Below, one piece after another: positions 1 through 59,208 of a DNA stretch of 59,208 bases (positions within the stretch are counted from its first letter, which is position 1; each line of letters begins with the position of its first letter). The stretch covers positions 1-59,208 of IMG/VR virus record IMGVR_UViG_3300028563_000024; one strand, 5' to 3'. The position numbers and the translations under genes were made by a program. The DNA is from a virus. The notes beneath the pieces are model-generated. The model was not told the DNA's origin, made no database searches, and saw nothing but the letters and a program-made list of their open reading frames with translations.

Positions 1-2
1 AC

Positions 3-149
3 CGTTGGGCTGCTGCGCAAGAGCTTGGCCTGAAGATCCCGGTTGAAGTGCTAAGCTATAAGCGCGCGTATGAACTGTGGGGCACTGAGGAGTGGTGCTC
101 CTGGCTGAAACAACCACCTGTGTTGGAGAGCTATGGAGCTATGCTGTGA
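3..149 (+). CDS. 3' end of an unidentified protein, 5' part outside window
   Basis: An open frame enters from the left edge and gives a 48-residue C-terminal tail ending ESYGAML. The fragment is too short for me to assign a family. Its TGA at 147-149 overlaps the GTG start of the next gene in a GTGA arrangement. That overlap supports translation of both genes from one message and fixes the start of the downstream nuclease. Confidence 0.55.
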   Translation, partial: RWAAAQELGLKIPVEVLSYKRAYELWGTEEWCSWLKQPPVLESYGAML

Positions 150-676
150 AGTTGGGAGGCGGACACGCGAAGGGAGCAGCGTTTGAAAGGGACGTTTGTA
201 GGCGTTTGTCTCTTTGGGTTTCGGGAGGAAAGCACACAGACCTATTTTGGCGAAGTTCTCTCAGCGGTGGTCGGGCAACCGTTGCTCATAAGCGCGGCGG
301 TTTGGTTCGGCAAGCTGGAGATATCTGCGCCGTTGTTCCTGAAGGACACGCTTTAACCGACCGAATATTTCTAGAGTGCAAGCACGTCAGAAGTCTGGAC
401 TTGGAGTCCTTTCTTTTGCGGGACAAGGGCGTACTCGCAGGCTTTTGGAGAACGGCCGTTCAAGAGGCTGCGAAATACGAACGCGAGCCACTGATCATTG
501 CACGACAGAACCGATGCAAAGATATCATTGTATTTAGGCAAGCCTCACTTCAGGCGATCGTTCCTACGTTTACTGGAACATATATCTTGAGCAGTAAACT
601 TGGCCAGGGCGCTGTAGAAATTCGTATGTTTGAGGACCTCCTTGCCGTGCCGTTTACTGGTGGGAAAAGCACGTGA
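146..676 (+). CDS. PD-(D/E)XK family nuclease
   Basis: This 176-residue protein has the spaced acidic and lysine residues of the PD-(D/E)XK nuclease core: Glu14 in AAFERDV, Asp59 in QAGDICAV and E77-C-K79 in FLECKH. Families with this core include phage Holliday-junction resolvases and restriction-type or recombination nucleases. The exact subfamily is not decided. The frame is open upstream to 92, but GTG 146 is preferred because it overlaps the previous stop (GTGA) and has GGAG just upstream. It ends in another GTGA overlap with the SbcD-like gene, so a role in recombination or DNA end processing is inferred. Confidence 0.7.
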   Translation: MKLGGGHAKGAAFERDVCRRLSLWVSGGKHTDLFWRSSLSGGRATVAHKRGGLVRQAGDICAVVPEGHALTDRIFLECKHVRSLDLESFLLRDKGVLAGFWRTAVQEAAKYEREPLIIARQNRCKDIIVFRQASLQAIVPTFTGTYILSSKLGQGAVEIRMFEDLLAVPFTGGKST

Positions 677-1692
677 CAATTCTGGTTACTGCTGATTGGC
701 ATGTTTCTGAGAATCCCAGAGACAACTACCGCTGGCTCTGGCTGAGGAAGCTCCCGAAGCTGCTGCAGAAGCACAAGGTCGATCTGCTTCTTGTCTTGGG
801 AGATCTTTCAGAGGCGAAGGGCCGCCACGAGGCTGAACTCGTTAACCAGTTGGTAGATATTTTCCGAGAACTAGCTGAAATCTGCCCTGTTGTCGTGCTT
901 CAGGGGAACCATGATGGGTTTTCGGCTGACAACCCCTTCTTTCGGTTTCTAGAGGCCATAGAGCGTGTTTCGTGGGTAGGCCGCCCCACCCCTAGCCGAG
1001 AGTTCCAAAACGTACCAGTGTTCTGCCAAAAGGCGCTGGGACGGGGGGCTATATTTCTGCCCCACAGCCCTAGCCCAGAGCGGGATTGGACTAAGCTAGA
1101 CCTTAAGTCGTACGATTGGGCGTTTACGCATCAATGCTACGAAAACTCGGAAAGCGAGTCAGGCTTCAAGCTTCCTGGAACGCCCCTGAGCGTCTTCCCG
1201 AGGGGCCTTAAGGTTATCTCGGGCGATATTCACAAACCGCAAACGGTTGGGCCTGTGACTTACGTTGGAAGTCCGTATGCGATCGATTTTGGTGATTCCT
1301 TCGAACCGAGGGTACTTCTGATCAATGACAAAGGCCAGCTTCAGTCTCTTCTATGCGAAGGCCCTCAGAAGCGGCTGGTTGAGATCAAGTCTGTGTCTGA
1401 ACTGAAGGCGGTCAAGGGACTGAGTCCTGAAGACATCCTTAAAGTCCGTGTGGAGATAGCTCCAGCCCAACATGCAGAATGGCCAGAGATTGTAACCAAA
1501 GTCAGAGCGTGGGGCTTGGATAACAAGTACGATATTTATGCAGTCCAACCTAACGTCAAAGCGGAACGCAGGAGTATGTCTAAGGTAAGGAAAGATGCAC
1601 CAAAGCGGTCCGATGTGGAGTTGCTTAGAGAATATGCACAGCGCCGCCAGGTAGACGAGAAGACGTTGAAGGCTGGAGAAACTCTACTGTGA
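673..1692 (+). CDS. SbcD/Mre11-like metallophosphoesterase (recombination nuclease subunit)
   Basis: This 339-residue protein carries the calcineurin-like phosphoesterase motifs in order: Asp8-x-His10 (ADWH), G43-D44 (LGDLSE), N79-H80-D81 (GNHDGF), His153 and G184-D185-I-H187 (GDIHKPQ). These are the two-metal site of SbcD, Mre11 and T4 gp47. With an SbcC/Rad50 partner such enzymes trim double-strand ends and hairpins. The partner is encoded at 5404-7248 on the same strand, unusually separated by about 3.7 kb of tiny genes. The GTG start overlaps the nuclease stop. Confidence 0.9.
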   Translation: MTILVTADWHVSENPRDNYRWLWLRKLPKLLQKHKVDLLLVLGDLSEAKGRHEAELVNQLVDIFRELAEICPVVVLQGNHDGFSADNPFFRFLEAIERVSWVGRPTPSREFQNVPVFCQKALGRGAIFLPHSPSPERDWTKLDLKSYDWAFTHQCYENSESESGFKLPGTPLSVFPRGLKVISGDIHKPQTVGPVTYVGSPYAIDFGDSFEPRVLLINDKGQLQSLLCEGPQKRLVEIKSVSELKAVKGLSPEDILKVRVEIAPAQHAEWPEIVTKVRAWGLDNKYDIYAVQPNVKAERRSMSKVRKDAPKRSDVELLREYAQRRQVDEKTLKAGETLL

Positions 1693-1710
1693 CGAAGTCT
1701 AGCGCTTAGC

Positions 1711-1740
1711 GTCGGCGACCGCCAGAATTATGCAGGAGAG
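1711..1740 (+). promoter_or_regulatory. Repeated leader element, copy A
   Basis: The segment before the ATG at 1745 reads GTCGG, ACCG, CAGA, TTATGCA and GGAGA in that order. The same words recur in the same order at 1927-1957 before the ATG at 1964. The upstream flank (TGACGAAGTCTAGCGCTTA) resembles the flank of the copy at 2324-2340. The 3' part contains the ribosome binding site. Whether the rest acts as promoter, operator or RNA element cannot be told from sequence. Confidence 0.5.
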
Positions 1741-1744
1741 ATAG

Positions 1745-1897
1745 ATGGAAACCGGAGAAAAGCTAAAGCACGGGACCAAGGACGACATCGAGGCTGTGGC
1801 GGTCGCCATTGAATTGGTCGATTCTCACGCCAGCGAACTTTACGCAAGGGCCGCTATCCACGCCCTGGAAAAGCGCGGCTGGCGTCCACCACGATAA
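1745..1897 (+). CDS. Small protein, 50 residues, unknown
   Basis: ATG 1745 follows GCAGGAGAGATAG, a strong ribosome binding site. The product starts METGEKLKHG and ends RGWRPPR, and looks like a single helical unit with mixed charge. No family was recognised. It is the first of the block of tiny genes between the SbcD-like and SbcC-like genes, where early host-takeover proteins are often found; that role is only inferred. Confidence 0.65.
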   Translation: METGEKLKHGTKDDIEAVAVAIELVDSHASELYARAAIHALEKRGWRPPR

Positions 1898-1926
1898 GTA
1901 CCGTGTGAGCAAATAACGCAACGCGC

Positions 1927-1957
1927 GTCGGTCACCGGCAGATTTATGCACAGGAGA
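1927..1957 (+). promoter_or_regulatory. Repeated leader element, copy B
   Basis: Second copy of the element described at 1711-1740, here with CA inserted before GGAGA. It sits directly upstream of the ATG at 1964. Conservation extends beyond the ribosome binding site itself. Confidence 0.5.
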
Positions 1958-1963
1958 AAGACA

Positions 1964-2305
1964 ATGCTTGCAATCCCAATACTCGACCGCGTTTCGGTGG
2001 CCTTCGGTGAGATCAAGCACATGCCGAAGTACGAAACGATCCCCGAGGAATTTAAGCGCCACAACGGCAACGCCTACTGCAAGGCCGTAACGAAGTGGTT
2101 CTTTAGCGGGGCCAAGGCCCACCCCGGCGGCATCAATATCGACGGCGTGAAGTTCACCGCCAAGCCAACCGTGGATGCAGTCGCAGCGCTGGCCGCGATC
2201 CGTGCAGTGCTTGGATCATTCGAGCCGAAGCACGAACACAAAGAGGCGGCCTGCGCTTACATGCTTTCGGAGTGGTTCGACATCGAGACAGCCAAAGCCG
2301 CGTGA
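1964..2305 (+). CDS. Small unknown early protein, 113 residues
   Basis: The start at 1964 is chosen because CAGGAG lies 7-12 bases upstream; the frame is open to 1946 but lacks a site there. The protein starts MLAIPILDRV and is a soluble mixed alpha/beta-looking sequence with no signal peptide, membrane segment or Cys cluster. No family was recognised. Confidence 0.6.
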   Translation: MLAIPILDRVSVAFGEIKHMPKYETIPEEFKRHNGNAYCKAVTKWFFSGAKAHPGGINIDGVKFTAKPTVDAVAALAAIRAVLGSFEPKHEHKEAACAYMLSEWFDIETAKAA

Positions 2306-2323
2306 CGAATCTGCCGCTTACGT

Positions 2324-2340
2324 GTCGGCACAACAGGAGA
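2324..2340 (+). promoter_or_regulatory. Repeated leader element, shortened copy C
   Basis: GTCGGCACAACAGGAGA sits just before the ATG at 2346. Its flank at 2303-2320 (TGACGAATCTGCCGCTTA) matches the flank of copy A with few changes, but the CAGA and TTATGCA part is missing. A weaker version (GTGTCG, then GGAG) precedes the gene at 2576. Confidence 0.4.
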
Positions 2341-2345
2341 GCTAC

Positions 2346-2546
2346 ATGACAATAGAAGCGCCTAAGACGTGCCCCTGCTGCGGAGCAGCGTTTTCCAACA
2401 CGACCCCTCGCACTGAGGAGGATTACGAATGTCATTACTACGAATGCGGCGCGTCCATCATTCGGGTGGATAGCGGGAAGCTCGATGAATGCTCCCGCTG
2501 CCCTGACGCGCTTCGCGTGGCGCTCAGAAAGCTAAACGCGGCGTAG
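2346..2546 (+). CDS. Small zinc-ribbon-like protein, 66 residues
   Basis: Seven cysteines are arranged as C9-x-C11-C12, C29, C34 and C49-x-x-C52. A zinc-ribbon or Lar-like small zinc protein is the simplest reading. The start at 2346 follows CAGGAGAG; the frame is open upstream to 2175 but that part overlaps the previous gene. Such small phage zinc proteins bind nucleic acid or host proteins; no specific target is visible. Confidence 0.6.
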   Translation: MTIEAPKTCPCCGAAFSNTTPRTEEDYECHYYECGASIIRVDSGKLDECSRCPDALRVALRKLNAA

Positions 2547-2575
2547 TCGTGTCGTAACTGATGGAGCAGATGAAA

Positions 2576-2842
2576 ATGAGCAAGAACACCGAAGATTACG
2601 TTTGGGCCTTGCAGCGGGTTTTCAACTTGTTGCGCGCTGACTTCCCTATTGGGGCGCTGGCCAAGCTGCCTGCTGGCGGCAATGAGTGTGAGGCGCTGAT
2701 TCAAGAGGCCGTGGATGTTATTCGAGAGGTTCTTGAGCCCGACGATATTCCGGCCCCAAAGCCCACGACCGCCGCAGATGCGATTGAGGACATCCGCGCC
2801 GACATTCGTCAGTTCACCGATGCACAAATTCCCCGTTCATAG
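2576..2842 (+). CDS. Small unknown protein, 88 residues
   Basis: Three in-frame ATGs occur at 2561, 2570 and 2576. The last is preferred because GGAG lies nine bases upstream, although that GGAG is inside the longer frame. The product starts MSKNTEDYVW and is helical and acidic with a Pro-rich linker near the end. No family was recognised. Confidence 0.55.
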   Translation: MSKNTEDYVWALQRVFNLLRADFPIGALAKLPAGGNECEALIQEAVDVIREVLEPDDIPAPKPTTAADAIEDIRADIRQFTDAQIPRS

Positions 2843-2864
2843 CTAGTTCTCAAACGAGGTCGCC

Positions 2865-3110
2865 ATGGCATCAGTTATTCGATACGCCGCCCGATGGGCG
2901 ACCAGCCAAGAGCGCGTAGCTAACGATGGCGCGAACGCTGTCGTTGAGGATGTTTCGTTTCCTCCAATAAAAGTTCTCTGCTTCGTCTCGCCAATGGCGT
3001 TGGCGGAACGGATGGCTTGCGCTCTGAATTTTGCCGAGCGGTTTGATTTGGCCGAACTCAAGCGCATGAGTGTTGCGCTCGGTTACAGCAGTTCTCCGGA
3101 GAATAAGTGA
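2865..3110 (+). CDS. Small unknown protein, 81 residues
   Basis: ATG 2865 follows a GAGG site. The sequence starts MASVIRYAAR and has a hydrophobic central stretch (IKVLCFVSPMALAE) followed by a charged helix. No family was recognised. Its TGA directly abuts the ATG of the next gene at 3111. Confidence 0.55.
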   Translation: MASVIRYAARWATSQERVANDGANAVVEDVSFPPIKVLCFVSPMALAERMACALNFAERFDLAELKRMSVALGYSSSPENK

Positions 3111-3329
3111 ATGCCGACATTGGCCCAAATCGAACGCGATCTGGCGTTAGATGAAAACGAAAAGCTCAAGGATGAGATCGAGCGGCTGCGGACTGTGATG
3201 CAGGAAGCCTGCGATCTGTTGGCGGAGCGGTTGCTCGGCAGTCCGGCGCGCTCGGCCGGTCACAACGCTCGGGTGCGACTTGAGTATGCGCTTCGTGGCG
3301 TTGATCAGCAGAATGAGGACAGGAAATGA
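3111..3329 (+). CDS. Small coiled-coil-like protein, 72 residues
   Basis: A CCGGAG site lies just upstream. Residues from about 12 to 45 (ALDENEKLKDEIERLR and on) form a charged amphipathic helix likely to self-associate. The function is unknown. The end overlaps the next gene in an ATGA arrangement. Confidence 0.6.
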   Translation: MPTLAQIERDLALDENEKLKDEIERLRTVMQEACDLLAERLLGSPARSAGHNARVRLEYALRGVDQQNEDRK

Positions 3330-3538
3330 GTTTTGAACTCTACACCCGCACGGTACGCATCGGTGGTGACGAGTTGGCCCCCGGCTGCGGCTACCGCGAC
3401 ATCGTAATCCACGAAGTCACGGAGTCCGAATTACAAAGCCTGCGCGCTTACCCTTGGTTCGCGTTGGCTATTGGATTTGTGATCGGCCTAGTCGTAGGCA
3501 GCGGTTATATGGGCTACGCGCTTCATTCTGTTCAGTGA
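3326..3538 (+). CDS. Small single-span membrane protein, 70 residues
   Basis: The start overlaps the previous stop (ATGA). After a soluble N-terminal half, residues 44-66 (FALAIGFVIGLVVGSGYMG) form one clear membrane helix with only a few residues after it. It is probably anchored in the inner membrane. No family was recognised. Confidence 0.6.
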   Translation: MSFELYTRTVRIGGDELAPGCGYRDIVIHEVTESELQSLRAYPWFALAIGFVIGLVVGSGYMGYALHSVQ

Positions 3539-3557
3539 CATCACAACTGAGGCTAAC

Positions 3558-3776
3558 CTGGCGAGAAAAGAAGAAGCGAAGCTAATCCACCCACGCCAGG
3601 CATTGCTGGCGTTGGGCGGCTACAACAACGACGTTGGCCAACTCCTAGCTGCGGCCAGAAACGCACATAGCTTTCTTGTTGACGACTCGTTGGACGCCGA
3701 AAAGGTCCGCAAGGCTATTGCGCCAATCTTGAAGGAAGCTGCCGATCGTGTAGCGCGATGGCACGAGGCGGATTGA
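3558..3776 (+). CDS. Small protein with probable CTG start, 72 residues
   Basis: This frame has good coding character (ARKEEAKLIHPRQALLALGG) but contains no ATG or GTG, and its first TTG lies well inside. The frame is open back to 3498. GAGG at 3549-3552 sits five bases before CTG 3558, which would give a product starting M-A-R-K-E-E-A-K. A CTG start is therefore inferred. The function is unknown; the protein is helical and charged. Confidence 0.5.
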   Translation: MARKEEAKLIHPRQALLALGGYNNDVGQLLAAARNAHSFLVDDSLDAEKVRKAIAPILKEAADRVARWHEAD

Positions 3777-3786
3777 GGCGCATACG

Positions 3787-3936
3787 ATGACAGACCCAGA
3801 GAAAGCGAAGGCCGAGTTTGTACAAGCCCAAGCCGACTACCTGGCAAACGTGCCGGGGGCATGGGAGCGCTACCAATACTGGCGACACGAATTTGTCAGA
3901 TTGAGCGCTGTCGGTGAGGCAGAGAAAAAATCGTGA
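3787..3936 (+). CDS. Very small unknown protein, 49 residues
   Basis: The frame runs from ATG 3787 (MTDPEKAKAEFV) to TGA 3936 and is helical, with several aromatic residues in its second half. The GTGA overlap with the next start at 3933 supports its reality. No family was recognised. Confidence 0.55.
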   Translation: MTDPEKAKAEFVQAQADYLANVPGAWERYQYWRHEFVRLSAVGEAEKKS

Positions 3937-4118
3937 GCGAAGCGGAAACCCAGAAGGTCGGCGACTCGATTAATGTCAGCGTGGTGTTCAGCACCGTGCG
4001 GCTTGAGATCGAATGCAAGAGCGAATACGAGGCGCAGGTTCTCTATGAAGACGTGGTGGAGCGGCTGACCAACGGCGGACAGCTGGGCATCACTCCTGGC
4101 AAACCGCAGCGCGGATAA
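3933..4118 (+). CDS. Small unknown protein, 61 residues
   Basis: GTG start overlapping the previous stop. The sequence starts MSEAETQKVG, followed by a beta-strand-rich stretch (SVVFSTVRLEIECKS) and a helix. No family was recognised. Confidence 0.55.
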   Translation: MSEAETQKVGDSINVSVVFSTVRLEIECKSEYEAQVLYEDVVERLTNGGQLGITPGKPQRG

Positions 4119-4121
4119 GCG

Positions 4122-4301
4122 ATGAGCGCCAGAACCAACGCACTCGACATGGCGCTTTGGCTCGTAAATTGGGCCACGCGCGGCAATGCGTTCATCTTGT
4201 ATTTTCAACACCGGCAGGACGCTATCGTGGCGCTCAAGAAACTGCGCAACCTCGTCGGTCATGGGCAATCAAAAGCAGATTCGGAACAAGCCGATGGATA
4301 A
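4122..4301 (+). CDS. Small unknown protein, 59 residues
   Basis: ATG 4122 begins MSARTNALDMALWL; the middle is aromatic and hydrophobic, the tail polar. The 3' end overlaps the next gene (start 4294) by eight bases. No family was recognised and the ribosome binding site is weak. Confidence 0.45.
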   Translation: MSARTNALDMALWLVNWATRGNAFILYFQHRQDAIVALKKLRNLVGHGQSKADSEQADG

Positions 4302-4479
4302 AACCGATATTGAAGCTGGTGCCAGCTACCTCAGCATCCATGACGTGCCATATCGTGTTGCGGCAGTTGACGGCCAAAGAGTTGTCGCGCGATGTGAGCA
4401 GGGCCGCACCAGCGCTGATTTTGAAATGCCGCTGGATCGTTTTGCTAAATCAATGAAATGCCGAAAACCGGGCAGTTAG
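4294..4479 (+). CDS. Small unknown protein, 61 residues
   Basis: The product starts MDKTDIEAGASY and has a beta-rich middle (YRVAAVDGQRVVARC). The start overlaps the previous gene by eight bases. The frame is open upstream to 4186, but that part coincides with the preceding gene. No family was recognised. Confidence 0.5.
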   Translation: MDKTDIEAGASYLSIHDVPYRVAAVDGQRVVARCEQGRTSADFEMPLDRFAKSMKCRKPGS

Positions 4480-4501
4480 ATGAAAGCCGAGAGGAATTGA
4501 C

Positions 4502-4753
4502 ATGGCCGACAAATTCCCATCGACCATCGATGATGACAACGACTTCGTGAGCCTCGTCTCGTCGCTGTCCAACTACATCCAGAACGAGCGCGTCAGAGCC
4601 TACAACGAGGGCAGCGATGATGAGCGGGATCGGTGCGCGAAAATTGCCGACGAGCACGCCATGTCCGAATGCCGCACAGTGGCTGGAAGCGAAACAGAAG
4701 CCATGAGGCTCGGGGCTCGATCGATTGCTGAGCGCATCAGAAACCCTGACTAG
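4502..4753 (+). CDS. Small unknown protein, 83 residues
   Basis: A GAGAGGA site precedes ATG 4502. The N-terminal third is acidic, followed by a charged helix (NEGSDDERDRCAKIADEH). The C-terminal part (MRLGARSIAERIRNPD) is a common ending in small phage proteins. No specific function. Confidence 0.6.
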   Translation: MADKFPSTIDDDNDFVSLVSSLSNYIQNERVRAYNEGSDDERDRCAKIADEHAMSECRTVAGSETEAMRLGARSIAERIRNPD

Positions 4754-4774
4754 ATGAGAGCGGGAGGAACGTAC

Positions 4775-5005
4775 ATGAGCGCAGAGCAGAACCCCGATGC
4801 CCCGTCGCCGGATTACCAGCGCGGCTGGGATGACTGCTTGGATCACGTCTACAAGGCTCTGGACAAGCAGTTTACGCGCCGAGTTGATCCCCTGCTCAAG
4901 CCAGCCACAACGGCCGTAGCTCCAGATATATCCACGCCGCAGGGACGGCAGAGAGCCGCCGACAATGCGAAGTGGTATCGAGAAAACCTCAAGCCGTTTG
5001 CCTGA
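4775..5005 (+). CDS. Small unknown protein, 76 residues
   Basis: ATG 4775 is preferred over ATG 4754 because GCGGGAGGA lies just before it. The product starts MSAEQNPDAP and contains YQRGWDDCLDHV, a short pattern common in small phage proteins of unknown role. The C-terminus is basic. Confidence 0.6.
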   Translation: MSAEQNPDAPSPDYQRGWDDCLDHVYKALDKQFTRRVDPLLKPATTAVAPDISTPQGRQRAADNAKWYRENLKPFA

Positions 5006-5038
5006 TCCGAATTCAAGAGATAAGAAGCAGATTTAGAC

Positions 5039-5362
5039 ATGGAGATGGACGTGTACGACGTAGAGCAGTCTTGGAAAATGAACGAGCCAGAAAAAGTCCT
5101 GGCGATCATCAAAGAAGTTGGTCTATGGCGACTCGGGAATTGGGACGGCTGCTGTTGCTCGCATTTTAGTCTGCGCAACGTCGATGTCGATATTTCGTGT
5201 GGCAAAGGACGAGAGCAGGCCGTCTGGGTGTCTAGCTCGTCAGGCGATTATGAGGACAAAGAACTGCTCCGACCGATCATGGCGGAAGTGATTAAGCAAG
5301 TGTCAGATCAATCGGGGCGCGGCGGTTCGTTCGCTCAATATTTCGACGAATGGAAACGATGA
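5039..5362 (+). CDS. Unknown early protein, 107 residues
   Basis: The product starts MEMDVYDVEQ and has a central Cys cluster (GCCCSHFS) followed by beta-strand-like and helical segments. The ribosome binding site is weak (AAGAAG about a dozen bases upstream). It is the last small gene before the SbcC-like gene. No family was recognised. Confidence 0.55.
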   Translation: MEMDVYDVEQSWKMNEPEKVLAIIKEVGLWRLGNWDGCCCSHFSLRNVDVDISCGKGREQAVWVSSSSGDYEDKELLRPIMAEVIKQVSDQSGRGGSFAQYFDEWKR

Positions 5363-5403
5363 ACGAATCCGACGAATATGCCTAATAAACGTTAGATTCA
5401 TAC

Positions 5404-7248
5404 ATGAACCTAGAATTTGAGTCGGTTGAGATTGAGCATTTCAAGAGCTTTGCGTCCAAGCAAACGCTCAGCTTTTCCAAACGCAGCTCAGGCGCGTACT
5501 TCCTACGTGGAAGGAACGAGGTTGAACCACGCCTATCTGCGAATGGCGCGGGAAAAAGTTCTGTATTCGATGCCGTAACGTGGTGTCTTTACGGCCGAAC
5601 AGCGTCTGGACTAAAAACCCCCGATCTTAAGAGCTGGGGCTCTTCGCTTACGCCTGTTGTCACTCTAAAACTCAGCCTCGATGACCAGCCTCACACTATC
5701 TGTCGGGCTGCAACCACCAACGGTCTAGAAATTGACGGGCGCTCTGTCGGAAACGACGAAGCTGCCAAGCTCGTTGGTTTGGATTTCGATGTCTTCACCA
5801 ATACTATTCTCCTAGCGCAAGGCCAACCGCTCTTCTTTGACCGCACGCCCAAAGACAAGATGCAGCTGTTTTCTGCAGTACTCAACCTGGAGCGTTGGGA
5901 AGACCGTTCAGCTACAGCCTCAGCCAAAGTGCGCGAGCTGGAACAGCTTGAAGCCGAACTTAAGGGCGAGCTGACCGGCGCTGAGGCTTCGCTTGAACAA
6001 GCTGAAGAGCTTCTCAAGAAGACGCAGGAGCGCTCGGCTGAATGGATAACAGAACGCCAGAAGCTGAGTGTAACCGCTAAGGCCGACCTTAAGGAAAAGC
6101 GGTCTTTGTTGGAGAAGCAGCGCACCAAGCTGGATGCTGCTGAACTAGCCTGGGATGGATTCGCCACAGAGCTGAAAGCGTTGCGAAGGACATTGCCGGG
6201 AATAAACCGGCAATCCAGCGCGGCTCAGATAGACTACAACGCTGCTCTTCTTAGAGAGAGGCAACTTAAGGCTGATCAGAAGCGCTTAGAGGAAGAGCTC
6301 GCTTCCTTAGACAAGGCCCGTAAATGCCCGACTTGTGGTCAGCCAATCAAGAAGGCTGATCTGAGGGAGCACAAGGCTGAACTAGAGGACCGCTTAGAAG
6401 CCCTAGAGACGGCCCTGGAGGAGCTTCCGCTCAAAGCCCTTAAGGGGGCCGCTGAGGCGGCTGAAACCGCTCTAAAGCACTCTCAGGCCGACGAGGAGGG
6501 CTTTGCGAGCAGGGAGGAAGCGGCCTTAACTACGCTGACGCCTTTACGCGCTCAGATTGCTGAGCTTCAGACTCAAGTCATAGAGCTGAGCAAGGCGCAG
6601 GCTTCTCAACAAGACCAGACCAATCCCTTTACTGAGCAAGCCCAAGACCTCCGTCGCAAGAAAGCTCAGGCTGAGGCGAATATTCAGGGCTTGGAGGAGG
6701 ACTTGACAAAGGCGGCTCGGCAGATCGAGCGCACCAAATTCTGGGTCAAGGGATTCAAAGACGTTGCACTCTACTGCATTGAAGAGGTTTTGCAGGAGCT
6801 GGAGCTGACTACGAACGTGATGCTGACAGAGGTTGGGCTGGAGGGGTGGCGTGTGGAGTATGCTTTGGAACGAGAGACCAAGAGCGGAACTACACAGAGA
6901 GGCATGAACGTCAGCATCTTTTCGCCACAGAATAAGCAGGCGGTGCGATATGAAAGCTGGTCTGGTGGTGAGGGCCAGCGTCTGCGAATTGTTGGAGCTC
7001 TAGCCTTGTCAGAAGTCTTGCTGAATCATGCAGGCGTAAGCTGTAACCTTGAGGTTTTGGACGAGCCCACACGACACTTGAGCGCAAACGGGGTCAAAGA
7101 CCTTTGTGAGTACCTGAGCGAACGGGCGAGACGGCTGGAGAAGAAGATATTCGTGATCGACCATATGGCGCGAGAGTCAACGGACTTCGCCGGGGTCATT
7201 ACAGTGGTGAAAACACCTAAGGGTTCTGTGGTAGAGGACGGAATATGA
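5404..7248 (+). CDS. SbcC/Rad50-like SMC-type ATPase (recombination nuclease subunit)
   Basis: This 614-residue protein has the full Rad50 layout. The Walker A is NGAGKSS with Lys51. Long coiled coils flank a zinc hook, C308-P-T-C311. The ABC signature SGGEGQ begins at about residue 520, and the Walker B is VLDEP with D553-E554. ATP binding by such proteins clamps DNA and controls the paired nuclease, here the product of 673-1692. It is compact compared with bacterial SbcC (about 1000 residues) and closer to T4 gp46. ATG 5404 follows a short gap without a strong ribosome binding site. Confidence 0.92.
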   Translation: MNLEFESVEIEHFKSFASKQTLSFSKRSSGAYFLRGRNEVEPRLSANGAGKSSVFDAVTWCLYGRTASGLKTPDLKSWGSSLTPVVTLKLSLDDQPHTICRAATTNGLEIDGRSVGNDEAAKLVGLDFDVFTNTILLAQGQPLFFDRTPKDKMQLFSAVLNLERWEDRSATASAKVRELEQLEAELKGELTGAEASLEQAEELLKKTQERSAEWITERQKLSVTAKADLKEKRSLLEKQRTKLDAAELAWDGFATELKALRRTLPGINRQSSAAQIDYNAALLRERQLKADQKRLEEELASLDKARKCPTCGQPIKKADLREHKAELEDRLEALETALEELPLKALKGAAEAAETALKHSQADEEGFASREEAALTTLTPLRAQIAELQTQVIELSKAQASQQDQTNPFTEQAQDLRRKKAQAEANIQGLEEDLTKAARQIERTKFWVKGFKDVALYCIEEVLQELELTTNVMLTEVGLEGWRVEYALERETKSGTTQRGMNVSIFSPQNKQAVRYESWSGGEGQRLRIVGALALSEVLLNHAGVSCNLEVLDEPTRHLSANGVKDLCEYLSERARRLEKKIFVIDHMARESTDFAGVITVVKTPKGSVVEDGI

Positions 7249-7409
7249 CTGCCGCAGCGTGGACGTTCTATGCCATCTCCGTTCTCCTTATGTTTGAGCG
7301 TCTCAAGCAACTTGAACGGTCTTATCCTGCACTGACATCGCTCTTCTACTGTAGCGGAATAATGTTGGCGTTCATGTTGTTGGACCGCATTCTGACAGTG
7401 ATTGGCTAA
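7245..7409 (+). CDS. Small membrane protein with two spans, 54 residues
   Basis: The ATGA overlap with the SbcC-like stop supports translation. The sequence has two hydrophobic segments (residues 5-16 and about 31-46) around a charged turn, MFERLKQLERSY. It is the last plus-strand gene before the convergence hairpin. The function is unknown; it is too small and misplaced for a confident holin call. Confidence 0.55.
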   Translation: MTAAAWTFYAISVLLMFERLKQLERSYPALTSLFYCSGIMLAFMLLDRILTVIG

Positions 7410-7417
7410 AATAGCAA

Positions 7418-7443
7418 AAAGCCCCAGATTGCTCCAGGGCTTT
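7418..7443 (-). terminator. Hairpin terminator at the convergence point
   Basis: AAAGCCC at 7418-7424 pairs with GGGCTTT at 7437-7443 across a 12-base loop. Read on the minus strand, the stem is followed by further T residues (GGGCTTTTTGC), as expected for intrinsic termination of the late transcript. It lies between the end of the plus-strand genes and the end of the minus-strand genes and may work in both directions, but the plus-strand T tract is short. Confidence 0.65.
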
Positions 7444-7470
7444 CGGCAGCTTTCTGTTTGCAACAGTAGC

Positions 7471-7785
7471 TTACGGAGTCAGGGCGGTATTGATCTTCGC
7501 CTTGTTGGCTTCTGCGCCAGCAAACACAGCATCGATCTTGGCCTGTACGCCAGCGGGAAGGGTCGCGCCAGACAGCGCATCAGTAATCTGCTGCTTGAGG
7601 CCAGCAATGAATACGGAGAGCTTGTCGAGCTCAGCCGATTCGTCATTGACGTCTTGCAGAACCTGGTCGAGAGTAGCCATCATTTTCTCCAGTCTTTGGT
7701 TGATAAGTTCGAGTTGTTCAGACAGATCAGTCCAACGCCTTTCGTCTAGGTGTCGGTCGCGTAGTAGTCGTTCAATGAAGTCCAT
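7471..7785 (-). CDS. Small coiled-coil protein, up to 104 residues
   Basis: The product is mostly amphipathic helix (LDQVLQDVNDESAELDKL and on) with an Ala-rich end, a pattern common for small unknown proteins in tailed-phage lysis modules. The frame opens at ATG 7785 but no ribosome binding site is visible there. An internal ATGATG at 7683/7680 is preceded by CTGGAGAAA and would give a product starting MATLDQVL. The upstream 34 residues also look helical, so the start is uncertain. It is the last gene of the leftward transcript. Confidence 0.6.
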   Translation of the reverse strand: MDFIERLLRDRHLDERRWTDLSEQLELINQRLEKMMATLDQVLQDVNDESAELDKLSVFIAGLKQQITDALSGATLPAGVQAKIDAVFAGAEANKAKINTALTP

Positions 7786-7824
7786 GTGAGGTTTTCGCTA
7801 CGCAAAATTGCGCAAACATGTAGG

Positions 7825-7852
7825 GATATAGGCTAACGCGCGAAACCGTAAA
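7825..7852 (-). promoter_or_regulatory. Possible minus-strand promoter before 7471-7785
   Basis: Read on the minus strand, TTTACG (7852-7847) and TATATC (7830-7825) are separated by 16 bases, a weak match to the primary sigma-factor pattern. A short inverted repeat CGCAAAATTGCG at 7801-7812 lies just downstream and could be an operator. Both calls are based on pattern only. Confidence 0.3.
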
Positions 7853-7867
7853 AGGTTTAGACGTAGG

Positions 7868-7984
7868 TTAAAACTTCAGGTAGGCGATTACTCCTGTAAG
7901 TACTACTCCAACCGAAACAGCTGCTAAATCTGAAATCCAACCCCACAGCTTGCGGGCCTTTACCCGCCCCTTAGCAATTTCCAC
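7868..7984 (-). CDS. Possible tiny membrane protein, 38 residues
   Basis: A short frame starting at GTG 7984 inside the 3' end of the neighbouring gene contains one convincing membrane helix (LAAVSVGVVLTGVIAYL) at its C-terminus. No ribosome binding site is visible, so translation would depend on coupling. Small single-span proteins are frequent in this lysis region, which is the only contextual support. Confidence 0.35.
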   Translation of the reverse strand: MEIAKGRVKARKLWGWISDLAAVSVGVVLTGVIAYLKF

Positions 7985-8175
7985 AAGCGGGCAAGCGGCT
8001 CCCAGAAAGTAAGGGCAATGGCTGGCAAGCCTATGGTCCAGCCCGCCCACCAAGCGGCCTTCCCTTTCAGCCACTTCATCCGCTCGTATTCCTGCACCAT
8101 TTCGTGAAGCGAATTGAGTTCGTCCTGTGTCCAGGGTTCGAACGGCCCCTTGAGGGGTGGCTCTGTTTTTCTCAT
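7960..8175 (-). CDS. Small membrane protein, 71 residues
   Basis: The N-terminal half is polar with a charged helix (WTQDELNSLHEMVQEYERM). Residues 41-58 (WWAGWTIGLPAIALTFWE) form a membrane segment. This layout is common in small unknown proteins beside phage lysis genes. The 3' end overlaps the possible 38-residue frame. No specific role can be assigned. Confidence 0.6.
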   Translation of the reverse strand: MRKTEPPLKGPFEPWTQDELNSLHEMVQEYERMKWLKGKAAWWAGWTIGLPAIALTFWEPLARLWKLLRGG

Positions 8176-8198
8176 TCATGTCGAACCCTTTTGAATGC

Positions 8199-8239
8199 CT
8201 CTGACGAGAGTGCTTTAAGCTCAGCAACCCCCGTCAGAG
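8199..8239. repeat. 8-bp perfect inverted repeat
   Basis: CTCTGACG at 8199-8206 pairs with CGTCAGAG at 8232-8239 across 25 bases, in the gap between the lipoprotein gene and the 71-residue membrane protein gene. No T tract follows on either strand, so it is not a standard terminator. It may be an RNA processing or regulatory hairpin. Confidence 0.4.
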
Positions 8240-8259
8240 AACTTGTGCACCATCAGTCT

Positions 8260-8595
8260 TTAGCGGGTGAACTGGCCGCGAATTGCTACGCCGCGAGCGA
8301 CCGGAACAGCTCCGCGCCGCAGGCCCGGCTTGGTCACCGCACCGCAGATCGCAGTGGCCGCCTGACTGACCACATCGACAACGTCGCTAGCGCCTGCGAA
8401 CGAGGCGATGATCTTGGCAACGGTCGCTACCGTGGGCAGGAAGCCGCACGTGGTATTGGCGATGCTCTGCACCTGAGCAACCGTGATGTCTCCGGTAATG
8501 GTACCAGTCGTCGGGCCAGTACCAGTAACGCCCGCACAGGCGCTAAGGCCAACAGCGGCAGCGATAGAAATCAGAAATACGCGCAGCTTCTGCAT
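8260..8595 (-). CDS. Lipoprotein, 111 residues
   Basis: A charged N-terminus and hydrophobic segment end in a lipobox, LSAC, with Cys20 as the lipidation site. The rest is small-residue rich with two further cysteines. The ribosome binding site is GATGGAG upstream of ATG 8595. Phage lysis regions often encode an outer-membrane lipoprotein (o-spanin), but this one is longer and lacks the Pro-rich spanin pattern, so the call stops at lipoprotein. Confidence 0.75.
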   Translation of the reverse strand: MQKLRVFLISIAAAVGLSACAGVTGTGPTTGTITGDITVAQVQSIANTTCGFLPTVATVAKIIASFAGASDVVDVVSQAATAICGAVTKPGLRRGAVPVARGVAIRGQFTR

Positions 8596-8611
8596 GGTAT
8601 TTTACTCCATC

Positions 8612-9367
8612 TCAGGTTGAAAGTCGCGCAAGCGACCGCGCCAACATTGGCGCATCAAAGCCCTCTGGCGTTGTCTTGTTCGTCATCGCTTCAAGGGATA
8701 TGTACGCCATTGCTTCATCACAGTACGTCGAATAGAAAGCGGGGGTCATGGCGTGTAAGCGGCCCCACGTTACGACCAGGAAGTTACCGACGCTATTACG
8801 ACCCACACATGGACAGTAGTGGCCACCAACCCTCTTAGCACCAGGCACAACGGTCCAAGGCTTCTGAGCATCGAACTGATCAAGCGCGCTATCAGGCAGC
8901 ACCAGACCTACTCCAGAGGCCCCGCTCAGGTAGGTGGCTAAGGCGAGGTCGTCTGCTTTGCCAGCGCTCAGCGCTACGTAAGCGTCAATGGTGTGACGCT
9001 TGCCAGCCGAGTCAACAACACCCGTTTTGCGACGGTACTCAGCAGCCTGCTGCATATCGGTACCAGTGTCAGTCAGGGGATCGCTGGGCTTGTATCCCGT
9101 CACCGCTGAGTAGTCATCTACTACATCAGCATCAGTAAAGCTAACCGAGGCCTGACCGCCCTCTGAGACCCACACCATTGTCTCGTGAGCCGCGCCTGCG
9201 AACACACAATCGCTACAGGAATCGTTAGCTAGCATGCCCCAATCAGTTCCGCCACGAACATGACCAAACATCTTAGGCGGGACAGGAAGCTGCGCTGCGT
9301 CAAAGAACGCACCAAACTTGAGCTTGACAGCGTCGGGGCGTGCAGGCTTTTTGCCGAGAAAGAGCAT
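8612..9367 (-). CDS. Papain-like fold protein, putative cysteine peptidase
   Basis: This 251-residue protein shows the order of motifs seen in papain-like folds. A Cys precedes a hydrophobic helix (C51-S-D-C54-V-F-A-G-A-A-H61). A late His is in GGHYCP (H183), followed by a strand and Trp in VVTWG (W201). This is a structural analogy, not a firm family match, and which Cys would be the nucleophile is unclear. There is no signal peptide. Its place among lysis genes suggests peptide-bond cleavage or binding at the cell wall or virion. Confidence 0.5.
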   Translation of the reverse strand: MLFLGKKPARPDAVKLKFGAFFDAAQLPVPPKMFGHVRGGTDWGMLANDSCSDCVFAGAAHETMVWVSEGGQASVSFTDADVVDDYSAVTGYKPSDPLTDTGTDMQQAAEYRRKTGVVDSAGKRHTIDAYVALSAGKADDLALATYLSGASGVGLVLPDSALDQFDAQKPWTVVPGAKRVGGHYCPCVGRNSVGNFLVVTWGRLHAMTPAFYSTYCDEAMAYISLEAMTNKTTPEGFDAPMLARSLARLST

Positions 9368-9378
9368 CTAATCGTTCC

Positions 9379-9495
9379 TTAGAAAATAACACGAGCAAGA
9401 TAGTAGAAGCTCACGCCTAACGCGCCTCCGATAAAGAGGCTAGCCGCAATGAAAGCGGCTGTAATCAACCCAGCGTTGCCAAAGCCACCGTTCAT
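9379..9495 (-). CDS. Tiny membrane protein, 38 residues
   Basis: The product starts MNGGFGNAGL, followed by one long hydrophobic span (ITAAFIAASLFIGGALGV). The ATGA overlap with the holin-like gene upstream supports translation. Tiny single-span proteins near holins can be regulators or pinholins; no evidence decides this here. Confidence 0.55.
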   Translation of the reverse strand: MNGGFGNAGLITAAFIAASLFIGGALGVSFYYLARVIF

Positions 9496-10037
9496 ACTTT
9501 TGGGCCCTTTGGTGGCTCATTCGGATCAATAGGCTTAGGGTCAATCCCGTGTTCAGACAGAGCCTCAGCCACAGCCTCACGCGCTGCTGGCGGGGCCGCT
9601 ACATCGGCTGCTGGGGGCGCTGCAACCGCCGCAGCGGCTGGGGCTACAATGGTAGCAGCCTTAATGGCGTCTACTGTAGGAGCGTTACCAGCGGCCAGCG
9701 CTGCCGTTGTAACGACGTTGTCAGCGATGATCTTGTCCTTGTCTGCAAGGCTCTGGTTGATAGCCTCGCCTTGGCGCTTCTGGCCCGCCGACGAGCCGAA
9801 GGTGTAGCCATAGACATCCTTGAAGCAGCCCAAGATTATGCCGAACAGAATCATTAGCAGGTCACGCTGGGCTTGCTCAAAGACAGTCTTGCCCTCAAGA
9901 AGCTGGTGAAGAATGTAGCCCACCATGACAGTAATCGCGACAGTCAGGAACAGCTGCAAAATCGTGTTGACGTCAGGCCACCAAAACGGAGGCGTTTTCC
10001 GCTTAAGGGCCTCCATATCGTCCTGGTCAGTTGACAC
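9492..10037 (-). CDS. Holin-like membrane protein, 181 residues
   Basis: There are two membrane helices: residues about 26-48 (ILQLFLTVAITVMVGYI) and about 58-72 (LLMILFGIILGCF). They are followed by a YGYTFGSSAG motif like that seen in phage holin-type proteins, then a long Ala/Pro-rich cytoplasmic tail. The GTG start has GAGGAAA upstream. Position next to the endolysin fits a holin, which would form lesions in the inner membrane. The long tail is unusual for a minimal holin. Confidence 0.6.
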   Translation of the reverse strand: MSTDQDDMEALKRKTPPFWWPDVNTILQLFLTVAITVMVGYILHQLLEGKTVFEQAQRDLLMILFGIILGCFKDVYGYTFGSSAGQKRQGEAINQSLADKDKIIADNVVTTAALAAGNAPTVDAIKAATIVAPAAAAVAAPPAADVAAPPAAREAVAEALSEHGIDPKPIDPNEPPKGPKV

Positions 10038-10052
10038 GAAGCTTTTTCCTCA

Positions 10053-10148
10053 TCAGGAAAGCAACCAAATAAAGAAGAGGGTTCCAAACGCTACGAGCAA
10101 CGCAAGGCCAATTGCTAGAGCAGCACCTGCGTTACTGTCCTCATCCAT
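10053..10148 (-). CDS. Tiny membrane protein, 31 residues
   Basis: ATG 10148 overlaps the endolysin stop by eight bases and the product is almost entirely one membrane helix (ALAIGLALLVAFGTLFFIW). It sits between the endolysin and the holin-like gene, so a lysis accessory role is inferred. It ends 16 bases before the holin-like GTG. Confidence 0.55.
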   Translation of the reverse strand: MDEDSNAGAALAIGLALLVAFGTLFFIWLLS

Positions 10149-11010
10149 TCAGAGCGGCCCAGGTCTTGTCACCAACAACACCATCAACTGACAAGCCACG
10201 AACACCTTGGAACGTTCGGACAGCTGCAAGGGTCTTTGTACCAAAGTCGCCGTCTACGCCAATCATTGCACCAGCGGCGTTAAGGGCCTGCTGAAGCATC
10301 TTGACAGCCGCTACGTTCTTTGAGCCAAACATCAGCATCGGCTTAGCGTTAGGATCAAGAACCGGTGCAGGGGCAGGTGTAGCAACACCACCAGCCCAGT
10401 CAGCCTTCAGCTGGTCGCGTGTCCCGCCGTAAGAGTTGATGTCGATGTTAGTTCCAACGCCAGGGATTGAGTGGGGCAGCAAGCCGTTGCCGTCGCCCGT
10501 GTACTGCCAGAGCCAGATGCTCGCCCAAGAGGCTTGGCCTTGTGGGTTGGCAGAGTACTGAGCCATCCACCAGCGGTGTGAACCCCAGAACGGATCATGA
10601 TAAGCGCCAAGTTGCTGCTTGATCAAGAAGCCACTGTAGAGAACACACGAGCGGCCCAGCTTCTGATCAAGTCGATCCATGAACTCGCGAGCTGACGTGA
10701 CCGAGACACGCGGGTCTTCGTGGTCAAGGGCCATCAATGTGTTGGCATCAGGCTCTGCGTGTGATACGAAAGCGTTGACCTGGTCACTCATGCTGCCGGG
10801 GCGGAGGAAGTGGTAAGCGCCCCAGTCTAGATTATTTGCCGCTGCGGCCTTGCGGTTAAGGGTGTAGGTGTCGTCTACATAACCAGCGCTCCCAGACCCT
10901 TCAGTACACTTATTGATGACGCCCCAGAGCCCAGCGTTGGCTGCGATCTGCCAGTTGATGGAGCGCCCTTGCCAATGCGAAACGTCAACAACGCGGGGAT
11001 TGATGCTCAT
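10141..11010 (-). CDS. Endolysin: GH25 lysozyme with peptidoglycan-binding domain
   Basis: Residues 1-205 form a glycoside hydrolase family 25 domain: Asp9 in VVDVSHWQG and D96-x-E98 in ALDHED are the expected catalytic acids, and QYSAN and LWQYTGDG strands follow. Residues about 225-288 match the PG_binding_1 three-helix domain (GVDGDFGTKTLAAVRTFQ). The enzyme would cleave the glycan strand of peptidoglycan. There is no signal peptide, so export needs the holin. The ATGA overlap with the upstream 74-residue gene fixes the start. Confidence 0.92.
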   Translation of the reverse strand: MSINPRVVDVSHWQGRSINWQIAANAGLWGVINKCTEGSGSAGYVDDTYTLNRKAAAANNLDWGAYHFLRPGSMSDQVNAFVSHAEPDANTLMALDHEDPRVSVTSAREFMDRLDQKLGRSCVLYSGFLIKQQLGAYHDPFWGSHRWWMAQYSANPQGQASWASIWLWQYTGDGNGLLPHSIPGVGTNIDINSYGGTRDQLKADWAGGVATPAPAPVLDPNAKPMLMFGSKNVAAVKMLQQALNAAGAMIGVDGDFGTKTLAAVRTFQGVRGLSVDGVVGDKTWAALNG

Positions 11011-11389
11011 TTGGTAGCCTCTCGTCTTTTGCAGAAGATATTCTTCTGAGACACCGGGATAGGCATAGCGCTAGCAATCTCTCGCCAGTGCTTGCCAAGG
11101 TAGATCGTACAAGCTGCCAGTGACGTGAAATAGCCCTGGTGCTTTGCGCTCGGTGGGTCGCCCGTTCCAGATAGATTGAGGACAGCGATTGAGATTTGGA
11201 TGCTGACGGTCCAGATGTACACATGTTCCATTGGTCAAGCTCTTCCTGCGTCCAGTACCGGCCTATGGGCCTTGAGCCTTCCGGGTAAGCCTCGAATTTG
11301 ACGTAAGGCACGTCGCAATAGTGGAAGCACTTCTTCTCGTCCTTAGTCAGGTCCCGTAATGGGTATTTTGGGCTACCAGGCATGTGCAT
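10985..11389 (-). CDS. Unknown protein whose 3' half overlaps another gene out of frame
   Basis: The first roughly 55 residues (for example LTKDEKKCFHYCDVPYVKFE and GRYWTQEELDQW) look like real coding sequence. After about 11230 the frame becomes Ser/Arg/Leu-rich and lies wholly over the 74-residue gene at 11007-11231 and the start of the endolysin. Either the original stop was lost, or the two genes are truly nested, or a frameshift joins them. ATG 11389 and ATG 11383 are both possible starts. No family was recognised. Confidence 0.45.
   Translation of the reverse strand: MHMPGSPKYPLRDLTKDEKKCFHYCDVPYVKFEAYPEGSRPIGRYWTQEELDQWNMCTSGPSASKSQSLSSIYLERATHRAQSTRAISRHWQLVRSTLASTGERLLALCLSRCLRRISSAKDERLPNEHQSPRC
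11007..11231 (-). CDS. Small protein upstream of the endolysin, 74 residues
   Basis: ATG 11231 follows AGGAAGAG by about seven bases and the stop overlaps the endolysin ATG (ATGA), so it is well integrated. The sequence starts MEHVYIWTVS; its hydrophobic stretch is short and it has no lipobox. Although it is nested in another frame beside an endolysin, as Rz1 is in Rz, it lacks spanin features. The function is unknown. Confidence 0.55.
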   Translation of the reverse strand: MEHVYIWTVSIQISIAVLNLSGTGDPPSAKHQGYFTSLAACTIYLGKHWREIASAMPIPVSQKNIFCKRREATK

Positions 11390-11483
11390 AGAAAGTCGTT
11401 GTAAACATCACCCCAGACAGTATGCCCGCTGCGGCCCCGAAGAGGACCGCAGCACCCAGCGTGATTGCGCGCAGTAGGGCCAT
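11373..11483 (-). CDS. Tiny membrane protein, 36 residues
   Basis: ATG 11483 directly follows the tail-lysozyme stop. The product is one long hydrophobic helix (LGAAVLFGAAAGILSGVMF) with a short polar tail, AHAW. Its end overlaps the next gene's start region. A lysis-accessory role is possible but unproven. Confidence 0.5.
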   Translation of the reverse strand: MALLRAITLGAAVLFGAAAGILSGVMFTTTFYAHAW

Positions 11484-12722
11484 TTACTGAGCCGTGGCGT
11501 AGCTGGGGTAGCTGATGGTGTGAACGGGCTTGGCGTAGTACGGGGTTTGGCGCGTACGCGCGTACCGAACTCGGTAAGCGGGGCGAGCATAAGCGTAGTG
11601 TCTCACGCCGCCCAACACCCCGTAGTATGCCTTGTGGTCCCCGCGCCAGCCAGCTTCCTGCTTACAGGTCGAAAGGTGGAAGTGGTTGGCAACACCGTGC
11701 TTCTGATGCTCGTCGTAGTCGTAGGTGTGGCCAAGCGTTTTCCAAGGTGTTTCGTTTGCCATAGCGAAGGCGCAGTCCGGCTTCTCGACCTGATAGTCAA
11801 CGGCCTGGTTCAGGCCGTGACACATCGCACCGGGGCGGTAGCTGGAGATGATCTTGACCCAGCCGCACTTCTCACGCACCTTAGTCAGGAACGCTACGAT
11901 CTGAGTCGGTACGCCTGCTGCCCCTGCAATGGGAGCAGTGTTGGATACAGGAACCTCAGGCTTCGGCTCATAAGGCTTGGGCTGGATAGCCTCAGTCGCA
12001 GCAGTGACATCCTTCTCAGGAATTGAGACTGACAGCGCAAGGCGCGTAGCCATCGCCCCACGAGTGTAGGCCTCGTCACGGCTGGGGCGCTCGTACTGCC
12101 GAGACACGATAGCTGCAGCCTCAGCAGGGGTCTTGGCGGTCTTGAGCATTGCACCAGCGGTTGCTGCCGTGTTGGTCAGCTCCCAATGCGCAAACTCAGC
12201 TTGCTCAAGGAGCGTAGCTTGCTGGACAGCTTTGCCATAGCGGCGGCGGAACGTAGCCTGCCGAGTGTAGTCCCATTGTGCAAGACCAACGAACTGCCCA
12301 CGGTTGGCAGCAGCGCGGGGCTGGAGGCCGCTCTCGACATAGAAGTTGGCGACAAGACCGAAGGACTGTGCAGCGGTCCAGCCCTTGTTGATGAAGAAGC
12401 CAACAAGCTGCTTAACGGTCTCTAATGTACCGACAACGACTTTGGTCGTACCCGTTGCCACCTGAGCCGGAATGGCTAGCGGTGTCCGCGCAATTGGCGG
12501 AGAATAGCGGGCCTTGACAGCAACACGATAAGGCTGTGTGCGGTAGTACTGTGCCCGATAGGCACGGGGCTGGCGAGCAGAGCGTGAAGGCTGTGAATTG
12601 TAGAGTGCATGGGTAACCTGAAAGCTCAAACCGCAGTCTGCGCAGGCAGAGGCTGCACTTGGCATGAGAAGTACAAAAGCGATAGACGAAAGCAGGAGCT
12701 TTGTGACGAGAACACGTCGCAT
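11484..12722 (-). CDS. Secreted tail-lysozyme plus M15-like peptidase protein
   Basis: ATG 12722 is preferred to 12773 because CAGGTGAAGTA precedes it and it places a signal peptide at the N-terminus (VLVTKLLLSSIAFVLLMPSA). The middle matches phage tail-type lysozyme: SFGLVANFYVESGLQP, with the Glu at about residue 130, then GLAQWD. The last third resembles M15 D,D-peptidases, with ISSYRPG, a His six residues before an Asp in CHGLNQAVDY, and a final HFH. The protein may cut both glycan and peptide bonds. A cleaved signal is odd for a virion lysozyme and suggests action in the periplasm. Confidence 0.72.
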   Translation of the reverse strand: MRRVLVTKLLLSSIAFVLLMPSAASACADCGLSFQVTHALYNSQPSRSARQPRAYRAQYYRTQPYRVAVKARYSPPIARTPLAIPAQVATGTTKVVVGTLETVKQLVGFFINKGWTAAQSFGLVANFYVESGLQPRAAANRGQFVGLAQWDYTRQATFRRRYGKAVQQATLLEQAEFAHWELTNTAATAGAMLKTAKTPAEAAAIVSRQYERPSRDEAYTRGAMATRLALSVSIPEKDVTAATEAIQPKPYEPKPEVPVSNTAPIAGAAGVPTQIVAFLTKVREKCGWVKIISSYRPGAMCHGLNQAVDYQVEKPDCAFAMANETPWKTLGHTYDYDEHQKHGVANHFHLSTCKQEAGWRGDHKAYYGVLGGVRHYAYARPAYRVRYARTRQTPYYAKPVHTISYPSYATAQ

Positions 12723-12792
12723 TACTTCACCTGAAAGTTGTTGAAACGGACGCATAGAAAACGTCTGAACCATAGCTCAGAACGCGTCGGCT

Positions 12793-15700
12793 TTATACCC
12801 TGCGAAATCTGGAACACCAACCCTGGGGATTGATGGGCTTGGCAACAAAAACACAATCTGGACCGCCCAAGCTGGCAGGAATGAACTTGACACAGACGCC
12901 ACAGCGGTTCTTTGGGTTCAGGGCTTTGGGCGTGTAGTCAACCGAAGCGTGGCTGAGCTTCTTGATAACCGGCGGTTTATATGGACTTTTGGTGTCGCCG
13001 TGTTCGAGCCATTGCTTCAGTGCAGGAACGGTCAAGGCGTGGACAGCACCAATGCGGTCTTTGCCTTTGCCGTCTGAGAAGGCGGCGATGTAGGTTTTAA
13101 GGGCTTGAGCTTTGGAGCCGAAGCCAAGGAGGGTTTTGGTTTCATCGAAGCGTTTTGTATCTGGGTCAACCTGGTCAACGATCCAGACGAAGTTGGACTT
13201 AAGGTGAGGGCCAACGTAAACATCGACATGATCACCATCAGCGCCTTCCGACCTCTTGAAATATCCGTACGCAGAGGGCAGCTTCGTTTCCCAACGAGAG
13301 CCGTCAGCGCCTACACCAGAACGTGTAGAGCCCTTGGCATTTTCGATGGTAATGTTAAGACCATGAATGTTGATGTGATCTTTGGCATATGCGCCCGAAG
13401 ATTTCTGTGCCTCAGAAGGATTGTGGTTGATGTTGTCGGCGTTGACGCGGCCACCGTGAGCACGGTTTGGGGTCTCCTCAACCTTAGAGATAGCTTTCGG
13501 ATTAAGTATGGAAATCTCGTGTTTCGCGGGAGCTGGTGGTTTGGTGTACACAAAAGCGTCGTAGCCCTTGCGCTTAAGCGCAGCAGCCATCTTCGCTTCA
13601 ACTTTTCTTGAGGCTTCTATAGAAGATTTAAAGCCAGACTTTTTATCTTCAGCCCAAACAGCGTCCTGAAAAGACTTGCCGTTGAAGAGCTCTTTATGAA
13701 GCGCAAAGGGGCTTTCAGTGATCAAGGTCTTCTTTGGTGAGACGGTGTATTCGTTTATTGGAGCATTATTGTGTAGCGATGAATAGGGTTTCACACTTTC
13801 TGGAGAATCACCAAAGAATATACCACGACCGATGTCTCGTTGAGCTCCGGTGCGGTAAACTTTCAAGCTCAGCGGCTCAGATACGGTGTGAGTTCCAGTG
13901 GCGTATTTTTCTCCGATCAAAGCACTCAGCGGCGCTCCCACCTTGCTGGAATCAGCAAATAGCGACATGCCTGGTTGCCAGCCCTCCGGCTTCTCTGCTT
14001 CATCCAAGAACGGATTAGCGTCCCTAACAATCTTCTCAGCCAAGTCTTTGCCAACGTGATCGGCAAGCTTAGCTTCAGGAATTGAAGCCCCTAATGCTAC
14101 CTTCCCTTGGCCACCCTTCTTTTCAGCAGCAAGCTGGTAAGTCCCATCGGCGTTTTTGATAGCCTGGATTTTCTCAACCTGTTTACTCAGATCGTAGCGC
14201 GCGGCCTGCTGCTCGCCAGGAGTCCAGGAGACAGCGGCATAGTCTTCCTTTGCGGCTTTGGCAATAAGGCGCTTGAGTAGCAGGTCGGGCCAGGAGGTCT
14301 TGAAAGGAGCGTCTGGAACGCCGTCGGTCTTTTTCCGTTGCTGGGATGTGAACTGCCTCGCGATTTCTTCGGCGTCAGCCTTTCCTAAGGCTGCACCAGA
14401 GGCTTGGTTTCCATCGCTGTCAAAAACTGTCCAACCGTCACCTTTCGGGTCTCGTCTAGCCTCAAATGTTCTTTGTGGAATATCTTGCTGGTACCCATTC
14501 TTCCGCCCGAGTTGGTGCATATCTGATTGCAGCTCTTCCCCGTGCAAAGCCTTACCCACACCTGGGATCTCGCGGTCGTTCATGCGCAAATGGCCCAGGA
14601 CGTTAGGCTCATCCCAGTGGTTGTGGCGGAACGGCTCCGCCTGTCCAATTTGGGAACGCAGTTCCTTTACCTTGGTCTGCAGCGCAGTTAAACGATCTTC
14701 CTCTGCCCGGGAAAGTTTTGGCCCCGTACCAGCAAGCCCCCGGTCGTCTTTGTTTAAGAGAGCACGGAGTTCGTCTGCCTCAGCGGTAGATAATGTTTTT
14801 CTGGGCTTCTCTGGCAACGTCAGCAGCATTTCGCGATAATTCTCACCACCGGGAAGCTGGTAGTCAGAGTAACGAGGACTATTAGTGGTTTCAGCCAAAG
14901 CTCGGTCAAATGCAGCCTGACCTTCCGGCGACTCCATCCAATTTTGGAAAGCGTTGTTGTTCTCTTTGGGGTATTGGGAATAGAAATCGTCCTTTACTTC
15001 TGCATATGCTGCCTCATTAGCATCTGCGTGGCTACGTGGGCCACCCTTCTTCTCCACTTCCCCAACCTGCACACCCTTATCGCGAACACGGTCCAGCATC
15101 TGCTGCTTTGTGACCAGTCCTTCGCCAATATCAGCCTTGTCGCCTAAGCCCAGCCAGTTCAGCTCCTCAGCCTTGATGCCGGGCTGATTCTTGAGCCAAC
15201 CCATCCACTGCGAGGCGTGCATTTTCTGCTGGGGAGCGCCAGCAATAGCCTTCTCAACAGCAGAGTAGAAATGCTGGTTGGCTAAGGCAGAGAGTGGGCC
15301 TGCGATTTTGCCGGTGTTGGAAAACGCCTGAAAGCCTTTGAGCGAGGGGAACGCTTTCACAATTGTACGCACATCACCCATAGAGATATGGGGGTCTTGC
15401 AGCAGGACCGGCTTGATGTGCTCAGCGATCTGCGCCTTCTCGGCGTCAGACATCTTAGCTACAAGATAGCCAACGTCGTCTTTGTGGTACTTCTCCATTT
15501 CAGGGTGTTTAGCCAGGTCTTTTAGAATATCCGCCGCCTTAGACAACTCGTAAGGGTTCTGCTGCAGAGTTCCATCCACAAAGTCTGTAAAACTTCGCCG
15601 ACCGGGCTTCACTACATAGTCCAAAACCTTCTGCTGCTGCTCGTTAAGTTTAGGAAGGTTGAGGTTCTCGCGAGCACCGGTGATGTCTTTTTCAAAGTCC

Positions 15701-18700
15701 GTCTTCAGCTGACGGTTCTTCTCCATCATCTCCTGCTGAATTTTCCCAATTGCAGGCGCATGTTTTTCCTCTACCTTAGCAATCTCAGCTTGCAATTGAT
15801 GGTTTAATTTTCTGGTCTCCGCATAATGGTCATAATCGCGCCCACGAGGCAGTTGCTCATAAAGCGCACCGTACTTATCCCGAACAGTTTTAATTTCAGC
15901 GTCCCTAGCCTCACGAAGTTTCCACTCAGTCCGGTTGTAGGACGACATTACCTCGTCTTGGAGCGCCTTGAATTGATCTTTCAACCCACCAATCTTCTGA
16001 TAAGCAGGCCCAACCAAATCAACCTTGGGGACCTCCAGCATCTTAAGCGCCGTACCAAGTCGTCCCGCGTTGGCAACAGCGCTTCCGATAGCACCAACCG
16101 TCCTGAACGCATCGCGCCGTGTCAGGGGCTGTTCCAGCATTTTGTCCAGAACACCAGCGCCTTTGGCCGCTTCAATATTCGCCAAGGCTTTCTGCAAGGC
16201 AGGCTCAGCCTTTAGCGTAGCCAACTCAGTGGGCTCCAGCTTGGTAACCCAATCCTGGCCGTACTTCTTCTCATAGCCCTGGGACAGCCTCAGGAAGTTC
16301 TGGATGTCACCACCCAATTCAGCAGGCTTGTAAGGAGCGGGAAGATTGTTGGGTGCAACTGTCGCCTGCATTGCGAAGGGCTTTTCCGCAACGGCAGTTG
16401 GTCGTTCAGCCTGAGATTTGGCAAGAGCCGATAAGGGAGCGCCGACTTCGCCAGAGTCAGACATCAACGCGCCAGTAAACCTGGAGCGTGCATGTTCGCG
16501 GGGATTGAACAGAACGTAGCTGGTTGGGTCTTTAGCGTTAGCTGTCTCCATTGGAGACGTGTTGATGTACTTAACACCAACGTAGCCTTGATCTTGCAAG
16601 TGCTTTTGGAAGACAGCAATGGCCTTTGCGCGGTCGCCTTCGTTCCAGGGCTTTACGACGCCGTCACGCTCAATGTAGTCATCAAGTCCTACAATAGGCT
16701 CGCGTGTACTACGCGGCGACATCAGTTCATTGCTGTAAGGCTTGCCAGAAGTAATATCCTGGGCCGCCTTTACCGCTTCTTCTCGGGGCATGTTCCAGCG
16801 TCGCTCAAGATGACGCGCAAACATTTCCGGGTCTTGTTGGTAAGCAACCCGATAGATCTCATGCTCCATCGCTGACTGATCTGAAATTACATTGCGAGCA
16901 TATTTCGGCGAAGTTTTATCTTCAATGTAAGGAAGGTGGTCTTGCTTGATTGGGTAAAACTTCTCCTCAGGAGGCATGTCCACCGGGTAAACGCCACCGC
17001 TATCTTTAGCGAAGGTATTCGCAATCTCTGGATCTTTTGCTAGGTGTATACCCAGCCCCCGATCGGGCATATACTGCCCCGCGTCCGGCGTCTCAAACCG
17101 CTCAAATCCCGGCTTAGAAGTACCGTGATACGCTTGAGTTGGAGTTCCTTCCGGTCGCCGGTTCAACCCACTCGTCAGCGTAGCCTCATTGGGCTTCATG
17201 CCTACAGCCGGTACGCCCGCCATGCCCGCCATGTCCTGGACACGCTCGAAGATTTCAGCATCACCCGCCAAGCGGCGGTTCTCGTCCTCGTCAGACCACA
17301 TGCCGGGTTCGGTAGGCTTGACGTTGTATTTGCCGGTAATCACGTCTGACGGCAGTGTTGCGCCGCTGACAACCATGCGCTCAGGCCAGGTCGGCTGGCG
17401 CTCTACGCCTGGCATTCCAGGTTCAGCAGCAACGCCAGTCAGGTTTGCACCAAGCGTCTGTGCCGCTTGCCGAGCAATGTTCAAGGCATTGGGGTCTTCG
17501 CCCTTCTCCAGAAGTTTCTTGCGATTAAAGTCGGCAACCTCGTCTATACCTTTAGCATAGTGGTCGTACAAATAGCCAAGCGGCATTGCTCGTTCAGCAG
17601 GCAATTCGGTTGTGTGCCTCACAGACCGCCGAATGCGGTTGGCCGCAGCCTCATTTGGAGACTGCTCCAATTCAGAGGGCTGCGTTGCCCAAGACAGGTC
17701 CTGAGCGGCATTGGTGCGCTCGCGATCTGACCTTGAGTAATCGTTAGGAACCTGGCTGTTCAAGGCCTCTGGAGATTGACCTTTCCACCAAGCTTGAGGG
17801 TCAAACCCTTGATCAGCAACGCCACCAACGTCCAGGTTCTGACCTTCTTCCCAGACAGCCCCACCAGCTGCACGGTTTTTCTCCAGCAGCTTCTGCTTGT
17901 CGTGCGGGTAAGGCTTCAGATACAAATCGGGCGGCGGCTTCTTGGGGTGCTCGTGCTCAATGTGCGAGAGCAGGCCGTCCATGGTCTCTTCGTAGAGCGC
18001 CCAGCTATGGCCGTGGCTTTCCACCCAATTACGCTCAGCCGCCGTAGCCCGCTTGTGGGCCTCTTCGTAAGACAGCTTGTGCTTCGTCATCAGCGCCCAT
18101 TCCGTCATCTCATGAATGCGGAGCGGTACGGCTGGGTCGATGAACGCCTTACCGAGTTTGATGCGGGGCGGAACGCGGCGGTCCAGATAGACGGTCTGAC
18201 CATTGTCGCTAGCACCAGCAAGATAAGGCACGTCGTATTTGCGGATAACTGGAGCGCGGGTGTTGACAGCAACGCGACCGCCTGAGGCACGCTTTGGTGC
18301 TGGAGGCGTGTAATCAGCGCCATGCTCCAGAATCCATTGCGCAACAGCGTCACGCTCAGCGCCCTGTAACGAATAAATACGCGCTGCATCGCGGCGGATC
18401 TGGTCGGCCGCAAGCTGGCGCTTGTTCATGGTGCGGGCAGTCTGAGCCTCCAGGGCGCTGCCAGTCAGCGTCTTGCCAGGGTGCTTGATCAGCCCAACAC
18501 CAGTGGTAATCACCTTCTCCAAACCAGAAGGCTTAGCCGCCCAGATGTCTTGCGCTATCGTCTTCTCAGCCGTCAGTGAATTGCCTAGGTTCTGTGGTGA
18601 GAAGTGCATTTCGTATTCATGGCGAATAGCGCGCTCCAGCTTGGCAGCTTCTTCATCGCCCAGCAACGCACGTAGCTTCTGCAAATTGTTTTCAGCCAGA

Positions 18701-20391
18701 ACATCATTCAGTGTGCTCAGGTTCTGCCTGCCCGGCCGTCCCAGCTTGTCTTTCAGATAAGCCCGAACGCCGGTCTTCATGGCATCAATTTCAGCGGGGC
18801 CGAAGTCCTTTGCCGCTGCCCGCGCAACGAACTCGTCAGTATCAACGCCTCGCGTCAACAGGTCGCGGCCGTATTCCAAAGCCGCCTTGAGCTTGGCGGG
18901 CCCGGCGTAGACGTTACGGGCGTTCTTCCAGACGTTCTGAACAAGCGGGTCGGGGTGGGCGTCAATTGCCGTAATCAATTCGCCGCGAAGTGCCTTAAGA
19001 GCAGAACCAGTGGTGTTATCACCGTCTCTGAACGCCTTACTGATCTTGCTGTCTAGCGAGCGCTTGACAAGGTCCCAGGTCCGGGCTGTTGGATACTTGC
19101 CCGGAACGCCAGCCATGAACTGCTCTTGCTGCCAAGGCACACCTGAGATACCAGCCAACTCCTTCGCTTTACTGAAAGCTCCGGCCGACTTCAGCCTTGG
19201 GATAAGCTCGACAAGCTCAGGCGTTGGCGTAATCTGCGTCTCGCGGAAGGCACGGTAAGCCGGATCAGAGGCCTTCTTCTGATCGCGAGAAATCTGCTTG
19301 GCAATACTGTAGGTGTTGCTGTCCCTGCCGAAAATCTGGTCAAACACCGTGCCAATGCGTTGTGGCGCTTCAGAGGCCCGACCTCGGAAGGCGTTCATCA
19401 GCTCGGTACGCCCCAGGCCAGGTGAGGACGTAATCCCACGAGCGTAGAAGGTGGGGCTGTCACCAATCTCTGAGAGGAATTGGTGGGGCGACATTTCCTC
19501 AAGGCGTTGAGCCAGTGTGTGCGGCGTCAGACCTTCGCCTTCAAAGCTGGCGTGAATACGCTGAATGGCCTCAGGCGAAACACCCTCAAGGGGGCTAGTC
19601 CCTGCCGCACCAGCCGCACGGCGAGACGCCAAAGCCTCTAAGGCGTGCTCAGGAGACGACACGTCAGGAACGTGGGAGATATTGGGCGAGAGCAGCCTTG
19701 CACCGTTGTCACGTGGAACCCCGATGGGCTCGCTCGCTGGGGCGGTCGGGAGCGCCTCAGGGACCGTCGGCGGCTTAGCCGACATCATGTCAACGGTACG
19801 GGTCGGGGTCTCCGGCCCTACAAGGCCCACAGGCGGCTTTCTAAGCCCCGTCAAGCGGCCTAATTTGCCAATAGCCCCCGGCGCAGCCAACGAGGCGATG
19901 CCCATACCAGCGGCCTCCTCAGCCGTGGCAGCGGGGGCCATGAGATCGAGACCGCGAGGGCCAAGGTAGCCGCCTTCCGTAGTTGTAGGGATGGTCGTTT
20001 CCTGCTTAACGCCAAGCTGCTTTCCGAGAAGCCGTCCGGTTGACTCGATATCGCCGACCAAGCCTCCCGATAAGGTAGCGGGTAAGCCCTTGACCAAGCC
20101 TTTTCCGACATTGGTCCAGTCGCGCTGAAGCTCGCCCTCCTTAGGGCGTGCGCCAGACAGGTCAGGACCCGGAACCGCCAACTCAGCAGGCTGCTCAGGA
20201 GAGCCAGAACGAATAGCCTGACGGAAAGCCCGCTGGCGCTCATTGAAGCGCGTTGGAGTTGGCGCTTCATCAGGGTGCATAACGCTAGCCGCCTTAACCG
20301 GAGCGGCAGACTGCGCCCAAGGAGCATCTGGCAGATCAGCGGTCTGCATTTCTTGCGTTGCCCAAGGAGCGTCTGGAAGCTGGTCGTCCAT
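12793..20391 (-). CDS. Giant polyvalent ejection-type protein, 2532 residues
   Basis: One uninterrupted frame. LPDAPWA occurs twice near the N-terminus. About residue 760 there is an HEMTEWALM segment with YEEAHKRATAAE, possibly metal-binding. Near 1090, YHGTSKPGF and GLGIHLAKDPE look like an ADP-ribosyltransferase of the polyvalent type. About 1920-2080 (NHWDEPNVLGHLR, EELQSDMHQLGRKNGY, AVSWTPGEQQAARY) is a region common in such proteins. Near 2180, VYRTGAQRDIGRGIFFG is a second ART-like segment. About 2330-2475 (GDHVDVYVGP) fits the inorganic-pyrophosphatase-like domain. The last 40 residues hold four Cys. Phages use such proteins to inject enzymes with their DNA; the catalytic activities are inferred. 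Confidence 0.8.
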   Translation of the reverse strand: MDDQLPDAPWATQEMQTADLPDAPWAQSAAPVKAASVMHPDEAPTPTRFNERQRAFRQAIRSGSPEQPAELAVPGPDLSGARPKEGELQRDWTNVGKGLVKGLPATLSGGLVGDIESTGRLLGKQLGVKQETTIPTTTEGGYLGPRGLDLMAPAATAEEAAGMGIASLAAPGAIGKLGRLTGLRKPPVGLVGPETPTRTVDMMSAKPPTVPEALPTAPASEPIGVPRDNGARLLSPNISHVPDVSSPEHALEALASRRAAGAAGTSPLEGVSPEAIQRIHASFEGEGLTPHTLAQRLEEMSPHQFLSEIGDSPTFYARGITSSPGLGRTELMNAFRGRASEAPQRIGTVFDQIFGRDSNTYSIAKQISRDQKKASDPAYRAFRETQITPTPELVELIPRLKSAGAFSKAKELAGISGVPWQQEQFMAGVPGKYPTARTWDLVKRSLDSKISKAFRDGDNTTGSALKALRGELITAIDAHPDPLVQNVWKNARNVYAGPAKLKAALEYGRDLLTRGVDTDEFVARAAAKDFGPAEIDAMKTGVRAYLKDKLGRPGRQNLSTLNDVLAENNLQKLRALLGDEEAAKLERAIRHEYEMHFSPQNLGNSLTAEKTIAQDIWAAKPSGLEKVITTGVGLIKHPGKTLTGSALEAQTARTMNKRQLAADQIRRDAARIYSLQGAERDAVAQWILEHGADYTPPAPKRASGGRVAVNTRAPVIRKYDVPYLAGASDNGQTVYLDRRVPPRIKLGKAFIDPAVPLRIHEMTEWALMTKHKLSYEEAHKRATAAERNWVESHGHSWALYEETMDGLLSHIEHEHPKKPPPDLYLKPYPHDKQKLLEKNRAAGGAVWEEGQNLDVGGVADQGFDPQAWWKGQSPEALNSQVPNDYSRSDRERTNAAQDLSWATQPSELEQSPNEAAANRIRRSVRHTTELPAERAMPLGYLYDHYAKGIDEVADFNRKKLLEKGEDPNALNIARQAAQTLGANLTGVAAEPGMPGVERQPTWPERMVVSGATLPSDVITGKYNVKPTEPGMWSDEDENRRLAGDAEIFERVQDMAGMAGVPAVGMKPNEATLTSGLNRRPEGTPTQAYHGTSKPGFERFETPDAGQYMPDRGLGIHLAKDPEIANTFAKDSGGVYPVDMPPEEKFYPIKQDHLPYIEDKTSPKYARNVISDQSAMEHEIYRVAYQQDPEMFARHLERRWNMPREEAVKAAQDITSGKPYSNELMSPRSTREPIVGLDDYIERDGVVKPWNEGDRAKAIAVFQKHLQDQGYVGVKYINTSPMETANAKDPTSYVLFNPREHARSRFTGALMSDSGEVGAPLSALAKSQAERPTAVAEKPFAMQATVAPNNLPAPYKPAELGGDIQNFLRLSQGYEKKYGQDWVTKLEPTELATLKAEPALQKALANIEAAKGAGVLDKMLEQPLTRRDAFRTVGAIGSAVANAGRLGTALKMLEVPKVDLVGPAYQKIGGLKDQFKALQDEVMSSYNRTEWKLREARDAEIKTVRDKYGALYEQLPRGRDYDHYAETRKLNHQLQAEIAKVEEKHAPAIGKIQQEMMEKNRQLKTDFEKDITGARENLNLPKLNEQQQKVLDYVVKPGRRSFTDFVDGTLQQNPYELSKAADILKDLAKHPEMEKYHKDDVGYLVAKMSDAEKAQIAEHIKPVLLQDPHISMGDVRTIVKAFPSLKGFQAFSNTGKIAGPLSALANQHFYSAVEKAIAGAPQQKMHASQWMGWLKNQPGIKAEELNWLGLGDKADIGEGLVTKQQMLDRVRDKGVQVGEVEKKGGPRSHADANEAAYAEVKDDFYSQYPKENNNAFQNWMESPEGQAAFDRALAETTNSPRYSDYQLPGGENYREMLLTLPEKPRKTLSTAEADELRALLNKDDRGLAGTGPKLSRAEEDRLTALQTKVKELRSQIGQAEPFRHNHWDEPNVLGHLRMNDREIPGVGKALHGEELQSDMHQLGRKNGYQQDIPQRTFEARRDPKGDGWTVFDSDGNQASGAALGKADAEEIARQFTSQQRKKTDGVPDAPFKTSWPDLLLKRLIAKAAKEDYAAVSWTPGEQQAARYDLSKQVEKIQAIKNADGTYQLAAEKKGGQGKVALGASIPEAKLADHVGKDLAEKIVRDANPFLDEAEKPEGWQPGMSLFADSSKVGAPLSALIGEKYATGTHTVSEPLSLKVYRTGAQRDIGRGIFFGDSPESVKPYSSLHNNAPINEYTVSPKKTLITESPFALHKELFNGKSFQDAVWAEDKKSGFKSSIEASRKVEAKMAAALKRKGYDAFVYTKPPAPAKHEISILNPKAISKVEETPNRAHGGRVNADNINHNPSEAQKSSGAYAKDHINIHGLNITIENAKGSTRSGVGADGSRWETKLPSAYGYFKRSEGADGDHVDVYVGPHLKSNFVWIVDQVDPDTKRFDETKTLLGFGSKAQALKTYIAAFSDGKGKDRIGAVHALTVPALKQWLEHGDTKSPYKPPVIKKLSHASVDYTPKALNPKNRCGVCVKFIPASLGGPDCVFVAKPINPQGWCSRFRRV

Positions 20392-23300
20392 TATTGCGCT
20401 GCCTCAGGAACCCATTGCTTACCGTTCCAAACACCCCAACCCTGACGGAACTGCTTGCGTTCGCCGATAGCATTGCCGGGCGGAACCACAGGAGCAGTTG
20501 GAGCCGCCGCAGGAGGCGTTGTGGGCTTCGCATTAGTCTTCGGTTGCGCAATTTGGTAGAGCTCTTCGATACGCTCCATAGCCTTGTTGGCTTGCTCTTT
20601 TGCAACAGTCCAATCCTTCGCGTGCTTCTTAGTCCCGTACTCCTTCAAACCAGGAGCATCAAAGACGTCACGGTACTCCTGCTCCATAGGGGCAGTCTTG
20701 GATTTGAACATATGCGCCTGCATTCGCAAAGCCCCGATCTGCTCTGGGAAGCTTAGAGCAGGCTTGAAAGGAGCCTCAATTGCTTGGCGTTCTGTTTCAG
20801 AGCCAGCTGAGCCAGAATAGAATTTCGCAGTCTCAGCCGCGTAAAGTGGCACCACCGCAGCAATTTTATTCAAGACCGCACCACTAGGAGTACCTTTGAA
20901 CAAGCTCTGTTGTGCTTGCCCAGCAAGGTAGCTCAAAATCGGCGTCCCACTTTCACGTGCCTTTTGTAGCAATCCAGGGTTCAAGGTGTGAAGCTCGTAC
21001 AGTGCGTCTGCTAGTTCGCCCGCGTGACCCACGGCAGTGTTCATTGCACGAGCCTGAACTACAGGCGAGTTAGGAGTGCTGGACGCATAGAAATTCTTTA
21101 GCGCAGTTCCCTTCAACGTGTACCACTGCTGATCATAATCAGGGTTGACCTGCTTCACCCACCCTAAGGCACGATCCTGGCTCATACCAGCGCGGCCCAT
21201 CTTGGTAAAGACCGTGAGTGGCGCGTCATAGTTTGCAACAGCTTCAACCGTAGAGCGCATATGTGGCGGCATAGCATCCAAGAACGCTTGTCCATGAAGC
21301 CCCTGACGTTGCGCGTCAAGAAGCGTCTTAGACGAGGGCGTCGCGTTCTTATAAGGACGGTTTGGGTCGTCTGACGGCGGAATATCAGCAGGCTTGGCAG
21401 CAGCTGCGTCTGGTACGCCAACGGGTTCGCCTGTATCTGTGTAGACCATCCCCTTAGGCGTGCTAATGATCGTTCGTGGTCCCAAAATCGGGTCTTGAAT
21501 AGTTTGAGGCTTTGATTCTTCCCACAAGCGATGCTTCCGCTCATCAGCGGCTTTCTGCACACCAAGTTCATGGGTTTTAGACCAACGGTCCGCCTCTTGA
21601 GAAAGCTGCTGCGCCTTCATCTGAAGTTGCGCTTGACTCAGCTTTTGAGTGTTTTCTTGCTTAGACAAATCGCTGTAAGTGTTCATTCCGTGCAAGCCGC
21701 CCTCGCCCACAGCAACACCAAGGAACGGAGACCGAGAGGCCATCATGCCAAAGCCAGCGGTCATAAGGGAGGGCCAGAGTTTGGAGTTCGCGGAGATGTC
21801 AATTCCGGACACGCCCTTAGGTTGGTCCAAAGTTCCCTGCTGAGACTCGCCGGTTCCTTCTGGACCACGAGACTGCGCTGAAACGTCAGTGTCCGGTGCG
21901 GCTACGCCCTTGTCACCAGGCCCGTTCATCCGCTTCATGACGTCAGACACGTAGCCGGATACAGACTTGTGACCGTCACTCTTATCTTCAATCCAAGGCG
22001 TAGGACTTTCTGGAGGCGCTACGTTGCCAGGACCAGAGAAGTAGGCCACAGCAGCGCGAGCCGGATCGCCATTGTATTTCTGCATGTAAGTGGAAAGAAT
22101 GCGGTCTCCAACAGCCTTGTTGTCCGTTGGGCTATTGATGTCCTCGCCCGGCTTGGCAAATTGCGCAAACGTGGCCGGTATGATCTGCATCGGCCCGTGG
22201 GCGTTCCGGTCTGACGTTACTGCGTTCTGCCCAAAGTTGGACTCTTGCCCGTAGATGGCCCGCTGAAGCGCGGCTAAGCTGGACGGAGGCTGAGCTGAAG
22301 CTTGAGGCTTACCCGCCGCTTCCAGCAAAGCCGGATCAGTAGGCGGAGGCGCAACACCCTCCGGTGCAGCAGTAGGCGTAGCCGGAAAGTTAGGAGCACT
22401 GACGCCAGTATTGTTCAAGCTGGCGTAATCGCGGGGCATGCCCTGAGCATCAACAGCCGGAGGCGTGTTGGCTGCGTCAGGCCAAAGTTGATTGTTGATC
22501 TTATCCAACCCAAGCAAAGCATCAGGGTCACCACCAGCCGCTAGACCAACTGCGTGTGGCGAGCCACCGCGAGCATACTGAGGCATTCCTGTATCAGCAG
22601 AACCATAAGGGTCAGAAGGAGCAACTCCACTTGAATCGAAAGTTCCTGCCGTGCTGTTCTGGGATGGCGCGTTGAACCCGGCCTTGATGGAAGACGCCAT
22701 CGTGCCCAAGTCTTTGCCCATCTTGGCAGCATCAAAGATAGGCGTCTGAGCCACAGGCTTAGGCGTTGCAACAGAGAAGGGCTTCTGAGGGAAGTTAGCG
22801 CCTGGCACCCAACCTTGCGCGCCAGACCAGGGCATTCCAGCAATTCCCATTGCACTCGGAGTGCTGACTGGACCACCAACGTCACGCCCTGCCACGCCTA
22901 TATCGTTGGGCGCAGACCTTGCAGCGCGCTGAGCGAGAGCCTGACGAAGGTCCTCGATCTTGAGGGTGTTCCCAGGCGATTTGTTCCTGAGCATAGCAGC
23001 GAACTGTTGAGCTGCAGTAGAGTGCGTTCCAACAGCCGCGCGAACTTCAGTGCCGTCAGGAGCCCGCTCAACAATTGCGAGCGGAACCTCACCCTTTTGG
23101 ATAAGGGCAAGTACCTTCTCTTTTTCGACAGGCCCTAGCCCCAGCAGCTCATTCTCACGACCTTGCGAACTGAGGTCTTGGACCTGATCGGGGCTTACCT
23201 GGCCTGGGTCGTGATGGAATACGCCAGCGGGGGTCTCAGTGCGCTCCATGCCTGGAGGTGTACTGAGCTCCGGCGTTCCGTTCGGGAACATCTGGGTGCT

Positions 23301-24209
23301 GCGGTAACCGTCCAGCAGCTGCTTCTGCTGCTCCATCAACGTATCGATGGACTCTGGCATTGTGTCGGGACTAGCAACGCCTCCACCCTCAGCCCGACCA
23401 GCAACCCCGCCACGAGACAACATTGAGCCAAGAGCAGCCCAGCCGCCAGCCTGGCCAACAGCACCAACGCCTGCCGCGCCTAAGCCAAGCCAGCTGTTCA
23501 GAGAATTCGGCGCGGGGCCAACGGTGGTGTTCGTCCCGCCCATCTGCGAGCCGACGCCAGTTCCCAACCCAGCCAGCCACTGCGCTGTCTGGAACGGGTA
23601 GGCTTGCTGCTGCATGAACTGCTGGTACTTAGCGAGGTCCTGCTGCTGCTGAGTCTGCTGCTGAAGCGTTCCAGCGCCGATCTGAGCGTTCGCTCCAGTC
23701 AGGCCCGCATTCTGACCGGCAACACCAAGACCACCAAGGTTGGCGGCTCCCGAGGCCATCGCCTGCTGTTCAGTCAGAGCCGTGTTGAGGCCGGTCGTGT
23801 AACCCTGGTTCATCAAGTTGGCGATGACAGGGGCTTGCGCCAGGTTTTGTTGGTTGGAGAGTTCTGCCGAAGCAATACCAACACGATTACCGCCGAGTGC
23901 ACCCTGGCGAATGGCGTTGGCTTTCAGCCCCTCCTGAGCCTGAGCATTCTGATTGTTGAACTGATTCTGAGTCGCCTGCACCACATTCTGGGTGTAGGGG
24001 CTCATGTACTGCTGGATCTGCTGCTGCGTTATCGGCTGGGCAGCATTCTGCGCGTACTGAAGCGCCGTGCCCATGTAAGGTTGGGCAAAGTTCGCGTAGT
24101 TGTTGATATTGGCAATGCCCTGCGTCTGCTGCGGGTTGACGCCCGCTACAAGTTCGCCTCCATAGGGATTGTAGGGTGTGTTGGAAACGCCCTGCGCCCG
24201 CGCAAGCAA
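20391..24209 (-). CDS. Ejection-type virion protein with lytic transglycosylase domain
   Basis: The N-terminal third is Gln/Asn/Ala-rich, typical of internal virion proteins. Residues about 645-735 match the SLT transglycosylase fold (AIYGQESNFGQNAVTSDR, with the Glu as catalytic acid, then GPMQIIPATFAQFA). The rest is helical. Such proteins locally open peptidoglycan during DNA entry, like T7 gp16. TTG 24209 is the first canonical start, but coding sequence clearly continues upstream to GTA 24284, with GGAG eight bases before it and no ATG, GTG, TTG or CTG before the in-frame stop at 24306-24308. The true start is therefore noncanonical or altered. Confidence 0.82.
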   Translation of the reverse strand: MLARAQGVSNTPYNPYGGELVAGVNPQQTQGIANINNYANFAQPYMGTALQYAQNAAQPITQQQIQQYMSPYTQNVVQATQNQFNNQNAQAQEGLKANAIRQGALGGNRVGIASAELSNQQNLAQAPVIANLMNQGYTTGLNTALTEQQAMASGAANLGGLGVAGQNAGLTGANAQIGAGTLQQQTQQQQDLAKYQQFMQQQAYPFQTAQWLAGLGTGVGSQMGGTNTTVGPAPNSLNSWLGLGAAGVGAVGQAGGWAALGSMLSRGGVAGRAEGGGVASPDTMPESIDTLMEQQKQLLDGYRSTQMFPNGTPELSTPPGMERTETPAGVFHHDPGQVSPDQVQDLSSQGRENELLGLGPVEKEKVLALIQKGEVPLAIVERAPDGTEVRAAVGTHSTAAQQFAAMLRNKSPGNTLKIEDLRQALAQRAARSAPNDIGVAGRDVGGPVSTPSAMGIAGMPWSGAQGWVPGANFPQKPFSVATPKPVAQTPIFDAAKMGKDLGTMASSIKAGFNAPSQNSTAGTFDSSGVAPSDPYGSADTGMPQYARGGSPHAVGLAAGGDPDALLGLDKINNQLWPDAANTPPAVDAQGMPRDYASLNNTGVSAPNFPATPTAAPEGVAPPPTDPALLEAAGKPQASAQPPSSLAALQRAIYGQESNFGQNAVTSDRNAHGPMQIIPATFAQFAKPGEDINSPTDNKAVGDRILSTYMQKYNGDPARAAVAYFSGPGNVAPPESPTPWIEDKSDGHKSVSGYVSDVMKRMNGPGDKGVAAPDTDVSAQSRGPEGTGESQQGTLDQPKGVSGIDISANSKLWPSLMTAGFGMMASRSPFLGVAVGEGGLHGMNTYSDLSKQENTQKLSQAQLQMKAQQLSQEADRWSKTHELGVQKAADERKHRLWEESKPQTIQDPILGPRTIISTPKGMVYTDTGEPVGVPDAAAAKPADIPPSDDPNRPYKNATPSSKTLLDAQRQGLHGQAFLDAMPPHMRSTVEAVANYDAPLTVFTKMGRAGMSQDRALGWVKQVNPDYDQQWYTLKGTALKNFYASSTPNSPVVQARAMNTAVGHAGELADALYELHTLNPGLLQKARESGTPILSYLAGQAQQSLFKGTPSGAVLNKIAAVVPLYAAETAKFYSGSAGSETERQAIEAPFKPALSFPEQIGALRMQAHMFKSKTAPMEQEYRDVFDAPGLKEYGTKKHAKDWTVAKEQANKAMERIEELYQIAQPKTNAKPTTPPAAAPTAPVVPPGNAIGERKQFRQGWGVWNGKQWVPEAAQ

Positions 24210-24300
24210 GTCGCTATAAAGCTGACCTGCTTGCGCGTTGGGGGCAGTTGTGGAGGTTGTTGTATTGGTGCCTTTTGACCCTACGACACGTACTCCAGTC

Positions 24301-24795
24301 CTAGGTTAGAGCGTGCCCAGCACCATTTGCTGAGTAAAAGAAAAAGTTTCCTACAGGCTTGTCAAAGGTGCGCTGGTACAGCCGCACCTTGCCTTCGGTG
24401 CGCTCGTTGGACAGAACACCAATAACAAGCGGCAGACCACTGTTGGCGGAGCACCACTTGGCAAAGCGCATCAAGGCGACAGCAGCGCCGCCACCCCTGT
24501 GCTCTGGCTTGACGTAGAGGAAGAGCTCTTCCCAGTGCGGTGCATCTGAATACCAGAATGAGGACATCATCATGTAGATGAGGCCCTTCAGAGACCCTGG
24601 TTCTCCAACCGCACCGAGCACCCCGCCTTCGCGGTTGAAGGCTTTGCGGAGCATGAGGCGGACTTTATCTTCCTTAAGCGGAAACAATCCGTTTTCGTTG
24701 TGAAGCTGGCGACACAGATCCATCACAGATTCTTCCTCGGCTGGATCTGAGACCAGCCGAACACCGCGAGGATAAGGGACTGGGGTTGTGCTCAA
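24301..24795 (-). CDS. GNAT family acetyltransferase
   Basis: This 164-residue protein fits the GNAT fold: a long N-terminal helix pair, strand LKGLIYMMMSSFW, strand LFLYVKPE, and the acetyl-CoA pyrophosphate loop R100-G-G-G-A-A105 followed by helix ALMRFAKWC. The substrate is unknown. Similar genes are frequent among phage structural clusters and may acetylate a host or virion protein. The start overlaps the previous gene's end by four bases. Confidence 0.82.
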   Translation of the reverse strand: MSTTPVPYPRGVRLVSDPAEEESVMDLCRQLHNENGLFPLKEDKVRLMLRKAFNREGGVLGAVGEPGSLKGLIYMMMSSFWYSDAPHWEELFLYVKPEHRGGGAAVALMRFAKWCSANSGLPLVIGVLSNERTEGKVRLYQRTFDKPVGNFFFYSANGAGHALT

Positions 24796-25085
24796 TTGGG
24801 CTTACCGAGCGCGGCGTCATCAACGGCAGGAACACCAGCCGCTGCGTCTGCCTCAGCCTTCTCGATAGAGAGCAAAAGTTCGCCTAGCGTTTCATGAAGC
24901 TGTTGCGCGCAGAGCTTGTCCATGCGCAACCGCGCCGAGACCACCAAATCAGGATCAATTGTCTTCCCGTCATCGGTAGGTGTAAACAACAGCGTACCGA
25001 ATGAGAGGTTAATGATCCCATTCAGAATTCCACGCCCTACAACGGTATTCACGAACACCACACCAACGTCATCAAGAGACTTCAT
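24792..25085 (-). CDS. Unknown phage protein, 97 residues
   Basis: ATG 25085 is chosen because GAAGGAGAGCTACAG precedes it; the frame is open to 25109. The product starts MKSLDDVGVV and has beta strands with a later amphipathic helix and an Ala/Asp-rich tail. No family was recognised. It lies between two structural or accessory genes and overlaps the GNAT gene start. Confidence 0.6.
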   Translation of the reverse strand: MKSLDDVGVVFVNTVVGRGILNGIINLSFGTLLFTPTDDGKTIDPDLVVSARLRMDKLCAQQLHETLGELLLSIEKAEADAAAGVPAVDDAALGKPN

Positions 25086-25135
25086 CTGTAGCTCTCCTTC
25101 TGGTTTCAATTAGGTTTTGATCTTAGGCTAGATTC

Positions 25136-26260
25136 TTATTCCTTCACGGGGCCTGGAAGCCCAGCCAGCGTCTTCCTTAAAAGTTTGCGCTCATGCAGCA
25201 CCCAAGCATCCATGATCGCGTGAGCTTGTTCCAAGTCGGGGTGAACAGCAGTTCTCAGGTTCTCTGGCGGAACAACAATCTCACCGCCTGCAAGGTTGAC
25301 CCTGACAGGAACTTCGTCAGTATCTGGAAGCGCGCCACCATCAGCACGCATTTTCATAGCCTTAGGCTTGAGTGCTGAAGGAGAAGTTCCATAAGGCCCC
25401 ATCTTGAAGAGCTTCTGGAGGTTGGCTGCGCCTGCGATGGTGTTACCCTGACCACGCCCAGAGACGATATCGGCTGGAATGACATAAGAGCCAGAGGGCA
25501 CATGCGTCTTGTGGGCGTCTGTCCGCCCTGGTACTGCACTCAGAATTGGCCCTTTGGTCATTCCGCCAGTCAAACCCCGGTGCTCATTGCGAACCAGAGC
25601 CTTCTCAGCAAAGCCAGGCGTCAGGTGAGGGCTGTGTCCAACATTGAAGCCGCCTGTCGCCAAGTCTGGAACAACGCCTCCCTGAGCGTAGCCTAGGCTG
25701 TTGAGGCCCTTCGAGGCAGCTGCGCCCAGTGGGCCAAACTGGGGGAGCTGGCTTATACCCCCCTGAACGGCCGTTCCAAGCGGTCCTAATTGGGAAAGTA
25801 TGTTGCTGAAGGAGGCCCCTAACCCCCCTAATGGGCCCTGAGGCGTTGAAGGCGGTGGGGCGACCCCCATTGGAGACCCCGTCATCGGGCTAGGGGCGGG
25901 CGTAGGCGCGGTATTTTGGGGTACCCCCACCTGGCCCGCCCCAGGACCCGCTAAACCGCTCTGTGAGGCTCCTAGGGTCTGAGCCGCCCCTGGAACGCCA
26001 GGCATGACGCCGCTGGAGCCGTTGGAGCCATTTCCATTGACGACAGTAACCGGAACAGGCGCTGGGCTGGTTCCCGCACCCATTGGGGGGTTGATATCGT
26101 TGACTGGACCGCCTGGAGCCCGACCACGCCTTGCAGTAGCCTCTGCAATAGCTATAGCTTGCTCACGAGATTTCACGTGAGGACTACGCCCAATTTCATG
26201 GCTAAGCCGCCGAATATTTTCGGAGATAGCTTTTTGACTGGAGCCTTGGACTAATGGCAT
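25136..26260 (-). CDS. Structural-type protein with duplicated N-terminal motif, 374 residues
   Basis: Residues 1-45 (GSSQKAISENI, IGRSPHVKSREQA) form a short helical module seen at the start of many phage structural proteins. It is followed by a long Gly/Pro-rich linker and a C-terminal part with VPSGSYVIPADIVSGRG and ANLQKLF. The same N-terminal module occurs as a broken 41-residue gene at 26811-26936, on the other side of the homing endonuclease gene. The start lies inside the endonuclease 3' end. The function is unknown. Confidence 0.65.
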   Translation of the reverse strand: MPLVQGSSQKAISENIRRLSHEIGRSPHVKSREQAIAIAEATARRGRAPGGPVNDINPPMGAGTSPAPVPVTVVNGNGSNGSSGVMPGVPGAAQTLGASQSGLAGPGAGQVGVPQNTAPTPAPSPMTGSPMGVAPPPSTPQGPLGGLGASFSNILSQLGPLGTAVQGGISQLPQFGPLGAAASKGLNSLGYAQGGVVPDLATGGFNVGHSPHLTPGFAEKALVRNEHRGLTGGMTKGPILSAVPGRTDAHKTHVPSGSYVIPADIVSGRGQGNTIAGAANLQKLFKMGPYGTSPSALKPKAMKMRADGGALPDTDEVPVRVNLAGGEIVVPPENLRTAVHPDLEQAHAIMDAWVLHERKLLRKTLAGLPGPVKE

Positions 26261-26811
26261 AGTCCAACCTCAGCAAGAATTTGCTCATACGGTACAGGAA
26301 GAGTTTTTAGACAGGCCTCAATAGGTTCTATGTCTGAGTCTCTACGGGGGCCTTTTCTGTTTAACCACCTAAGCTGTTCAACTAGAAGTTCCATAGTTTG
26401 CAAATACTCTGGGTCAGACGACGAGGACCACTTCTGCGTTCTGACAGCGATCCACATCTGTGCAACTAGAACTTGCTCTCTTTTGATCTGAACCCAAGGC
26501 TCTATAGCGTCAAGAAATACAGCAGCATGCTCCCAAGCTGTGCCCCACCAGCGAAAAACTTTCCAGTTTTCTCTGAAGGGCTTCTCGTAGCTTTTGACCC
26601 TTCCGCCGCAAACCGACTGAACATAATTCAAAATGTCTAGATTTGTGGTTACGATAGACACACGAATATATGGAGCTTTTCCAGCTTTCGTGAAGTTTAC
26701 ACAACCTTCACCATCGAACAGACCTGCAATGTAAGCACGAACATCTTTAGGCGCTTTTGCAAATTCAGGCTTAATCGCGTAACGCGCCTTTGGGTGCATG
26801 AACGTTTTCAT
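26251..26811 (-). CDS. LAGLIDADG family homing endonuclease
   Basis: Residues 26-36, AYIAGLFDGEG, match the LAGLIDADG helix and catalytic acidic pair. A typical strand (IRVSIVTTNLDILNYVQ) and VCGGRV follow. At 186 residues it has one clear motif and would act as a dimer. It is a free-standing gene, not in a recognisable intron, and looks more AT-rich than its neighbours, which suggests transfer. Its start shares an A with the stop of the 41-residue fragment (TAATG) and its end overlaps the start of the intact gene. It therefore lies exactly between two copies of the same gene start. Confidence 0.85.
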   Translation of the reverse strand: MKTFMHPKARYAIKPEFAKAPKDVRAYIAGLFDGEGCVNFTKAGKAPYIRVSIVTTNLDILNYVQSVCGGRVKSYEKPFRENWKVFRWWGTAWEHAAVFLDAIEPWVQIKREQVLVAQMWIAVRTQKWSSSSDPEYLQTMELLVEQLRWLNRKGPRRDSDIEPIEACLKTLPVPYEQILAEVGLCH

Positions 26812-26936
26812 TAGACTACTTTCTTTAAGAAAGCCTGAGATTTGCTCTGAACGTGGGGACTCTTACCCACCTCACCCATAAGAGTGCTGACATTGTTCTT
26901 GAAAGCTTGCTTGGAACCAGATTTATCGAGGGGCAT
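26811..26936 (-). pseudogene. Truncated copy of the 25136-26260 gene start, 41 residues
   Basis: The product starts MPLDKSGSKQAFKNN and contains EVGKSPHVQSKSQA. It aligns with the first 38 residues of the 374-residue gene (GSSQKAISENI, EIGRSPHVKSREQA), and both are preceded by GGACTATGCC. After the Gln-Ala the homology ends and a short tail, FLKKVV, leads to a stop overlapping the endonuclease ATG. It reads as a 5' fragment left by endonuclease-gene insertion. It could still be translated as a small protein in its own right. Confidence 0.6.
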
Positions 26937-26942
26937 AGTCCT

Positions 26943-28349
26943 TTACCCCCGCCACGTCGCACTGAGAAGCATCTGCGCTTCTGTACCGTAAAATGATTCT
27001 GAACCATTAGTGAAAGGAACAGATTCACATGCGTAAACATTGTTAATCCCGATAGCGGGTGGGGCCAAATACCGGGCAACGCCAGTTCCAATACCAGAAA
27101 TGGTCACGCCCGCAGCACCTAACCCGTAAGTCCCAACTTCCCCACTGTACGCGGACGTTGAATTGTATCCAATGCCCACTTGGATTTGCCCCGTTGTTGA
27201 AGAAACAGTAAGCCCCAACTGTTGTAAGAAACCAAGATCGTAGATTTCTTCAGGAAGCCCACAGAACGTTGTCAATGAGTTGGCTGAATTGCCGTTAGAA
27301 GCATGGACCTGAGTATTGCTATAAGTCCAAGGTCCGGCTGTAGGGTCACCTGCTTTAAGGTAAAGCGGTTCTCGGTTGTAAGCGTTCCAGACACTCCACT
27401 TACGGCTTAGCCCGTAAGAGCGGTGGCACGTGATCTGCCCAGCAGCAGCATCGATGTAGATTGACCCAAGGTAGATGCCCTGCCCAGCCGCGACGGTGAT
27501 GGTGTTGTTGCCGGACCCTGTGTTGTAGATCAGACTCATCGAATTGGTGTTGACACGAAAGCCAGTTGGTGAGGAAAGACTCAGGTCAGTACTGCCAGCG
27601 CCAGTTCCCCGAGCACAACTGCCTGCGGTGATGTTTCCACCTCCAGCTAGCCATGAGGGGCCTGTCCCAATGACCGGTGAGTTGGAATTGTAAGCCAGAA
27701 AGATGTCGTAGATGTTCAGAGAGGCTTGTGAGCTACTCAACGTCAGGGGCATCTGCAAAAACTGATAAGGCACAATGGTGCTGCCATTGTGAATGACAGC
27801 CTCAGCCCCAACGAAGGGCGTGTAGTAGACTGTCGTCGCCGCAATTGAATCACTGAGAATGATCGGGGTGTTGCTGACGGGCGTCAGATAGCCTTGTGGC
27901 GTGGTCAAGGTAGAAGCTGACGTAGCCACGGCATCATCGGCGTAGTTGACGTTCAGAGTGTCTGAATAAAGCAGCGTGCGCTTACCTTGGAGCGCAACAA
28001 CACCTGTACTGCCAGCTGCGGCGGTGATGACCGTAACAGTGAAGTTGCCCGTCGTCTGGTTGTCAACAACGAAGAGCCCACCAACAGCCACGGTTACTGA
28101 GTTGACATTGAACGGAAGGATGAGCTGGCGGTTTCCAGTGAGCGCCCCAGTCAGCTTGATGGCGCAATTATTCCATTGCGTCGTGGTCAGTGTAACGTCC
28201 GCAACTGTAACCGTAATTGGCTGGGTCGCGCCAAGGATCAGGTCGAGCTGGCTCATCACACCATTGTTCAGCAAACCGCCCCACGCACCGCTGTCACCAC
28301 CAACGAGCGGAAGTATGAGGTCGCGGTTACTGGTAAAACTGTCTGGCAT
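26943..28349 (-). CDS. Tail fibre or receptor-binding-type protein, 468 residues
   Basis: Ser/Thr/Asn/Gly-rich and beta-strand-rich throughout, with few charges, as in tail fibres and spikes. The N-terminal part (VTLTTTQWNNCAIKLTG) resembles repeats found in phage fibre proteins; the C-terminal part has aromatic and Cys residues that could form a receptor-binding tip. It follows the large tail protein in the operon. The receptor is unknown. Confidence 0.6.
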   Translation of the reverse strand: MPDSFTSNRDLILPLVGGDSGAWGGLLNNGVMSQLDLILGATQPITVTVADVTLTTTQWNNCAIKLTGALTGNRQLILPFNVNSVTVAVGGLFVVDNQTTGNFTVTVITAAAGSTGVVALQGKRTLLYSDTLNVNYADDAVATSASTLTTPQGYLTPVSNTPIILSDSIAATTVYYTPFVGAEAVIHNGSTIVPYQFLQMPLTLSSSQASLNIYDIFLAYNSNSPVIGTGPSWLAGGGNITAGSCARGTGAGSTDLSLSSPTGFRVNTNSMSLIYNTGSGNNTITVAAGQGIYLGSIYIDAAAGQITCHRSYGLSRKWSVWNAYNREPLYLKAGDPTAGPWTYSNTQVHASNGNSANSLTTFCGLPEEIYDLGFLQQLGLTVSSTTGQIQVGIGYNSTSAYSGEVGTYGLGAAGVTISGIGTGVARYLAPPAIGINNVYACESVPFTNGSESFYGTEAQMLLSATWRG

Positions 28350-28361
28350 ATCGGAATTTCC

Positions 28362-28607
28362 TTAGAAGGCCGCGAGCGCGACGCGCTTCCAGACGTTAGA
28401 ACTCACACAGACGTAGAAGTGGGTGGCGTCGTAAGCCACTTGGCCCGCTACACCTGCTGAGGTTGCCGTAGCAGGAACAGCAACCCAGTCTGGAAACTTG
28501 GCGTTGATGGCTGCTATCAGGGCATTCAGCGCGATAACGCCATTCTGCTGAACCGTAACAAGCTGAGAGACGCTGTTCGGACCACTGGGGAGATCACTGT
28601 CAGCCAT
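28362..28607 (-). CDS. Small fibre-associated protein, 81 residues
   Basis: The N-terminal half is helical (LVTVQQNGVIALNALIAAI). The C-terminal half carries a beta motif, QVAYDATHFYVCVSSNVWKR, common at tips of phage and prophage fibre proteins. It is probably a virion component or fibre chaperone. Start ATG 28607 follows immediately after the large tail gene. Confidence 0.55.
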   Translation of the reverse strand: MADSDLPSGPNSVSQLVTVQQNGVIALNALIAAINAKFPDWVAVPATATSAGVAGQVAYDATHFYVCVSSNVWKRVALAAF

Positions 28608-30890
28608 TTAGCGCCGACCTGCTGGTGCAAAGCGATATCGAATCAAGCCCAACCGCCAGAAGCTGTCCGAGTCAAAACTCTGAACCTCTAAGGCGCACTG
28701 TCTGCCGCGTAGTCGGGTCGTGATGTATTTCTGGGCAGCGCTCGCAGTGTAAGGCCCCTTAACTCTCGGAGCGTCTGATGGGTAGTTTACCACGTAAAGC
28801 GTAATGAACATCTGTGCGTTCTGAGAGCCACTCTGCGTTCCGTACTTGAAGTCAGGAATAAGCTGATCCAGGAAGTAGTAATCCTCGCCTTCCCCTAACG
28901 CGAAGTAGCCGGTGCGGAAAATGGGGTTGATAGCTGCGCCGTCCCCGTTGTAGCCAACCTCATGCTGAAAGATCAGTCCAGTTGGAGTCCCCGCGATTGG
29001 TGGTCCGAACAGCGACTGGTCAATCCAAGCTGAGCGCCCCGTTGTCGGGTAAGCACCGGGCGTCCACTCACGCTCCAGTGTGTTGTATTCCACATAGGAA
29101 TCATTCTCACCTGAGCCGCCACTAAGTGAGGGGAACTCCCAGCCGATGGTACCGAAGTTGCTGTTGGGCTTGCACCGCACCTTCCAGGCGTTGACGGTAT
29201 CCAAGTCCTGGAAGACGTAATCCCAAACCGAGCAGGGCAGCGGAACTGGAGCGCCGCCAGCACCCATGACAAAGAACTGTTCCTGACTCATCCAGTAGAC
29301 AGTGTTGCCGAGCGTCCCCATCGCGTGAGAGCCAATAAGGCCGCAGCCACTCATGATCTGTGAGAAGCCAAATACAGATGGTGGTCCAACGTACTGCATC
29401 GAATAGAGGTCAATGTCTGTCCAGATCAAGCCCTGCTGTGGGGCTTGCATCGCGCCCACGATTTTGGACCCCGTCGGAATGACATCACCACCTGCCTGGT
29501 TACCCGAGCTTGGAGCCCAGACTGTGAAGTCTCCGACCGTAGACCAGTTGACATCCAAAGGTGCTGGCACACCTGTGAACGAACTTCCGTAAGCCACCAC
29601 GATCTGAAGCGGCATGGCCAGGAAAATTCCAGTGTTCAGGATCGGCGCGTTAGGTACCAGCTGTCCCGTCTGAAAACCGCCATCAGGAGACCACTGATAG
29701 ATACCGCCGCCTTGCGGACAGGCCAGTAGAATCTCGCCCCAATTACCTTCCGTCCAGTCTATAGCCGTGATCGGTGTTCCAGGAGTAGCGCCGCCTGACG
29801 TTCCAATTCCGTAAGCTCCAGCACCATAGAGCCCAGAGCCATAAGGCTGGGCAGCGGGTTGCGGTCCAACCGCAATGTAGTAGATGAACCGCACGTTCCC
29901 ATTGTTCATCAAGGCTGTGGCTGTAGAGGTCGCCGGGGCTGCTGCGCCAATGGTGTAGTTGTTGGCGTCAACGACTGACTGAACAAGGTAGGTCCCAGAG
30001 ATCGTAATTCCGCCTACAGTTGTTGCAACAAGAAACGAGCTGGGCTCGCCCACACCAAAGCCGTTGTTGTTCTCCTGGACGTTGACGATAGCGCTGCCGC
30101 TGGCCGTCGTGAAAATAGGCACGCTACCTGAATTGGCGAACGCGGCTTGTGTGCCACTCTGGGTGCCCGTTGTCGTGTTGATGGCTGTGCCGCCAGGCGT
30201 ATCAGAGAACTCAAAGGTGTTGGAACCAATCCCCGCAGCCAGCACATAGTAGGTCTTGAACGCGGTGACGTTGGTTGGGAGCGCCCCCGTTGTCGTGAAG
30301 AACACAGGCGTACCAGCCGTCAACCCGTGAGAGTTCCAGGTCACAACGCCAGGGTTGGCGTTTGTCATCGTTACAGTTGATGTCGTGCTCGTAATCGTCG
30401 CGTTGCTGGCAGCTAAGATCTGATACGAGTCCGAACTCAAGACTGCGTTGATCTGATACAAACCGCTGAGAACAAGACCGCCAACCCAGACTGGAGTCGC
30501 CAGAAAGACGAAGTTGTTCGTGGTTACGCCTGAGATGTTGCTGTCAATGACGCTGACGACATTGGAGCCTGAGGTCGTCAGAAAATACGGAGGAGTGTTG
30601 GTGGTCGTGGTCTGTGGTGTGATATTCTGAAGAACGCCGTCGGTAATGACAAACAGACCGCCTGTTGCCCCAACAGAAAGATGATCAACCGAGTTGATGT
30701 CTTGCCAGGCGTGCAGGTCTCTTGGGATTGATCCGATGCTGAGGGGGTAGAACCGCTCCCAACCGCCAATCTTCTCAACCAGACCTTCACGCCAGCGCAC
30801 AAGGTTGGCCGATGAAATACCAGCAATGTTCAACGTGGGGGTCTTTTCCACGTCAACACCAGGCGTGAGGCGAACAGTGCCAAAAGGCAT
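28608..30890 (-). CDS. Large tail protein, probable tail nozzle or tube
   Basis: This 760-residue protein starts MPFGTVRLTPGVDVEKT and continues with SSANLVRWREGLVEKIGGWE, a pattern typical of large podovirus tail proteins that form the tube below the adaptor (the T7 gp12 position). The body is beta-rich, ending with YKYGTQS-like and LGLIRYRFAPAGRR segments. The gene lies directly downstream of the adaptor gene, the usual order in such phages. The nozzle assignment is by length and position rather than a specific motif. Confidence 0.65.
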   Translation of the reverse strand: MPFGTVRLTPGVDVEKTPTLNIAGISSANLVRWREGLVEKIGGWERFYPLSIGSIPRDLHAWQDINSVDHLSVGATGGLFVITDGVLQNITPQTTTTNTPPYFLTTSGSNVVSVIDSNISGVTTNNFVFLATPVWVGGLVLSGLYQINAVLSSDSYQILAASNATITSTTSTVTMTNANPGVVTWNSHGLTAGTPVFFTTTGALPTNVTAFKTYYVLAAGIGSNTFEFSDTPGGTAINTTTGTQSGTQAAFANSGSVPIFTTASGSAIVNVQENNNGFGVGEPSSFLVATTVGGITISGTYLVQSVVDANNYTIGAAAPATSTATALMNNGNVRFIYYIAVGPQPAAQPYGSGLYGAGAYGIGTSGGATPGTPITAIDWTEGNWGEILLACPQGGGIYQWSPDGGFQTGQLVPNAPILNTGIFLAMPLQIVVAYGSSFTGVPAPLDVNWSTVGDFTVWAPSSGNQAGGDVIPTGSKIVGAMQAPQQGLIWTDIDLYSMQYVGPPSVFGFSQIMSGCGLIGSHAMGTLGNTVYWMSQEQFFVMGAGGAPVPLPCSVWDYVFQDLDTVNAWKVRCKPNSNFGTIGWEFPSLSGGSGENDSYVEYNTLEREWTPGAYPTTGRSAWIDQSLFGPPIAGTPTGLIFQHEVGYNGDGAAINPIFRTGYFALGEGEDYYFLDQLIPDFKYGTQSGSQNAQMFITLYVVNYPSDAPRVKGPYTASAAQKYITTRLRGRQCALEVQSFDSDSFWRLGLIRYRFAPAGRR

Positions 30891-30905
30891 AAGGAGAAGC
30901 TGCTC

Positions 30906-31622
30906 TTAGGTCCGGGGCGGGGTAGCAATCGTATTTGGCTGCTTGGGACTCCAAGCCTGAGACGCGTATTTCTTTCGGGTCTCTTCTACGTTGGCGGACT
31001 GCCAGAGATCCTGGTAATGCGCGTTCCAGCTTGCTGAACTCTTTGGATCGTCAGACGCTGCGCCGTAATCCTTCATGTATCCGTAACCGAAGATCAAAGC
31101 CTCACAGAGGAAGAGGTCTGGTAGGTAGAGCGTCAGGTACGTTGTGGTGTTGGTTGCGCTTAAGGGCGCTGGGCGGATTGTGCCAACAACCTCCATTGTG
31201 AAGTTGGCCCCAGGTGGAGGGCCAACAATGATCTGTTGATCTGTGATCATTGCGTAGTATTCTGGTACGGACGGCGCACCACAGCAGCTTGGCGCAGTCT
31301 CATCACCCCAGACAGCATCCAACCACTCACGAGACACCGGAATGAGTTGGCGACGTCCCGTAGAAGTCGTTCCCAGCTGGGAGAAGACGTTGATGGACTC
31401 ACTGACTACAATATGCTGCGGGAACGTGAAGTTCCTGGAGTTGGCGGTCAGGGTACCAGACGTATCCCGAACAATCGTGGATAGCAAGTCTAGTTCTCTG
31501 TAAATCCGCTGTTCAGAGTCATCAATTATGTTGGGGAGCACAATGACAAAGTTGGGATCGTCAGCCGGAATTTCTAGCATGTTGGCTAAGGACGTGACAA
31601 ACGTTGTGTAGGTTAGAGTCAC
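30906..31622 (-). CDS. Head-to-tail adaptor protein, 238 residues
   Basis: Residues 1-55 (FVTSLANMLEIP, IDDSEQRIYRELDL) form the helical start typical of podovirus adaptor proteins. It is followed by a beta-rich middle and a helical C-terminus with LFLCEALIFGYGYMKDYG. Adaptors of this type sit as a ring between portal and nozzle. It immediately precedes the large tail gene. A second adaptor-like gene occurs at 37212-37901. Confidence 0.72.
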   Translation of the reverse strand: MTLTYTTFVTSLANMLEIPADDPNFVIVLPNIIDDSEQRIYRELDLLSTIVRDTSGTLTANSRNFTFPQHIVVSESINVFSQLGTTSTGRRQLIPVSREWLDAVWGDETAPSCCGAPSVPEYYAMITDQQIIVGPPPGANFTMEVVGTIRPAPLSATNTTTYLTLYLPDLFLCEALIFGYGYMKDYGAASDDPKSSASWNAHYQDLWQSANVEETRKKYASQAWSPKQPNTIATPPRT

Positions 31623-31625
31623 GGC

Positions 31626-31988
31626 TTATTTGCCCATTACCGTCCAGTGAGAGCCATTGTACCAGACCGCATAAGGTGTAGCGCCACTGCCAGAGTTGAT
31701 GACTGTAGCGCCCCAGGCAAGACCGGAGTCGCCGTCTGACACCGCAGCAAAGCCACCTTGTGTACCTGCTGGGAGAGTAGCAACCGTGTAAACAGCTGCC
31801 GCAGGGTTGGCAGTAAAGTACTGCGCAAGCTGGTTGAGCAAGACCTGGTAGCTGTAGCCAGCTGCTGCTGTCCCAGGAGCAACAATCTCCATTGCTTCGG
31901 AGCCCGTCAGCGTGTTGCCAGGAAGCGCGGTCAAGGACGTGATGCGCCCATCAGTCGGGATTTGGGCGGGAGGATAAGGCTGAGCCAT
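31626..31988 (-). CDS. Small beta-rich structural protein, 120 residues
   Basis: The product starts MAQPYPPAQIPTDG and ends with GATPYAVWYNGSHWTVMGK, a C-terminal pattern typical of small phage head or tail surface proteins. It is low in charge. It lies between the adaptor gene and the 124-residue gene and is probably a minor virion component. Confidence 0.6.
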   Translation of the reverse strand: MAQPYPPAQIPTDGRITSLTALPGNTLTGSEAMEIVAPGTAAAGYSYQVLLNQLAQYFTANPAAAVYTVATLPAGTQGGFAAVSDGDSGLAWGATVINSGSGATPYAVWYNGSHWTVMGK

Positions 31989-32362
31989 TAGCTACTCGTG
32001 GTGTACTGGAGGATGCGTGGGGTTTCTAGGTTCTGAAGGCAGCGAAGAACCTGGTTGCCGCTGGACGGATTGCCTTGCAGGATGCGAACAGTCTGTTCTT
32101 CGTAGGCAAAGTTGGGAACACGCGCGTTGAGCACTGGTGGTGGGTCTGGCGGTAGAATGATCGTGCGGAGTTGTTCTTGAGGCGTGTCGTAACAGCGTTC
32201 CTTACAGACCAGTATCTGGATGTTGTAAAGATGTTGGCCGCTCCATTGGACCTGCCAGACTAAGTCTGTACGATTCCTCCAGAATCCGCAACGATCGCAC
32301 TGAGAAAATGCGGTCGGATCTTGTGGATTAACGTTTGCGTATTTTCCGTGTGGTCGCGCCAT
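31988..32362 (-). CDS. Cys-containing structural-type protein, 124 residues
   Basis: C-D-R-C at about residues 22-25, and two further cysteines in VCKERCYD, could bind one zinc. Pro-rich PPDPPPVLNARVP follows. It lies directly downstream of the glycine-rich fibre gene and is conserved-looking. It is probably a virion assembly or connector component; no family name is given. Confidence 0.55.
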   Translation of the reverse strand: MARPHGKYANVNPQDPTAFSQCDRCGFWRNRTDLVWQVQWSGQHLYNIQILVCKERCYDTPQEQLRTIILPPDPPPVLNARVPNFAYEEQTVRILQGNPSSGNQVLRCLQNLETPRILQYTTSS

Positions 32363-34372
32363 TTACACCACGATGTTGTTGGTTGGGCCGGGACCAGTCA
32401 CAATTCTATTCGTCCGGATGCCTGGAGGCCCCAGCCTTACAACCGCCTGAGCGCTCATGCACCCACGCCCGGCGAAGAAGGCACTGTCTTGTACTGCAAG
32501 AGCCGCCCAAACTGACAGCAACCCAGCGCCCGCAAAGTTGGCAGGGTTGTTGACAAACGTCTGAGTCATTGTGGCAGACAGATTGCCTACACCAGCAAAG
32601 AACGCAGAAATCAGATGGAGAATAGTGGCGTTGACTGTAAGACTACCAACGCCATGCAGACGAGCTAAGCCAGCCTCATCCAAAATAGTAACAGACAACA
32701 GACCCGCACCAGAGAAGGTTGCGGGGTTGTTGAAGAAGTTCTGGGTGAGCAGCGCTGAGAGGTTGCCAGAGCCATTGAGCGTAGCCAGCGCGGCTAGGAA
32801 CGCCCGCGTATCTGCTGATAGATTACCAGCACCAGCAAACGCTGCGTGTGAGGATGGCGAAACAACGCTTGAATCAGCACTGAAAGCGCCCTTACCATCG
32901 AACTCAGCAAACGCTGCCATGAACAGCAGCATGTTTGCTGAGAGGGAACCAGCACCAACAAAGGTCGCTCTAGACGTGAGGGCCAAGCTGGACGTTGCAC
33001 TAAGCGTGCTGCTGCCAGGAAGAGTCGCCCTAGAAGACCATCCCTGTGTGCTGCTTGCTGATAAGCTGCCTGAACCAAGAAACGCAGCGTTACCAGAAAA
33101 TGGATAAATCTGAACGATCAACCCCTGCCCACCTAAGCCGCCAGCATTGGTTCCAGCATCAGTAAAGGACGCTGAGCCACCACCGCCACCGTAGATACCT
33201 CCGTTAGCACCAGCAGCACCTAGACGGTTGGGACTGCCCGAACCGCCGGGACTACCACCGCCACCGCCTCCCGCGCCTGAACCATGAGTAGCGTCCCACT
33301 CCTGACCGCTGCCACCTATGCCACCAGCACCTGCTGTCCCAGCGCCGCTGAGGCCGCCTCCACCACCCCCACCACCGGCACTGTGACCAACCCCACTAGG
33401 ATCAGTTCCAGCTGAACCTACGAACCCGCCATTAGCGCCACCAGCCCCTGAACCAGCGCCAGCGTCGTTGTTTCCGCCTGCGCCGCCTGTCCCTGAGGTT
33501 GAACCGCCTTGCGCGCCCGCAGTACCGCCACCGCCACCGCCACCGCCACCGCCAGGAACGGGACCAGCAGAATTAGTTTCTCTTCCACCACTAGCGCCAG
33601 CGCCTTTGTTACTGGCCGCACCACCACCCCCACCGCCTGCTCGACCACCGTTTACGGACGCACCAGCACCACCAGCCGTTTGAGTACCAGACCCACCCGT
33701 GTTCGCACCACCAGACCCGCCAGAAGCAGCATTCGTATTGCTGATTCCAGCCCCACCACCCTTAGCTCCAGCAGAGGCAGCAGTAACAACCGTACCGTTG
33801 TACCAGCAATCCCCACCAGCGGTTGCTGCTGCACCGCCCGCCTCCAGGTGGAACGTAACTGACCCACCAGGAGTCAACGTTACGTTCGTAGCAACCGCGT
33901 AACCGGCACCGCCACCAGCAGAGCCTGAGCTAGAAGTGCCGCCTAGACCGCCACCACCGCCTGAAGCAATACAGGCGATAGAGTTATTGCTGTTGGCCCA
34001 ATCACTTGGAACGGTATCGGTTTGGTTGCTGCCGCTGGTCGAGGTCAAAAACCGGAGCGTATTGAAATCGTAGGTCAACCCAGGAAACGGAAACGGTACG
34101 CGCTCAGGAAACGCAGGCGTCGGTAGGCGCTGAATATCAGGCGTTAAATGCCCAAATGCTAGTGCGCTTAGGAACTCATCAGCGTCTTCACGGTCGTCAA
34201 ACCAGCCCCGCCACCAGATAGCACCGTCGTTAAGGCGGGCAGTCAGGCGGAAACGGGTTTGACTTTCAATACCAAAAATCGCGCACCGCTGAGACGGCGC
34301 ACGCCATTCATTCCTAAGTTGCGGGAGCAGAATCTTACCACGGGGTAAGTTCTGCTCAGGAAGGATCAGCAT
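32363..34372 (-). CDS. Glycine-rich tail fibre or adhesin with eleven 20-residue repeats
   Basis: This 669-residue protein has three zones. Residues 1-135 are a mixed domain with WWRGWFDDREDADEF. Residues about 137-425 are dominated by Gly with Ala/Ser and contain long GGGG runs, resembling the polyglycine-helix sandwich of some T-even-like phage adhesins. Residues about 430-648 hold eleven imperfect repeats of the form AxFxGxGxLSA plus about nine variable residues. The repeat also occurs twice in the small gene at 38510-38740. A role in receptor binding is inferred. Confidence 0.65.
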   Translation of the reverse strand: MLILPEQNLPRGKILLPQLRNEWRAPSQRCAIFGIESQTRFRLTARLNDGAIWWRGWFDDREDADEFLSALAFGHLTPDIQRLPTPAFPERVPFPFPGLTYDFNTLRFLTSTSGSNQTDTVPSDWANSNNSIACIASGGGGGLGGTSSSGSAGGGAGYAVATNVTLTPGGSVTFHLEAGGAAATAGGDCWYNGTVVTAASAGAKGGGAGISNTNAASGGSGGANTGGSGTQTAGGAGASVNGGRAGGGGGGAASNKGAGASGGRETNSAGPVPGGGGGGGGGGTAGAQGGSTSGTGGAGGNNDAGAGSGAGGANGGFVGSAGTDPSGVGHSAGGGGGGGGLSGAGTAGAGGIGGSGQEWDATHGSGAGGGGGGSPGGSGSPNRLGAAGANGGIYGGGGGSASFTDAGTNAGGLGGQGLIVQIYPFSGNAAFLGSGSLSASSTQGWSSRATLPGSSTLSATSSLALTSRATFVGAGSLSANMLLFMAAFAEFDGKGAFSADSSVVSPSSHAAFAGAGNLSADTRAFLAALATLNGSGNLSALLTQNFFNNPATFSGAGLLSVTILDEAGLARLHGVGSLTVNATILHLISAFFAGVGNLSATMTQTFVNNPANFAGAGLLSVWAALAVQDSAFFAGRGCMSAQAVVRLGPPGIRTNRIVTGPGPTNNIVV

Positions 34373-34400
34373 TTCTGCCCTAAGGGCAAGTACGCTGGCT

Positions 34401-34796
34401 TTACGACAGCGTGATGATCAACGCGCCTGCGGCTACAATCAGTGTGTCGCCAATGCCAATGGTACGGGCGGTCTGAAGCGTGCCATACCAAAGCATGTCA
34501 GACGAGGCGACCGGCGAGCCGTCCCAGAGCTGAATACCAAGGATGGACCCAACCGAGGAGAACGGCCCGAAGGTCATGGCCGCAGTGTTGGAAGCCGAGC
34601 CCGCTGGAGAAGCCGCAGCGCCGAACAGCGCCGTGACACGCGAGTAGCCGGTCAGCGTGCCAATCTCCGAGCCGGAGACGGACGTGGGGGTACCGGCCGC
34701 GAGGCCAGCCCACCGCGCAGTTGGTTGGGTTGCCGCCGCGCCGCCAAGATTCCAATCCAACAGCAGTTTCGCGTTAAATGCGCTTATGTTAGCCAT
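34401..34796 (-). CDS. Beta-rich structural protein, 131 residues
   Basis: The product starts MANISAFNAKLLLDWNLGG and continues with GTPTSVSGSEIGTLTGYSR and WYGTLQTARTIGIGDTL, a jelly-roll-like small-residue pattern seen in small phage tail or fibre accessory proteins. It is low in Lys and lies between the fibre gene and the glycosyltransferases. The exact role is unknown. Confidence 0.6.
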   Translation of the reverse strand: MANISAFNAKLLLDWNLGGAAATQPTARWAGLAAGTPTSVSGSEIGTLTGYSRVTALFGAAASPAGSASNTAAMTFGPFSSVGSILGIQLWDGSPVASSDMLWYGTLQTARTIGIGDTLIVAAGALIITLS

Positions 34797-34799
34797 CGC

Positions 34800-35579
34800 T
34801 TAGCTCCTTTGAGTTAGTTTCAGATGACCGCGTTGGGCTAGCTCGGCTAGCAGCGCAGGATACTTTTGTGAGAACGCTTTCCAAATTACACCATTCGGGT
34901 TGGTGATGTACGGCGAGCGAACTGCTATCTCCAACCGCTCCATAAGCCGCTCATGCTCTAGTACTTCCGGCCAGTTGAATAGCGCGTGCATCCCAAAATG
35001 CTTCGACGATGCGCTTGGACGACAGCACTCGAAAGCGAAATCATGAGCCACCTTTTCCGGAGCCCAGACAAAGCCAAGGTCTTCAAGCTGGGGGCGATAG
35101 GTGCGGCAAAGCAAGTCATCGTCAACGGCTGTGTCGCATGGGAACTTGGCGCGGTTAGCGCGGATGTAACGCTTCAGAGCCGTGCTGACTAAGGAGAAGC
35201 CGCCGTTGCCGACGTTCTTGCCGTCTTTGTACCACCATGGTGCGCCAATATACGAATAATCTAGAAATTCATCACGCCACATAGTGGCGTCTACAATCCA
35301 AGAGTCCCACTGAATGTTAAGGGTCTGGCTTGTCTGAAGCAGCGGCGGTACATCGAACCACCAAGAACGGGACCATCCTCTCTTGTCCGGCCAATCTGGA
35401 ACTACGTGGATACGGGGCTTGCATTTCAGAGATGCAAACTCTTCTGGCTTATCGGTCAGGATCAAAACATCGCCAAAATCTACCTTGTCAACACAGTCCT
35501 CAATAGCCATCCGCGCGAGAGTGTGCTCGCGGGTATCCACCATCACAAGAGTAACTTCTGGAAGATTAAGCTTTGTCAC
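34800..35579 (-). CDS. DUF5672-type putative glycosyltransferase, 259 residues
   Basis: GTG 35579 is preferred because GAAGGG precedes it and the protein then begins directly with strand LNLPEVTLVMVDTREHTLA; the frame is open to 35702. YSYIGAPWW, a spacer, then VGNGGFSLVS matches the core of the DUF5672 group related to GT-A glycosyltransferases, with DDDLLC as a possible metal-binding acid cluster. The substrate is unknown. It is coupled to the GT9-like gene through a 100-residue gene, suggesting a joint pathway modifying virion proteins or host surface sugars. Confidence 0.7.
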   Translation of the reverse strand: MTKLNLPEVTLVMVDTREHTLARMAIEDCVDKVDFGDVLILTDKPEEFASLKCKPRIHVVPDWPDKRGWSRSWWFDVPPLLQTSQTLNIQWDSWIVDATMWRDEFLDYSYIGAPWWYKDGKNVGNGGFSLVSTALKRYIRANRAKFPCDTAVDDDLLCRTYRPQLEDLGFVWAPEKVAHDFAFECCRPSASSKHFGMHALFNWPEVLEHERLMERLEIAVRSPYITNPNGVIWKAFSQKYPALLAELAQRGHLKLTQRS

Positions 35580-35868
35580 TGATGAACCCTTCGCCCTGAC
35601 GCCCAACGATATACTTCTCTGAGCCGCTGTGTACCGTTGTCTTGACTGGCTTGTCGTACAGCCAATTATCGCGTGTGTACTCATAAGGCTGATGGCCGCC
35701 AAGCATCCGCGTCAGCCATGACCTTCGGTTGAACTTACGCACAATTGCCCTTGCGAACTTGTGCGCTCCGGGCAGCGGCTTGATGTCAGCCACGACAACG
35801 CCCTGAGCGTCCACAATCTGGAGCCTGCTCTGAATGGGAATGTCTACAAGCGTCAGCGGTAACTTCAT
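35566..35868 (-). CDS. Small protein between glycosyltransferases, 100 residues
   Basis: ATG 35868 overlaps the stop of the upstream GT9-like gene (ATGA). The product starts MKLPLTLVDIPIQS, has a strand-rich first half (LQIVDAQGVVVADI), then basic residues (KFNRRSWLTRMLGG). No family was recognised. It lies within the two-glycosyltransferase cassette and may assist those enzymes or be structural. Confidence 0.55.
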   Translation of the reverse strand: MKLPLTLVDIPIQSRLQIVDAQGVVVADIKPLPGAHKFARAIVRKFNRRSWLTRMLGGHQPYEYTRDNWLYDKPVKTTVHSGSEKYIVGRQGEGFISDKA

Positions 35869-36974
35869 GCTGCTACTCCACCGGCTCCACCAGATGCTCT
35901 GAAAGGGAAATTGCCCAGAGACACCACATTGTTGCGGTGCCAAAGGCGCTCAACTTCGGTTACGACAGTCTCAACCGAGATATCGCTGATACAGGCCGCA
36001 GCATGACCGCCGTCCTTGTTGGGTGTGCAGGTCGAGATATCGTTATGGAGCCTATGACAAGGCCAGCAAGGTACGTTGTCAGGGTCGGCGTGCAGCGTAA
36101 CCGTATTGACCCAGTGCTTGGTGATGTTCTCAACGCTGGAATGTGAGACCATGACCAGCTTGGGAACATCCTCCATTGCCACCGCCCAAGCTACGCCTGT
36201 ATCTGGCGTTACAACCAAGTCAGCGGCCATGGCCTGCGTGAGTGAGCGGCGGATAGACCAGTTCTGGTGGCCGCCTGGGTCAGAATTTGCAGGGGAGAGC
36301 GCTAGATGGAGCCCCTTAAGCGAGCTATTAGTGCGGCGCACGTCGTCCTGAATCTTCTGAGCAAACTCGAACTGCTTATCGCCAACGCCAATCAACACAA
36401 CTGGAATGTTTAGCTCTTTGATGATCCGGCAGATGACCATGCCCGTGTAAGGGTATATCTTGTCGATGCGGGAGCCAGAGATCACCCAAGCGATATAGCG
36501 CCCACCGATTTGCTCGTCGCGGGTCTTGGCAGCGCGCTCTTTCTCCTCCTCAGTTGGGAAGAAGAGCGGCCCAAACATATGTGGAACGCCGACAACGTCA
36601 TGCACCGTTTCGAGATAAGAGCCAGCGCAGAGCTTGCGGCGGTAGTCCTGCGGCCACCAAAACTGTGTCTGGTCAGCGAACAAGGCATGGCGGTATTCGC
36701 AGGTGTGCGACAAGTTGACGAAGAGGTCAAACTCGCCCTGACGCGCCGCAAACCACTTCTGCCAATCTGAACCACCAGGGATTTCGCCGTCAGCCTTAAG
36801 ACTGAGCTTATCGATGAACGGGTTGTTCAGGTAGACGGTGTGCGTATCCTTGGCGGTGGTCAATACCTCGACCATGTAGCCCAGCTTCTTGAGCGGGCGT
36901 AGAACGGATGCGGCGATTAGGTTATCGCCAACGCCACCAAACCTTGCGACACAAGCCCATCTATTGGGCTTCAC
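35865..36974 (-). CDS. Glycosyltransferase family 9-like protein, 369 residues
   Basis: GT-B fold features are visible: an N-terminal RFGGVGDNLIAASVLRPLKK loop typical of heptosyltransferase-like proteins, then a C-terminal DLVVTPDTGVAWAVAM segment that forms the nucleotide-sugar site, followed by PKLVMVSHSS. GT9 enzymes transfer heptose or related sugars. A phage copy inside the tail operon could glycosylate fibres or alter host lipopolysaccharide to block superinfection; neither can be decided here. A Cys-rich loop near the end (CWPCHRLHNDISTC) is also present. Confidence 0.8.
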   Translation of the reverse strand: MKPNRWACVARFGGVGDNLIAASVLRPLKKLGYMVEVLTTAKDTHTVYLNNPFIDKLSLKADGEIPGGSDWQKWFAARQGEFDLFVNLSHTCEYRHALFADQTQFWWPQDYRRKLCAGSYLETVHDVVGVPHMFGPLFFPTEEEKERAAKTRDEQIGGRYIAWVISGSRIDKIYPYTGMVICRIIKELNIPVVLIGVGDKQFEFAQKIQDDVRRTNSSLKGLHLALSPANSDPGGHQNWSIRRSLTQAMAADLVVTPDTGVAWAVAMEDVPKLVMVSHSSVENITKHWVNTVTLHADPDNVPCWPCHRLHNDISTCTPNKDGGHAAACISDISVETVVTEVERLWHRNNVVSLGNFPFRASGGAGGVAA

Positions 36975-37198
36975 TGCTTCAGCCCGCTGTTGGCGGGAAT
37001 GATCATAATCTTAGTGTCGTCAATGCGCATCTTGCCAGCCGCACCAGTGATCGGCCGCTTCTCGCGAACAAGGTGATAGATAGCTACTGGCGCTACACCC
37101 GGCACCACATTCCAGCCTTCACCCACGAGGGCCTCAACATTGTTGCGGAGGTTCTCATCGATTGGGAAAATCTTAACGGTGTGTTCTACGTCGGCCAT
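36971..37198 (-). CDS. Small unknown protein, 75 residues
   Basis: ATG 37198 follows GAGGAGAGACCACAA, so it is preferred to the longer frame from 37336 that overlaps the adaptor-like gene. The product is MADVEHTVKIFPIDEN plus two beta-strand segments (VAIYHLVREK, KIMIIPANSG). It overlaps the GT9-like start by four bases. No family was recognised. Confidence 0.6.
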   Translation of the reverse strand: MADVEHTVKIFPIDENLRNNVEALVGEGWNVVPGVAPVAIYHLVREKRPITGAAGKMRIDDTKIMIIPANSGLKQ

Positions 37199-37211
37199 TT
37201 GTGGTCTCTCC

Positions 37212-37901
37212 TCAGTTTCTGAAATACCCGGACAAGCCGCAGCTGATGTATAGAGGGCTCGGCTCAGTCTGCTTGTTTGCTCTGTTGTAAGCCTCGTCCT
37301 TGTCCGCCTTACGCTGCGCCTCAAGCGCTGGAGCATAAATCCTAGACAAGCGGTGCGCTAGGTCAGCCACGTAGGCATTAAGCCACCAATATGGGACCGC
37401 AGCCTGACCGCCATTGCGAAGGTTGGCGTCCTCTAGTTGTGTGTAGACGTAGTAGGACATCAGATATGTGGTGTTGTCGTCAGGCACCGGCCAGAGCGTG
37501 ATGGTTGGGGACATGGCACGGTTGTACCAGAACGAAGTCGGAAAGCCCTGCATTGTAGGGTTCGCCAGCGATGCATAATCCGTTCTGGAGAACGGTAGGA
37601 TGAGGCGGTTCTGACCGCTCTCGCCGTTGTTGGGACTGACATAAACATCAAGGACTGAAAGCGTGTTGCTCGGAATGCCGTAAGTGGGGGAACCCGCCGT
37701 CAGAGGCTGTTGCACGAGCTCAACTGTCCACCACATTGGTGCATCAACCGACCAATCACTTTGTAACAGGTTCGCCTCAAAGTAAGAGTCGTTCATATGC
37801 TGCTGAGTAAGCTCAGTTCTACGAACGCCACACCTAGCAAAAGCGTTAAGTGTCAACTCCCCTATTGGGGGATTGAACTTATAAGAGTCGCTAGTGCTCA
37901 C
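37212..37901 (-). CDS. Second adaptor-like protein, 5' end recoded after HNH gene
   Basis: This 229-residue protein resembles podovirus adaptor or connector proteins: N-terminal helix LTLNAFARCGVRRTEL, then LLQSDWSVDAPMWW, a VLDVYVSP strand region and a helical end. GTG 37901 is chosen because it gives VSTSDSYKFN, matching MATSDSYGFA of the fragment at 38391-38510. The first 35 residues are duplicated in that fragment across the HNH gene, with many synonymous changes. The start overlaps the HNH stop region. Confidence 0.68.
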   Translation of the reverse strand: MSTSDSYKFNPPIGELTLNAFARCGVRRTELTQQHMNDSYFEANLLQSDWSVDAPMWWTVELVQQPLTAGSPTYGIPSNTLSVLDVYVSPNNGESGQNRLILPFSRTDYASLANPTMQGFPTSFWYNRAMSPTITLWPVPDDNTTYLMSYYVYTQLEDANLRNGGQAAVPYWWLNAYVADLAHRLSRIYAPALEAQRKADKDEAYNRANKQTEPSPLYISCGLSGYFRN

Positions 37902-38388
37902 AAGAGTTCTCTGCTTCTGATGTTGCCTTCGCTCTCTCAAGGCGAATTCGCGCCCAGCGCTTGGTTTGAGCCTCAGAGAGCTTTTTTCGTTCCGCCAGCG
38001 AGAACTTTTGACCTGTTCGGCTTTTGTTTCCGATACCGTTCTTATTGCCTTTCATGCTCTTACGAGCTTCATCTGTATGCTTGTAGCCCTTTGCGTAAGA
38101 ATTACCAATCAAAGCATTTTGAATTCTCTCAAGAGTTTCTGGTCTAGCCCAGAGCTCAGCCTCATTCTCCTCCCATGAAATTATCTTTACATTCCCGACC
38201 GCGTAAGGGCCTTCATCTCCAAAACGACCCATGCAATATTTGCCATTACCGAGTCCGCGCTCGTGCAAATGGCCAGACTTCTCCCAAATCTCAAACCACT
38301 CCTCGAAAGTTAGTAGGAATTCATGACCACGCCTAGTTGCGTTATCCTTGTGGTTACGGTATTTGCCACGCCATGCCTTCTTATCCAC
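37891..38388 (-). CDS. HNH-type homing endonuclease, 165 residues
   Basis: The middle (MGRFGDEGPYAVGNVKIISW then EENEAE) matches the GPY/NV pattern of free-standing phage HNH endonucleases. The C-terminal part repeats the K-G-x-x-S/T-x-E-x-R-K pattern (HTDEARKSMKGNKN, GQKFSLAERKKLSEAQ) of DNA-binding NUMOD-like modules. GTG 38388 is preferred because AAGGAG lies eight bases upstream; TTG 38394 is an alternative. Base use looks more AT-rich than that of its neighbours. It interrupts the start of the adaptor-like gene. Confidence 0.8.
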   Translation of the reverse strand: MDKKAWRGKYRNHKDNATRRGHEFLLTFEEWFEIWEKSGHLHERGLGNGKYCMGRFGDEGPYAVGNVKIISWEENEAELWARPETLERIQNALIGNSYAKGYKHTDEARKSMKGNKNGIGNKSRTGQKFSLAERKKLSEAQTKRWARIRLERAKATSEAENSCEH

Positions 38389-38390
38389 GC

Positions 38391-38510
38391 TCAAATCTCC
38401 TTAATATGCTGCGGCGTAAGCTCTGTCCTTCGAACCTGGCAGCGCGCAAATGCATTCAACGCCAATGAACCGATTGGCGGAGCAAAGCCATAGGAGTCGG
38501 AAGTTGCCAT
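38391..38510 (-). pseudogene. 5' fragment of the adaptor-like gene, 39 residues
   Basis: ATG 38510 shares an A with the previous stop (TAATG). The product starts MATSDSYGFAPP and contains LALNAFARCQVRRTEL, about 75 percent identical by eye to the start of the intact gene at 37901, but the DNA differs at many third codon positions. Identity is highest at the end, where both copies read GCAGCATAT. Then this copy switches to TAAGGAG, which is the ribosome binding site of the HNH gene, and stops. It appears to be the pre-insertion 5' end. Confidence 0.7.
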
Positions 38511-38740
38511 TAGGGACTGTGTACGCTCAAGGAGCCGCTACCAGAGAACGTAGCCCGCACAGATTGGCGGAGCGTTGCTGAAACACGCAAGCCGCCAGAA
38601 CCGGCAAATGACGCAGAAGCCAGGTCAACCGCCCCGGAGTACGCAGGATTGATCAGACCCGGACTGCCGCTCAGCCCCCGCATGAATGACAGGCCGGTGC
38701 CGTACTCTAGGCCGTCGGTGCTGTCGCTGAGCCCAGCCAT
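38510..38740 (-). CDS. Small protein with fibre-type LSA repeats, 76 residues
   Basis: The C-terminal half carries two copies of the repeat found eleven times in the 669-residue fibre (SASFAGSGGLRVSA, RATFSGSGSLSVHS). The N-terminal half is short and Gly-rich. It is probably a virion surface component sharing a partner or fold with the fibre. The start overlaps the stop of the upstream gene. Confidence 0.6.
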   Translation of the reverse strand: MAGLSDSTDGLEYGTGLSFMRGLSGSPGLINPAYSGAVDLASASFAGSGGLRVSATLRQSVRATFSGSGSLSVHSP

Positions 38741-39390
38741 TAGGCATCAGCTTGGATCACGGTCATCGTGACCGACCCAGTACCACTGTTCAGCACGATG
38801 CCGCAAACAAACGGCAGGTAGGCGTAGTTACCCTGGGCTGTGGTTGTAGCAGCCACCAGGTCGGCTGTATCCGGATGGTTGACCCACGTCACAGCCGTGT
38901 AGCCGCCCGTGATGGTGTTTGGATTGTCCAAGGACTGGCGGACCGTGTAGTTGACCGTTCCAGAGACCGTAACCTGAATCGAAGTCGGCGCTGGGGCGAA
39001 CGTGTCAAGGAAGATGGGGCGTGAGGATGCCACGCCGTTGGTGCCAACCGTGACTGCACCCGCCTGAGCCTTATTGACCGCAACGCGCGTCACGGTCTTG
39101 TAGTCGTAGACCGTAGCAACCGTTGAAGGGTTATTGACACCGTTGACGGTTTCCGACACGGAGTTACCGTTCCAGTCAGTTCCGTAGACAGTCCAGATCG
39201 TGGTGTTGGTCGCCTCAGCTCCAGCCGGGGTGAAGAGAACGCGGCGCGGAACGTCAAGCGTAGCAACACCCGACGTAGCCAAAGCGCCGTTGATTAGAAG
39301 ATCACCAGCAGCTCCAGGCGTCTGTGACAGCGCGATGTTGTTCGCGGAGGCGTTTGCCAGAGGACCGACTGTGACGGAACGGGGTAGCAT
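38740..39390 (-). CDS. Beta-rich structural protein, 216 residues
   Basis: The product starts MLPRSVTVGPLANASAN and contains NTTIWTVYGTDWNGNSVSE and VSGTVNYTVRQSLDNP, patterns of beta-sandwich phage virion proteins. It is low in charged residues. It lies between small basic proteins and the fibre-type repeat gene. The exact role (tail or capsid surface) cannot be assigned. Confidence 0.65.
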   Translation of the reverse strand: MLPRSVTVGPLANASANNIALSQTPGAAGDLLINGALATSGVATLDVPRRVLFTPAGAEATNTTIWTVYGTDWNGNSVSETVNGVNNPSTVATVYDYKTVTRVAVNKAQAGAVTVGTNGVASSRPIFLDTFAPAPTSIQVTVSGTVNYTVRQSLDNPNTITGGYTAVTWVNHPDTADLVAATTTAQGNYAYLPFVCGIVLNSGTGSVTMTVIQADA

Positions 39391-39405
39391 GACTAAGGAA
39401 GCCTT

Positions 39406-39642
39406 CTAGCGGGGAGCGCGGTCTGCGCGAGGCTTGGCAGGAGCGCCTTCGACCTGAATGTCGGGATAGCGCTTCCGAACTTTACTCTTGATCTTTGCTG
39501 CTAGCTCAGGAGATGCATGCTGCGCTGCACGAGCGAGTGCATTCCTAGCATGGGCCTTATCTTCAATTGGATATGACCTGTCTGGACCAGCGAACGCCTT
39601 ACCAGACAGGTTGTTACGGGCTTTGGTGCTCAGCTTCGCCAT
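39406..39642 (-). CDS. DUF6582-like small basic protein, 78 residues
   Basis: KLSTKARNNLSGKAFAGP, RSYPIEDKAHARNALARAAQH and KIKSKVRKRYPDIQ follow the recurring pattern of small phage proteins grouped as DUF6582. It is basic and may bind DNA or act in head assembly. It lies downstream of capsid genes. The family call is from memory of the pattern. Confidence 0.6.
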   Translation of the reverse strand: MAKLSTKARNNLSGKAFAGPDRSYPIEDKAHARNALARAAQHASPELAAKIKSKVRKRYPDIQVEGAPAKPRADRAPR

Positions 39643-39661
39643 AAGGGAAGCTCAGGGCTGG

Positions 39662-39982
39662 TTAGTGGTTGCCCATGTCTTCGGAATGCTCACCCTTCGT
39701 CACCATCTTGATATTGGCAGCGGTGCTGAGCGGCTTGAGGTTGGCACCAATTCCACCACCGCGCTTACGGCCAGGAGCCGAGACAGGACCCCCACTGGCA
39801 CGCGCCGGGACAGCGCCACCACGAGCGCGTTTGTCCATGCGGTGCTTACCCTTCTCGCCCTCACCCATGACGTGACCGCCGCGCTTGCGCTCGTGGGCCT
39901 CCTTCATGACGTTGGAATCACCGCCGGAATAAGCGACAACTTTACCACCAGCAGCGCGAGCCTTGTGTCGTGCACGAGACAT
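39662..39982 (-). CDS. Small Lys/Arg/Gly-rich virion-type protein, 106 residues
   Basis: Very basic, with RARGGAVPARASGG and KRGGGIG blocks also seen in the 245-residue gene at 49736-50473, plus GEGEKGKHRMDKR. It is probably disordered and nucleic-acid binding or virion-packaged. No enzymatic motif. Confidence 0.55.
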   Translation of the reverse strand: MSRARHKARAAGGKVVAYSGGDSNVMKEAHERKRGGHVMGEGEKGKHRMDKRARGGAVPARASGGPVSAPGRKRGGGIGANLKPLSTAANIKMVTKGEHSEDMGNH

Positions 39983-40062
39983 GAGAGAATTCCTTCTAGA
40001 CGCCCGGATCCGTGGGCTCGGACGGGAGAAGCAACCCTGCTCCCGCTCAGAGTAGTTAAGCG

Positions 40063-40350
40063 TTAGGAGGTTGCGGTCTGAGTAGAGGCTTGCTCGGCAG
40101 CAGCCAAAGTCGCTTTAGCCTGAGCCACCTTGTCAGCAGATGCTTTATCGGCGTCCTTCTTGGCACTGTCGTCACACGCCCAGAGCGCTTCATTGTTCAA
40201 TGCTGCGTACGAAACGTGCGAGAGCTTCTTCTCGTCATTCAAGACGATAGCAGTACTGCCTGTATACCCAAGAACCGGGTAGGATTTTCCTTTGGAGAAC
40301 CCTGCGAGCGGAAGATCATCAACTGGCTTTACGGTAAGCGTCATCGTCAT
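40063..40350 (-). CDS. Small unknown protein, 95 residues
   Basis: ATG 40350 follows AGGACTC. The N-terminal 60 residues look like a small beta barrel (LTVKPVDDLPLAGF, KSYPVLGYTGSTAIV). The tail is a Lys/Ala-rich helix. It is just downstream of the beta-helix gene. No family was recognised. Confidence 0.55.
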   Translation of the reverse strand: MTMTLTVKPVDDLPLAGFSKGKSYPVLGYTGSTAIVLNDEKKLSHVSYAALNNEALWACDDSAKKDADKASADKVAQAKATLAAAEQASTQTATS

Positions 40351-40359
40351 GAGTCCTGT

Positions 40360-41325
40360 TTAGGTTGCCTTGATGGCAATGCCTGAGGTCGTGGCGACAG
40401 GCACGTTGCCGGTGATGTACACCGGGCCAGTCGTAGCCACAGCCGTTGAACCAAGACTGAAGCAGTCTTGGATACAAACGGCACCACCCGCTGATGCATT
40501 GGCTATAATCGCCGCTGACAGAGTCGTGCCTCCCGTTTCGACACAGTTCAGGAAGGAACACTTGTCGAACAGCGCCCAGCGATCCATTCCAGATGCACCA
40601 ACTGTGATAAGCAGCGCTGATGCCGAGCTGCTCAGGCACGGGAAGATACAGTTGCGGAACACGTTGCGCGGGGAGCCGTTGATGATCTCCAAGGAGGCGT
40701 TGGCAGCACTCCGGGTGATTGTGTCAAGGCCAATGATGCAATTGATGAAGGTGCTTTCACCATTACCACCAACTCCGCCAACCGTCAGCGAGCGGCTACC
40801 TGTCTGAGAAGCACCGCCTGTGGCATTGCCCATCCCAAGGAAAGCGCAGTGGAAATACTGGTTGCGTTGCCCCGCCTCAGCCCAACAGATTTGGGCGGTA
40901 AGGTCAACAAAGCCGTGGAAAGCACCGATGTTGCTGAAGATGCACTCTGCGCCAGTCACGTTGACCAGCGGAGTAAAGACCGTCGACCCGGTTTGAGAAA
41001 TCCTAGCGCGGGCTTCAGAGTCCAGCGTTGGCCCCAGACCAATAAGGTGCGTCCGGTTCTTGTTCCAGGCTACCGTAGCGGTGACGTGGACCGTACCAAC
41101 CAGGTAGACAACATCGTTGTTGTTACTGGTGCAGAGCGCGAGTGCCTGGGTCAGGGTCTTGAGCGGATCTTGAGGACCACCCGTGTTACCGTCGGAACCG
41201 TTGGTCTCGTCCACCCAGAAAGAGTTACCGCTGAATGGAGGAAGCGTGCCCTGGATGCCGTAGAGCGGCATGCCAAATTGGCCGGAGATGTTCTGGCCGC
41301 CAGTGTTGTAGCCGGGGGTCGTCAT
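40360..41325 (-). CDS. Predicted right-handed beta-helix virion protein, 321 residues
   Basis: FWVDETNGSDGNTGG then PLKTLTQALAL is the usual cap sequence of pectate-lyase-type beta-helix proteins, followed by regularly spaced short strands with Asn and Cys (FINCIIG, VFRNCIFPC, FDKCSFLNC). There is no catalytic site evidence. Next to the major capsid gene it may be a capsid surface or fibre protein. AAGGAT precedes ATG 41325. Confidence 0.65.
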   Translation of the reverse strand: MTTPGYNTGGQNISGQFGMPLYGIQGTLPPFSGNSFWVDETNGSDGNTGGPQDPLKTLTQALALCTSNNNDVVYLVGTVHVTATVAWNKNRTHLIGLGPTLDSEARARISQTGSTVFTPLVNVTGAECIFSNIGAFHGFVDLTAQICWAEAGQRNQYFHCAFLGMGNATGGASQTGSRSLTVGGVGGNGESTFINCIIGLDTITRSAANASLEIINGSPRNVFRNCIFPCLSSSASALLITVGASGMDRWALFDKCSFLNCVETGGTTLSAAIIANASAGGAVCIQDCFSLGSTAVATTGPVYITGNVPVATTSGIAIKAT

Positions 41326-41371
41326 GATACATTTATCCTTGTGTTGATCCGGTGAGCTGTAGCCCCGTCAC

Positions 41372-41424
41372 CGATCTTCGGGGAAAGTCCCCAGCGAGCA
41401 GTTAAGCCCGCTGTGTAGTTTGCG
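41372..41424 (-). other. Hairpins between the major capsid gene and the beta-helix gene
   Basis: Within this gap of about 146 bases (41326-41471), the minus strand has an 8-bp stem around CAGCGGGC/GCTCGCTG (one G-U pair) and a GGGGA/TCCCC hairpin. A further GGTGA/TCACC pair lies nearby. There is no T tract, so this is not a simple terminator. It could limit read-through or serve as an RNA processing site that keeps capsid mRNA abundant. The rest of the gap shows only the AAGGAT site of the downstream gene. Confidence 0.4.
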
Positions 41425-41471
41425 ACAGGAGGAGAGAGCAACGCACAGGCACGCCAGAAAGCTAGGGAGTG

Positions 41472-42398
41472 CTACGAAGTTGGCGCTGAGCCCCATAAAG
41501 CCCTGGGATCGTTATAATTGTAGGAGTACCTCTCCCATGCCTTAACCAACAGGTTATCTGTCGTGAAGTCCACCTGCATATCAATCTCGAACGGCTCACG
41601 CTCAAGATACAGCAGGCCCGGCTGGTCGGTCTTGATGTACCACGGATAAGGCGAAGTGAAGAACACGTCCTTGACGTATTCAGTCACGCCACCGGCCACC
41701 GTGGGGATCACGTTGGGGTCGTTCATCGCGGTGCCAGGGCGCAGCTCAGCGCGCAGCAGTCGTATGGCGACAGGCTCGTTGTTCGGATGGATCACGAGCG
41801 TCTTGCCCGTGGCCATCATACGCAAGCCCGCGTTGTCGTAGAAGCCCGTCTGAATAGAGATCATTCCGTTCAGCAGGGATGACTCATTCAGGTCCACATC
41901 CACGGTCGGGCGGTTGGCCCAAGTGGTGGGGCCTGAACCACCAGCCGGGAGCGGGTGCGCGGTACTCAAGAGAGCCACGCCGTCACCACCGATGGTGGAA
42001 TCATAGGTCGTAGAGTTGTTGAACACAGCCGCCGCGTAGATCTCCTTGGTCTGCGCAAACGAACGCTGGAGACCAAGGTTGGACGGGCGGAACTGCGCCT
42101 TGTACAGGTTGTCGGCAATGGTGTTGCGCGTGATAGCGTAACCCAGGCCGATGCCGGTGTGGAGCTGGTTGTAAACGAACGCCTCACCAGAGTTGTTGTC
42201 GAAGGCGGTCTGCCCGCCGTCTGTCTTGAGCTGGGCGAGCGGGAGAAACCGCATGCTGGCGGTGCGCTCCTGTGCCATCTCAGACTTACCTTGGTCGAAG
42301 AGCTTCGGCCAGATAGCGGGCCACTGCTTGTATTCGCCCGTGACGCCCCGAAGGCCAGGGAGGAGGAGGTCACGAATGGCTGCGACGTTGATAGCCAT
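41472..42398 (-). CDS. Major capsid protein, 308 residues
   Basis: RDLLLPGLRGVTGEYKQWP at the N-terminus, MRFLPLAQLKTDGG, then GLGYAITRNTIADNLYKAQF are features I associate with major capsid proteins of this phage type. Length, lack of signals and position beside another abundant-looking structural gene fit. An HK97-type fold is expected but not shown. A truncated mimic of two of these motifs is encoded at 52427-52750. Confidence 0.75.
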   Translation of the reverse strand: MAINVAAIRDLLLPGLRGVTGEYKQWPAIWPKLFDQGKSEMAQERTASMRFLPLAQLKTDGGQTAFDNNSGEAFVYNQLHTGIGLGYAITRNTIADNLYKAQFRPSNLGLQRSFAQTKEIYAAAVFNNSTTYDSTIGGDGVALLSTAHPLPAGGSGPTTWANRPTVDVDLNESSLLNGMISIQTGFYDNAGLRMMATGKTLVIHPNNEPVAIRLLRAELRPGTAMNDPNVIPTVAGGVTEYVKDVFFTSPYPWYIKTDQPGLLYLEREPFEIDMQVDFTTDNLLVKAWERYSYNYNDPRALWGSAPTS

Positions 42399-42401
42399 GG
42401 T

Positions 42402-43016
42402 TTAGACCCCCAACAGTGCTTTGTATTGCTGATTGTTGAACGCCACGATCACGTTGTTGTATGGCGTGGTGAGGTCGGTGCCGTTTGCACCGGGTGGTGA
42501 CGTAATGACGTTGACCACCTTGAAAGGCAGCGTGACAGTAGTCGTTGGTGTGCTGAGCGACATGGTCGAAATGCCGGTCGTGGTGTTGCCAAGCGGCGTG
42601 GCCACAATGTCGGCGGTGCGGCCAATCGAGGTCTGAGTGATGGCAGAGCCGATACCGGCTTGCACCTTCCACTGACTGTTCGGGTCGTCAACCACAAAGG
42701 CGTTGACGTCTCCGGTAGCGTCCGAGCCGGGCCAGTAGTTGCTCCAGACGTGCTTTTTCTGCGACGTGGAGTTGTAGGAGCATCCAATGAAGATGCCGAC
42801 AAGGATCTGTGTGGCGGTTGAGCCATCACCGTTCGCCCACTGCTCGATATAGCCAGTGGGGCCGGAAACGTTCATGCGCACCGCGTCTCCGTAGAAGATC
42901 GCGGTGGCGTAACCTGATGCAATTCGGTAAGGGGTGTTGTGGTTCTCAGCAAAGTTCGGAGGCCCAGAGGCCGTTCCGATCTGCGAGAAGCCAAACGGAC
43001 CTTGTACGTTGGCCAT
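42402..43016 (-). CDS. Capsid-associated structural protein, 204 residues
   Basis: The product starts MANVQGPFGFSQIGTASG and has beta-rich, low-charge sequence (YRIASGYATAIFYGDAVRM). This type of gene often lies directly upstream of the major capsid gene and encodes a decoration or stabilising protein. It is the first gene of the capsid transcript, after a 292-base structured leader. The decoration role is inferred from position. Confidence 0.65.
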   Translation of the reverse strand: MANVQGPFGFSQIGTASGPPNFAENHNTPYRIASGYATAIFYGDAVRMNVSGPTGYIEQWANGDGSTATQILVGIFIGCSYNSTSQKKHVWSNYWPGSDATGDVNAFVVDDPNSQWKVQAGIGSAITQTSIGRTADIVATPLGNTTTGISTMSLSTPTTTVTLPFKVVNVITSPPGANGTDLTTPYNNVIVAFNNQQYKALLGV

Positions 43017-43137
43017 GGCTTATGCGGTTCCAGGTTAGGGAAACTGCGAACAAGCCAGAAGCTTGTGAACAGCAACCCAGGAAGTTTCAGTGCTACCGCA
43101 GTACGCAGCAGCGGTTTGAGCTGGAAGCGCCTTAAAG

Positions 43138-43151
43138 GCCCGGACACGGGC
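43138..43151. terminator. Possible weak terminator hairpin downstream of the Mom-like gene
   Basis: GCCCG and CGGGC form a perfect 5-bp stem with a 4-base loop. On the minus strand it is followed by CTTTAAGG, a weak T-containing tail. It could separate the Mom-like transcript from the capsid genes, but it would also attenuate the candidate promoter upstream. Confidence 0.3.
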
Positions 43152-43245
43152 TAGGAGCTAGTCCTTGATTCTCTTTCTTCTGAGAACCCTTCAGTAGCTA
43201 CGGTCGCGCGGCTACCGGAAAAATCAGAAACACTCTAAGGCAAAT

Positions 43246-43275
43246 TCTATAAGGGTAATGGCGGTCTGAAGGCAA
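43246..43275 (-). promoter_or_regulatory. Candidate promoter for the capsid operon
   Basis: On the minus strand TTGCCT (43275-43270) and TATAGA (43251-43246) are separated by 18 bases. It points toward the capsid genes and lies in the largest gap of the late region. This is a pattern match only. Confidence 0.4.
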
Positions 43276-43308
43276 GCGGTAAAATGCAGCAGTTAAAACT
43301 TTTACGCA

Positions 43309-43926
43309 TCAACAAGACAAAAGCGACGTGTCAGAACACCTAGAAGCGACTTCTAGGGATTCTATCGGCAGGTCGTCCTGTCCAGTCTTACGAGCAAACA
43401 CTAGTTTGGGGCGAAGGTTCTTTACGTCCCACACACGTTTGCCGCCCCAACTATCGGTACCAACGCCGCCTACACGTTTGCAAGTGAAGCCTCTAGTCAA
43501 GCCAACCTCAACCCAACCGTCGCGACGATAAAGTTCGCCTGTTCGTGGCAACTCAACCAAAGTTTCGAACCCCGCGACCAAAGACCCGTAACAACGAGGC
43601 CAATCGCGTAAAACAAAGCCACGCCAAACTTTGACAACTTTCGATGCAAAATTACGAAAGGGGTACTCGCCATTCTGCTTCTCTATATGGAAGAAGGTGT
43701 TATTAACCAAGTTATTAAGCGGAACTTCTCTACCAAAGAAATCAGTTCTGCCTGGTAGAAAACGAGTAGCTGACCCTGCAACCGTAACCCCGTAACAGAC
43801 TTGATCCACAAAGACTTTGTAAATTAACTGACGCCCAACGAAGCCCTTTGGCTTCGAGTAATGCGCATACATCCAACACTGGAGTTGAGAATCGGACTTA
43901 GTGACAAGGACAAGGTCAATTTTCAT
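43309..43926 (-). CDS. Mom-like adenine modification protein, 205 residues
   Basis: CWMYAHYSKPKGFVGRQLIY, NNLVNNTFFHIEK, then ELPRTGELYRRDGWVEVGL, FTCKRVGGVGTDSW and GKRVWDVKNLRPKLVF fit the family of the Mu Mom enzyme. Mom converts adenine in DNA to a methylcarbamoyl-type modified base and protects against restriction enzymes. ATG 43926 is chosen over TTG 43938; no strong ribosome binding site precedes it. The gene appears AT-richer than its neighbours and lies between scaffold-side genes and capsid genes, suggesting acquisition. Whether it is active is not known. Confidence 0.78.
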   Translation of the reverse strand: MKIDLVLVTKSDSQLQCWMYAHYSKPKGFVGRQLIYKVFVDQVCYGVTVAGSATRFLPGRTDFFGREVPLNNLVNNTFFHIEKQNGEYPFRNFASKVVKVWRGFVLRDWPRCYGSLVAGFETLVELPRTGELYRRDGWVEVGLTRGFTCKRVGGVGTDSWGGKRVWDVKNLRPKLVFARKTGQDDLPIESLEVASRCSDTSLLSC

Positions 43927-43949
43927 GAGACTTGGCAAAACATACGCTT

Positions 43950-44150
43950 TTACACAGCGTTACGTTCTAATCTCTTTTTGAATTGCGCTAGTGTCTCATT
44001 CGGAACATCTGACGCCACACAGTCCTTGCAAGGTTTGACTCGGAAGGGCCACTTGGTCTTGAGACAACCCTTCCGACAGGCAAAGAACAGGAACCGACCA
44101 CGCCTGATGCCAGGATTGATCTTCTCAAGAAAGAAATGAAGGTCAGCCAC
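43950..44150 (-). CDS. Small Cys-rich protein upstream of the Mom-like gene, 66 residues
   Basis: FFACRKGC and KPCKDC give a C-x3-C and C-x2-C pair suited to one zinc ion, within a basic sequence. It directly precedes the Mom-like gene, as the zinc-finger translational activator Com precedes mom in phage Mu. There is no clear sequence match to Com, so the analogy rests on position, size and Cys pairs. The start is GTG 44150 with a weak ribosome binding site. Confidence 0.55.
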   Translation of the reverse strand: MADLHFFLEKINPGIRRGRFLFFACRKGCLKTKWPFRVKPCKDCVASDVPNETLAQFKKRLERNAV

Positions 44151-44160
44151 GCAGCGGTAT

Positions 44161-44421
44161 TCAGGCTTGCTTCTCTAAGGTGAAGACCGTCTTGACCTTA
44201 GGGCCTTCCTCAGCCAACACATCCGCAATGATTGCCTTGAAGTAGGCCGCCACTGTTACGCCGCTGGCATTGGCTATTGCGAAGAGCAAGTCACGCTCTG
44301 CTCGTGTGACCCATGTCGTAATACCAGCTTTGTCTTGATGGTACTCAGAATATTCAGAGGCGCGGATAACTGTGCCATCTAAGGCTAGAACTGAAGCTGT
44401 AGGGCGCTTAGGTCGAGACAT
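44161..44421 (-). CDS. Possible ribbon-helix-helix-like protein, 86 residues
   Basis: A strand-like ITTWVTRAERDLLFAI is followed by a helix pair (ANASGVTVAAYFKAIIADVL), a layout of small phage DNA-binding proteins of ribbon-helix-helix type. The N-terminus is basic (MSRPKRPTAS). If real, it could regulate the adjacent Mom-like pair. Confidence in the fold is low. Confidence 0.5.
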   Translation of the reverse strand: MSRPKRPTASVLALDGTVIRASEYSEYHQDKAGITTWVTRAERDLLFAIANASGVTVAAYFKAIIADVLAEEGPKVKTVFTLEKQA

Positions 44422-44441
44422 CTTTCCCTCCCCTGACCAGA

Positions 44442-45065
44442 TTACTCCTCAACCACCTGAACAGCCCGCACATACTCTTTCGTGATTCGGGGCTCGACGC
44501 CTTGGTGCTGACGGGTCAGCGTGTCCTTGGGCGTCATGCCCAGGCGCTGCTCAGCCTCACGCATCTGCGTCTTAGCAAGCATACGCTGTTCGCGACGAGC
44601 CTCGCCAGTCAACTCGACAGGACGCTCCATAAGGATAAGTCCGCCCTTGATGATGTGCGGCTGGCTGTAGCCAGGCGGAACCCAAGTCGGGTGGCGCTTC
44701 GGATTGACCGGCTCCCAACCTTGCTCACGCATACTGGCAAGATAGAAGGGATCTTCCTGACCATTGATCGAGAACCGCTTCCACTCGTAGGAACTACCCT
44801 CCGGAATCTCTTCAAGCGGGACGTAGAACATGTCCTGATTGACTTCGGACTTGCGGCGGCGGGTGCGGCGCGGCTCGCCATGCACAGACTCATGGAGAGG
44901 CTCCCGGGCGTCGGTCTTGGCAGCACGGAGAGCAGGGCGCTCGGCGACCTGAGCGGTTTCAATGCCGCCCGTACCGCCGTCCGGCTCAATAGCCTCAATT
45001 TCAGGCTCCGGAGTAGGAACGGGCTTAAGGCGACGGCGGAGCGGGGCTTGAGTTCCAACGGGCAT
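44442..45065 (-). CDS. Structural-type protein with duplicated N-terminus, 207 residues
   Basis: The N-terminal 24 residues (GTQAPLRRRLKPVPTPEPE) are nearly the same as those of the next gene upstream, at 45424. A Pro/Glu-rich linker follows, then a folded C-terminal half (MFYVPLEEIPEGSSYEWKR, QGWEPVNPKRHPTW). Such proteins occur near the scaffold genes of related phages. AGGACTGAAACTC precedes ATG 45065. The function is unknown. Confidence 0.6.
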   Translation of the reverse strand: MPVGTQAPLRRRLKPVPTPEPEIEAIEPDGGTGGIETAQVAERPALRAAKTDAREPLHESVHGEPRRTRRRKSEVNQDMFYVPLEEIPEGSSYEWKRFSINGQEDPFYLASMREQGWEPVNPKRHPTWVPPGYSQPHIIKGGLILMERPVELTGEARREQRMLAKTQMREAEQRLGMTPKDTLTRQHQGVEPRITKEYVRAVQVVEE

Positions 45066-45070
45066 GAGTT

Positions 45071-45424
45071 TCAGTCCTTTTGTTCTGGGATCAATTCTTT
45101 GGCCAGCGCGTCAATAAGCGCGCTCACCTTGTCTGTGACATCGGTCTGGATAACCGCGCTGTTTTCCATGTGCTTGAACACGAGGCGGCCAATGTGATCA
45201 ACGCTAAGGCCAGGAATGCAAGTAGTGTGATCCAACTCTACGAAGCCAGTGTTCCAACTTTGAGGCTTGGTCAAAAGCTCAAACGCCGCTCTCGTCTCAG
45301 GCGTCATTTCAGGAGCGCGGAACGGCCAGCCTAGTGGACGCTCTGCTACCTCAACCTCAGGCTCCGGGGCAGGAGCGGGCTTAAGACGACGACGAAGAGG
45401 CGCACTAGTCGTACCAATCGGCAT
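45071..45424 (-). CDS. Paralogous-start protein with different body, 117 residues
   Basis: ATG 45424 gives MPIGTTSAPLRRRLKPAPA, clearly related to the start of the downstream gene at 45065, but from about residue 27 the sequence is unrelated (FELLTKPQSWNTGFVELD, then a helical end). Five bases separate the two genes. It looks like a gene-start duplication joined to another body. No family was recognised for the body. Confidence 0.6.
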   Translation of the reverse strand: MPIGTTSAPLRRRLKPAPAPEPEVEVAERPLGWPFRAPEMTPETRAAFELLTKPQSWNTGFVELDHTTCIPGLSVDHIGRLVFKHMENSAVIQTDVTDKVSALIDALAKELIPEQKD

Positions 45425-45590
45425 AATCAGCATCCTTTGTTTCAGGCTTTACGTCGTAAGCTTTGTGACCGCCTGGCCTATTAAAGAGAGCAGCGCCAAA
45501 TGCTAGAGCACGACGCGCTTCTTGCTTTGGATCGCCAATAACAAGCCTTGCCCACGCTAGTTCTGCTTCAGATAAGTCAGTCAACGCCAT
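45405..45590 (-). CDS. Small unknown protein, 61 residues
   Basis: The N-terminal half is a clear helix pair (LTDLSEAELAWARLVIGD) and the C-terminal end is polar (ETKDADYADWYD). The start ATG 45590 overlaps the scaffold stop, and its end overlaps the next gene start by 20 bases. No family was recognised. Confidence 0.55.
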   Translation of the reverse strand: MALTDLSEAELAWARLVIGDPKQEARRALAFGAALFNRPGGHKAYDVKPETKDADYADWYD

Positions 45591-46699
45591 TAGTGCGTCA
45601 TCCGACCCAGCTTACCCTCAGCCTCCAGCTCGACAAGGTTCCGAGCATACTGCGCAAAGGCTTGCTGTGGCGTGAGCTGGGGAAAGGACATCTTGGCAGC
45701 GTCCTGCTGATCCTTGGTCAAGGACACAGTGCGGGTCGTACGCGGAACGCCCGTTGCAGAGGGCGGGTCGCGGGTGACGGGAGCGGACGGCTGAGCCAGC
45801 CGCTTCGGCGCGGGCTTCGGCTTCGGGGCTACTTCCTCTTCGCCAGCCTCAACCGTCTCAGCAGCAAGCGAGGTTGGCTGGCGATAACCCGCCGTCTCCT
45901 CAATAATGCGGAAGTAATCCGGCGAGTTGGGCTCAGCGCCTTCAGCCAGAGCAGCGTAATGCCCCTTCATCATCTTGGCATTGGATGTGGTATTACCGCC
46001 TACATTGGCGGGGACACAGTCAGGATGCGCCCTCAGCCAGGCCTGAGCAGCTGGAGCAAAGCTGGAGACATACTGCTCAAAGGGCGTGAGATGAGTTTGA
46101 GGCGCTTCAACGCGGCCCTCGGTGGTTGGCTTACGGGCACCGCTTTCATACGCTGCCTTGGCCGTCTCCAGGCGATCTAGAGCCGATGCAGCCTTGGAGA
46201 CCTTGGTCTGGGCTTGAGCGGCCTTCTTGAACTCACCAGCCTCCAAGGCGCGTTCGAGTTCTTCCTCAGCCGAGGCCAGCTCACGGGTGGCGTTATCAAC
46301 ACCGGTGGTGATAAGGGCAAGCTCGGTGTTCTCAGCGGACTCGCGGGCCTGCTTTGCCTCCTGCTCGCGCTGCTGAGCGAGTTGGGTAGCGTTGTCAGCG
46401 CGGCGGCGCTCAGCAAGGGCTGTAGCCTCAGCAGCGGAGAGCGAGGCCTTCTGATTCTCGACAGTCTTCTGGAGCGCGACGAGGACTTCATCCGCCTGCT
46501 TAGCGGGAGCCTGCTCACTCAACCTGACGCGGGGAAGAACCTTCGGCTTAGGCTCTGGCTTGGCGGGTTCGCCATCTTCGCCGAGCTCTACGTCGGCAGC
46601 AGCTGCGATTTCTGCATCTGTGGTTGCCTGGTCTTTCGGAAGCTCAACCGTGACGACGCTGTCGTCCGTAACTTCGACGGTTGCGTTAGGGCCTGCCAT
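45590..46699 (-). CDS. Scaffolding-type protein, 369 residues
   Basis: An acidic N-terminus, a Pro/Lys linker, a long uninterrupted coiled coil (residues about 70-180, for example SAAEATALAERRRADNATQL) and a small basic C-terminal segment (FAQYARNLVELEAEGKLG) are the usual features of a head scaffolding protein. AGGAGAGCAATTAA precedes ATG 46699. It lies upstream of the capsid genes, as expected. Scaffolds guide capsid assembly and leave before maturation. Confidence 0.75.
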   Translation of the reverse strand: MAGPNATVEVTDDSVVTVELPKDQATTDAEIAAAADVELGEDGEPAKPEPKPKVLPRVRLSEQAPAKQADEVLVALQKTVENQKASLSAAEATALAERRRADNATQLAQQREQEAKQARESAENTELALITTGVDNATRELASAEEELERALEAGEFKKAAQAQTKVSKAASALDRLETAKAAYESGARKPTTEGRVEAPQTHLTPFEQYVSSFAPAAQAWLRAHPDCVPANVGGNTTSNAKMMKGHYAALAEGAEPNSPDYFRIIEETAGYRQPTSLAAETVEAGEEEVAPKPKPAPKRLAQPSAPVTRDPPSATGVPRTTRTVSLTKDQQDAAKMSFPQLTPQQAFAQYARNLVELEAEGKLGRMTH

Positions 46700-47237
46700 T
46701 TAATTGCTCTCCTGATTTAGCCAATCTTACCTGGGAATAGCATAAACGTAAATGCGTTCGGCAATACGGATGGTCGTCAAGGCGCTTATTGCTGCAAAAC
46801 TTAAAATCAGGCGTACCGACATCGCCAATTGGGTAGCGGCAATCGTCTACTTTCAAGAGCAGAACCTTGGGCAATCTGGCTTTTCCTAGAGCATCAACAA
46901 ATTCAGCCTGGTCAGCAGGAGCGTTGAATGCAAGTGCCTTAGACCTTGGGAATTCTGGATCATCTGGAATATCTGTCGTAGGGCTAAGGCGAACTCTGGG
47001 GAGAGATGAGGTTGGGCGAAGCTCCGCCTTGCGCAACACAGCGACAACTTCCGGCTTAGGCTTGACCTGGACATTGACTGGGCGATCTCTGTCTGAAAGG
47101 CCTTCGCGGTGCAACCGGCCAATGATGGCGTTGCGCGTGCGGCCTAGCTTCATGCCAATCGTCTTAGGGCTGTAGCCCTTGGACCAGAGATCAAACACGA
47201 ATTTGAACTCGCTATCCGTCCACGATTTAGAAGGCAT
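46686..47237 (-). CDS. GcrA family cell-cycle regulator homologue, 183 residues
   Basis: The N-terminal KSWTDSEFKFVFDLWSKG and TRNAIIGRLHREGL match the GcrA DNA-binding helix-turn-helix. The C-terminal DDCRYPIGDVGTPDF then FCSNK and YCRTH match the Cys-containing end of the family. In Caulobacter, GcrA works with the primary sigma factor at methylated promoters. A phage copy could redirect host transcription or activate late genes. ATG 47237 shares an A with the previous stop (TAATG). This gene is the main clue to an alphaproteobacterial host. Confidence 0.88.
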   Translation of the reverse strand: MPSKSWTDSEFKFVFDLWSKGYSPKTIGMKLGRTRNAIIGRLHREGLSDRDRPVNVQVKPKPEVVAVLRKAELRPTSSLPRVRLSPTTDIPDDPEFPRSKALAFNAPADQAEFVDALGKARLPKVLLLKVDDCRYPIGDVGTPDFKFCSNKRLDDHPYCRTHLRLCYSQVRLAKSGEQLNGRP

Positions 47238-47494
47238 TACGAAGAAGCCTTTCGCAGTTTTTGCAAAGCAGCCCAATCGAACTTGCTGGGAAGTGTTAGC
47301 ATAGACTCATGCGCCCAAATCTGTTTGTAGTCACAGTGCAGACAGATCCAGCCGTCCTTAGTCGCAACCAAAGACTTATCACCAGCGTGATCGTTCCCGC
47401 ACGTAAATGAATGAACCGCATCTGCCTGCTGCCAACGGTTAAGCGCGTCAACTTGCGCCACGCTCCATGGAGCGACAACCCAACCGTTTGTCAA
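47237..47494 (-). CDS. Small zinc-ribbon-like protein, 85 residues
   Basis: HSFTCGNDHAGD and WICLHCDYKQ give Cys/His and C-x2-C groups that could bind zinc. It begins WVVAPWSVAQVDALNRWQ, a pattern I associate with small unknown proteins of alphaproteobacterial phages. The TTG start overlaps the GroES-like stop (TTGA). It is coupled to the GcrA gene downstream. Confidence 0.6.
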   Translation of the reverse strand: MTNGWVVAPWSVAQVDALNRWQQADAVHSFTCGNDHAGDKSLVATKDGWICLHCDYKQIWAHESMLTLPSKFDWAALQKLRKASS

Positions 47495-47895
47495 AACACG
47501 CAGTCTGGCGACGGCAGCTTAATTCTGATGAATTGGTCGTCTACAATGCGGCAGAGCTGTTGCCCCAACATTATCTTACGGCCATCGCTAACCCAGATCG
47601 CTACCCAATCGCCGACAGCAACGTCGAACCCTTGAAAGTCATATGACGCATCTGACTTGAAGGCAGCGGGGCCTTTCAGAATGCATAGCGAAGATTTGCC
47701 CTGATGAACATCCTCACCGCGCGTTCCATCAGGAAGCAAGATGCCAGACTTTGTCTTTTCCGGACGCAAATACGTCGCCAAGAGAACCTGGTTCCCTTGC
47801 AACTGGAAATCTTTAAGGTTGATCCCGCTTTCTTTCAGGGTGTCCCAAATCTGCTTGGCAGGGTCTTTCTCATGAACCATCAATCTAGCGGGCAT
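47491..47895 (-). CDS. GroES-like co-chaperonin, 134 residues
   Basis: NQVLLATYLRPEKTKSGILL then VGDWVAIWVSDGRKIML and GQQLCRIVDDQFIRIK follow the GroES beta-barrel pattern. The mobile-loop region (LPDGTRGEDVHQGK) is changed from the standard. At 134 residues it is longer than typical GroES (about 95), with extra N-terminal sequence. T4 gp31 is a known phage GroES substitute needed for capsid folding; a similar role with host GroEL is inferred. The ribosome binding site is AAGGAG. Confidence 0.75.
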   Translation of the reverse strand: MPARLMVHEKDPAKQIWDTLKESGINLKDFQLQGNQVLLATYLRPEKTKSGILLPDGTRGEDVHQGKSSLCILKGPAAFKSDASYDFQGFDVAVGDWVAIWVSDGRKIMLGQQLCRIVDDQFIRIKLPSPDCVF

Positions 47896-47902
47896 CTAGC
47901 TA

Positions 47903-48031
47903 CTACTCCTTACTCTGTTCTGGTTCAATCCAAATATCATAAACCCAATCAAACACCACCGTCACGGCAGCTGCAACCATAACGGCTGAGAGCAGCACTA
48001 CCAACAGCGTGACCAGGAACGCCTCGATCAT
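47903..48031 (-). CDS. Tiny membrane protein, 42 residues
   Basis: MIEAFLVTLLVVLLS followed by more hydrophobic residues forms one long membrane helix, then an acidic tail (DIWIEPEQSKE). The ATGA overlap with the 48028-48267 gene supports translation. Its end contains the AAGGAG site of the GroES-like gene. Function unknown. Confidence 0.55.
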   Translation of the reverse strand: MIEAFLVTLLVVLLSAVMVAAAVTVVFDWVYDIWIEPEQSKE

Positions 48032-48267
48032 TTGCCTGAGCTCTCGCGCCCGCCGTACATGTCAACTTCGATCTCGTGGCACTTGCTGAGCACATCGTTC
48101 AAGGCTGTGATGTAGGCCACCTGCGCCGCGTACTTCTCAGCCACAGTCTCAGCTCCGCCTTGGATAGTCTTGGCAGAGCCTTCCGCTAGTTGCGTCATAC
48201 GGTTCTCAATGTCCTTAGCCAGAACCGGGTAGAGCCTGCGGTGGAAAGCGTCGATCAGGTCAGGCAT
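48028..48267 (-). CDS. Small helical phage protein, 79 residues
   Basis: Start ATG 48267 lies inside the end of the 124-residue gene. The sequence is one long helix with a His- and Met-containing first half (LIDAFHRRLYPVLAKDI) and a Glu/Ala-rich second half. Such small helical proteins are common near phage scaffold genes. No role can be assigned. Confidence 0.55.
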   Translation of the reverse strand: MPDLIDAFHRRLYPVLAKDIENRMTQLAEGSAKTIQGGAETVAEKYAAQVAYITALNDVLSKCHEIEVDMYGGRESSGK

Positions 48268-48634
48268 CAACCAACTGCTCCGCCTTAATCTCGCTCTCAG
48301 TGGCGTAGCGGATCAGCCCTTCGATGTACCATTCTTCGGTATCGTCGCGACCATTCGGTCCCCAATAGGTGTGGGTCGAACCAGTAATTCCTTCAGCAAC
48401 GTACCAGCCTTCTTGATCAAGATCGAGCATCTGCTCCAACTGGCAGTCGATACCAACGCCCTCGTTCATCCAGAATACGCTGGTGTCTCTGTCCCAATCG
48501 TAGACCTCGATGCTCCAACCGCTCTGGCAAAACTCTGGCTCACGGTACCAACGGAAAAGCACACGCCCAAGCGTGCTGTAGCTAGGCAGCTCAAAGTCTT
48601 CTTCAGGGGGAGCGGCAACGAGTTCAAGGCTCAT
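48260..48634 (-). CDS. Acidic unknown protein, 124 residues
   Basis: Strongly acidic and aromatic (WSIEVYDWDRDTSVFWMN, EEWYIEGLIRY), possibly a small beta-sheet domain with a helical end. No Cys cluster or signal. The downstream gene start overlaps its end. DNA mimicry is conceivable from the charge but there is no specific evidence. Confidence 0.55.
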   Translation of the reverse strand: MSLELVAAPPEEDFELPSYSTLGRVLFRWYREPEFCQSGWSIEVYDWDRDTSVFWMNEGVGIDCQLEQMLDLDQEGWYVAEGITGSTHTYWGPNGRDDTEEWYIEGLIRYATESEIKAEQLVDA

Positions 48635-48641
48635 CAGAAAC

Positions 48642-48803
48642 TCAACCCTTAACCTGCGAATTCAGATGCGTCAGTCCAAGATGACTGTAGCTCTGCGCCA
48701 GCACAGTGGCTAGCTGCTCAGCAGTCATACGTGGCATTGCGATGTAGAGCGCCCTCATGCTGGCTTCGCTCATGAGCACCTTGCGGATGTAAGCGAGATA
48801 CAT
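48642..48803 (-). CDS. Small helical protein, 53 residues
   Basis: ATG 48803 follows the previous stop by one base (TAGGATG), with GGAG about 14 bases upstream. The product MYLAYIRKVLMSEAS and onward is two helices. The longer frame to 48884 overlaps the previous gene and is not favoured. No family was recognised. Confidence 0.5.
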   Translation of the reverse strand: MYLAYIRKVLMSEASMRALYIAMPRMTAEQLATVLAQSYSHLGLTHLNSQVKG

Positions 48804-48804
48804 C

Positions 48805-49236
48805 CTAGCGATTGGCTCCGTAATGCCGAATGCCAAGGGTCTTATGGCGCTTGACGGTCTTCTTCGGCTTGCCCTTTGGACCACTACCTTGCCAACACGA
48901 ACGCTTCTTTTTGCGCTCGTCTAAACGATTGGCCGGAGAGGTTGGGCTGATGGTGTAATCGCCAGACATGAACTTGCCTCCGCGATCAAAGGCAATAATT
49001 TCAGAGCGGAGTGACTGTGGCGTACGGTAGCGCGTCCAGGACTTACCGTCCTTCTCCTTAATGTAAATGTAACCAATGTGGACGCGCGCATCCTCAACAT
49101 GGAGCTGACGCTTGCAAGCCTGAGCGGCTGCACACATTGCAGCGTTCTTGCTGTCGCCCTTCTTGATATCGGTAGGCGTAATATGGAGCGTAATCTTCTT
49201 GGTGGCGTCTTTGACTGGTAGTCCTGCGATAGCCAT
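48805..49236 (-). CDS. Basic unknown protein, 143 residues
   Basis: ATG 49236 is chosen because AGAAGGACTAAACAG precedes it; the frame is open to 49452 only over the neighbouring gene. The product starts MAIAGLPVKDATKKITLHIT, has alternating beta and helical segments (VHIGYIYIKEKDG) and a very basic C-terminus (ERKKKRSCW, KGKPKKTVKRHK). It may bind nucleic acid. No family was recognised. Confidence 0.6.
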   Translation of the reverse strand: MAIAGLPVKDATKKITLHITPTDIKKGDSKNAAMCAAAQACKRQLHVEDARVHIGYIYIKEKDGKSWTRYRTPQSLRSEIIAFDRGGKFMSGDYTISPTSPANRLDERKKKRSCWQGSGPKGKPKKTVKRHKTLGIRHYGANR

Positions 49237-49255
49237 TCTGTTTAGTCCTTCTGTT

Positions 49256-49483
49256 TCAAAGTCTCTGCTGGAAGTCTTTGACAAGGTCGGCAATAAAGTC
49301 CTCGTGCTCAATTCCAAGAATACCAGCAAACTCTTTCGCATCGAGCAAGTCAGCAGCGTCTGCTTCCTGAGGCTCGAAGTCATCCTTCGCGTATAAGGCT
49401 GAGCGCGCTGGGTGGTCGAAGTTGAAGAAGAGGTCGGAAAGTTGAGCGGCATTCAGGACGAGAGTAATTCCACGAAGAGCCAT
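49256..49483 (-). CDS. Small acidic protein, 75 residues
   Basis: GAAGGAACTCAACAG precedes ATG 49483, closely matching the leader of the 48805-49236 gene. The product starts MALRGITLVLNAAQ and ends with an acidic helix. It is the first gene after the structured gap at 49484-49735. No family was recognised. Confidence 0.55.
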   Translation of the reverse strand: MALRGITLVLNAAQLSDLFFNFDHPARSALYAKDDFEPQEADAADLLDAKEFAGILGIEHEDFIADLVKDFQQRL

Positions 49484-49523
49484 CTGTTGAGTTCCTTCTG
49501 GTTTCTAAGTCTCAGAATCTAAG

Positions 49524-49716
49524 TAGGAGCAGGGATGTTTGCGTTTCCCTAAGGTCTCGTCTTTGTGTCCTGCTACTTTCGGACGCCGAAGCTCCCCTTC
49601 GGCTCGCCTTTTCCAACACCCGAGAAGCCAGTCTTACAGAAAAGGCGAATGGAGATAAGACTTTTCTGGTAGCAGACTGGTTGATTGCGTAACTCCGGCC
49701 GAGGCCGCTGCTCCTA
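49524..49716. ncRNA. Candidate structured RNA or processing element, about 193 bases
   Basis: A nested set of perfect stems fills this gap. P1 is TAGGAGCAG (49524-49532) with CTGCTCCTA (49708-49716). P2 is CTGCTAC (49570-49576) with GTAGCAG (49669-49675). Inside P2 are hairpin GCCGAAG/CTTCGGC (49585-49603) and, abutting it, a 10-bp stem TCGCCTTTTC/GAAAAGGCGA (49604-49613 with 49639-49648). Smaller hairpins sit near 49531-49550 and 49698-49708. There is no tRNA T-loop and no protein-like frame. The strand is not decided; late transcription would make the minus-strand RNA. Confidence 0.5.
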
Positions 49717-49735
49717 ACCAACACATACGCGGGGC

Positions 49736-50473
49736 TTACAGCTCCGCATTCTTGTCGCCTGCCTGACGCCGAGCCCGCGCTGCTGTCTTCTCAAGACGGC
49801 CCTCACCAGATACGGAACCCGCCTCAAGGCCAACCTTGACGATCTTGCCACCATTGGCCCGCCCTTCAATGCCAAAGCGTGCAGCTTTGTCAGAGCGAAT
49901 GAGGCCCTCGTCCTTGAGGGTTTTTTGGATCAGAGCCTTGTCCTGGGCCTCGTCAGGGTGCTTGACTTTACCGCCGCGTGCCCTAGGCGGGACCAACCCA
50001 GGAGGCATTCCGCCCGGCGCACCCGCGATCACCGGAGGCATAGCCCCCATAGGCGGTCCAGGAGGCCCTGCATTCGGCGGGGGAGGAGCACCGGGGCCGA
50101 TTGGCATGGGCGGTGGGGGTATAGCAGCCCCCGGCTGCGGTTGAGCGCCCTGGGGCGCAATAATGACGTTGACGTGAGTGCCCTTGGCCTTGGTGCGACC
50201 ACCACGAGCGCGATTAGCTACAGCCCCGCCTTTTGCATAAGTAGCGAGCGGATTGGCTGGAGCTGATTTCCGAGCTGCCCGATCGCCGCGCGGCTTAGCC
50301 GTAGAGCTGTCAGCGCCATACCCGACCGAAGCTTGACCCTCTTCTTTCATCTGCGCATCAACCGGCGCGAGCTTTTTCATGGCCGGGTCAGCATCACCAT
50401 AATCCATGGTCATACGGCGCATCTTGGCATTGTGACCAGAACGGGCTTCTTTTCGCAGTGAGGCATAAGCCAT
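49736..50473 (-). CDS. Pro/Gly-rich structural-type protein, 245 residues
   Basis: ATG 50473 follows AGGAAAGACCAAATCAA. A folded-looking N-terminus (MAYASLRKEARSGHNAKM) is followed by basic RARGGRTKAKG, a long Pro-rich stretch (PPPPMPIGPGAPPPPNAGP) and a C-terminal helical part containing GEGRLEK. The GEGRLEK motif also occurs in the next gene. Probably a virion or assembly protein. The upstream extension to 50689 is a shadow. Confidence 0.6.
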   Translation of the reverse strand: MAYASLRKEARSGHNAKMRRMTMDYGDADPAMKKLAPVDAQMKEEGQASVGYGADSSTAKPRGDRAARKSAPANPLATYAKGGAVANRARGGRTKAKGTHVNVIIAPQGAQPQPGAAIPPPPMPIGPGAPPPPNAGPPGPPMGAMPPVIAGAPGGMPPGLVPPRARGGKVKHPDEAQDKALIQKTLKDEGLIRSDKAARFGIEGRANGGKIVKVGLEAGSVSGEGRLEKTAARARRQAGDKNAEL

Positions 50474-50501
50474 TTGATTTGGTCTTTCCTGAGAGAGGAC
50501 G

Positions 50502-50771
50502 TTATTTCTTGCCGCTGTGGGTATAAGCCCCGCCACCAGCCGTATCATCAGACTGGCGGCTGAGCTTGCCGAGCTGGTCCTTGTCGTAGAGCGCCTCAGC
50601 CGGAACAGCACCTCCTGAGGCGCGCTCCATAGCCTTGATCTTCTCAAGACGGCCCTCGCCTGTGGCAGCGCCAGCGGTATACTCACCATGCGGTGGGTGC
50701 TCTTCGCGCTTGACAGCGTCCAGCCACTTGGGCTTGTGGACGTAACCTGCCCCTTTTTGCGGATAACTCAT
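50502..50771 (-). CDS. Small polar structural-type protein, 89 residues
   Basis: TAAGGAGCTTTC precedes ATG 50771. The product starts MSYPQKGAGYVHKP and contains GEGRLEKIKAMERASGG, sharing the GEGRLEK motif and about 20 bases of DNA with the downstream gene. It is likely disordered and virion-associated. Function unknown. Confidence 0.55.
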   Translation of the reverse strand: MSYPQKGAGYVHKPKWLDAVKREEHPPHGEYTAGAATGEGRLEKIKAMERASGGAVPAEALYDKDQLGKLSRQSDDTAGGGAYTHSGKK

Positions 50772-50780
50772 GAAAGCTCC

Positions 50781-50969
50781 TTAGGAGTTTACTGTTTGCA
50801 CCGGCACATAGTCGCCAAGGTGTGAGATAGCGAGAGAGAAATCGCCTTGCGTAATCTTACGCCGCTCGCCGTCCAGGACAAGCCATAGTGACTGAACGCC
50901 GTCGTCGCTGATGGGGCCAATCTGAATGGAGAAGTAGCCACGTACTTCTGATACTGCGTCCTTAGACAT
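50781..50969 (-). CDS. Small protein with duplicated gene start, 62 residues
   Basis: ATG 50969 gives MSKDAVSEVRGYFSIQIGP, then SDDGVQSLWLVLDGERRK and a helical end. The first 21 residues are shared with the gene at 51168-51578 through a 63-base repeat. It is probably the original form, since the body reads as one domain. ATG follows the previous stop by one base. No family was recognised. Confidence 0.6.
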   Translation of the reverse strand: MSKDAVSEVRGYFSIQIGPISDDGVQSLWLVLDGERRKITQGDFSLAISHLGDYVPVQTVNS

Positions 50970-50970
50970 C
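50908..50970. repeat. 63-base dispersed direct repeat, copy 1
   Basis: Matches 51517-51579 over 63 bases with two mismatches. It covers the start codon and the first 20 codons of the 50781-50969 gene. The other copy forms the start of a different gene. Confidence 0.9.
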
Positions 50971-51171
50971 CTAGTGTTTTCTCTTATCAACGAGAACCTT
51001 GAGTTTCTCGAAGTCCTCAGCATTCATAAGCACCAATTTACCAGCAGAGTTCGGAGTAGTTTCGAGTGGTCCTGCATAAACAATGTTGTCATCTTCAAGC
51101 ATAACGCAGGTACCAACACAAACTCCAGGGCAAGGAGCCGCGTTCATCAGGTAGTTTTCGCCACCGCTCAT
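50971..51171 (-). CDS. Small Cys-containing protein, 66 residues
   Basis: ATG 51171 overlaps the previous stop (ATGA). CPGVCVGTC near residue 14 gives three closely spaced cysteines, and the rest is MLEDDNIVYAGPLETTP plus a C-terminal helix. It may bind a metal. No family was recognised. Confidence 0.55.
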   Translation of the reverse strand: MSGGENYLMNAAPCPGVCVGTCVMLEDDNIVYAGPLETTPNSAGKLVLMNAEDFEKLKVLVDKRKH

Positions 51172-51578
51172 GCCCAGAACCGCCGCGTCACAGTCGGGTT
51201 GCGGATAAGGGCAGCAGCGGCTCCAGCTGCAACAGCAAGCGGGAGCGGAAGAGCTGGTGCTGGGCTCAAAGCGGAAAGCTCCGTCGCAATTCTGGATTCA
51301 GCCTCTGCAATAACAGCTTCCCACGAGACAGTCCTGAAGTCAGCAGAGTACCTGATATACCACTTACGGCGCTGCCCAAAAGCGTCGGTAAAGCCAATCT
51401 GTGGATCATTAGACACAAGCCGAGTAGTCTGTGTCTCAGAATCGTACTCTACAAAGACTTGAGGTTCACTCACGGTTTCAATCTGCCTTCGTGTGCTTGA
51501 ACTTACCCTTGATGTTCTGATGGGGCCAGTCTGAATGGAGAAGTAGCCGCGTACTTCTGATACTGCGTCCTTAGACAT
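51168..51578 (-). CDS. Chimeric protein with borrowed start, 136 residues
   Basis: Codons 1-21 come from the 63-base repeat shared with the 50781-50969 gene. The next 11 codons derive from a 33-base copy of the KTSC gene's 3' end, read in a different frame. The remainder (PQVFVEYDSETQTTRLVSND, WYIRYSADFRTVSWEAVIAE) looks like an ordinary conserved domain, followed by an Ala/Pro-rich hydrophobic end. The last codons overlap the next start. Function unknown. Confidence 0.6.
   Translation of the reverse strand: MSKDAVSEVRGYFSIQTGPIRTSRVSSSTRRQIETVSEPQVFVEYDSETQTTRLVSNDPQIGFTDAFGQRRKWYIRYSADFRTVSWEAVIAEAESRIATELSALSPAPALPLPLAVAAGAAAALIRNPTVTRRFWA
51485..51517. repeat. 33-base dispersed repeat, copy 1 (inside the chimeric gene)
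   Basis: Identical over 33 bases to 52219-52251, which encodes the end of the KTSC protein. Here it is read in another frame. It abuts the 63-base repeat at 51517 with one shared base. Confidence 0.9.
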
Positions 51579-51579
51579 C
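51517..51579. repeat. 63-base dispersed direct repeat, copy 2
   Basis: Second copy of the repeat at 50908-50970, with two mismatches. It provides the start codon and first 20 codons of the chimeric gene at 51168-51578. Confidence 0.9.
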
Positions 51580-51984
51580 AGAACTTCCCGGATTAAGGAA
51601 CAGAGCACGGTTGATTGGATCACGCCATTCAGTTCCGACGTGGTAATGCGTACCCGTTGTGAACGCAGCGCCGCAAACCGCGCACCCTGGAATTGGCAGA
51701 GCGCCTAGCTGAGGCTCATCCTGACGCCAATTGCCAAGTTGCATCCTAACATCTTGGTTCTGACCACAATGCACGGTCTCAACAAAATCGCAGATTGGAT
51801 GTCCGTTCTCACACGTAACAGTTTCGCCCTTACAAGCATAAACTGGAAGGTCTGGCCAACGGCGAACCGGAGCTTCTTCGCTTTCGCTAAGTTCAACAAG
51901 AGATGCCTTGACAGAAGAAACTCCTACAGCGCCAATGAACGGAAGCGCTGATATCCAAGACAGAAGCTTGCGGCGGCTAACCAT
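51571..51984 (-). CDS. Tat-type signal protein with Cys pairs, 137 residues
   Basis: MVSRRKLLSWISALP contains a twin-arginine motif (SRRKLL, residues 3-8) followed by a hydrophobic stretch and VKA cleavage-like site, which suggests export in folded form. Cys/His groups CENGHPICDF and CAVCGAAF, with HYHVGTEW, could bind a metal. An exported metal protein in a phage late region is unusual. The start overlaps the (frameshifted) end of the upstream gene region. Confidence 0.6.
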   Translation of the reverse strand: MVSRRKLLSWISALPFIGAVGVSSVKASLVELSESEEAPVRRWPDLPVYACKGETVTCENGHPICDFVETVHCGQNQDVRMQLGNWRQDEPQLGALPIPGCAVCGAAFTTGTHYHVGTEWRDPINRALFLNPGSSDV

Positions 51985-52014
51985 AAGGCGTAGTGCCTTT
52001 ACACAAATGCTGCA

Positions 52015-52212
52015 TTAGCTGGCCGCGCTCATTCGAAACACGCCGCGCTCATTCGAAACACGCATGTATTCTACCGGGTCAATCATGTTCTCACGCAGCC
52101 ATGCTATCCGCTCAGCGGCTTTAAGCGAGAGCGGATCACCAGCTTTACGCAAATCATAAACCAAATCTTGGTCTCGAAAGAAATGCGAAGGATCGTTCTT
52201 ATCGGTAAGCAC
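52015..52212 (-). CDS. Small protein with frameshifted C-terminus, 65 residues
   Basis: GTG 52212 overlaps the KTSC stop (TAGTG). The product is helical (HFFRDQDLVYDLRKAGD, AAERIAWLRENMIDPVEYM) up to RVSNERG. There a 20-base tandem duplication shifts the frame, giving VFRMSAAS and a stop. Removing one copy restores QLMQHLCKGTTPYG and a stop overlapping the ATG at 51984. The present reading frame is therefore a recent mutant form. Confidence 0.6.
   Translation of the reverse strand: MLTDKNDPSHFFRDQDLVYDLRKAGDPLSLKAAERIAWLRENMIDPVEYMRVSNERGVFRMSAAS
52022..52061. repeat. 20-base perfect tandem duplication
   Basis: GCCGCGCTCATTCGAAACAC occurs twice in direct succession (52022-52041 and 52042-52061). 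Because 20 is not a multiple of three, it shifts the frame of the gene at 52015-52212. Confidence 0.95.
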
Positions 52213-52430
52213 TAGTCCGCCTTCGTGTGCTTGAACTTACCCTTGATGTTCGCATGGTAATGCTTACCCTTGGACTCAGCCGCCATAAAGGCTGAATGGT
52301 CCTCTGGTGAGCACTCATCATGGTGATAGACTGCACCGCCCTTGAACTCTACGGAGAGGCGCTTAGCCTCTGGATCATAGCCCACAGACACGATATTGGA
52401 ACTGTCAACAGGAGTGCGGTTGTGGGTCAA
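52212..52430 (-). CDS. KTSC domain protein, 72 residues
   Basis: VDSSNIVSVGYDPEAKRLSV, GGAVYHHDECS and AAESKGKHYHANIKGKF follow the KTSC domain, a small domain found alone in phages and at the end of lysyl-tRNA synthetases in some bacteria. Its function is unclear. The TTG start overlaps the previous stop (TTGA) and has an excellent GAAGGAG seven bases upstream. Both its 5' and 3' ends have been copied into neighbouring genes. Confidence 0.8.
   Translation of the reverse strand: MTHNRTPVDSSNIVSVGYDPEAKRLSVEFKGGAVYHHDECSPEDHSAFMAAESKGKHYHANIKGKFKHTKAD
52219..52251. repeat. 33-base dispersed repeat, copy 2 (KTSC gene 3' end)
   Basis: Source-like copy of the repeat at 51485-51517. Here it encodes the last residues of the KTSC protein (NIKGKFKHTKA) in the correct frame. 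Confidence 0.9.
52398..52429. repeat. 32-base direct repeat, copy 1 (KTSC gene start)
   Basis: Identical over 32 bases to 52718-52749. It encodes THNRTPVDSS after the TTG start of the KTSC gene. Confidence 0.95.
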
Positions 52431-52750
52431 GCGGTAGCTCCTTCTGGAATAGACTCTTGCGAGAGCGCCAAGGCCAGATTGTTCAGAGAACTAACAAATT
52501 GCTCTTTGTAAAGGTTGTCAAGGATCGATTCTCTTGACAGTGCAAAGCCCAGTTCCCAATTCTTGGACTTACTGACGCCTGTTACGATGAGCCCATCGGT
52601 TGTGTAGTCGATACTTATGCTGAATTCTAAGTCTGGAAACTTTCCAGCTTTCGCCCATAAGGCAGGCAGTAGCAAATCGCGGACGCTGGCCAATGATGGT
52701 CCTGGGCTTGCATTAACGGAACTGTCAACAGGAGTGCGGTTGTGGGTCAT
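52427..52750 (-). CDS. Chimera of KTSC-gene start and capsid-like segments, 107 residues
   Basis: Residues 1-11 (MTHNRTPVDSS) come from the 32-base repeat of the KTSC gene. The rest resembles two parts of this phage's major capsid protein. SVRDLLLPALWAKAGKF matches RDLLLPGLRGVTGEY, and LGFALSRESILDNLYKEQF matches LGYAITRNTIADNLYKAQF, with the capsid segment between them shortened by about 28 residues. ATGA/TTGA couplings on both sides suggest it is translated. It may be a remnant, or a small capsid-interacting protein. Confidence 0.6.
   Translation of the reverse strand: MTHNRTPVDSSVNASPGPSLASVRDLLLPALWAKAGKFPDLEFSISIDYTTDGLIVTGVSKSKNWELGFALSRESILDNLYKEQFVSSLNNLALALSQESIPEGATA
52718..52749. 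repeat. 32-base direct repeat, copy 2 (chimera start)
   Basis: Exact copy of 52398-52429, here directly behind an ATG. It supplies the first codons of the capsid-like chimera. Confidence 0.95.
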
Positions 52751-52959
52751 GACACCAATTTATCCGCGTGGATCCTAGCAAAATATGGAACTTTTGTACC
52801 GACCCTAAGCTCCATCGTTACTCCAACAGGCTTATCCTTAGCAATCCCAATAGGCCACGCTTTCGACAACACCCTAGCAACTGACTCTGCAACTTCCGTT
52901 TCTGAACGAGGGTGCTCTGAGACAACTTGAATATCATCTAACTGAACATTGACACTCAC
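52747..52959 (-). CDS. Small unknown protein, 70 residues
   Basis: GTG 52959 overlaps the portal stop (GTGA). The product starts MSVNVQLDDIQVVS and alternates strands and one helix (SVARVLSKAWPIGIAK), like a small ferredoxin-like fold. Its stop overlaps the ATG of the capsid-like chimera (ATGA). No family was recognised. Confidence 0.6.
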   Translation of the reverse strand: MSVNVQLDDIQVVSEHPRSETEVAESVARVLSKAWPIGIAKDKPVGVTMELRVGTKVPYFARIHADKLVS

Positions 52960-55571
52960 TTCGCAACTCCCTTAGCTTTAGTCTTAGCAGCCTGAGCCGC
53001 CAATGCCTTCTGATGCGAACGGTCCAGCAACCCCTGGATCAACTCATGCCTTTGGGCTAAGCCCTGACCCATCATATCGTGCTGCCGATCCATGACGCCT
53101 TGCTGCGCCTCGTGGTTCTGGTCCAGGTTCTGCCCAACCATGTCGTGATATCGGTCAACCCCGCTTTGCTGGGCCTCATGCTGCTGGCCAAATGCCTGGG
53201 TCGTCAGGTCATGCTGCCTATCGAGAACGCCTTGTTGAGCCTCATGCTGCTGATCCAGACCCTGAGTAACCATACTGTGCTGGCGGTCCTCAGCAGCCTT
53301 ACGGAAGTTCGCATGATGCCCCATATGAGCTAAGGCAACCTTGCTCTGTCTGTCCGAAGTCTTGTGACCGTGCTCCATCTGAAGCTTCTTAGCAGCCATT
53401 TCCTGGTCTGATTTGTGGATGATCATCTCGCGCGCTACGCCCAGCGAGGCGATCTTCTCGCGGGAATCCAGCTCCTTCTGCTTGGACTGGATCGTGACGC
53501 CCAAGTTAGCCGCCTTGATCTTGGCCTCTTCAGCCTTGGTCTGAGCATCCTGCAACCGAGCCTGAGCCGCAATGATGGTGGCCTGAGCCGCTAAGGCCTC
53601 TGGTGCGGGGGCAGGCGGCGGCGCATTCGGATCAGCCTTCTTGAAGAAGCTGTCAGTGTCGTCATAGCCCATGGTCGTAATGGCGCGGCTATCAACCTTG
53701 TCCATATCCAGGTTCTGGTTGGTCTGAGCCATCTGCCTGAGTGCCACGATCTTCATGTAGCGCTCAGTTTGCGAGGACGTGTTGGGGTCAGCTCTAGGCA
53801 CCAGCTCGCAATCTGCCAGGGCCGTCAGGAAGAGATCACGATGGCGCTTCTCAGCTGCCTTTGTCTCATCCTCTTGCTGCTGCACAGGCGTACCAGCCTC
53901 AGCGATCAGCATCTTGAGCACCTGAGACTTCTTGTTGTGTCGCCAGAGCGCCTCAGGGTCTTCCATCAGCAGCGACTTGAGCATATCAAACTCTTGGCTC
54001 TGAGCCTGATGAAGCCGCTTGTGGACAGCGGACATGAGCTTAGTCGCCTGTTCGATAAGGGCGAGTGTGGTGCCAACTGGGGCGTCCTGCTTACCCTCAC
54101 CCACCTGCGTCTCGGCTGTGCCGCCAACCCGCTGGGCTGTGGTGACCACATTCTCGATCAACTGGATGAACACCGCCGAAGGGTCTTTGTAAGGCAACGG
54201 CATGACAGAGGCACGGATATCATTACCCACTGTGTCGATCGGCATACCACCACCAGGCGGAATGCGGAACTGGTTGGTCATCTGCCGAGCGAGCTGCTTC
54301 AGGTAGAGGAAGCCGGGGAAGTTGGCGAACATGCCTGCATCGAGCATCAAGCGCCAGGCCGCAGTGACAGCCTTGGTGGCATTGCCGAGGATGTTGAGCA
54401 GACCAATGCCGTAGAAGCCTAGGCCAGGGATGAAGCAGTAGGCAATGATCCTGTTACGCGGCATGCAGAATTCGTCATCTTCCTCCCAATTCCTTCTTAT
54501 CTCCAGTACGCGTCTGGCTTCCTTGTCGATGACGACCTTGAAGGGCAATGGTAAGCCTGTGAGCTCGCCGTCCATTTCATGCTCGAAACCGGGGACCTCG
54601 ATCTCGCAGTAGCACTCGTAGAGCTCACGATCCTGGTCGGAGTACTCAACAGTAGTGGCTGGGGCAATGCCTTGCACCTGGTCGATCTTGGCATCAACCG
54701 GGTTCTTGATTGGGTTAAGGCTAGGTAGAGGTAGGTCAATATTGCGGTAAGCGCCCAGCAGCTGCATGCGCTTGAGCGTGGAAGGCTTCATCATGATGCG
54801 ATGGGTGACGCGCCCAGCACCATCAATGTTGGTGGCTGAGTTGGAGACGATCAAGTCCTTCGCATCAATGGAGGCAATGACCGGGCGGCGCTTGATGGGG
54901 TCGTGGTAACCCTTCTTGAAGCTGATGCCGCTGAAGCCAAGCAAGAGCAGCATTCTGTCAGTGTCTGGGTAGTACTCCTTAGCCGTCTTGGTCAGGTAAT
55001 GATTCATGTCCTTTTCAAGGGCATTGGCCAGCTTGTCTGCTAAGGCGTTGCCTTCACCATCGTTGCGAACCTTGACAGGGCCATCTGATGGGAGAAGTTC
55101 GCCTAGGGCATTGGCCTGGAAGCGCAGGACAGCTTCAAGGAGGAGAGGATGATCGACTGTGGATGTGCCCTCAGCAGGCGTGGCGCCTGAGGCTGCGGCA
55201 CCGCGTGGGGTCTTGGCTTCTAAGCCTAGGAGGGAGATGCCTGAGGCTGCATTCTCCAGCCATTGCGCGCGGGAGCTTTCATCCTGCTCGATGCCCATGA
55301 GCAGGCGCTCAGAAATAGCACTGAGCTCAGCTTCGGTCAGGTGCTCGGCAAGGTTGTCGCCGAAGTCACTGTCCTTCTTGGGTTCTTGTGGCGGTCCGAA
55401 GCTGACCTGGACTATGCCATCTGGCAGCTCGACCTGAGTGGTGCCTGTATCAGCATCGAAAGCTGGAACAGGCTTGCCATCCATTGTGACAATGACATTC
55501 GCCCCAAGCTCAGGTTGAGGAGCTGGGGTGCGGTAGGTCTGCTCGATGTCTAGGGGATAGACGTTGGCCAT
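52956..55571 (-). CDS. Portal protein with His/Gln-rich C-terminal repeats, 871 residues
   Basis: Residues about 80-600 match large podovirus-type portal proteins: LTEAELSAISERLL, SSRAQWLENAASGI, GFSGISFKKGYHDP and VGEGKQDAPVGTTLALIEQA. The portal is the 12-fold ring for DNA entry. After residue 650 a helical Gln/Ala/Lys region follows, then four 22-residue repeats starting DRQH and containing QQHEAQQ, ending near residue 850. The repeats are an unusual tail for a portal. ATG 55571 shares an A with the previous stop. Confidence 0.88.
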   Translation of the reverse strand: MANVYPLDIEQTYRTPAPQPELGANVIVTMDGKPVPAFDADTGTTQVELPDGIVQVSFGPPQEPKKDSDFGDNLAEHLTEAELSAISERLLMGIEQDESSRAQWLENAASGISLLGLEAKTPRGAAASGATPAEGTSTVDHPLLLEAVLRFQANALGELLPSDGPVKVRNDGEGNALADKLANALEKDMNHYLTKTAKEYYPDTDRMLLLLGFSGISFKKGYHDPIKRRPVIASIDAKDLIVSNSATNIDGAGRVTHRIMMKPSTLKRMQLLGAYRNIDLPLPSLNPIKNPVDAKIDQVQGIAPATTVEYSDQDRELYECYCEIEVPGFEHEMDGELTGLPLPFKVVIDKEARRVLEIRRNWEEDDEFCMPRNRIIAYCFIPGLGFYGIGLLNILGNATKAVTAAWRLMLDAGMFANFPGFLYLKQLARQMTNQFRIPPGGGMPIDTVGNDIRASVMPLPYKDPSAVFIQLIENVVTTAQRVGGTAETQVGEGKQDAPVGTTLALIEQATKLMSAVHKRLHQAQSQEFDMLKSLLMEDPEALWRHNKKSQVLKMLIAEAGTPVQQQEDETKAAEKRHRDLFLTALADCELVPRADPNTSSQTERYMKIVALRQMAQTNQNLDMDKVDSRAITTMGYDDTDSFFKKADPNAPPPAPAPEALAAQATIIAAQARLQDAQTKAEEAKIKAANLGVTIQSKQKELDSREKIASLGVAREMIIHKSDQEMAAKKLQMEHGHKTSDRQSKVALAHMGHHANFRKAAEDRQHSMVTQGLDQQHEAQQGVLDRQHDLTTQAFGQQHEAQQSGVDRYHDMVGQNLDQNHEAQQGVMDRQHDMMGQGLAQRHELIQGLLDRSHQKALAAQAAKTKAKGVAK

Positions 55572-55999
55572 TAAGCCGCAGCGTCCTGAGTGTCCTTGCT
55601 GCCTTTAGCAAGCTCAACCGCATACAGAATATCGCGGGCCTTGGAAAAATAGACTGCTGATAAGGGATAGACAGACCCTAGCAATTGGTCCACGCAGATA
55701 GCGTCGCCTCCTTCCAGCCTGACAATTGGAGCAACCATTCCAGGCGGAGCAACCAAGCAGTCTTGCTGATCTATATAGCGCTGGGCTACTAGAACAGAAG
55801 CCAACTTGCGAACCTCTGCAAACTGTGGGTTGGCATCTAGATACGCCTGCCAGTCTGCAAACACTGCTTGACGCCACGCAACCACCAATAAGTTAACTGC
55901 GCGCTTGCCTTCAGTCTCATGAGTTGGTGGCTCATCCAACTGCGCTGCAAGCTCTCTTGCATGCTTGAGCAACTCTGAATAAGCTGTCTGATAATCCAA
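55571..55999 (-). CDS. Unknown protein upstream of the portal, 142 residues
   Basis: The TTG start follows AGGA by eight bases. The sequence is helical (YSELLKHARELAAQLDEP, LLVVAWRQAVFADWQAYL), with a compact C-terminal part (AVYFSKARDILYAVELA). Genes at this position in phages can encode small terminase or head-completion proteins, but there is no DNA-binding motif to support that. TAATG coupling to the portal. Confidence 0.6.
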   Translation of the reverse strand: MDYQTAYSELLKHARELAAQLDEPPTHETEGKRAVNLLVVAWRQAVFADWQAYLDANPQFAEVRKLASVLVAQRYIDQQDCLVAPPGMVAPIVRLEGGDAICVDQLLGSVYPLSAVYFSKARDILYAVELAKGSKDTQDAAA

Positions 56000-56092
56000 A
56001 ACTTATTCCTGAATCTTTTTATGATGGCTTCGTCAAATACGGCATTATGCTCTAATTACGGAATTACGCGATCTGGCACTCCGATCTTCTAA

Positions 56093-56281
56093 TTAGCGCA
56101 AACCGTAATCTCTTGCATCAAAATCATGACGTGTTTTAGGGAGCAGCGCCTCGACTGTTTTGCGTGCTCGGAAAGCTGCAAGATGCCAAACTAAGGCTGC
56201 TCGTTCAGCAGGCGTCAGGTTCAATTCAGCGAATGCTTCATCAAAGGTTCGCATGGGCTGCTGAATGTCAGGGGCTGGCAT
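56093..56281 (-). CDS. Small helical protein, 62 residues
   Basis: The product starts MPAPDIQQPMRTFDEAFAEL and contains LTPAERAALVWHLAAFRARK, a helix-turn-helix-like pair of helices. GAAAGG lies about nine bases before ATG 56281. It is the first gene after the promoter candidate at 56361-56389. No family was recognised. The gap 56000-56092 shows only a short CGTAATT tandem and the site for the next gene. Confidence 0.55.
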   Translation of the reverse strand: MPAPDIQQPMRTFDEAFAELNLTPAERAALVWHLAAFRARKTVEALLPKTRHDFDARDYGLR

Positions 56282-56360
56282 TCTAATGCCTTTCAGAGAC
56301 GCTACCGCACGCGTCGGGCGATTAAATACGGCCGCGCGTCGAGGGTCCGTCTAAGGGGCA

Positions 56361-56389
56361 AGCATACGCCTATCAAGGGCAATAGACAA
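56361..56389 (-). promoter_or_regulatory. Candidate promoter for the portal-side genes
   Basis: On the minus strand TTGTCT (56389-56384) and TATGCT (56366-56361) are separated by 17 bases. It lies in the 131-base gap between the Fic gene and the 62-residue gene and points toward the portal. Pattern match only. Confidence 0.45.
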
Positions 56390-56412
56390 GTTCTAGTAGT
56401 GGTGCTTAAAAG

Positions 56413-56871
56413 TTATCGAGCAGCTTGAAGGCTCTGATAATACCAGCAGTGAAGAAAACCAAGCCCCAGCGCCCAATCAAGCTCACCACGTTGCTTCATC
56501 ATCCAAAGCCACAATGCGCGACCAGACCTTCCATTCCCATCTGTAAATGGATGAAGTGTTTCGTACCACTCGTGAATTTCGTATGGTTGCTGACCAGACA
56601 CAACTTCGGACCGCTCCAGTAAATTTTCTAACTGTACCTCAATCTCTGGCCCACCTAGAGGCGCAATATGCTCTCCAACACGAACGTTGAGGCCCGCATT
56701 ACGACGCAACACAGCACCAGGCTGAACCAACTTAACGAAGCGTTCCAAATCACCTAGGCGAACAACCGCAAGGCTTAACAACCAATCGTGTGCCATAAGT
56801 TCATCAGGAGTCGGCAGGCGACGAATTCCCTCAATCTTATTGCTCTCAACGATAAAGCTCGGGGCTATCAT
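56413..56871 (-). CDS. Fic family protein (putative AMP transferase), 152 residues
   Basis: H107-P-F-T-D-G-N-G-R-S-G-R118 is the full Fic active motif HPFxxGNGRxxR, preceded by the flap IHEWYET. The N-terminal S10-N-K-I-E14-G15 matches the inhibitory S/T-x3-E-G/N motif, whose Glu blocks ATP binding. Fic enzymes usually transfer AMP to a hydroxyl group on a target protein. The protein is shorter than most bacterial Fic proteins but keeps both motifs. The target is unknown; it may modify a host protein during infection. Confidence 0.88.
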   Translation of the reverse strand: MIAPSFIVESNKIEGIRRLPTPDELMAHDWLLSLAVVRLGDLERFVKLVQPGAVLRRNAGLNVRVGEHIAPLGGPEIEVQLENLLERSEVVSGQQPYEIHEWYETLHPFTDGNGRSGRALWLWMMKQRGELDWALGLGFLHCWYYQSLQAAR

Positions 56872-56874
56872 TTC

Positions 56875-57081
56875 TTAATTTTCTTCCTCATCCTCTACGC
56901 CCACAGGCTGCTGCCTCACTGCCAGCTTATTTCCCGGAATTGCGGATTTGGCAAACACACTCACCACTCCCGGAATATTCTGAGCAGCCGCCTCAGCCTC
57001 ATTCCCTGTCAATGCTGAAACCTCGACCCAGCCCTCTGTGATCTGAATAACTCGAACGCGCCAAGGGGTGGGGCGAGACAT
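56875..57081 (-). CDS. Small unknown protein, 68 residues
   Basis: The product starts MSRPTPWRVRVIQITEGWVE and is strand-rich, with NEAEAAAQNIPGVVSVFAKS, then an acidic tail (GVEDEEEN). A small alpha/beta domain is likely. It directly precedes the Fic gene by three bases and might be its partner, though no antitoxin motif is visible. Confidence 0.55.
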   Translation of the reverse strand: MSRPTPWRVRVIQITEGWVEVSALTGNEAEAAAQNIPGVVSVFAKSAIPGNKLAVRQQPVGVEDEEEN

Positions 57082-57082
57082 C

Positions 57083-57469
57083 TCAGATAAGCCCTCGCAA
57101 CGCGCTTGCGAGAATCTTTGTGGCTATGACTTGAGCTATTTCGTCACGCAGATCCTCGAACGCCTCTTTCCGACCCTTACTCACATCCATCTCATTCGTT
57201 CTGGATTCAGCCTCCAGCTTCTCTCCATTCAGAGAAAAGACGGCCTTGCGAATAACGTCGCCAGACGCGAAGTCTCTAAGGGTGTGGACAACACATTCGA
57301 ATTTGGTGTCTGAAACCTTGACCGACTCCAGCAGCTTAGCCCGCGCTGCCGCTTCCATATCCTTGAGAAGCGCAACAGATTCATCCGTCGGAGCACGCTT
57401 CTCTATGACTGTTTTCGTAACGTAGTTCGTACGTTCTTCAGTCGGGAAAAGGAACGTTCGGTCAAACAT
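57083..57469 (-). CDS. Unknown protein, 128 residues
   Basis: ATG 57469 shares an A with the previous stop (TGATG); the frame is open upstream to 57547 only over that gene. The product starts MFDRTFLFPTEERTNYVT, has a long charged helix (ESVALLKDMEAAARAKLLES) and a strand-rich middle. No family was recognised. Confidence 0.6.
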   Translation of the reverse strand: MFDRTFLFPTEERTNYVTKTVIEKRAPTDESVALLKDMEAAARAKLLESVKVSDTKFECVVHTLRDFASGDVIRKAVFSLNGEKLEAESRTNEMDVSKGRKEAFEDLRDEIAQVIATKILASALRGLI

Positions 57470-57771
57470 CAAGCCTCGGTCTTCTGCCGAATTGAATCGA
57501 TTGCCGCTGCGGCTGCGCCCTGACCATTGTCGCGATCGTACAACCAAGGCTCCAGTTCGTCTCCAGCAATCTTGACCTTCATGACGCGGCCCTTGAGGTA
57601 GTCAAAGTACTTTGATGTTGAGTCATCCAAGAGGACCGCCGCCTCCTCTTTCGTCATGGGCTCTGGCGTAAAGTGCAAGTACCCCATTCCGAGAGGCTTA
57701 GAATTGTTGTAAAGCGCGGCTAGGACAAGAGCCTTGTCAAGCCCCGCGATTGACACCTTTCCTTCCGACAT
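57469..57771 (-). CDS. Unknown phage protein, 100 residues
   Basis: The pattern GLDKALVLAALYNNSKPLGM, then LLDDSTSKYFDYLKGRVMKV and GDELEPWLYDRDNGQGAAA is one I associate with a recurring small phage protein family of unknown function. It has no catalytic motif. It is coupled to the downstream gene. Confidence 0.65.
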   Translation of the reverse strand: MSEGKVSIAGLDKALVLAALYNNSKPLGMGYLHFTPEPMTKEEAAVLLDDSTSKYFDYLKGRVMKVKIAGDELEPWLYDRDNGQGAAAAAIDSIRQKTEA

Positions 57772-57774
57772 GCC

Positions 57775-58122
57775 TTAGTCCTCCTGCTTGCGGAAGCCTT
57801 CAGGCGTGTACTCGCGCAAGTAGCGCACGCGGTAGACGCCGGGCTCAAAGCTCAGCGGCTCGTGCTTGTCAAACTCGCGCAGGTGCTCCAGAACGTCAGG
57901 CTTCTCCACCACCATCAAGCATTCCAAGATCTCGTCTGGGAGCTTGTAGAGCGTGGTCCTGGTAGCGTCCATGCAGTGATGATGACCGGTCTCAGAATGA
58001 CCCACAATTACAAGGCCCTTCTGCGGCTTGACCACAACCGCGTTCTTCGGAATCTTGGTCTTGTCAGGAAGACGAACAAAGCCTAGCTCGCCTTGCGCCG
58101 CAACCGTTTTGAAAGTCTTCAT
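57775..58122 (-). CDS. Unknown phage protein, 115 residues
   Basis: A beta-rich protein (GELGFVRLPDKTKIPKNAVV, LVIVGHSETGHHH) with a Glu-rich middle and the ending VRYLREYTPEGFRKQED. The HSETGHHHCMD segment places several His close together and could bind metal. It lies directly after the DUF6745-like gene; these two genes together recur in phages in my recollection. No function known. Confidence 0.6.
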   Translation of the reverse strand: MKTFKTVAAQGELGFVRLPDKTKIPKNAVVVKPQKGLVIVGHSETGHHHCMDATRTTLYKLPDEILECLMVVEKPDVLEHLREFDKHEPLSFEPGVYRVRYLREYTPEGFRKQED

Positions 58123-58137
58123 TGTATCAACTACCTT

Positions 58138-59208
58138 TCAGGTTCTGACCTCTGGAATCTTGAACTCATCTTTAGACATACCCCACATCCAAGCTTGCGC
58201 TTCGAGCGCGGTCTGCATCTCCGGTGGAACTGGAACGGCAAACTCTCTGCCTGTTCCGCATTGGACGCGCATGAACTTCTCACGACCAATATCTGGCAGC
58301 TCAACCTCTACAAGCTCGCCGATTTCCGGGTCGTTGTCCTTGTTGATCGTCTTAGCCTTCAATTCAGTCAGGATACGCGCCCAACCTAGGATTTCACAAG
58401 CGGCGCGGCGCTGCTCAATGTTTGCCCAGGTCAGCGCGGCCTTAGGCGTCAGTTTAGTGCGGTCAGCGGTCCACTCGTCTGGAATTCTGGTTCCGTGCCA
58501 GGACGAAACGCCCCAGCCATCTGAATACTCAACCGCTTTGCCAAATTCACTATGAAGCCGCTTCTCAGCATCGAACTTGACTTTTCGCGGACGATCACTG
58601 ACAAAGCAAATTCCGTCCCAAGGAGCCCACCAACCCACACTTTGGGAAAGACGGCCCCACTCCAAAAGAAGGGCAATATCTTCAGCTTTGTACTTGACAC
58701 CAATTTCATGTCCGAACAGATAGAATGCTTCCCAGGAACACCACTGACCAGCGCCCCAACGGTTTTGTAAAAAATAAGGCTGGAGTTTGCCGAGCTGGCT
58801 GTAGAGCTGGCTGTCGAGCTGGCTGTCGAGCTGGCTGTAGAGCTGGCTGCCGAGCTGGCTGTAGAGCTGGCTGTCGAGCTGGCTGTCGAGCTGGCTGTAG
58901 AGCTGGCTGCGGAGCTGGCTGTAGAGCTGGCTGTAGAGCTGGCTGTCGAGCTGGCTGTAGAGCTGGCTGTCGAGCTGGCTGTCGAGCTGGCTGTAGAGCT
59001 GGCTGCTGAGCTGGCTGTAGAGCTGGCTGTAGAGCTGGCTGTAGAGCTGGCTGTCGAGCTGGCTGTCGAGCTGGCTGTAGAGCTGGCTGCGGAGCTGGCT
59101 GTCGAGCTGGCTGTAGAGCTGGCTGCGGAGCTGGCTGTCGAGCTGGCTGCGGAGCTGGCTGCGGAGCTGGCTGTAGAGCTGGCTGTAGAGCTGGCTGTTG
59201 AGCTGGCT
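58138..59208 (-). CDS. DUF6745-like protein with 35 tetrapeptide repeats, 5' end outside window
   Basis: The minus-strand frame is open from the TGA at 58138 to the right edge. The C-terminal 216 residues (NRWGAGQWCSWEAFYLFGHE, RAACEILGWARILTEL, DPEIGELVEVELPDIG, CGTGREFAVPVPPE) fit the DUF6745 family of unknown function. Before this lie 35 exact-length repeats of SQLX, with X being Tyr, Asp, Arg, Gly, Ser or Asn. Related proteins often have QL/QV-rich repeats there. The start codon and any earlier domain are outside the window. Confidence 0.7.
   Translation of the reverse strand, partial: SQLNSQLYSQLYSQLRSQLRSQLDSQLRSQLYSQLDSQLRSQLYSQLDSQLDSQLYSQLYSQLYSQLSSQLYSQLDSQLDSQLYSQLDSQLYSQLYSQLRSQLYSQLDSQLDSQLYSQLGSQLYSQLDSQLDSQLYSQLGKLQPYFLQNRWGAGQWCSWEAFYLFGHEIGVKYKAEDIALLLEWGRLSQSVGWWAPWDGICFVSDRPRKVKFDAEKRLHSEFGKAVEYSDGWGVSSWHGTRIPDEWTADRTKLTPKAALTWANIEQRRAACEILGWARILTELKAKTINKDNDPEIGELVEVELPDIGREKFMRVQCGTGREFAVPVPPEMQTALEAQAWMWGMSKDEFKIPEVRT
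58789..59208. repeat. 12-base tandem repeat, 35 units, coding for (SQLX)n
   Basis: Each plus-strand unit is a variable triplet followed by an invariant GAGCTGGCT. The variable triplets are GTA (15), GTC (11), GCG (5), GCC (2), GCT (1) and GTT (1). Blocks of five units (GTA, GTC, GTC, GTA, GCC or GCG) recur three times as a 60-base higher unit. The array continues to the right edge, so its full length is unknown. Confidence 0.97.

Follow-up and report, generated by a model that had tools for sequence, protein, structure and literature searches.

The window analysed here is the whole of a 59,208-base virus record, and every ORF of the locus under study lies on its minus strand. The gene order on that strand is an 86-aa gene, a 66-aa ORF, a 205-aa ORF, a stretch of about 290 bases with no clear gene, and then the genes for a 204-aa head protein and a 308-aa capsid protein. 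The 205-aa ORF (43312..43926, minus strand) is assigned as a DruA/Mom-like GNAT gene from its reading frame, its homologues and an AF2 model; it starts with an ATG at 43926, an alternative TTG at 43938 would give a protein of 209 residues, and its conserved core comprises residues 1–180. Upstream of it, the basic 66-aa ORF (43950..44150, minus strand) has a GTG start located 10 nt past the stop of the 86-aa gene and is an orphan. The 86-aa gene itself (44161..44421, minus strand), the left neighbour of the insert described below, has a good ribosome site, a weak NikA-like match and homologues in related phages. A mini-frame encoding MFCQVS* (ATG TTT TGC CAA GTC TCA TGA; 43923..43943, minus strand) ends in a TGA that overlaps the start codon of the GNAT gene. 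A strong hairpin (43315..43385, minus strand; centre CTAGAAG-TCG-CTTCTAG) spans the C-terminal extension of the same gene, and it is followed by the untranslated stretch ahead of the 204-aa head gene (43017..43308, minus strand), part of which is common to the nearest relative, locus L020 (80% over 54 bp). Positions 42950–44500 gave no Rfam match, and a scan for consensus promoters found nothing. The first-pass annotation of this DNA had described the 205-aa ORF, the upstream basic ORF with four cysteines, the absent ribosome site and the mini-frame, all of which are present where it placed them; its interpretation of them, as a Mom-like modification gene under the control of a Com-like zinc partner, is considered below.

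None of the 80 loci fetched by means of the shared capsid gene has either ORF at this slot. Between the 207/86-aa genes and the 204-aa gene, close relatives carry other inserts, for example TnpB-like genes, or little, which gives the slot the appearance of an insertion hot spot in the capsid operon. The TnpB-like genes lie upstream of the head genes at L009:4722-5900, L011:5262-6023 and L012:4998-6086. The G+C content at the insert is about 0.48, compared with about 0.58 around it. Homologous proteins stop at residue ~180, and the last 24–25 residues of the window protein form an extension that reads into the hairpin, an element at the insert's end that is either terminator-like or a processing hairpin (−36.6 kcal/mol, z −4.39, equalled by 0 of 200 shuffles). 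The absence from the slot in relatives, the drop in G+C and the C-terminal run-on through the hairpin together give the insert the look of a recent moron, and the GNAT gene was most likely acquired recently, as a moron for DNA modification.

Direct profile and sequence searches with the 205-aa protein in Pfam, PHROGs, NCBIfam, PADLOC and the sequences of the PDB returned nothing useful, whereas Mu Mom was recognised immediately by PF25680 and phrog_1384 in the same kind of search. The first lead was a DUF4338 protein encoded on a Thiodictyon plasmid, 30% identical (E 0.01) and collinear over residues 15–146. The alignment of these two sequences, used as a pattern source, retrieved phage homologues at 70 and 62%, and further rounds extended the set to a wider phage family with members at 71–48% identity and a distant phage branch at ~24%. 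Weak tblastn matches in Serratia and Klebsiella jumbo phages were rejected as relatives, being DNA polymerase. Compared with these homologues, the conserved core of the window protein is fully intact. Codon-position differences from the homologous gene in L089 number 42, 37 and 120 at positions 1, 2 and 3 and are thus concentrated at the third position, a pattern of function kept; dN/dS values based on dS were unusable because synonymous sites are saturated.

The placement of this family relative to its two named kin was examined with profiles, profile–profile alignment and a tree. The window protein itself matches neither PF25680 (Mom) at E<=1 nor PF14236 (DruA/DUF4338) in Pfam. Within the window clade, the protein of L092 reaches 29 bits against a DruA cut-off of 27 and matches Mom with an E-value of 0.017 in Pfam, under the cut-off, and of 1.1e-5 in PHROGs, and that of L151 matches the Mom PHROG at 6.6e-7; matches of relatives to this PHROG range from 6.6e-7 to 1e-5. 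From the distant branch, L091 and L173 pass the Pfam cut-off for DruA. The PADLOC DruA model gave no match for the window protein or for those of L092, L091 and L086. Profile–profile alignment of the family with hhalign yields 98.4% (E 5.8e-15) with a DruA-like protein, compared with 4.5% with a small Mom alignment, and the family HMM finds matches in 29 of 398 Bacillota genomes (E down to 1e-20), of which those read are of DruA/DUF4338 type, apart from L092 itself. The tree resolves Mom, bacterial DruA and the window clade as separate, well-supported groups (100/100 for both DruA and the window clade), with Mom as the far group and the window protein outside the bacterial DruA clade; the branches are long, and the exact branching order is unsure.

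The 205-aa protein is therefore a phage member of the Mom/DruA superfamily with a predicted GNAT fold, which belongs to a phage clade of its own and is nearer to DruA than to Mom. DruA/DUF4338 is the namesake of the type I Druantia system and also occurs as stand-alone and mobile-element copies. With the bacterial proteins the window family has in common the motifs HY, G..[LI].Y, NN..F.I, N-x-[AG]-[ST] (within the broader N-x-x-[ST]), ET[LF]V[ED] and Y...W..[VL]G.T.G. The phage proteins differ in consisting of the GNAT domain alone, with 180–205 residues compared with 270–760 for most bacterial ones found.

A DruA-like fold encoded by phages is also described in the Phold paper (PMC12774648), for Synechococcus phage proteins with a TM-score of 0.73 at 12.7–17.1% identity. 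These were recognised by structure, and as far as that paper's account of them goes, no function or partner is proposed and the window clade is not mentioned.

An AF2 model built from the family alignment of six sequences (pLDDT 76.7, pTM 0.75) predicts a GNAT fold. Its best match among solved structures, at rank 1, is Mu Mom (8bv8; Z 13.8 over 158 residues, 3.5 Å), and its best named viral structural match is the Mom of a Salmonella phage. The structure 8bv8 is titled as the inactive mutant S124A of Mu Mom. In the GenBank frame of Mu Mom (231 residues), residue 124 is an isoleucine and the serine of the sequence R-N-S-E-S-R is residue 114, which suggests a numbering offset of 10 residues for S124. 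The window protein carries the N-x-x-[ST] motif as R91-N92-F93-A94-S95-K96 (43639..43656, minus strand). Judged by motif, S95, at position N+3, appears to be the counterpart of Mu Mom S124 in UniProt-type numbering; the low-probability hhalign alignment with Mom places the asparagine alike and the serine not. Position N+3 is S or T in relatives, and bacterial DruA reads N-L-A-S. Motif comparison also recovers the Mom-type H-Y pair as H22-Y23. The motifs E-L-x-R and [ST]-[FY]-[AS]-D, found across the Mom alignment, are not evident in the window clade, and the window protein has L-N-N-L and E-T-L-V-E at these places. Overall, it resembles Mu Mom in predicted fold, size, basic pI, late-gene location and the N-x-x-S motif, and differs from it in giving no profile match, in showing no evident form of the two motifs just named and in having no recognisable Com partner.

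GNAT folds mostly serve to acetylate proteins or small molecules, and ordinary acetyltransferases match the model with Z-scores of 12.7 and less, only ~1 Z below Mu Mom. An enzyme that acetylates a host protein or a small molecule would fit these values. We consider it improbable, given that the sequence kin of the protein are DruA and Mom rather than general GNATs, and that its relatives occur in the company of DNA modification genes, as detailed below.

The description of the gene as Mom-like thus holds for the predicted fold, for the best structural match and for the relatives that match the Mom PHROG; it does not extend to Mom proper. Based on the kinship nearer to DruA and the absence of a match to a Mom profile, methylcarbamoyl adenine is only one possible product of the enzyme.

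The 66-aa ORF invites comparison with Mu Com (PF10122), which it resembles in size, in its basic character (calculated pI 10.1), in having four cysteines (positions 25, 29, 41 and 44) and in its position upstream of a Mom-like gene. Together with the gene sizes and the Mom fold of the model, this arrangement is what would be expected of a true Mom–Com pair, in which a zinc-finger RNA-binding protein would switch on an adenine methylcarbamoylase. The resemblance is not borne out by sequence. The 66-aa protein gave no match to PF10122, a profile that Mu Com itself matches at 2.7e-9, and its cysteines are spaced CX3C-X11-CX2C, compared with CX2C-X16-CX2C in Mu Com; the four residues make zinc binding possible. 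Homologues were sought by tblastn in phages and plasmids, by pattern scans and by a degenerate DNA scan, with chance matches only. Among the relatives for which neighbours were listed, none has a Com-like gene directly upstream of the GNAT gene; L150 has a 78-aa ORF with a CxxC motif 80 bases upstream, unlike the 66-aa ORF in sequence. The codon score of the 66-aa ORF is close to zero, and another of the six frames scores better; the ORF may encode a real small protein.

In Mu, the Com protein binds a hairpin located beside an inhibitory structure (PMC6483171); the com and mom genes overlap by 50 bases. In the window, 23 bases separate the 66-aa and 205-aa ORFs, the RNA around the GNAT start is no more stable than shuffled sequences (z −1.2 and −0.9), and an alignment of the upstream non-coding sequence with five relatives revealed no convincing conserved RNA. 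Neither the Com-like partner nor the com-type translational control proposed in the first-pass annotation is upheld by these comparisons. With both the Mom and the Com profile unmatched and hhalign strongly on the side of DruA (98%, compared with 4.5% for Mom), a true Mom–Com pair is quite improbable.

No Shine-Dalgarno-like sequence lies ahead of the GNAT ATG (ccaagtctcATG) or of the GTG of the 66-aa ORF. The mini-frame shares its reading frame with the 66-aa ORF, beginning two codons past the TAA of that ORF, and its TGA overlaps the GNAT start as ATGA. An ATGA overlap with the upstream gene is likewise found in L087 and L089. Because the mini-frame continues the 66-aa frame and ends in this overlap, translational coupling probably accounts for the GNAT start better than control by Com. 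The mini-frame may be what is left of an older upstream gene that was once longer, a weak idea given that the shared frame has a one-in-three chance. The same features can be read as decay: poor translation signals, a stop ahead of the coupling frame and the C-terminal run-on into the hairpin would all suit a moron that has lost its function in this phage. Set against the core, intact in comparison with relatives, and the constraint by codon position, such decay is very improbable indeed.

The gene neighbourhoods of relatives bear most directly on function. In L091, L170 and L171, a distant relative overlaps a true Mom gene by 4 bases, and a second Mom gene then follows (PF25680, 7e-48 and 7e-44). 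In this operon, at L091:3938-6052 and also in L170 and L171, a DruA-like gene and two true Mom paralogues form an overlapping run of Mom-superfamily genes, three in all; the record gave no match to Com. At 19 distant-branch loci, several of them near-copies, the DruA-like GNAT gene is located directly beside a gene for a protein of 222–247 aa, upstream or downstream of it depending on the phage. This partner has invariant D-I-I, S-x-K and Q-M-K-G motifs and matches phrog_25220, a family of unknown function; it gave no Pfam or PDB match, and its structural model is poor (pLDDT 42). Pairs formed by overlap or adjacency occur in L155, L157, L158, L174, L183 and others. In the Synechococcus phage S-CAM22, the phrog_25220 homologue gp186 (L195:2450-3076) has a 4-base overlap with an N6/N4 DNA methyltransferase gene (PF01555, 3.5e-45), and in the Synechococcus phage S-RIM12 the homologue is followed by a DNA modification methylase.

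The phrog_25220 gene thus stands next to a DNA methyltransferase in some phages and next to a DruA/Mom-like GNAT in others, and this exchange of partners, together with the operon of Mom genes, suggests that the DruA/Mom-like GNATs are DNA-modifying enzymes. It is important to note that the phrog_25220 and Mom partners belong to the distant branch (~24% identity) and not to the window clade; the phrog_25220 partner was found neither in window-clade loci nor in the window. Contexts within the window clade vary: the gene of L086 lies between terminase small- and large-subunit-like genes, those of L087 and L089 follow a DNA polymerase-like gene, and in L152 a D12 adenine methyltransferase gene comes after the GNAT gene. 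The modification genes around relatives make DNA modification, as proposed in the first-pass annotation, the likely role, with methylcarbamoyl adenine as one possible product.

The phrog_25220 protein is a putative nuclease, as judged from its D-I-I...S-x-K motif and its context; with a DruA/Mom-like GNAT or a methyltransferase it would form a candidate phage module of the restriction–modification type. A related arrangement is described for jumbo phages, in which Mom domains are fused to REase-fold domains, a Mom-superfamily GNAT and a putative nuclease serving as modification plus restriction (PMC7824862). Those fusions comprise true Mom in one polypeptide, whereas the genes considered here are DruA-like, stand beside an unannotated phrog_25220 protein and do so in the distant branch only. 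By extension, DruA/Mom-like GNATs would be the modification half of compact restriction–modification-like pairs, with the window gene as a solitary protective member; we put this forward tentatively, as an idea with less than an even chance of being right.

A DruA-like protein could also act on DNA without modifying it, for instance in a phage-borne defence or exclusion system or in the service of a mobile element. The nearest kin of the window protein are DruA/DUF4338 proteins, named for the type I Druantia defence. In bacteria, DUF4338 genes are often multi-copy, as in the genome G377, or lie beside mobile elements, as does a copy that adjoins an integrase and transposases. The phage genes, by comparison, encode short single-domain GNATs without an extra N-terminal part, and their relatives pair with modification genes. 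According to the ORF list, the genes around the window copy are capsid genes, with no Druantia-like or transposase gene adjoining it. A non-modifying role is thus unlikely, though it deserves to be kept in view.

Taken together, the data are best explained by a phage enzyme of the DruA/Mom superfamily that modifies the phage's own DNA, was recently acquired as a moron and is probably translated by coupling, an explanation that we favour with modest confidence. We infer that the 205-aa enzyme would place an acyl-type group, taken from CoA or a comparable donor, on a base of the DNA of the phage itself. Modification late in infection would then allow the packaged DNA to resist restriction or another DNA-targeting defence. 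For translation, ribosomes that end on the upstream frame at the ATGA overlap would start on the GNAT gene.

DruA/DUF4338 proteins are widespread among bacteria and belong to a named defence system, and no report of a biochemical activity of DruA itself was found in the literature examined. If the tentative idea of restriction–modification-like pairs is true, DruA would gain a testable function as a DNA-modifying acyltransferase. Small phage homologues with a predicted Mom fold, which stand beside true Mom or exchange with a methyltransferase, make the proposition that DruA-type proteins modify DNA directly testable. The GNAT gene would also add a probable new way for uncultured phages, probably those infecting alphaproteobacteria, to evade restriction. 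As far as checked, the phage clade and its placement near DruA are new, as is the alternation with a DNA methyltransferase.

Several other features of the window were recorded, all on the minus strand. An ORF at 24301-24795, among structural genes, looks by eye like a second GNAT and has no evident sequence kinship to the 205-aa protein. Between structural genes lie a LAGLIDADG-like ORF at 26251-26811 (Pfam 5.5e-6) and, at 37891-38394, an ORF that matches NUMOD3 weakly, both likely homing endonucleases judging from these matches. A homologue of the cell-cycle regulator GcrA at 46686-47276 (Pfam 2.9e-25) points to an alphaproteobacterial host; it has no match in the loci fetched by the capsid gene. 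An ORF at 56413-56871 contains a Fic-type motif, HPFTDGNGRSGR. Finally, at the end of the record (58706-59208), short tandem repeats reading SQLYSQLDSQL... are in frame with a downstream protein.

Follow-up and report, generated by a model that had tools for sequence, protein, structure and literature searches.

The small gene and its neighborhood

Within the window, the whole 59,208-nt stretch of viral DNA that was analyzed (IMG/VR record IMGVR_UViG_3300028563_000024), a first-pass annotation made from the letters alone had drawn attention to a small gene close to the portal gene. We confirmed this open reading frame (ORF), which has an ATG start, lies on the minus strand and contains the capsid-like peptides that had been quoted from it (Table 1). 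The proposed coupling to the genes on both sides is borne out by two 4-nt overlaps, one of the ATG with the stop codon of the preceding 70-aa ORF (52747–52750) and one of the TGA with the TTG start of the KTSC-domain gene (52427–52430); the AAGGAG site for the latter gene falls within the 3′-terminal part of the small gene. No family match was found for the 70-aa ORF in PHROGs, Pfam or NCBIfam. Another IMG/VR contig of this phage (L001; 99.98% DNA identity over 4,932 bp) contains the identical small ORF, and the window copy of the gene was found only in this phage and this near-identical contig. The window also encodes a homolog of the cell-cycle regulator GcrA (46686–47276, minus strand; PF07750, E = 2.9e-25), which suggests an alphaproteobacterial host.

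The first 11 residues of the small protein had been described as copied from the KTSC gene, and they indeed correspond to an exact 32-bp repeat of the start of that gene. The KTSC gene is the likely donor, as its PF13619 match begins at residue 9. The likeness to KTSC proteins is limited to these first residues and the identical 32 bp of DNA: the rest of the small protein is unrelated, and a Pfam search found no PF13619 match in it, whereas the neighboring gene does match. Two further gene ends are duplicated nearby. A 63-nt gene start is common to an 80-aa and a 151-aa ORF (97%; 50908–50970 and 51517–51579), and a 42-nt stretch at the end of the KTSC gene recurs in another frame inside the 151-aa ORF (51482–51523 and 52216–52257). 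With several duplicated gene ends (32, 42, and 63 bp), the region at 51–53 kb looks assembled from copied gene ends.

Table 1. Coordinates of the genes, repeats and capsid-like segments in the window (MCP, major capsid protein; H, helix; E, strand).
Feature	Position	Strand	Remarks
MCP gene	41472..42398	minus	308 aa; matches annotated as major capsid proteins, at most 60.7% identity
MCP residues 265–287	41538..41606	minus	counterpart of segment 2; blastp and profile matches
MCP residues 84–117	42048..42149	minus	counterpart of segment 3; profile matches
MCP residues 5–21	42336..42386	minus	counterpart of segment 1; profile matches
Putative capsid scaffold	45590..46699	minus	369 aa; name inferred from composition and position
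KTSC-domain gene	52212..52430	minus	72 aa, TTG start; PF13619, E = 1.6e-19
32-bp direct repeat, copy at KTSC gene start	52398..52429	minus	exact repeat
Small capsid-related protein gene	52427..52750	minus	107 aa, ATG start
Segment 3 of small protein	52457..52558	minus	residues 65–98, strand E65-72 and helices; like MCP 84–117
Segment 2 of small protein	52571..52630	minus	residues 41–60, forming strands E41-48 and E53-60; resembles the C-terminal hairpin of the MCP, about 265–290
Segment 1 of small protein	52649..52696	minus	residues 19–34, VRDLLLPAL; like MCP 5–21; first model helix H20-37
32-bp direct repeat, copy at small gene start	52718..52749	minus	exact repeat
70-aa ORF	52747..52959	minus	between portal gene and small gene; ATGA overlap with small gene
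Portal protein gene	52956..55571	minus	871 aa; phrog_1216 portal, E = 1.5e-18

Relation to the major capsid protein

In a single blastp comparison the small protein matched the MCP of its own phage over 31 aa (17/31 identical, E = 4e-7), and the two formed the second-strongest pair when the 381 ORFs of the window were compared all against all. The motif RDLLLPAL, taken alone, gives a weak local match to the MCP. In a phmmer search with the window protein, covering 13,881 ORFs drawn from 175 sequences, only MCPs and members of the small family described below were found at E < 0.1. In these single-sequence searches more distant MCPs reached 7e-9 and the phage's own MCP 5e-6, and the DNA likeness between the small gene and the phage's own MCP gene is confined to one 23-bp stretch (82.6%, E = 0.007). 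As the distant MCPs score better and the DNA likeness is slight, the copying was not recent, and the view of the small protein as a recently copied mimic of the phage's own capsid protein has to be given up.

For a more sensitive comparison we used a family profile of six small members that included no MCP. It matched MCPs at E-values of 8e-13 to 1e-8 (roughly 1e-12 to 1e-8), apart from a single outlier at 2e-4; the best ORF other than the MCPs followed only at E = 0.067. The first-pass annotation had let its claim of kinship hang on a profile comparison; a leave-one-out profile of the five other members, without the window protein, found all clade MCPs at E of about 4e-11 and recovered the window protein itself at 5e-16, and hhalign aligned family and MCP with 96% probability (E = 1.4e-9). 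Subgroup B of the family, used alone, matched the MCP weakly (E = 0.03). No match to the small protein was found in PHROGs, Pfam or NCBIfam, in the PDB by sequence, or among annotated phages by tblastn. The relation to the MCP is firm and the small ORF is capsid-derived; we consider it very probably a miniaturized, permuted piece of the MCP.

Order of the capsid segments and predicted structures

Two capsid parts in their original order had been recognized at first. A third, the segment of residues 41–60 that resembles the C-terminal hairpin of the MCP, had been missed. Since it precedes the LGFALSR segment, the parts stand in permuted order: the small protein runs from the MCP N-terminus to the C-terminal hairpin and then to MCP residues 84–117, which comprise the strand that follows the E-loop and the beginning of the spine helix. 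The leave-one-out profile lands on the same three parts of the MCP (5–21, 260–289, and 86–106). In the six-member profile, positions 44–80 fall on MCP residues of about 84–117 and positions 22–44 on about 264–290, and the N-terminal part gives a weak match on residues 3–22. Across 86 records, almost all MCPs gave a match of their own in the C-terminal segment. One relative, L101_168, matches MCP residues 84–127 and 269–285, and a third stretch of it (ALRPGTADSDVN) resembles A-domain sequence of the MCP with a score that alone is not significant. An MCP truncated in order was considered as a model and rejected, since the C-terminal segment comes before the middle one.

The structure prediction that had been recommended gave a confident alpha-beta-beta-beta-alpha fold with AlphaFold2 (mean pLDDT 84, core blocks 91–95), predicted for the window member only and composed of H20-37, E41-48, E53-60, E65-72, H73-77, and H81-97. 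The model of the MCP is poor (pLDDT 49) and shows as counterparts of these elements H5-16, E79-89, H91-95, E271-276, and E283-293; despite the low quality it matches the HK97-fold capsids of phiXacJX1, D3, HK97, and Mu. With the small protein, Foldseek found no significant match in the PDB or BFVD, but as this search depends on sequence order, a permuted match is not expected to be seen.

The small family has in common with MCPs of the HK97 fold ("Johnson fold") the motifs RDLLLPGL, NLLV, LGxAITR, and DNLYKxQF and, after permutation, the order of the secondary-structure elements. Its domain counts about 80 residues against about 308 in the MCP. The A-domain and most of the E-loop are missing and the full set of MCP domains (N-arm, E-loop, P-domain, A-domain) is not present, and no shell is expected from the domain alone. 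A natural permutation of HK97-fold elements is found in the MCP of BPP-1 (PMC3863775), at a permutation point that differs from that of the small family. Judged from sequence and model together, the small protein may most simply be read as a condensed, permuted minimal piece of an HK97-fold P-domain. The earlier description as a truncated capsid mimic thus gives way to that of a permuted and condensed domain, one of a family found across the clade.

A clade-restricted multi-copy family

The permuted domain of about 80 residues was found in seven of about 15 distinct clade phages examined, with one to about seven copies each; most clade records are fragments, and absence from the remaining phages is no proof. 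Locus L099, with a portal protein 64% identical to that of the window, encodes two tandem homologs (98 and 135 aa) right after the portal gene, and L101 and L039 contain several more homologs of the small protein. Members in five phage genomes were added when entire records were searched with profiles; one of these genomes is that of G016, the phage to which L101 belongs, whose domain copies number about seven and form two clusters. In the window, L099 and L101, members directly follow the portal gene; in other genomes they are sited elsewhere, and they are absent or unrecognizable in many genomes that have both MCP and portal genes.

The members are strongly diverged: the window protein is 16–34% identical to the others, and subgroup B has lost RDLLLP. 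No significant PHROGs or Pfam match was obtained for the family members tested. In an outgroup of about 40 phages with an MCP identity of roughly 60% or less, only the MCP was matched and no fragments were found. Searches of IMG/VR with three other family members returned only their own contigs, which indicates that the members diverge too fast for such a pattern search. The family is clade-restricted, multi-copy, fast-diversifying and without prior annotation, and a permuted multi-copy family of this kind appears to be new. For one pair of paralogs in G016 (114 codons, 83% identical) dN/dS is about 0.2, with 11, 10, and 35 changes at the three codon positions.

Four members, L099 (135 aa), L101 (115 aa), L237 (about 150 aa), and L238 (about 114 aa), carry RR leaders that look Tat-like on inspection and by a simple pattern match, and the window protein and the 98-aa protein of L099 have no leader. 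As the four would be exported, the domain is probably put to more than one use, and these signals argue that their bearers do something other than capsid assembly. Across the clade, Tat-like RR leaders precede quite different bodies in about 20 ORFs, mini-capsid domains among them; they were seen at 51571–51984 in the window and at L099, L101, L237, and L238.

Other fragments of capsid and scaffold genes

We compared the MCP with other genes of the clade using 37 core families (at least 150 aa and at least four genomes) built from 16 clade records, against which 1,316 other small ORFs were searched singly. The MCP was the most-sampled family, with seven ORFs of which six are independent (the window protein counted), covering the N-terminus and residues 47–69, 84–127, and 101–136. 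Other core families were sampled less: the portal was not sampled at all, and most of the remaining families either gave no ORF or gave HNH-type genes, split genes or tile edges. This control weakens a generic model in which any gene is sampled. The numbers from such single-sequence searches are small, so that they suggest but do not prove a preference for parts involved in capsid assembly.

Three genomes (G001, G006, and G014) have MCP-patch ORFs of other kinds only. The 111-aa ORF of G006 is a plain joint of MCP residues 275–304 and 109–137, and the MCP-patch ORFs of all three genomes have a hydrophobic tail in common that also ends the 151-aa ORF of the window. This C-terminal module, of the form PHIWVPK followed by AVAAGAAAALIRNPxVTRRFWSGW, occurs at 51168–51623 in the window and at L253 (2961–3233), L277 (14025–14270), and L282 (9168–9503), in small ORFs that are otherwise different and of which three have different MCP patches in front. 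At L281, a 114-aa ORF (18973–19317, minus strand) starts with an E-loop patch of the MCP (residues 47–69) and, with 75% DNA identity over 61 bp to the MCP gene of its own phage, is apparently a more recent copy. Two paralogous proteins of 99 and 90 aa in L101 (7631–7930 and 8550–8822), ending in ARFIPLKELE and MRFLPLKDVS, resemble by eye the MCP sequence MRFLPLAQLK and are possibly another MCP-derived small family.

The putative scaffold of the window has no family match. Its C-terminal part of about 45 aa recurs in two small ORFs of relatives (E = 6e-10 and 6e-7), located at L281 (16118–16564, minus strand) and L302 (16700–17299); the one in L281 lies directly downstream of the scaffold gene and carries the fragment behind a hydrophobic stretch.

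Discussion

The explanation that we favor, with somewhat better than even confidence, is that the small protein is a permuted MCP piece of a clade-specific family; that such a piece would still bind MCP or scaffold is a more tentative part of it. Duplication and deletion presumably gave rise to the family from an MCP, and a recent copy of the phage's own gene is not its source. The domain joins the N-terminal helix, the C-terminal hairpin of the P-domain, and the strand behind the E-loop together with the beginning of the spine helix. In the window, the copied KTSC gene start precedes the domain, and translational coupling links the gene to its neighbors. Such a P-domain piece could occupy MCP–MCP or MCP–scaffold contacts, which would slow, tune or poison capsid assembly. 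Related co-infecting phages would be the most plausible target of poisoning, and the multi-copy, diverse and accessory nature of the family would suit action against such competitors. An action on capsid assembly is our leading guess on function, offered tentatively and with less than even confidence; the Tat-like signals of several members speak against it, as they do not fit cytoplasmic action. More speculative still, and rather doubtful, is the wider proposal that these phages maintain a quickly changing set of small proteins derived from their own capsid-assembly parts (permuted P-domain pieces, other MCP patches, and the C-terminal end of the scaffold), which would bind to and derail the capsid assembly of related phages in the same cell.

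Known systems provide partial parallels. Ccm of SaPIbov5 is a capsid protein homolog that redirects the capsid assembly of the helper and is reported to be located in the pentameric capsomers of the satellite's procapsid (PMC8569155). The small family resembles it in being accessory and of capsid-protein origin, and may likewise act on capsid assembly. Ccm, however, is a near full-length capsid homolog, whereas the window protein has 107 aa and three condensed segments, and the small family is phage-encoded, with several paralogs in some genomes and no satellite. Tab, the tail assembly blocker of a Pseudomonas prophage (PMC10884400), shares with our proposal the idea of a phage-encoded block on the virion assembly of competitors; no sequence similarity is claimed, and Tab acts on tail assembly. 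We found no description in the literature of a phage lineage with multi-copy permuted mini-capsid domains and other capsid or scaffold fragments, nor of a truncated MCP inhibitor or MCP-fragment genes.

Several other readings have to be weighed against binding to MCP or scaffold. The domain may derive from the MCP and now serve roles unrelated to capsids, for instance in exported or membrane-associated proteins that interact with the host; this is possible if on balance unlikely. The Tat-like leaders of the four members, the strong divergence with loss of RDLLLP in subgroup B and the several copies per genome are consistent with such exaptation, but the window protein and the 98-aa protein of L099 have no leader, and other small ORFs sample the MCP in several places as well as the scaffold C-terminus, so that capsid parts themselves seem to be the useful thing. 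That members follow closely on the portal gene in the window, L099 and L101 would suit a minor structural protein of the virion, such as a P-domain-like piece at the portal vertex packing on MCP or portal. We hold this to be improbable, because in many clade genomes with MCP and portal genes no member is recognizable and in others members are sited elsewhere. MCP-like pieces could also act as decoys that occupy an MCP-detecting defense sensor without activating it. The MCP is known to set off bacterial immunity and is detected, for instance, by the defense sensor CapRel (PMC9712102), and fast diversification, multiple copies and an accessory position fit an arms race; yet no such sensor is known for the host, fragments might equally activate a sensor, and exported members would not meet cytoplasmic sensors, which leaves the decoy with little probability.

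That the small gene is a relic, as the first-pass annotation had also allowed, or more generally non-functional debris of recombination among short repeats, would be in line with the duplicated gene ends at 51–53 kb and with the plain joint seen in G006. It is disfavored by the intact and coupled ORF, the confident fold, the recurrence of the family in seven phages and the dN/dS of the one paralog pair, and we regard debris as quite improbable. Chance resemblance is more improbable by far. Each motif is indeed short, and RDLLLPAL alone is weak, but the profile, the leave-one-out and the whole-ORF-set controls contradict it, with many orders of magnitude between the MCPs and the next non-MCP ORF.

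If the permuted MCP pieces do act on assembly, they would represent a class of competition or regulation proteins that is invisible to present annotation (PHROG, Pfam, NCBIfam). Even if they do not, the family is a clear case of new small genes born by the scrambling of a conserved structural gene.
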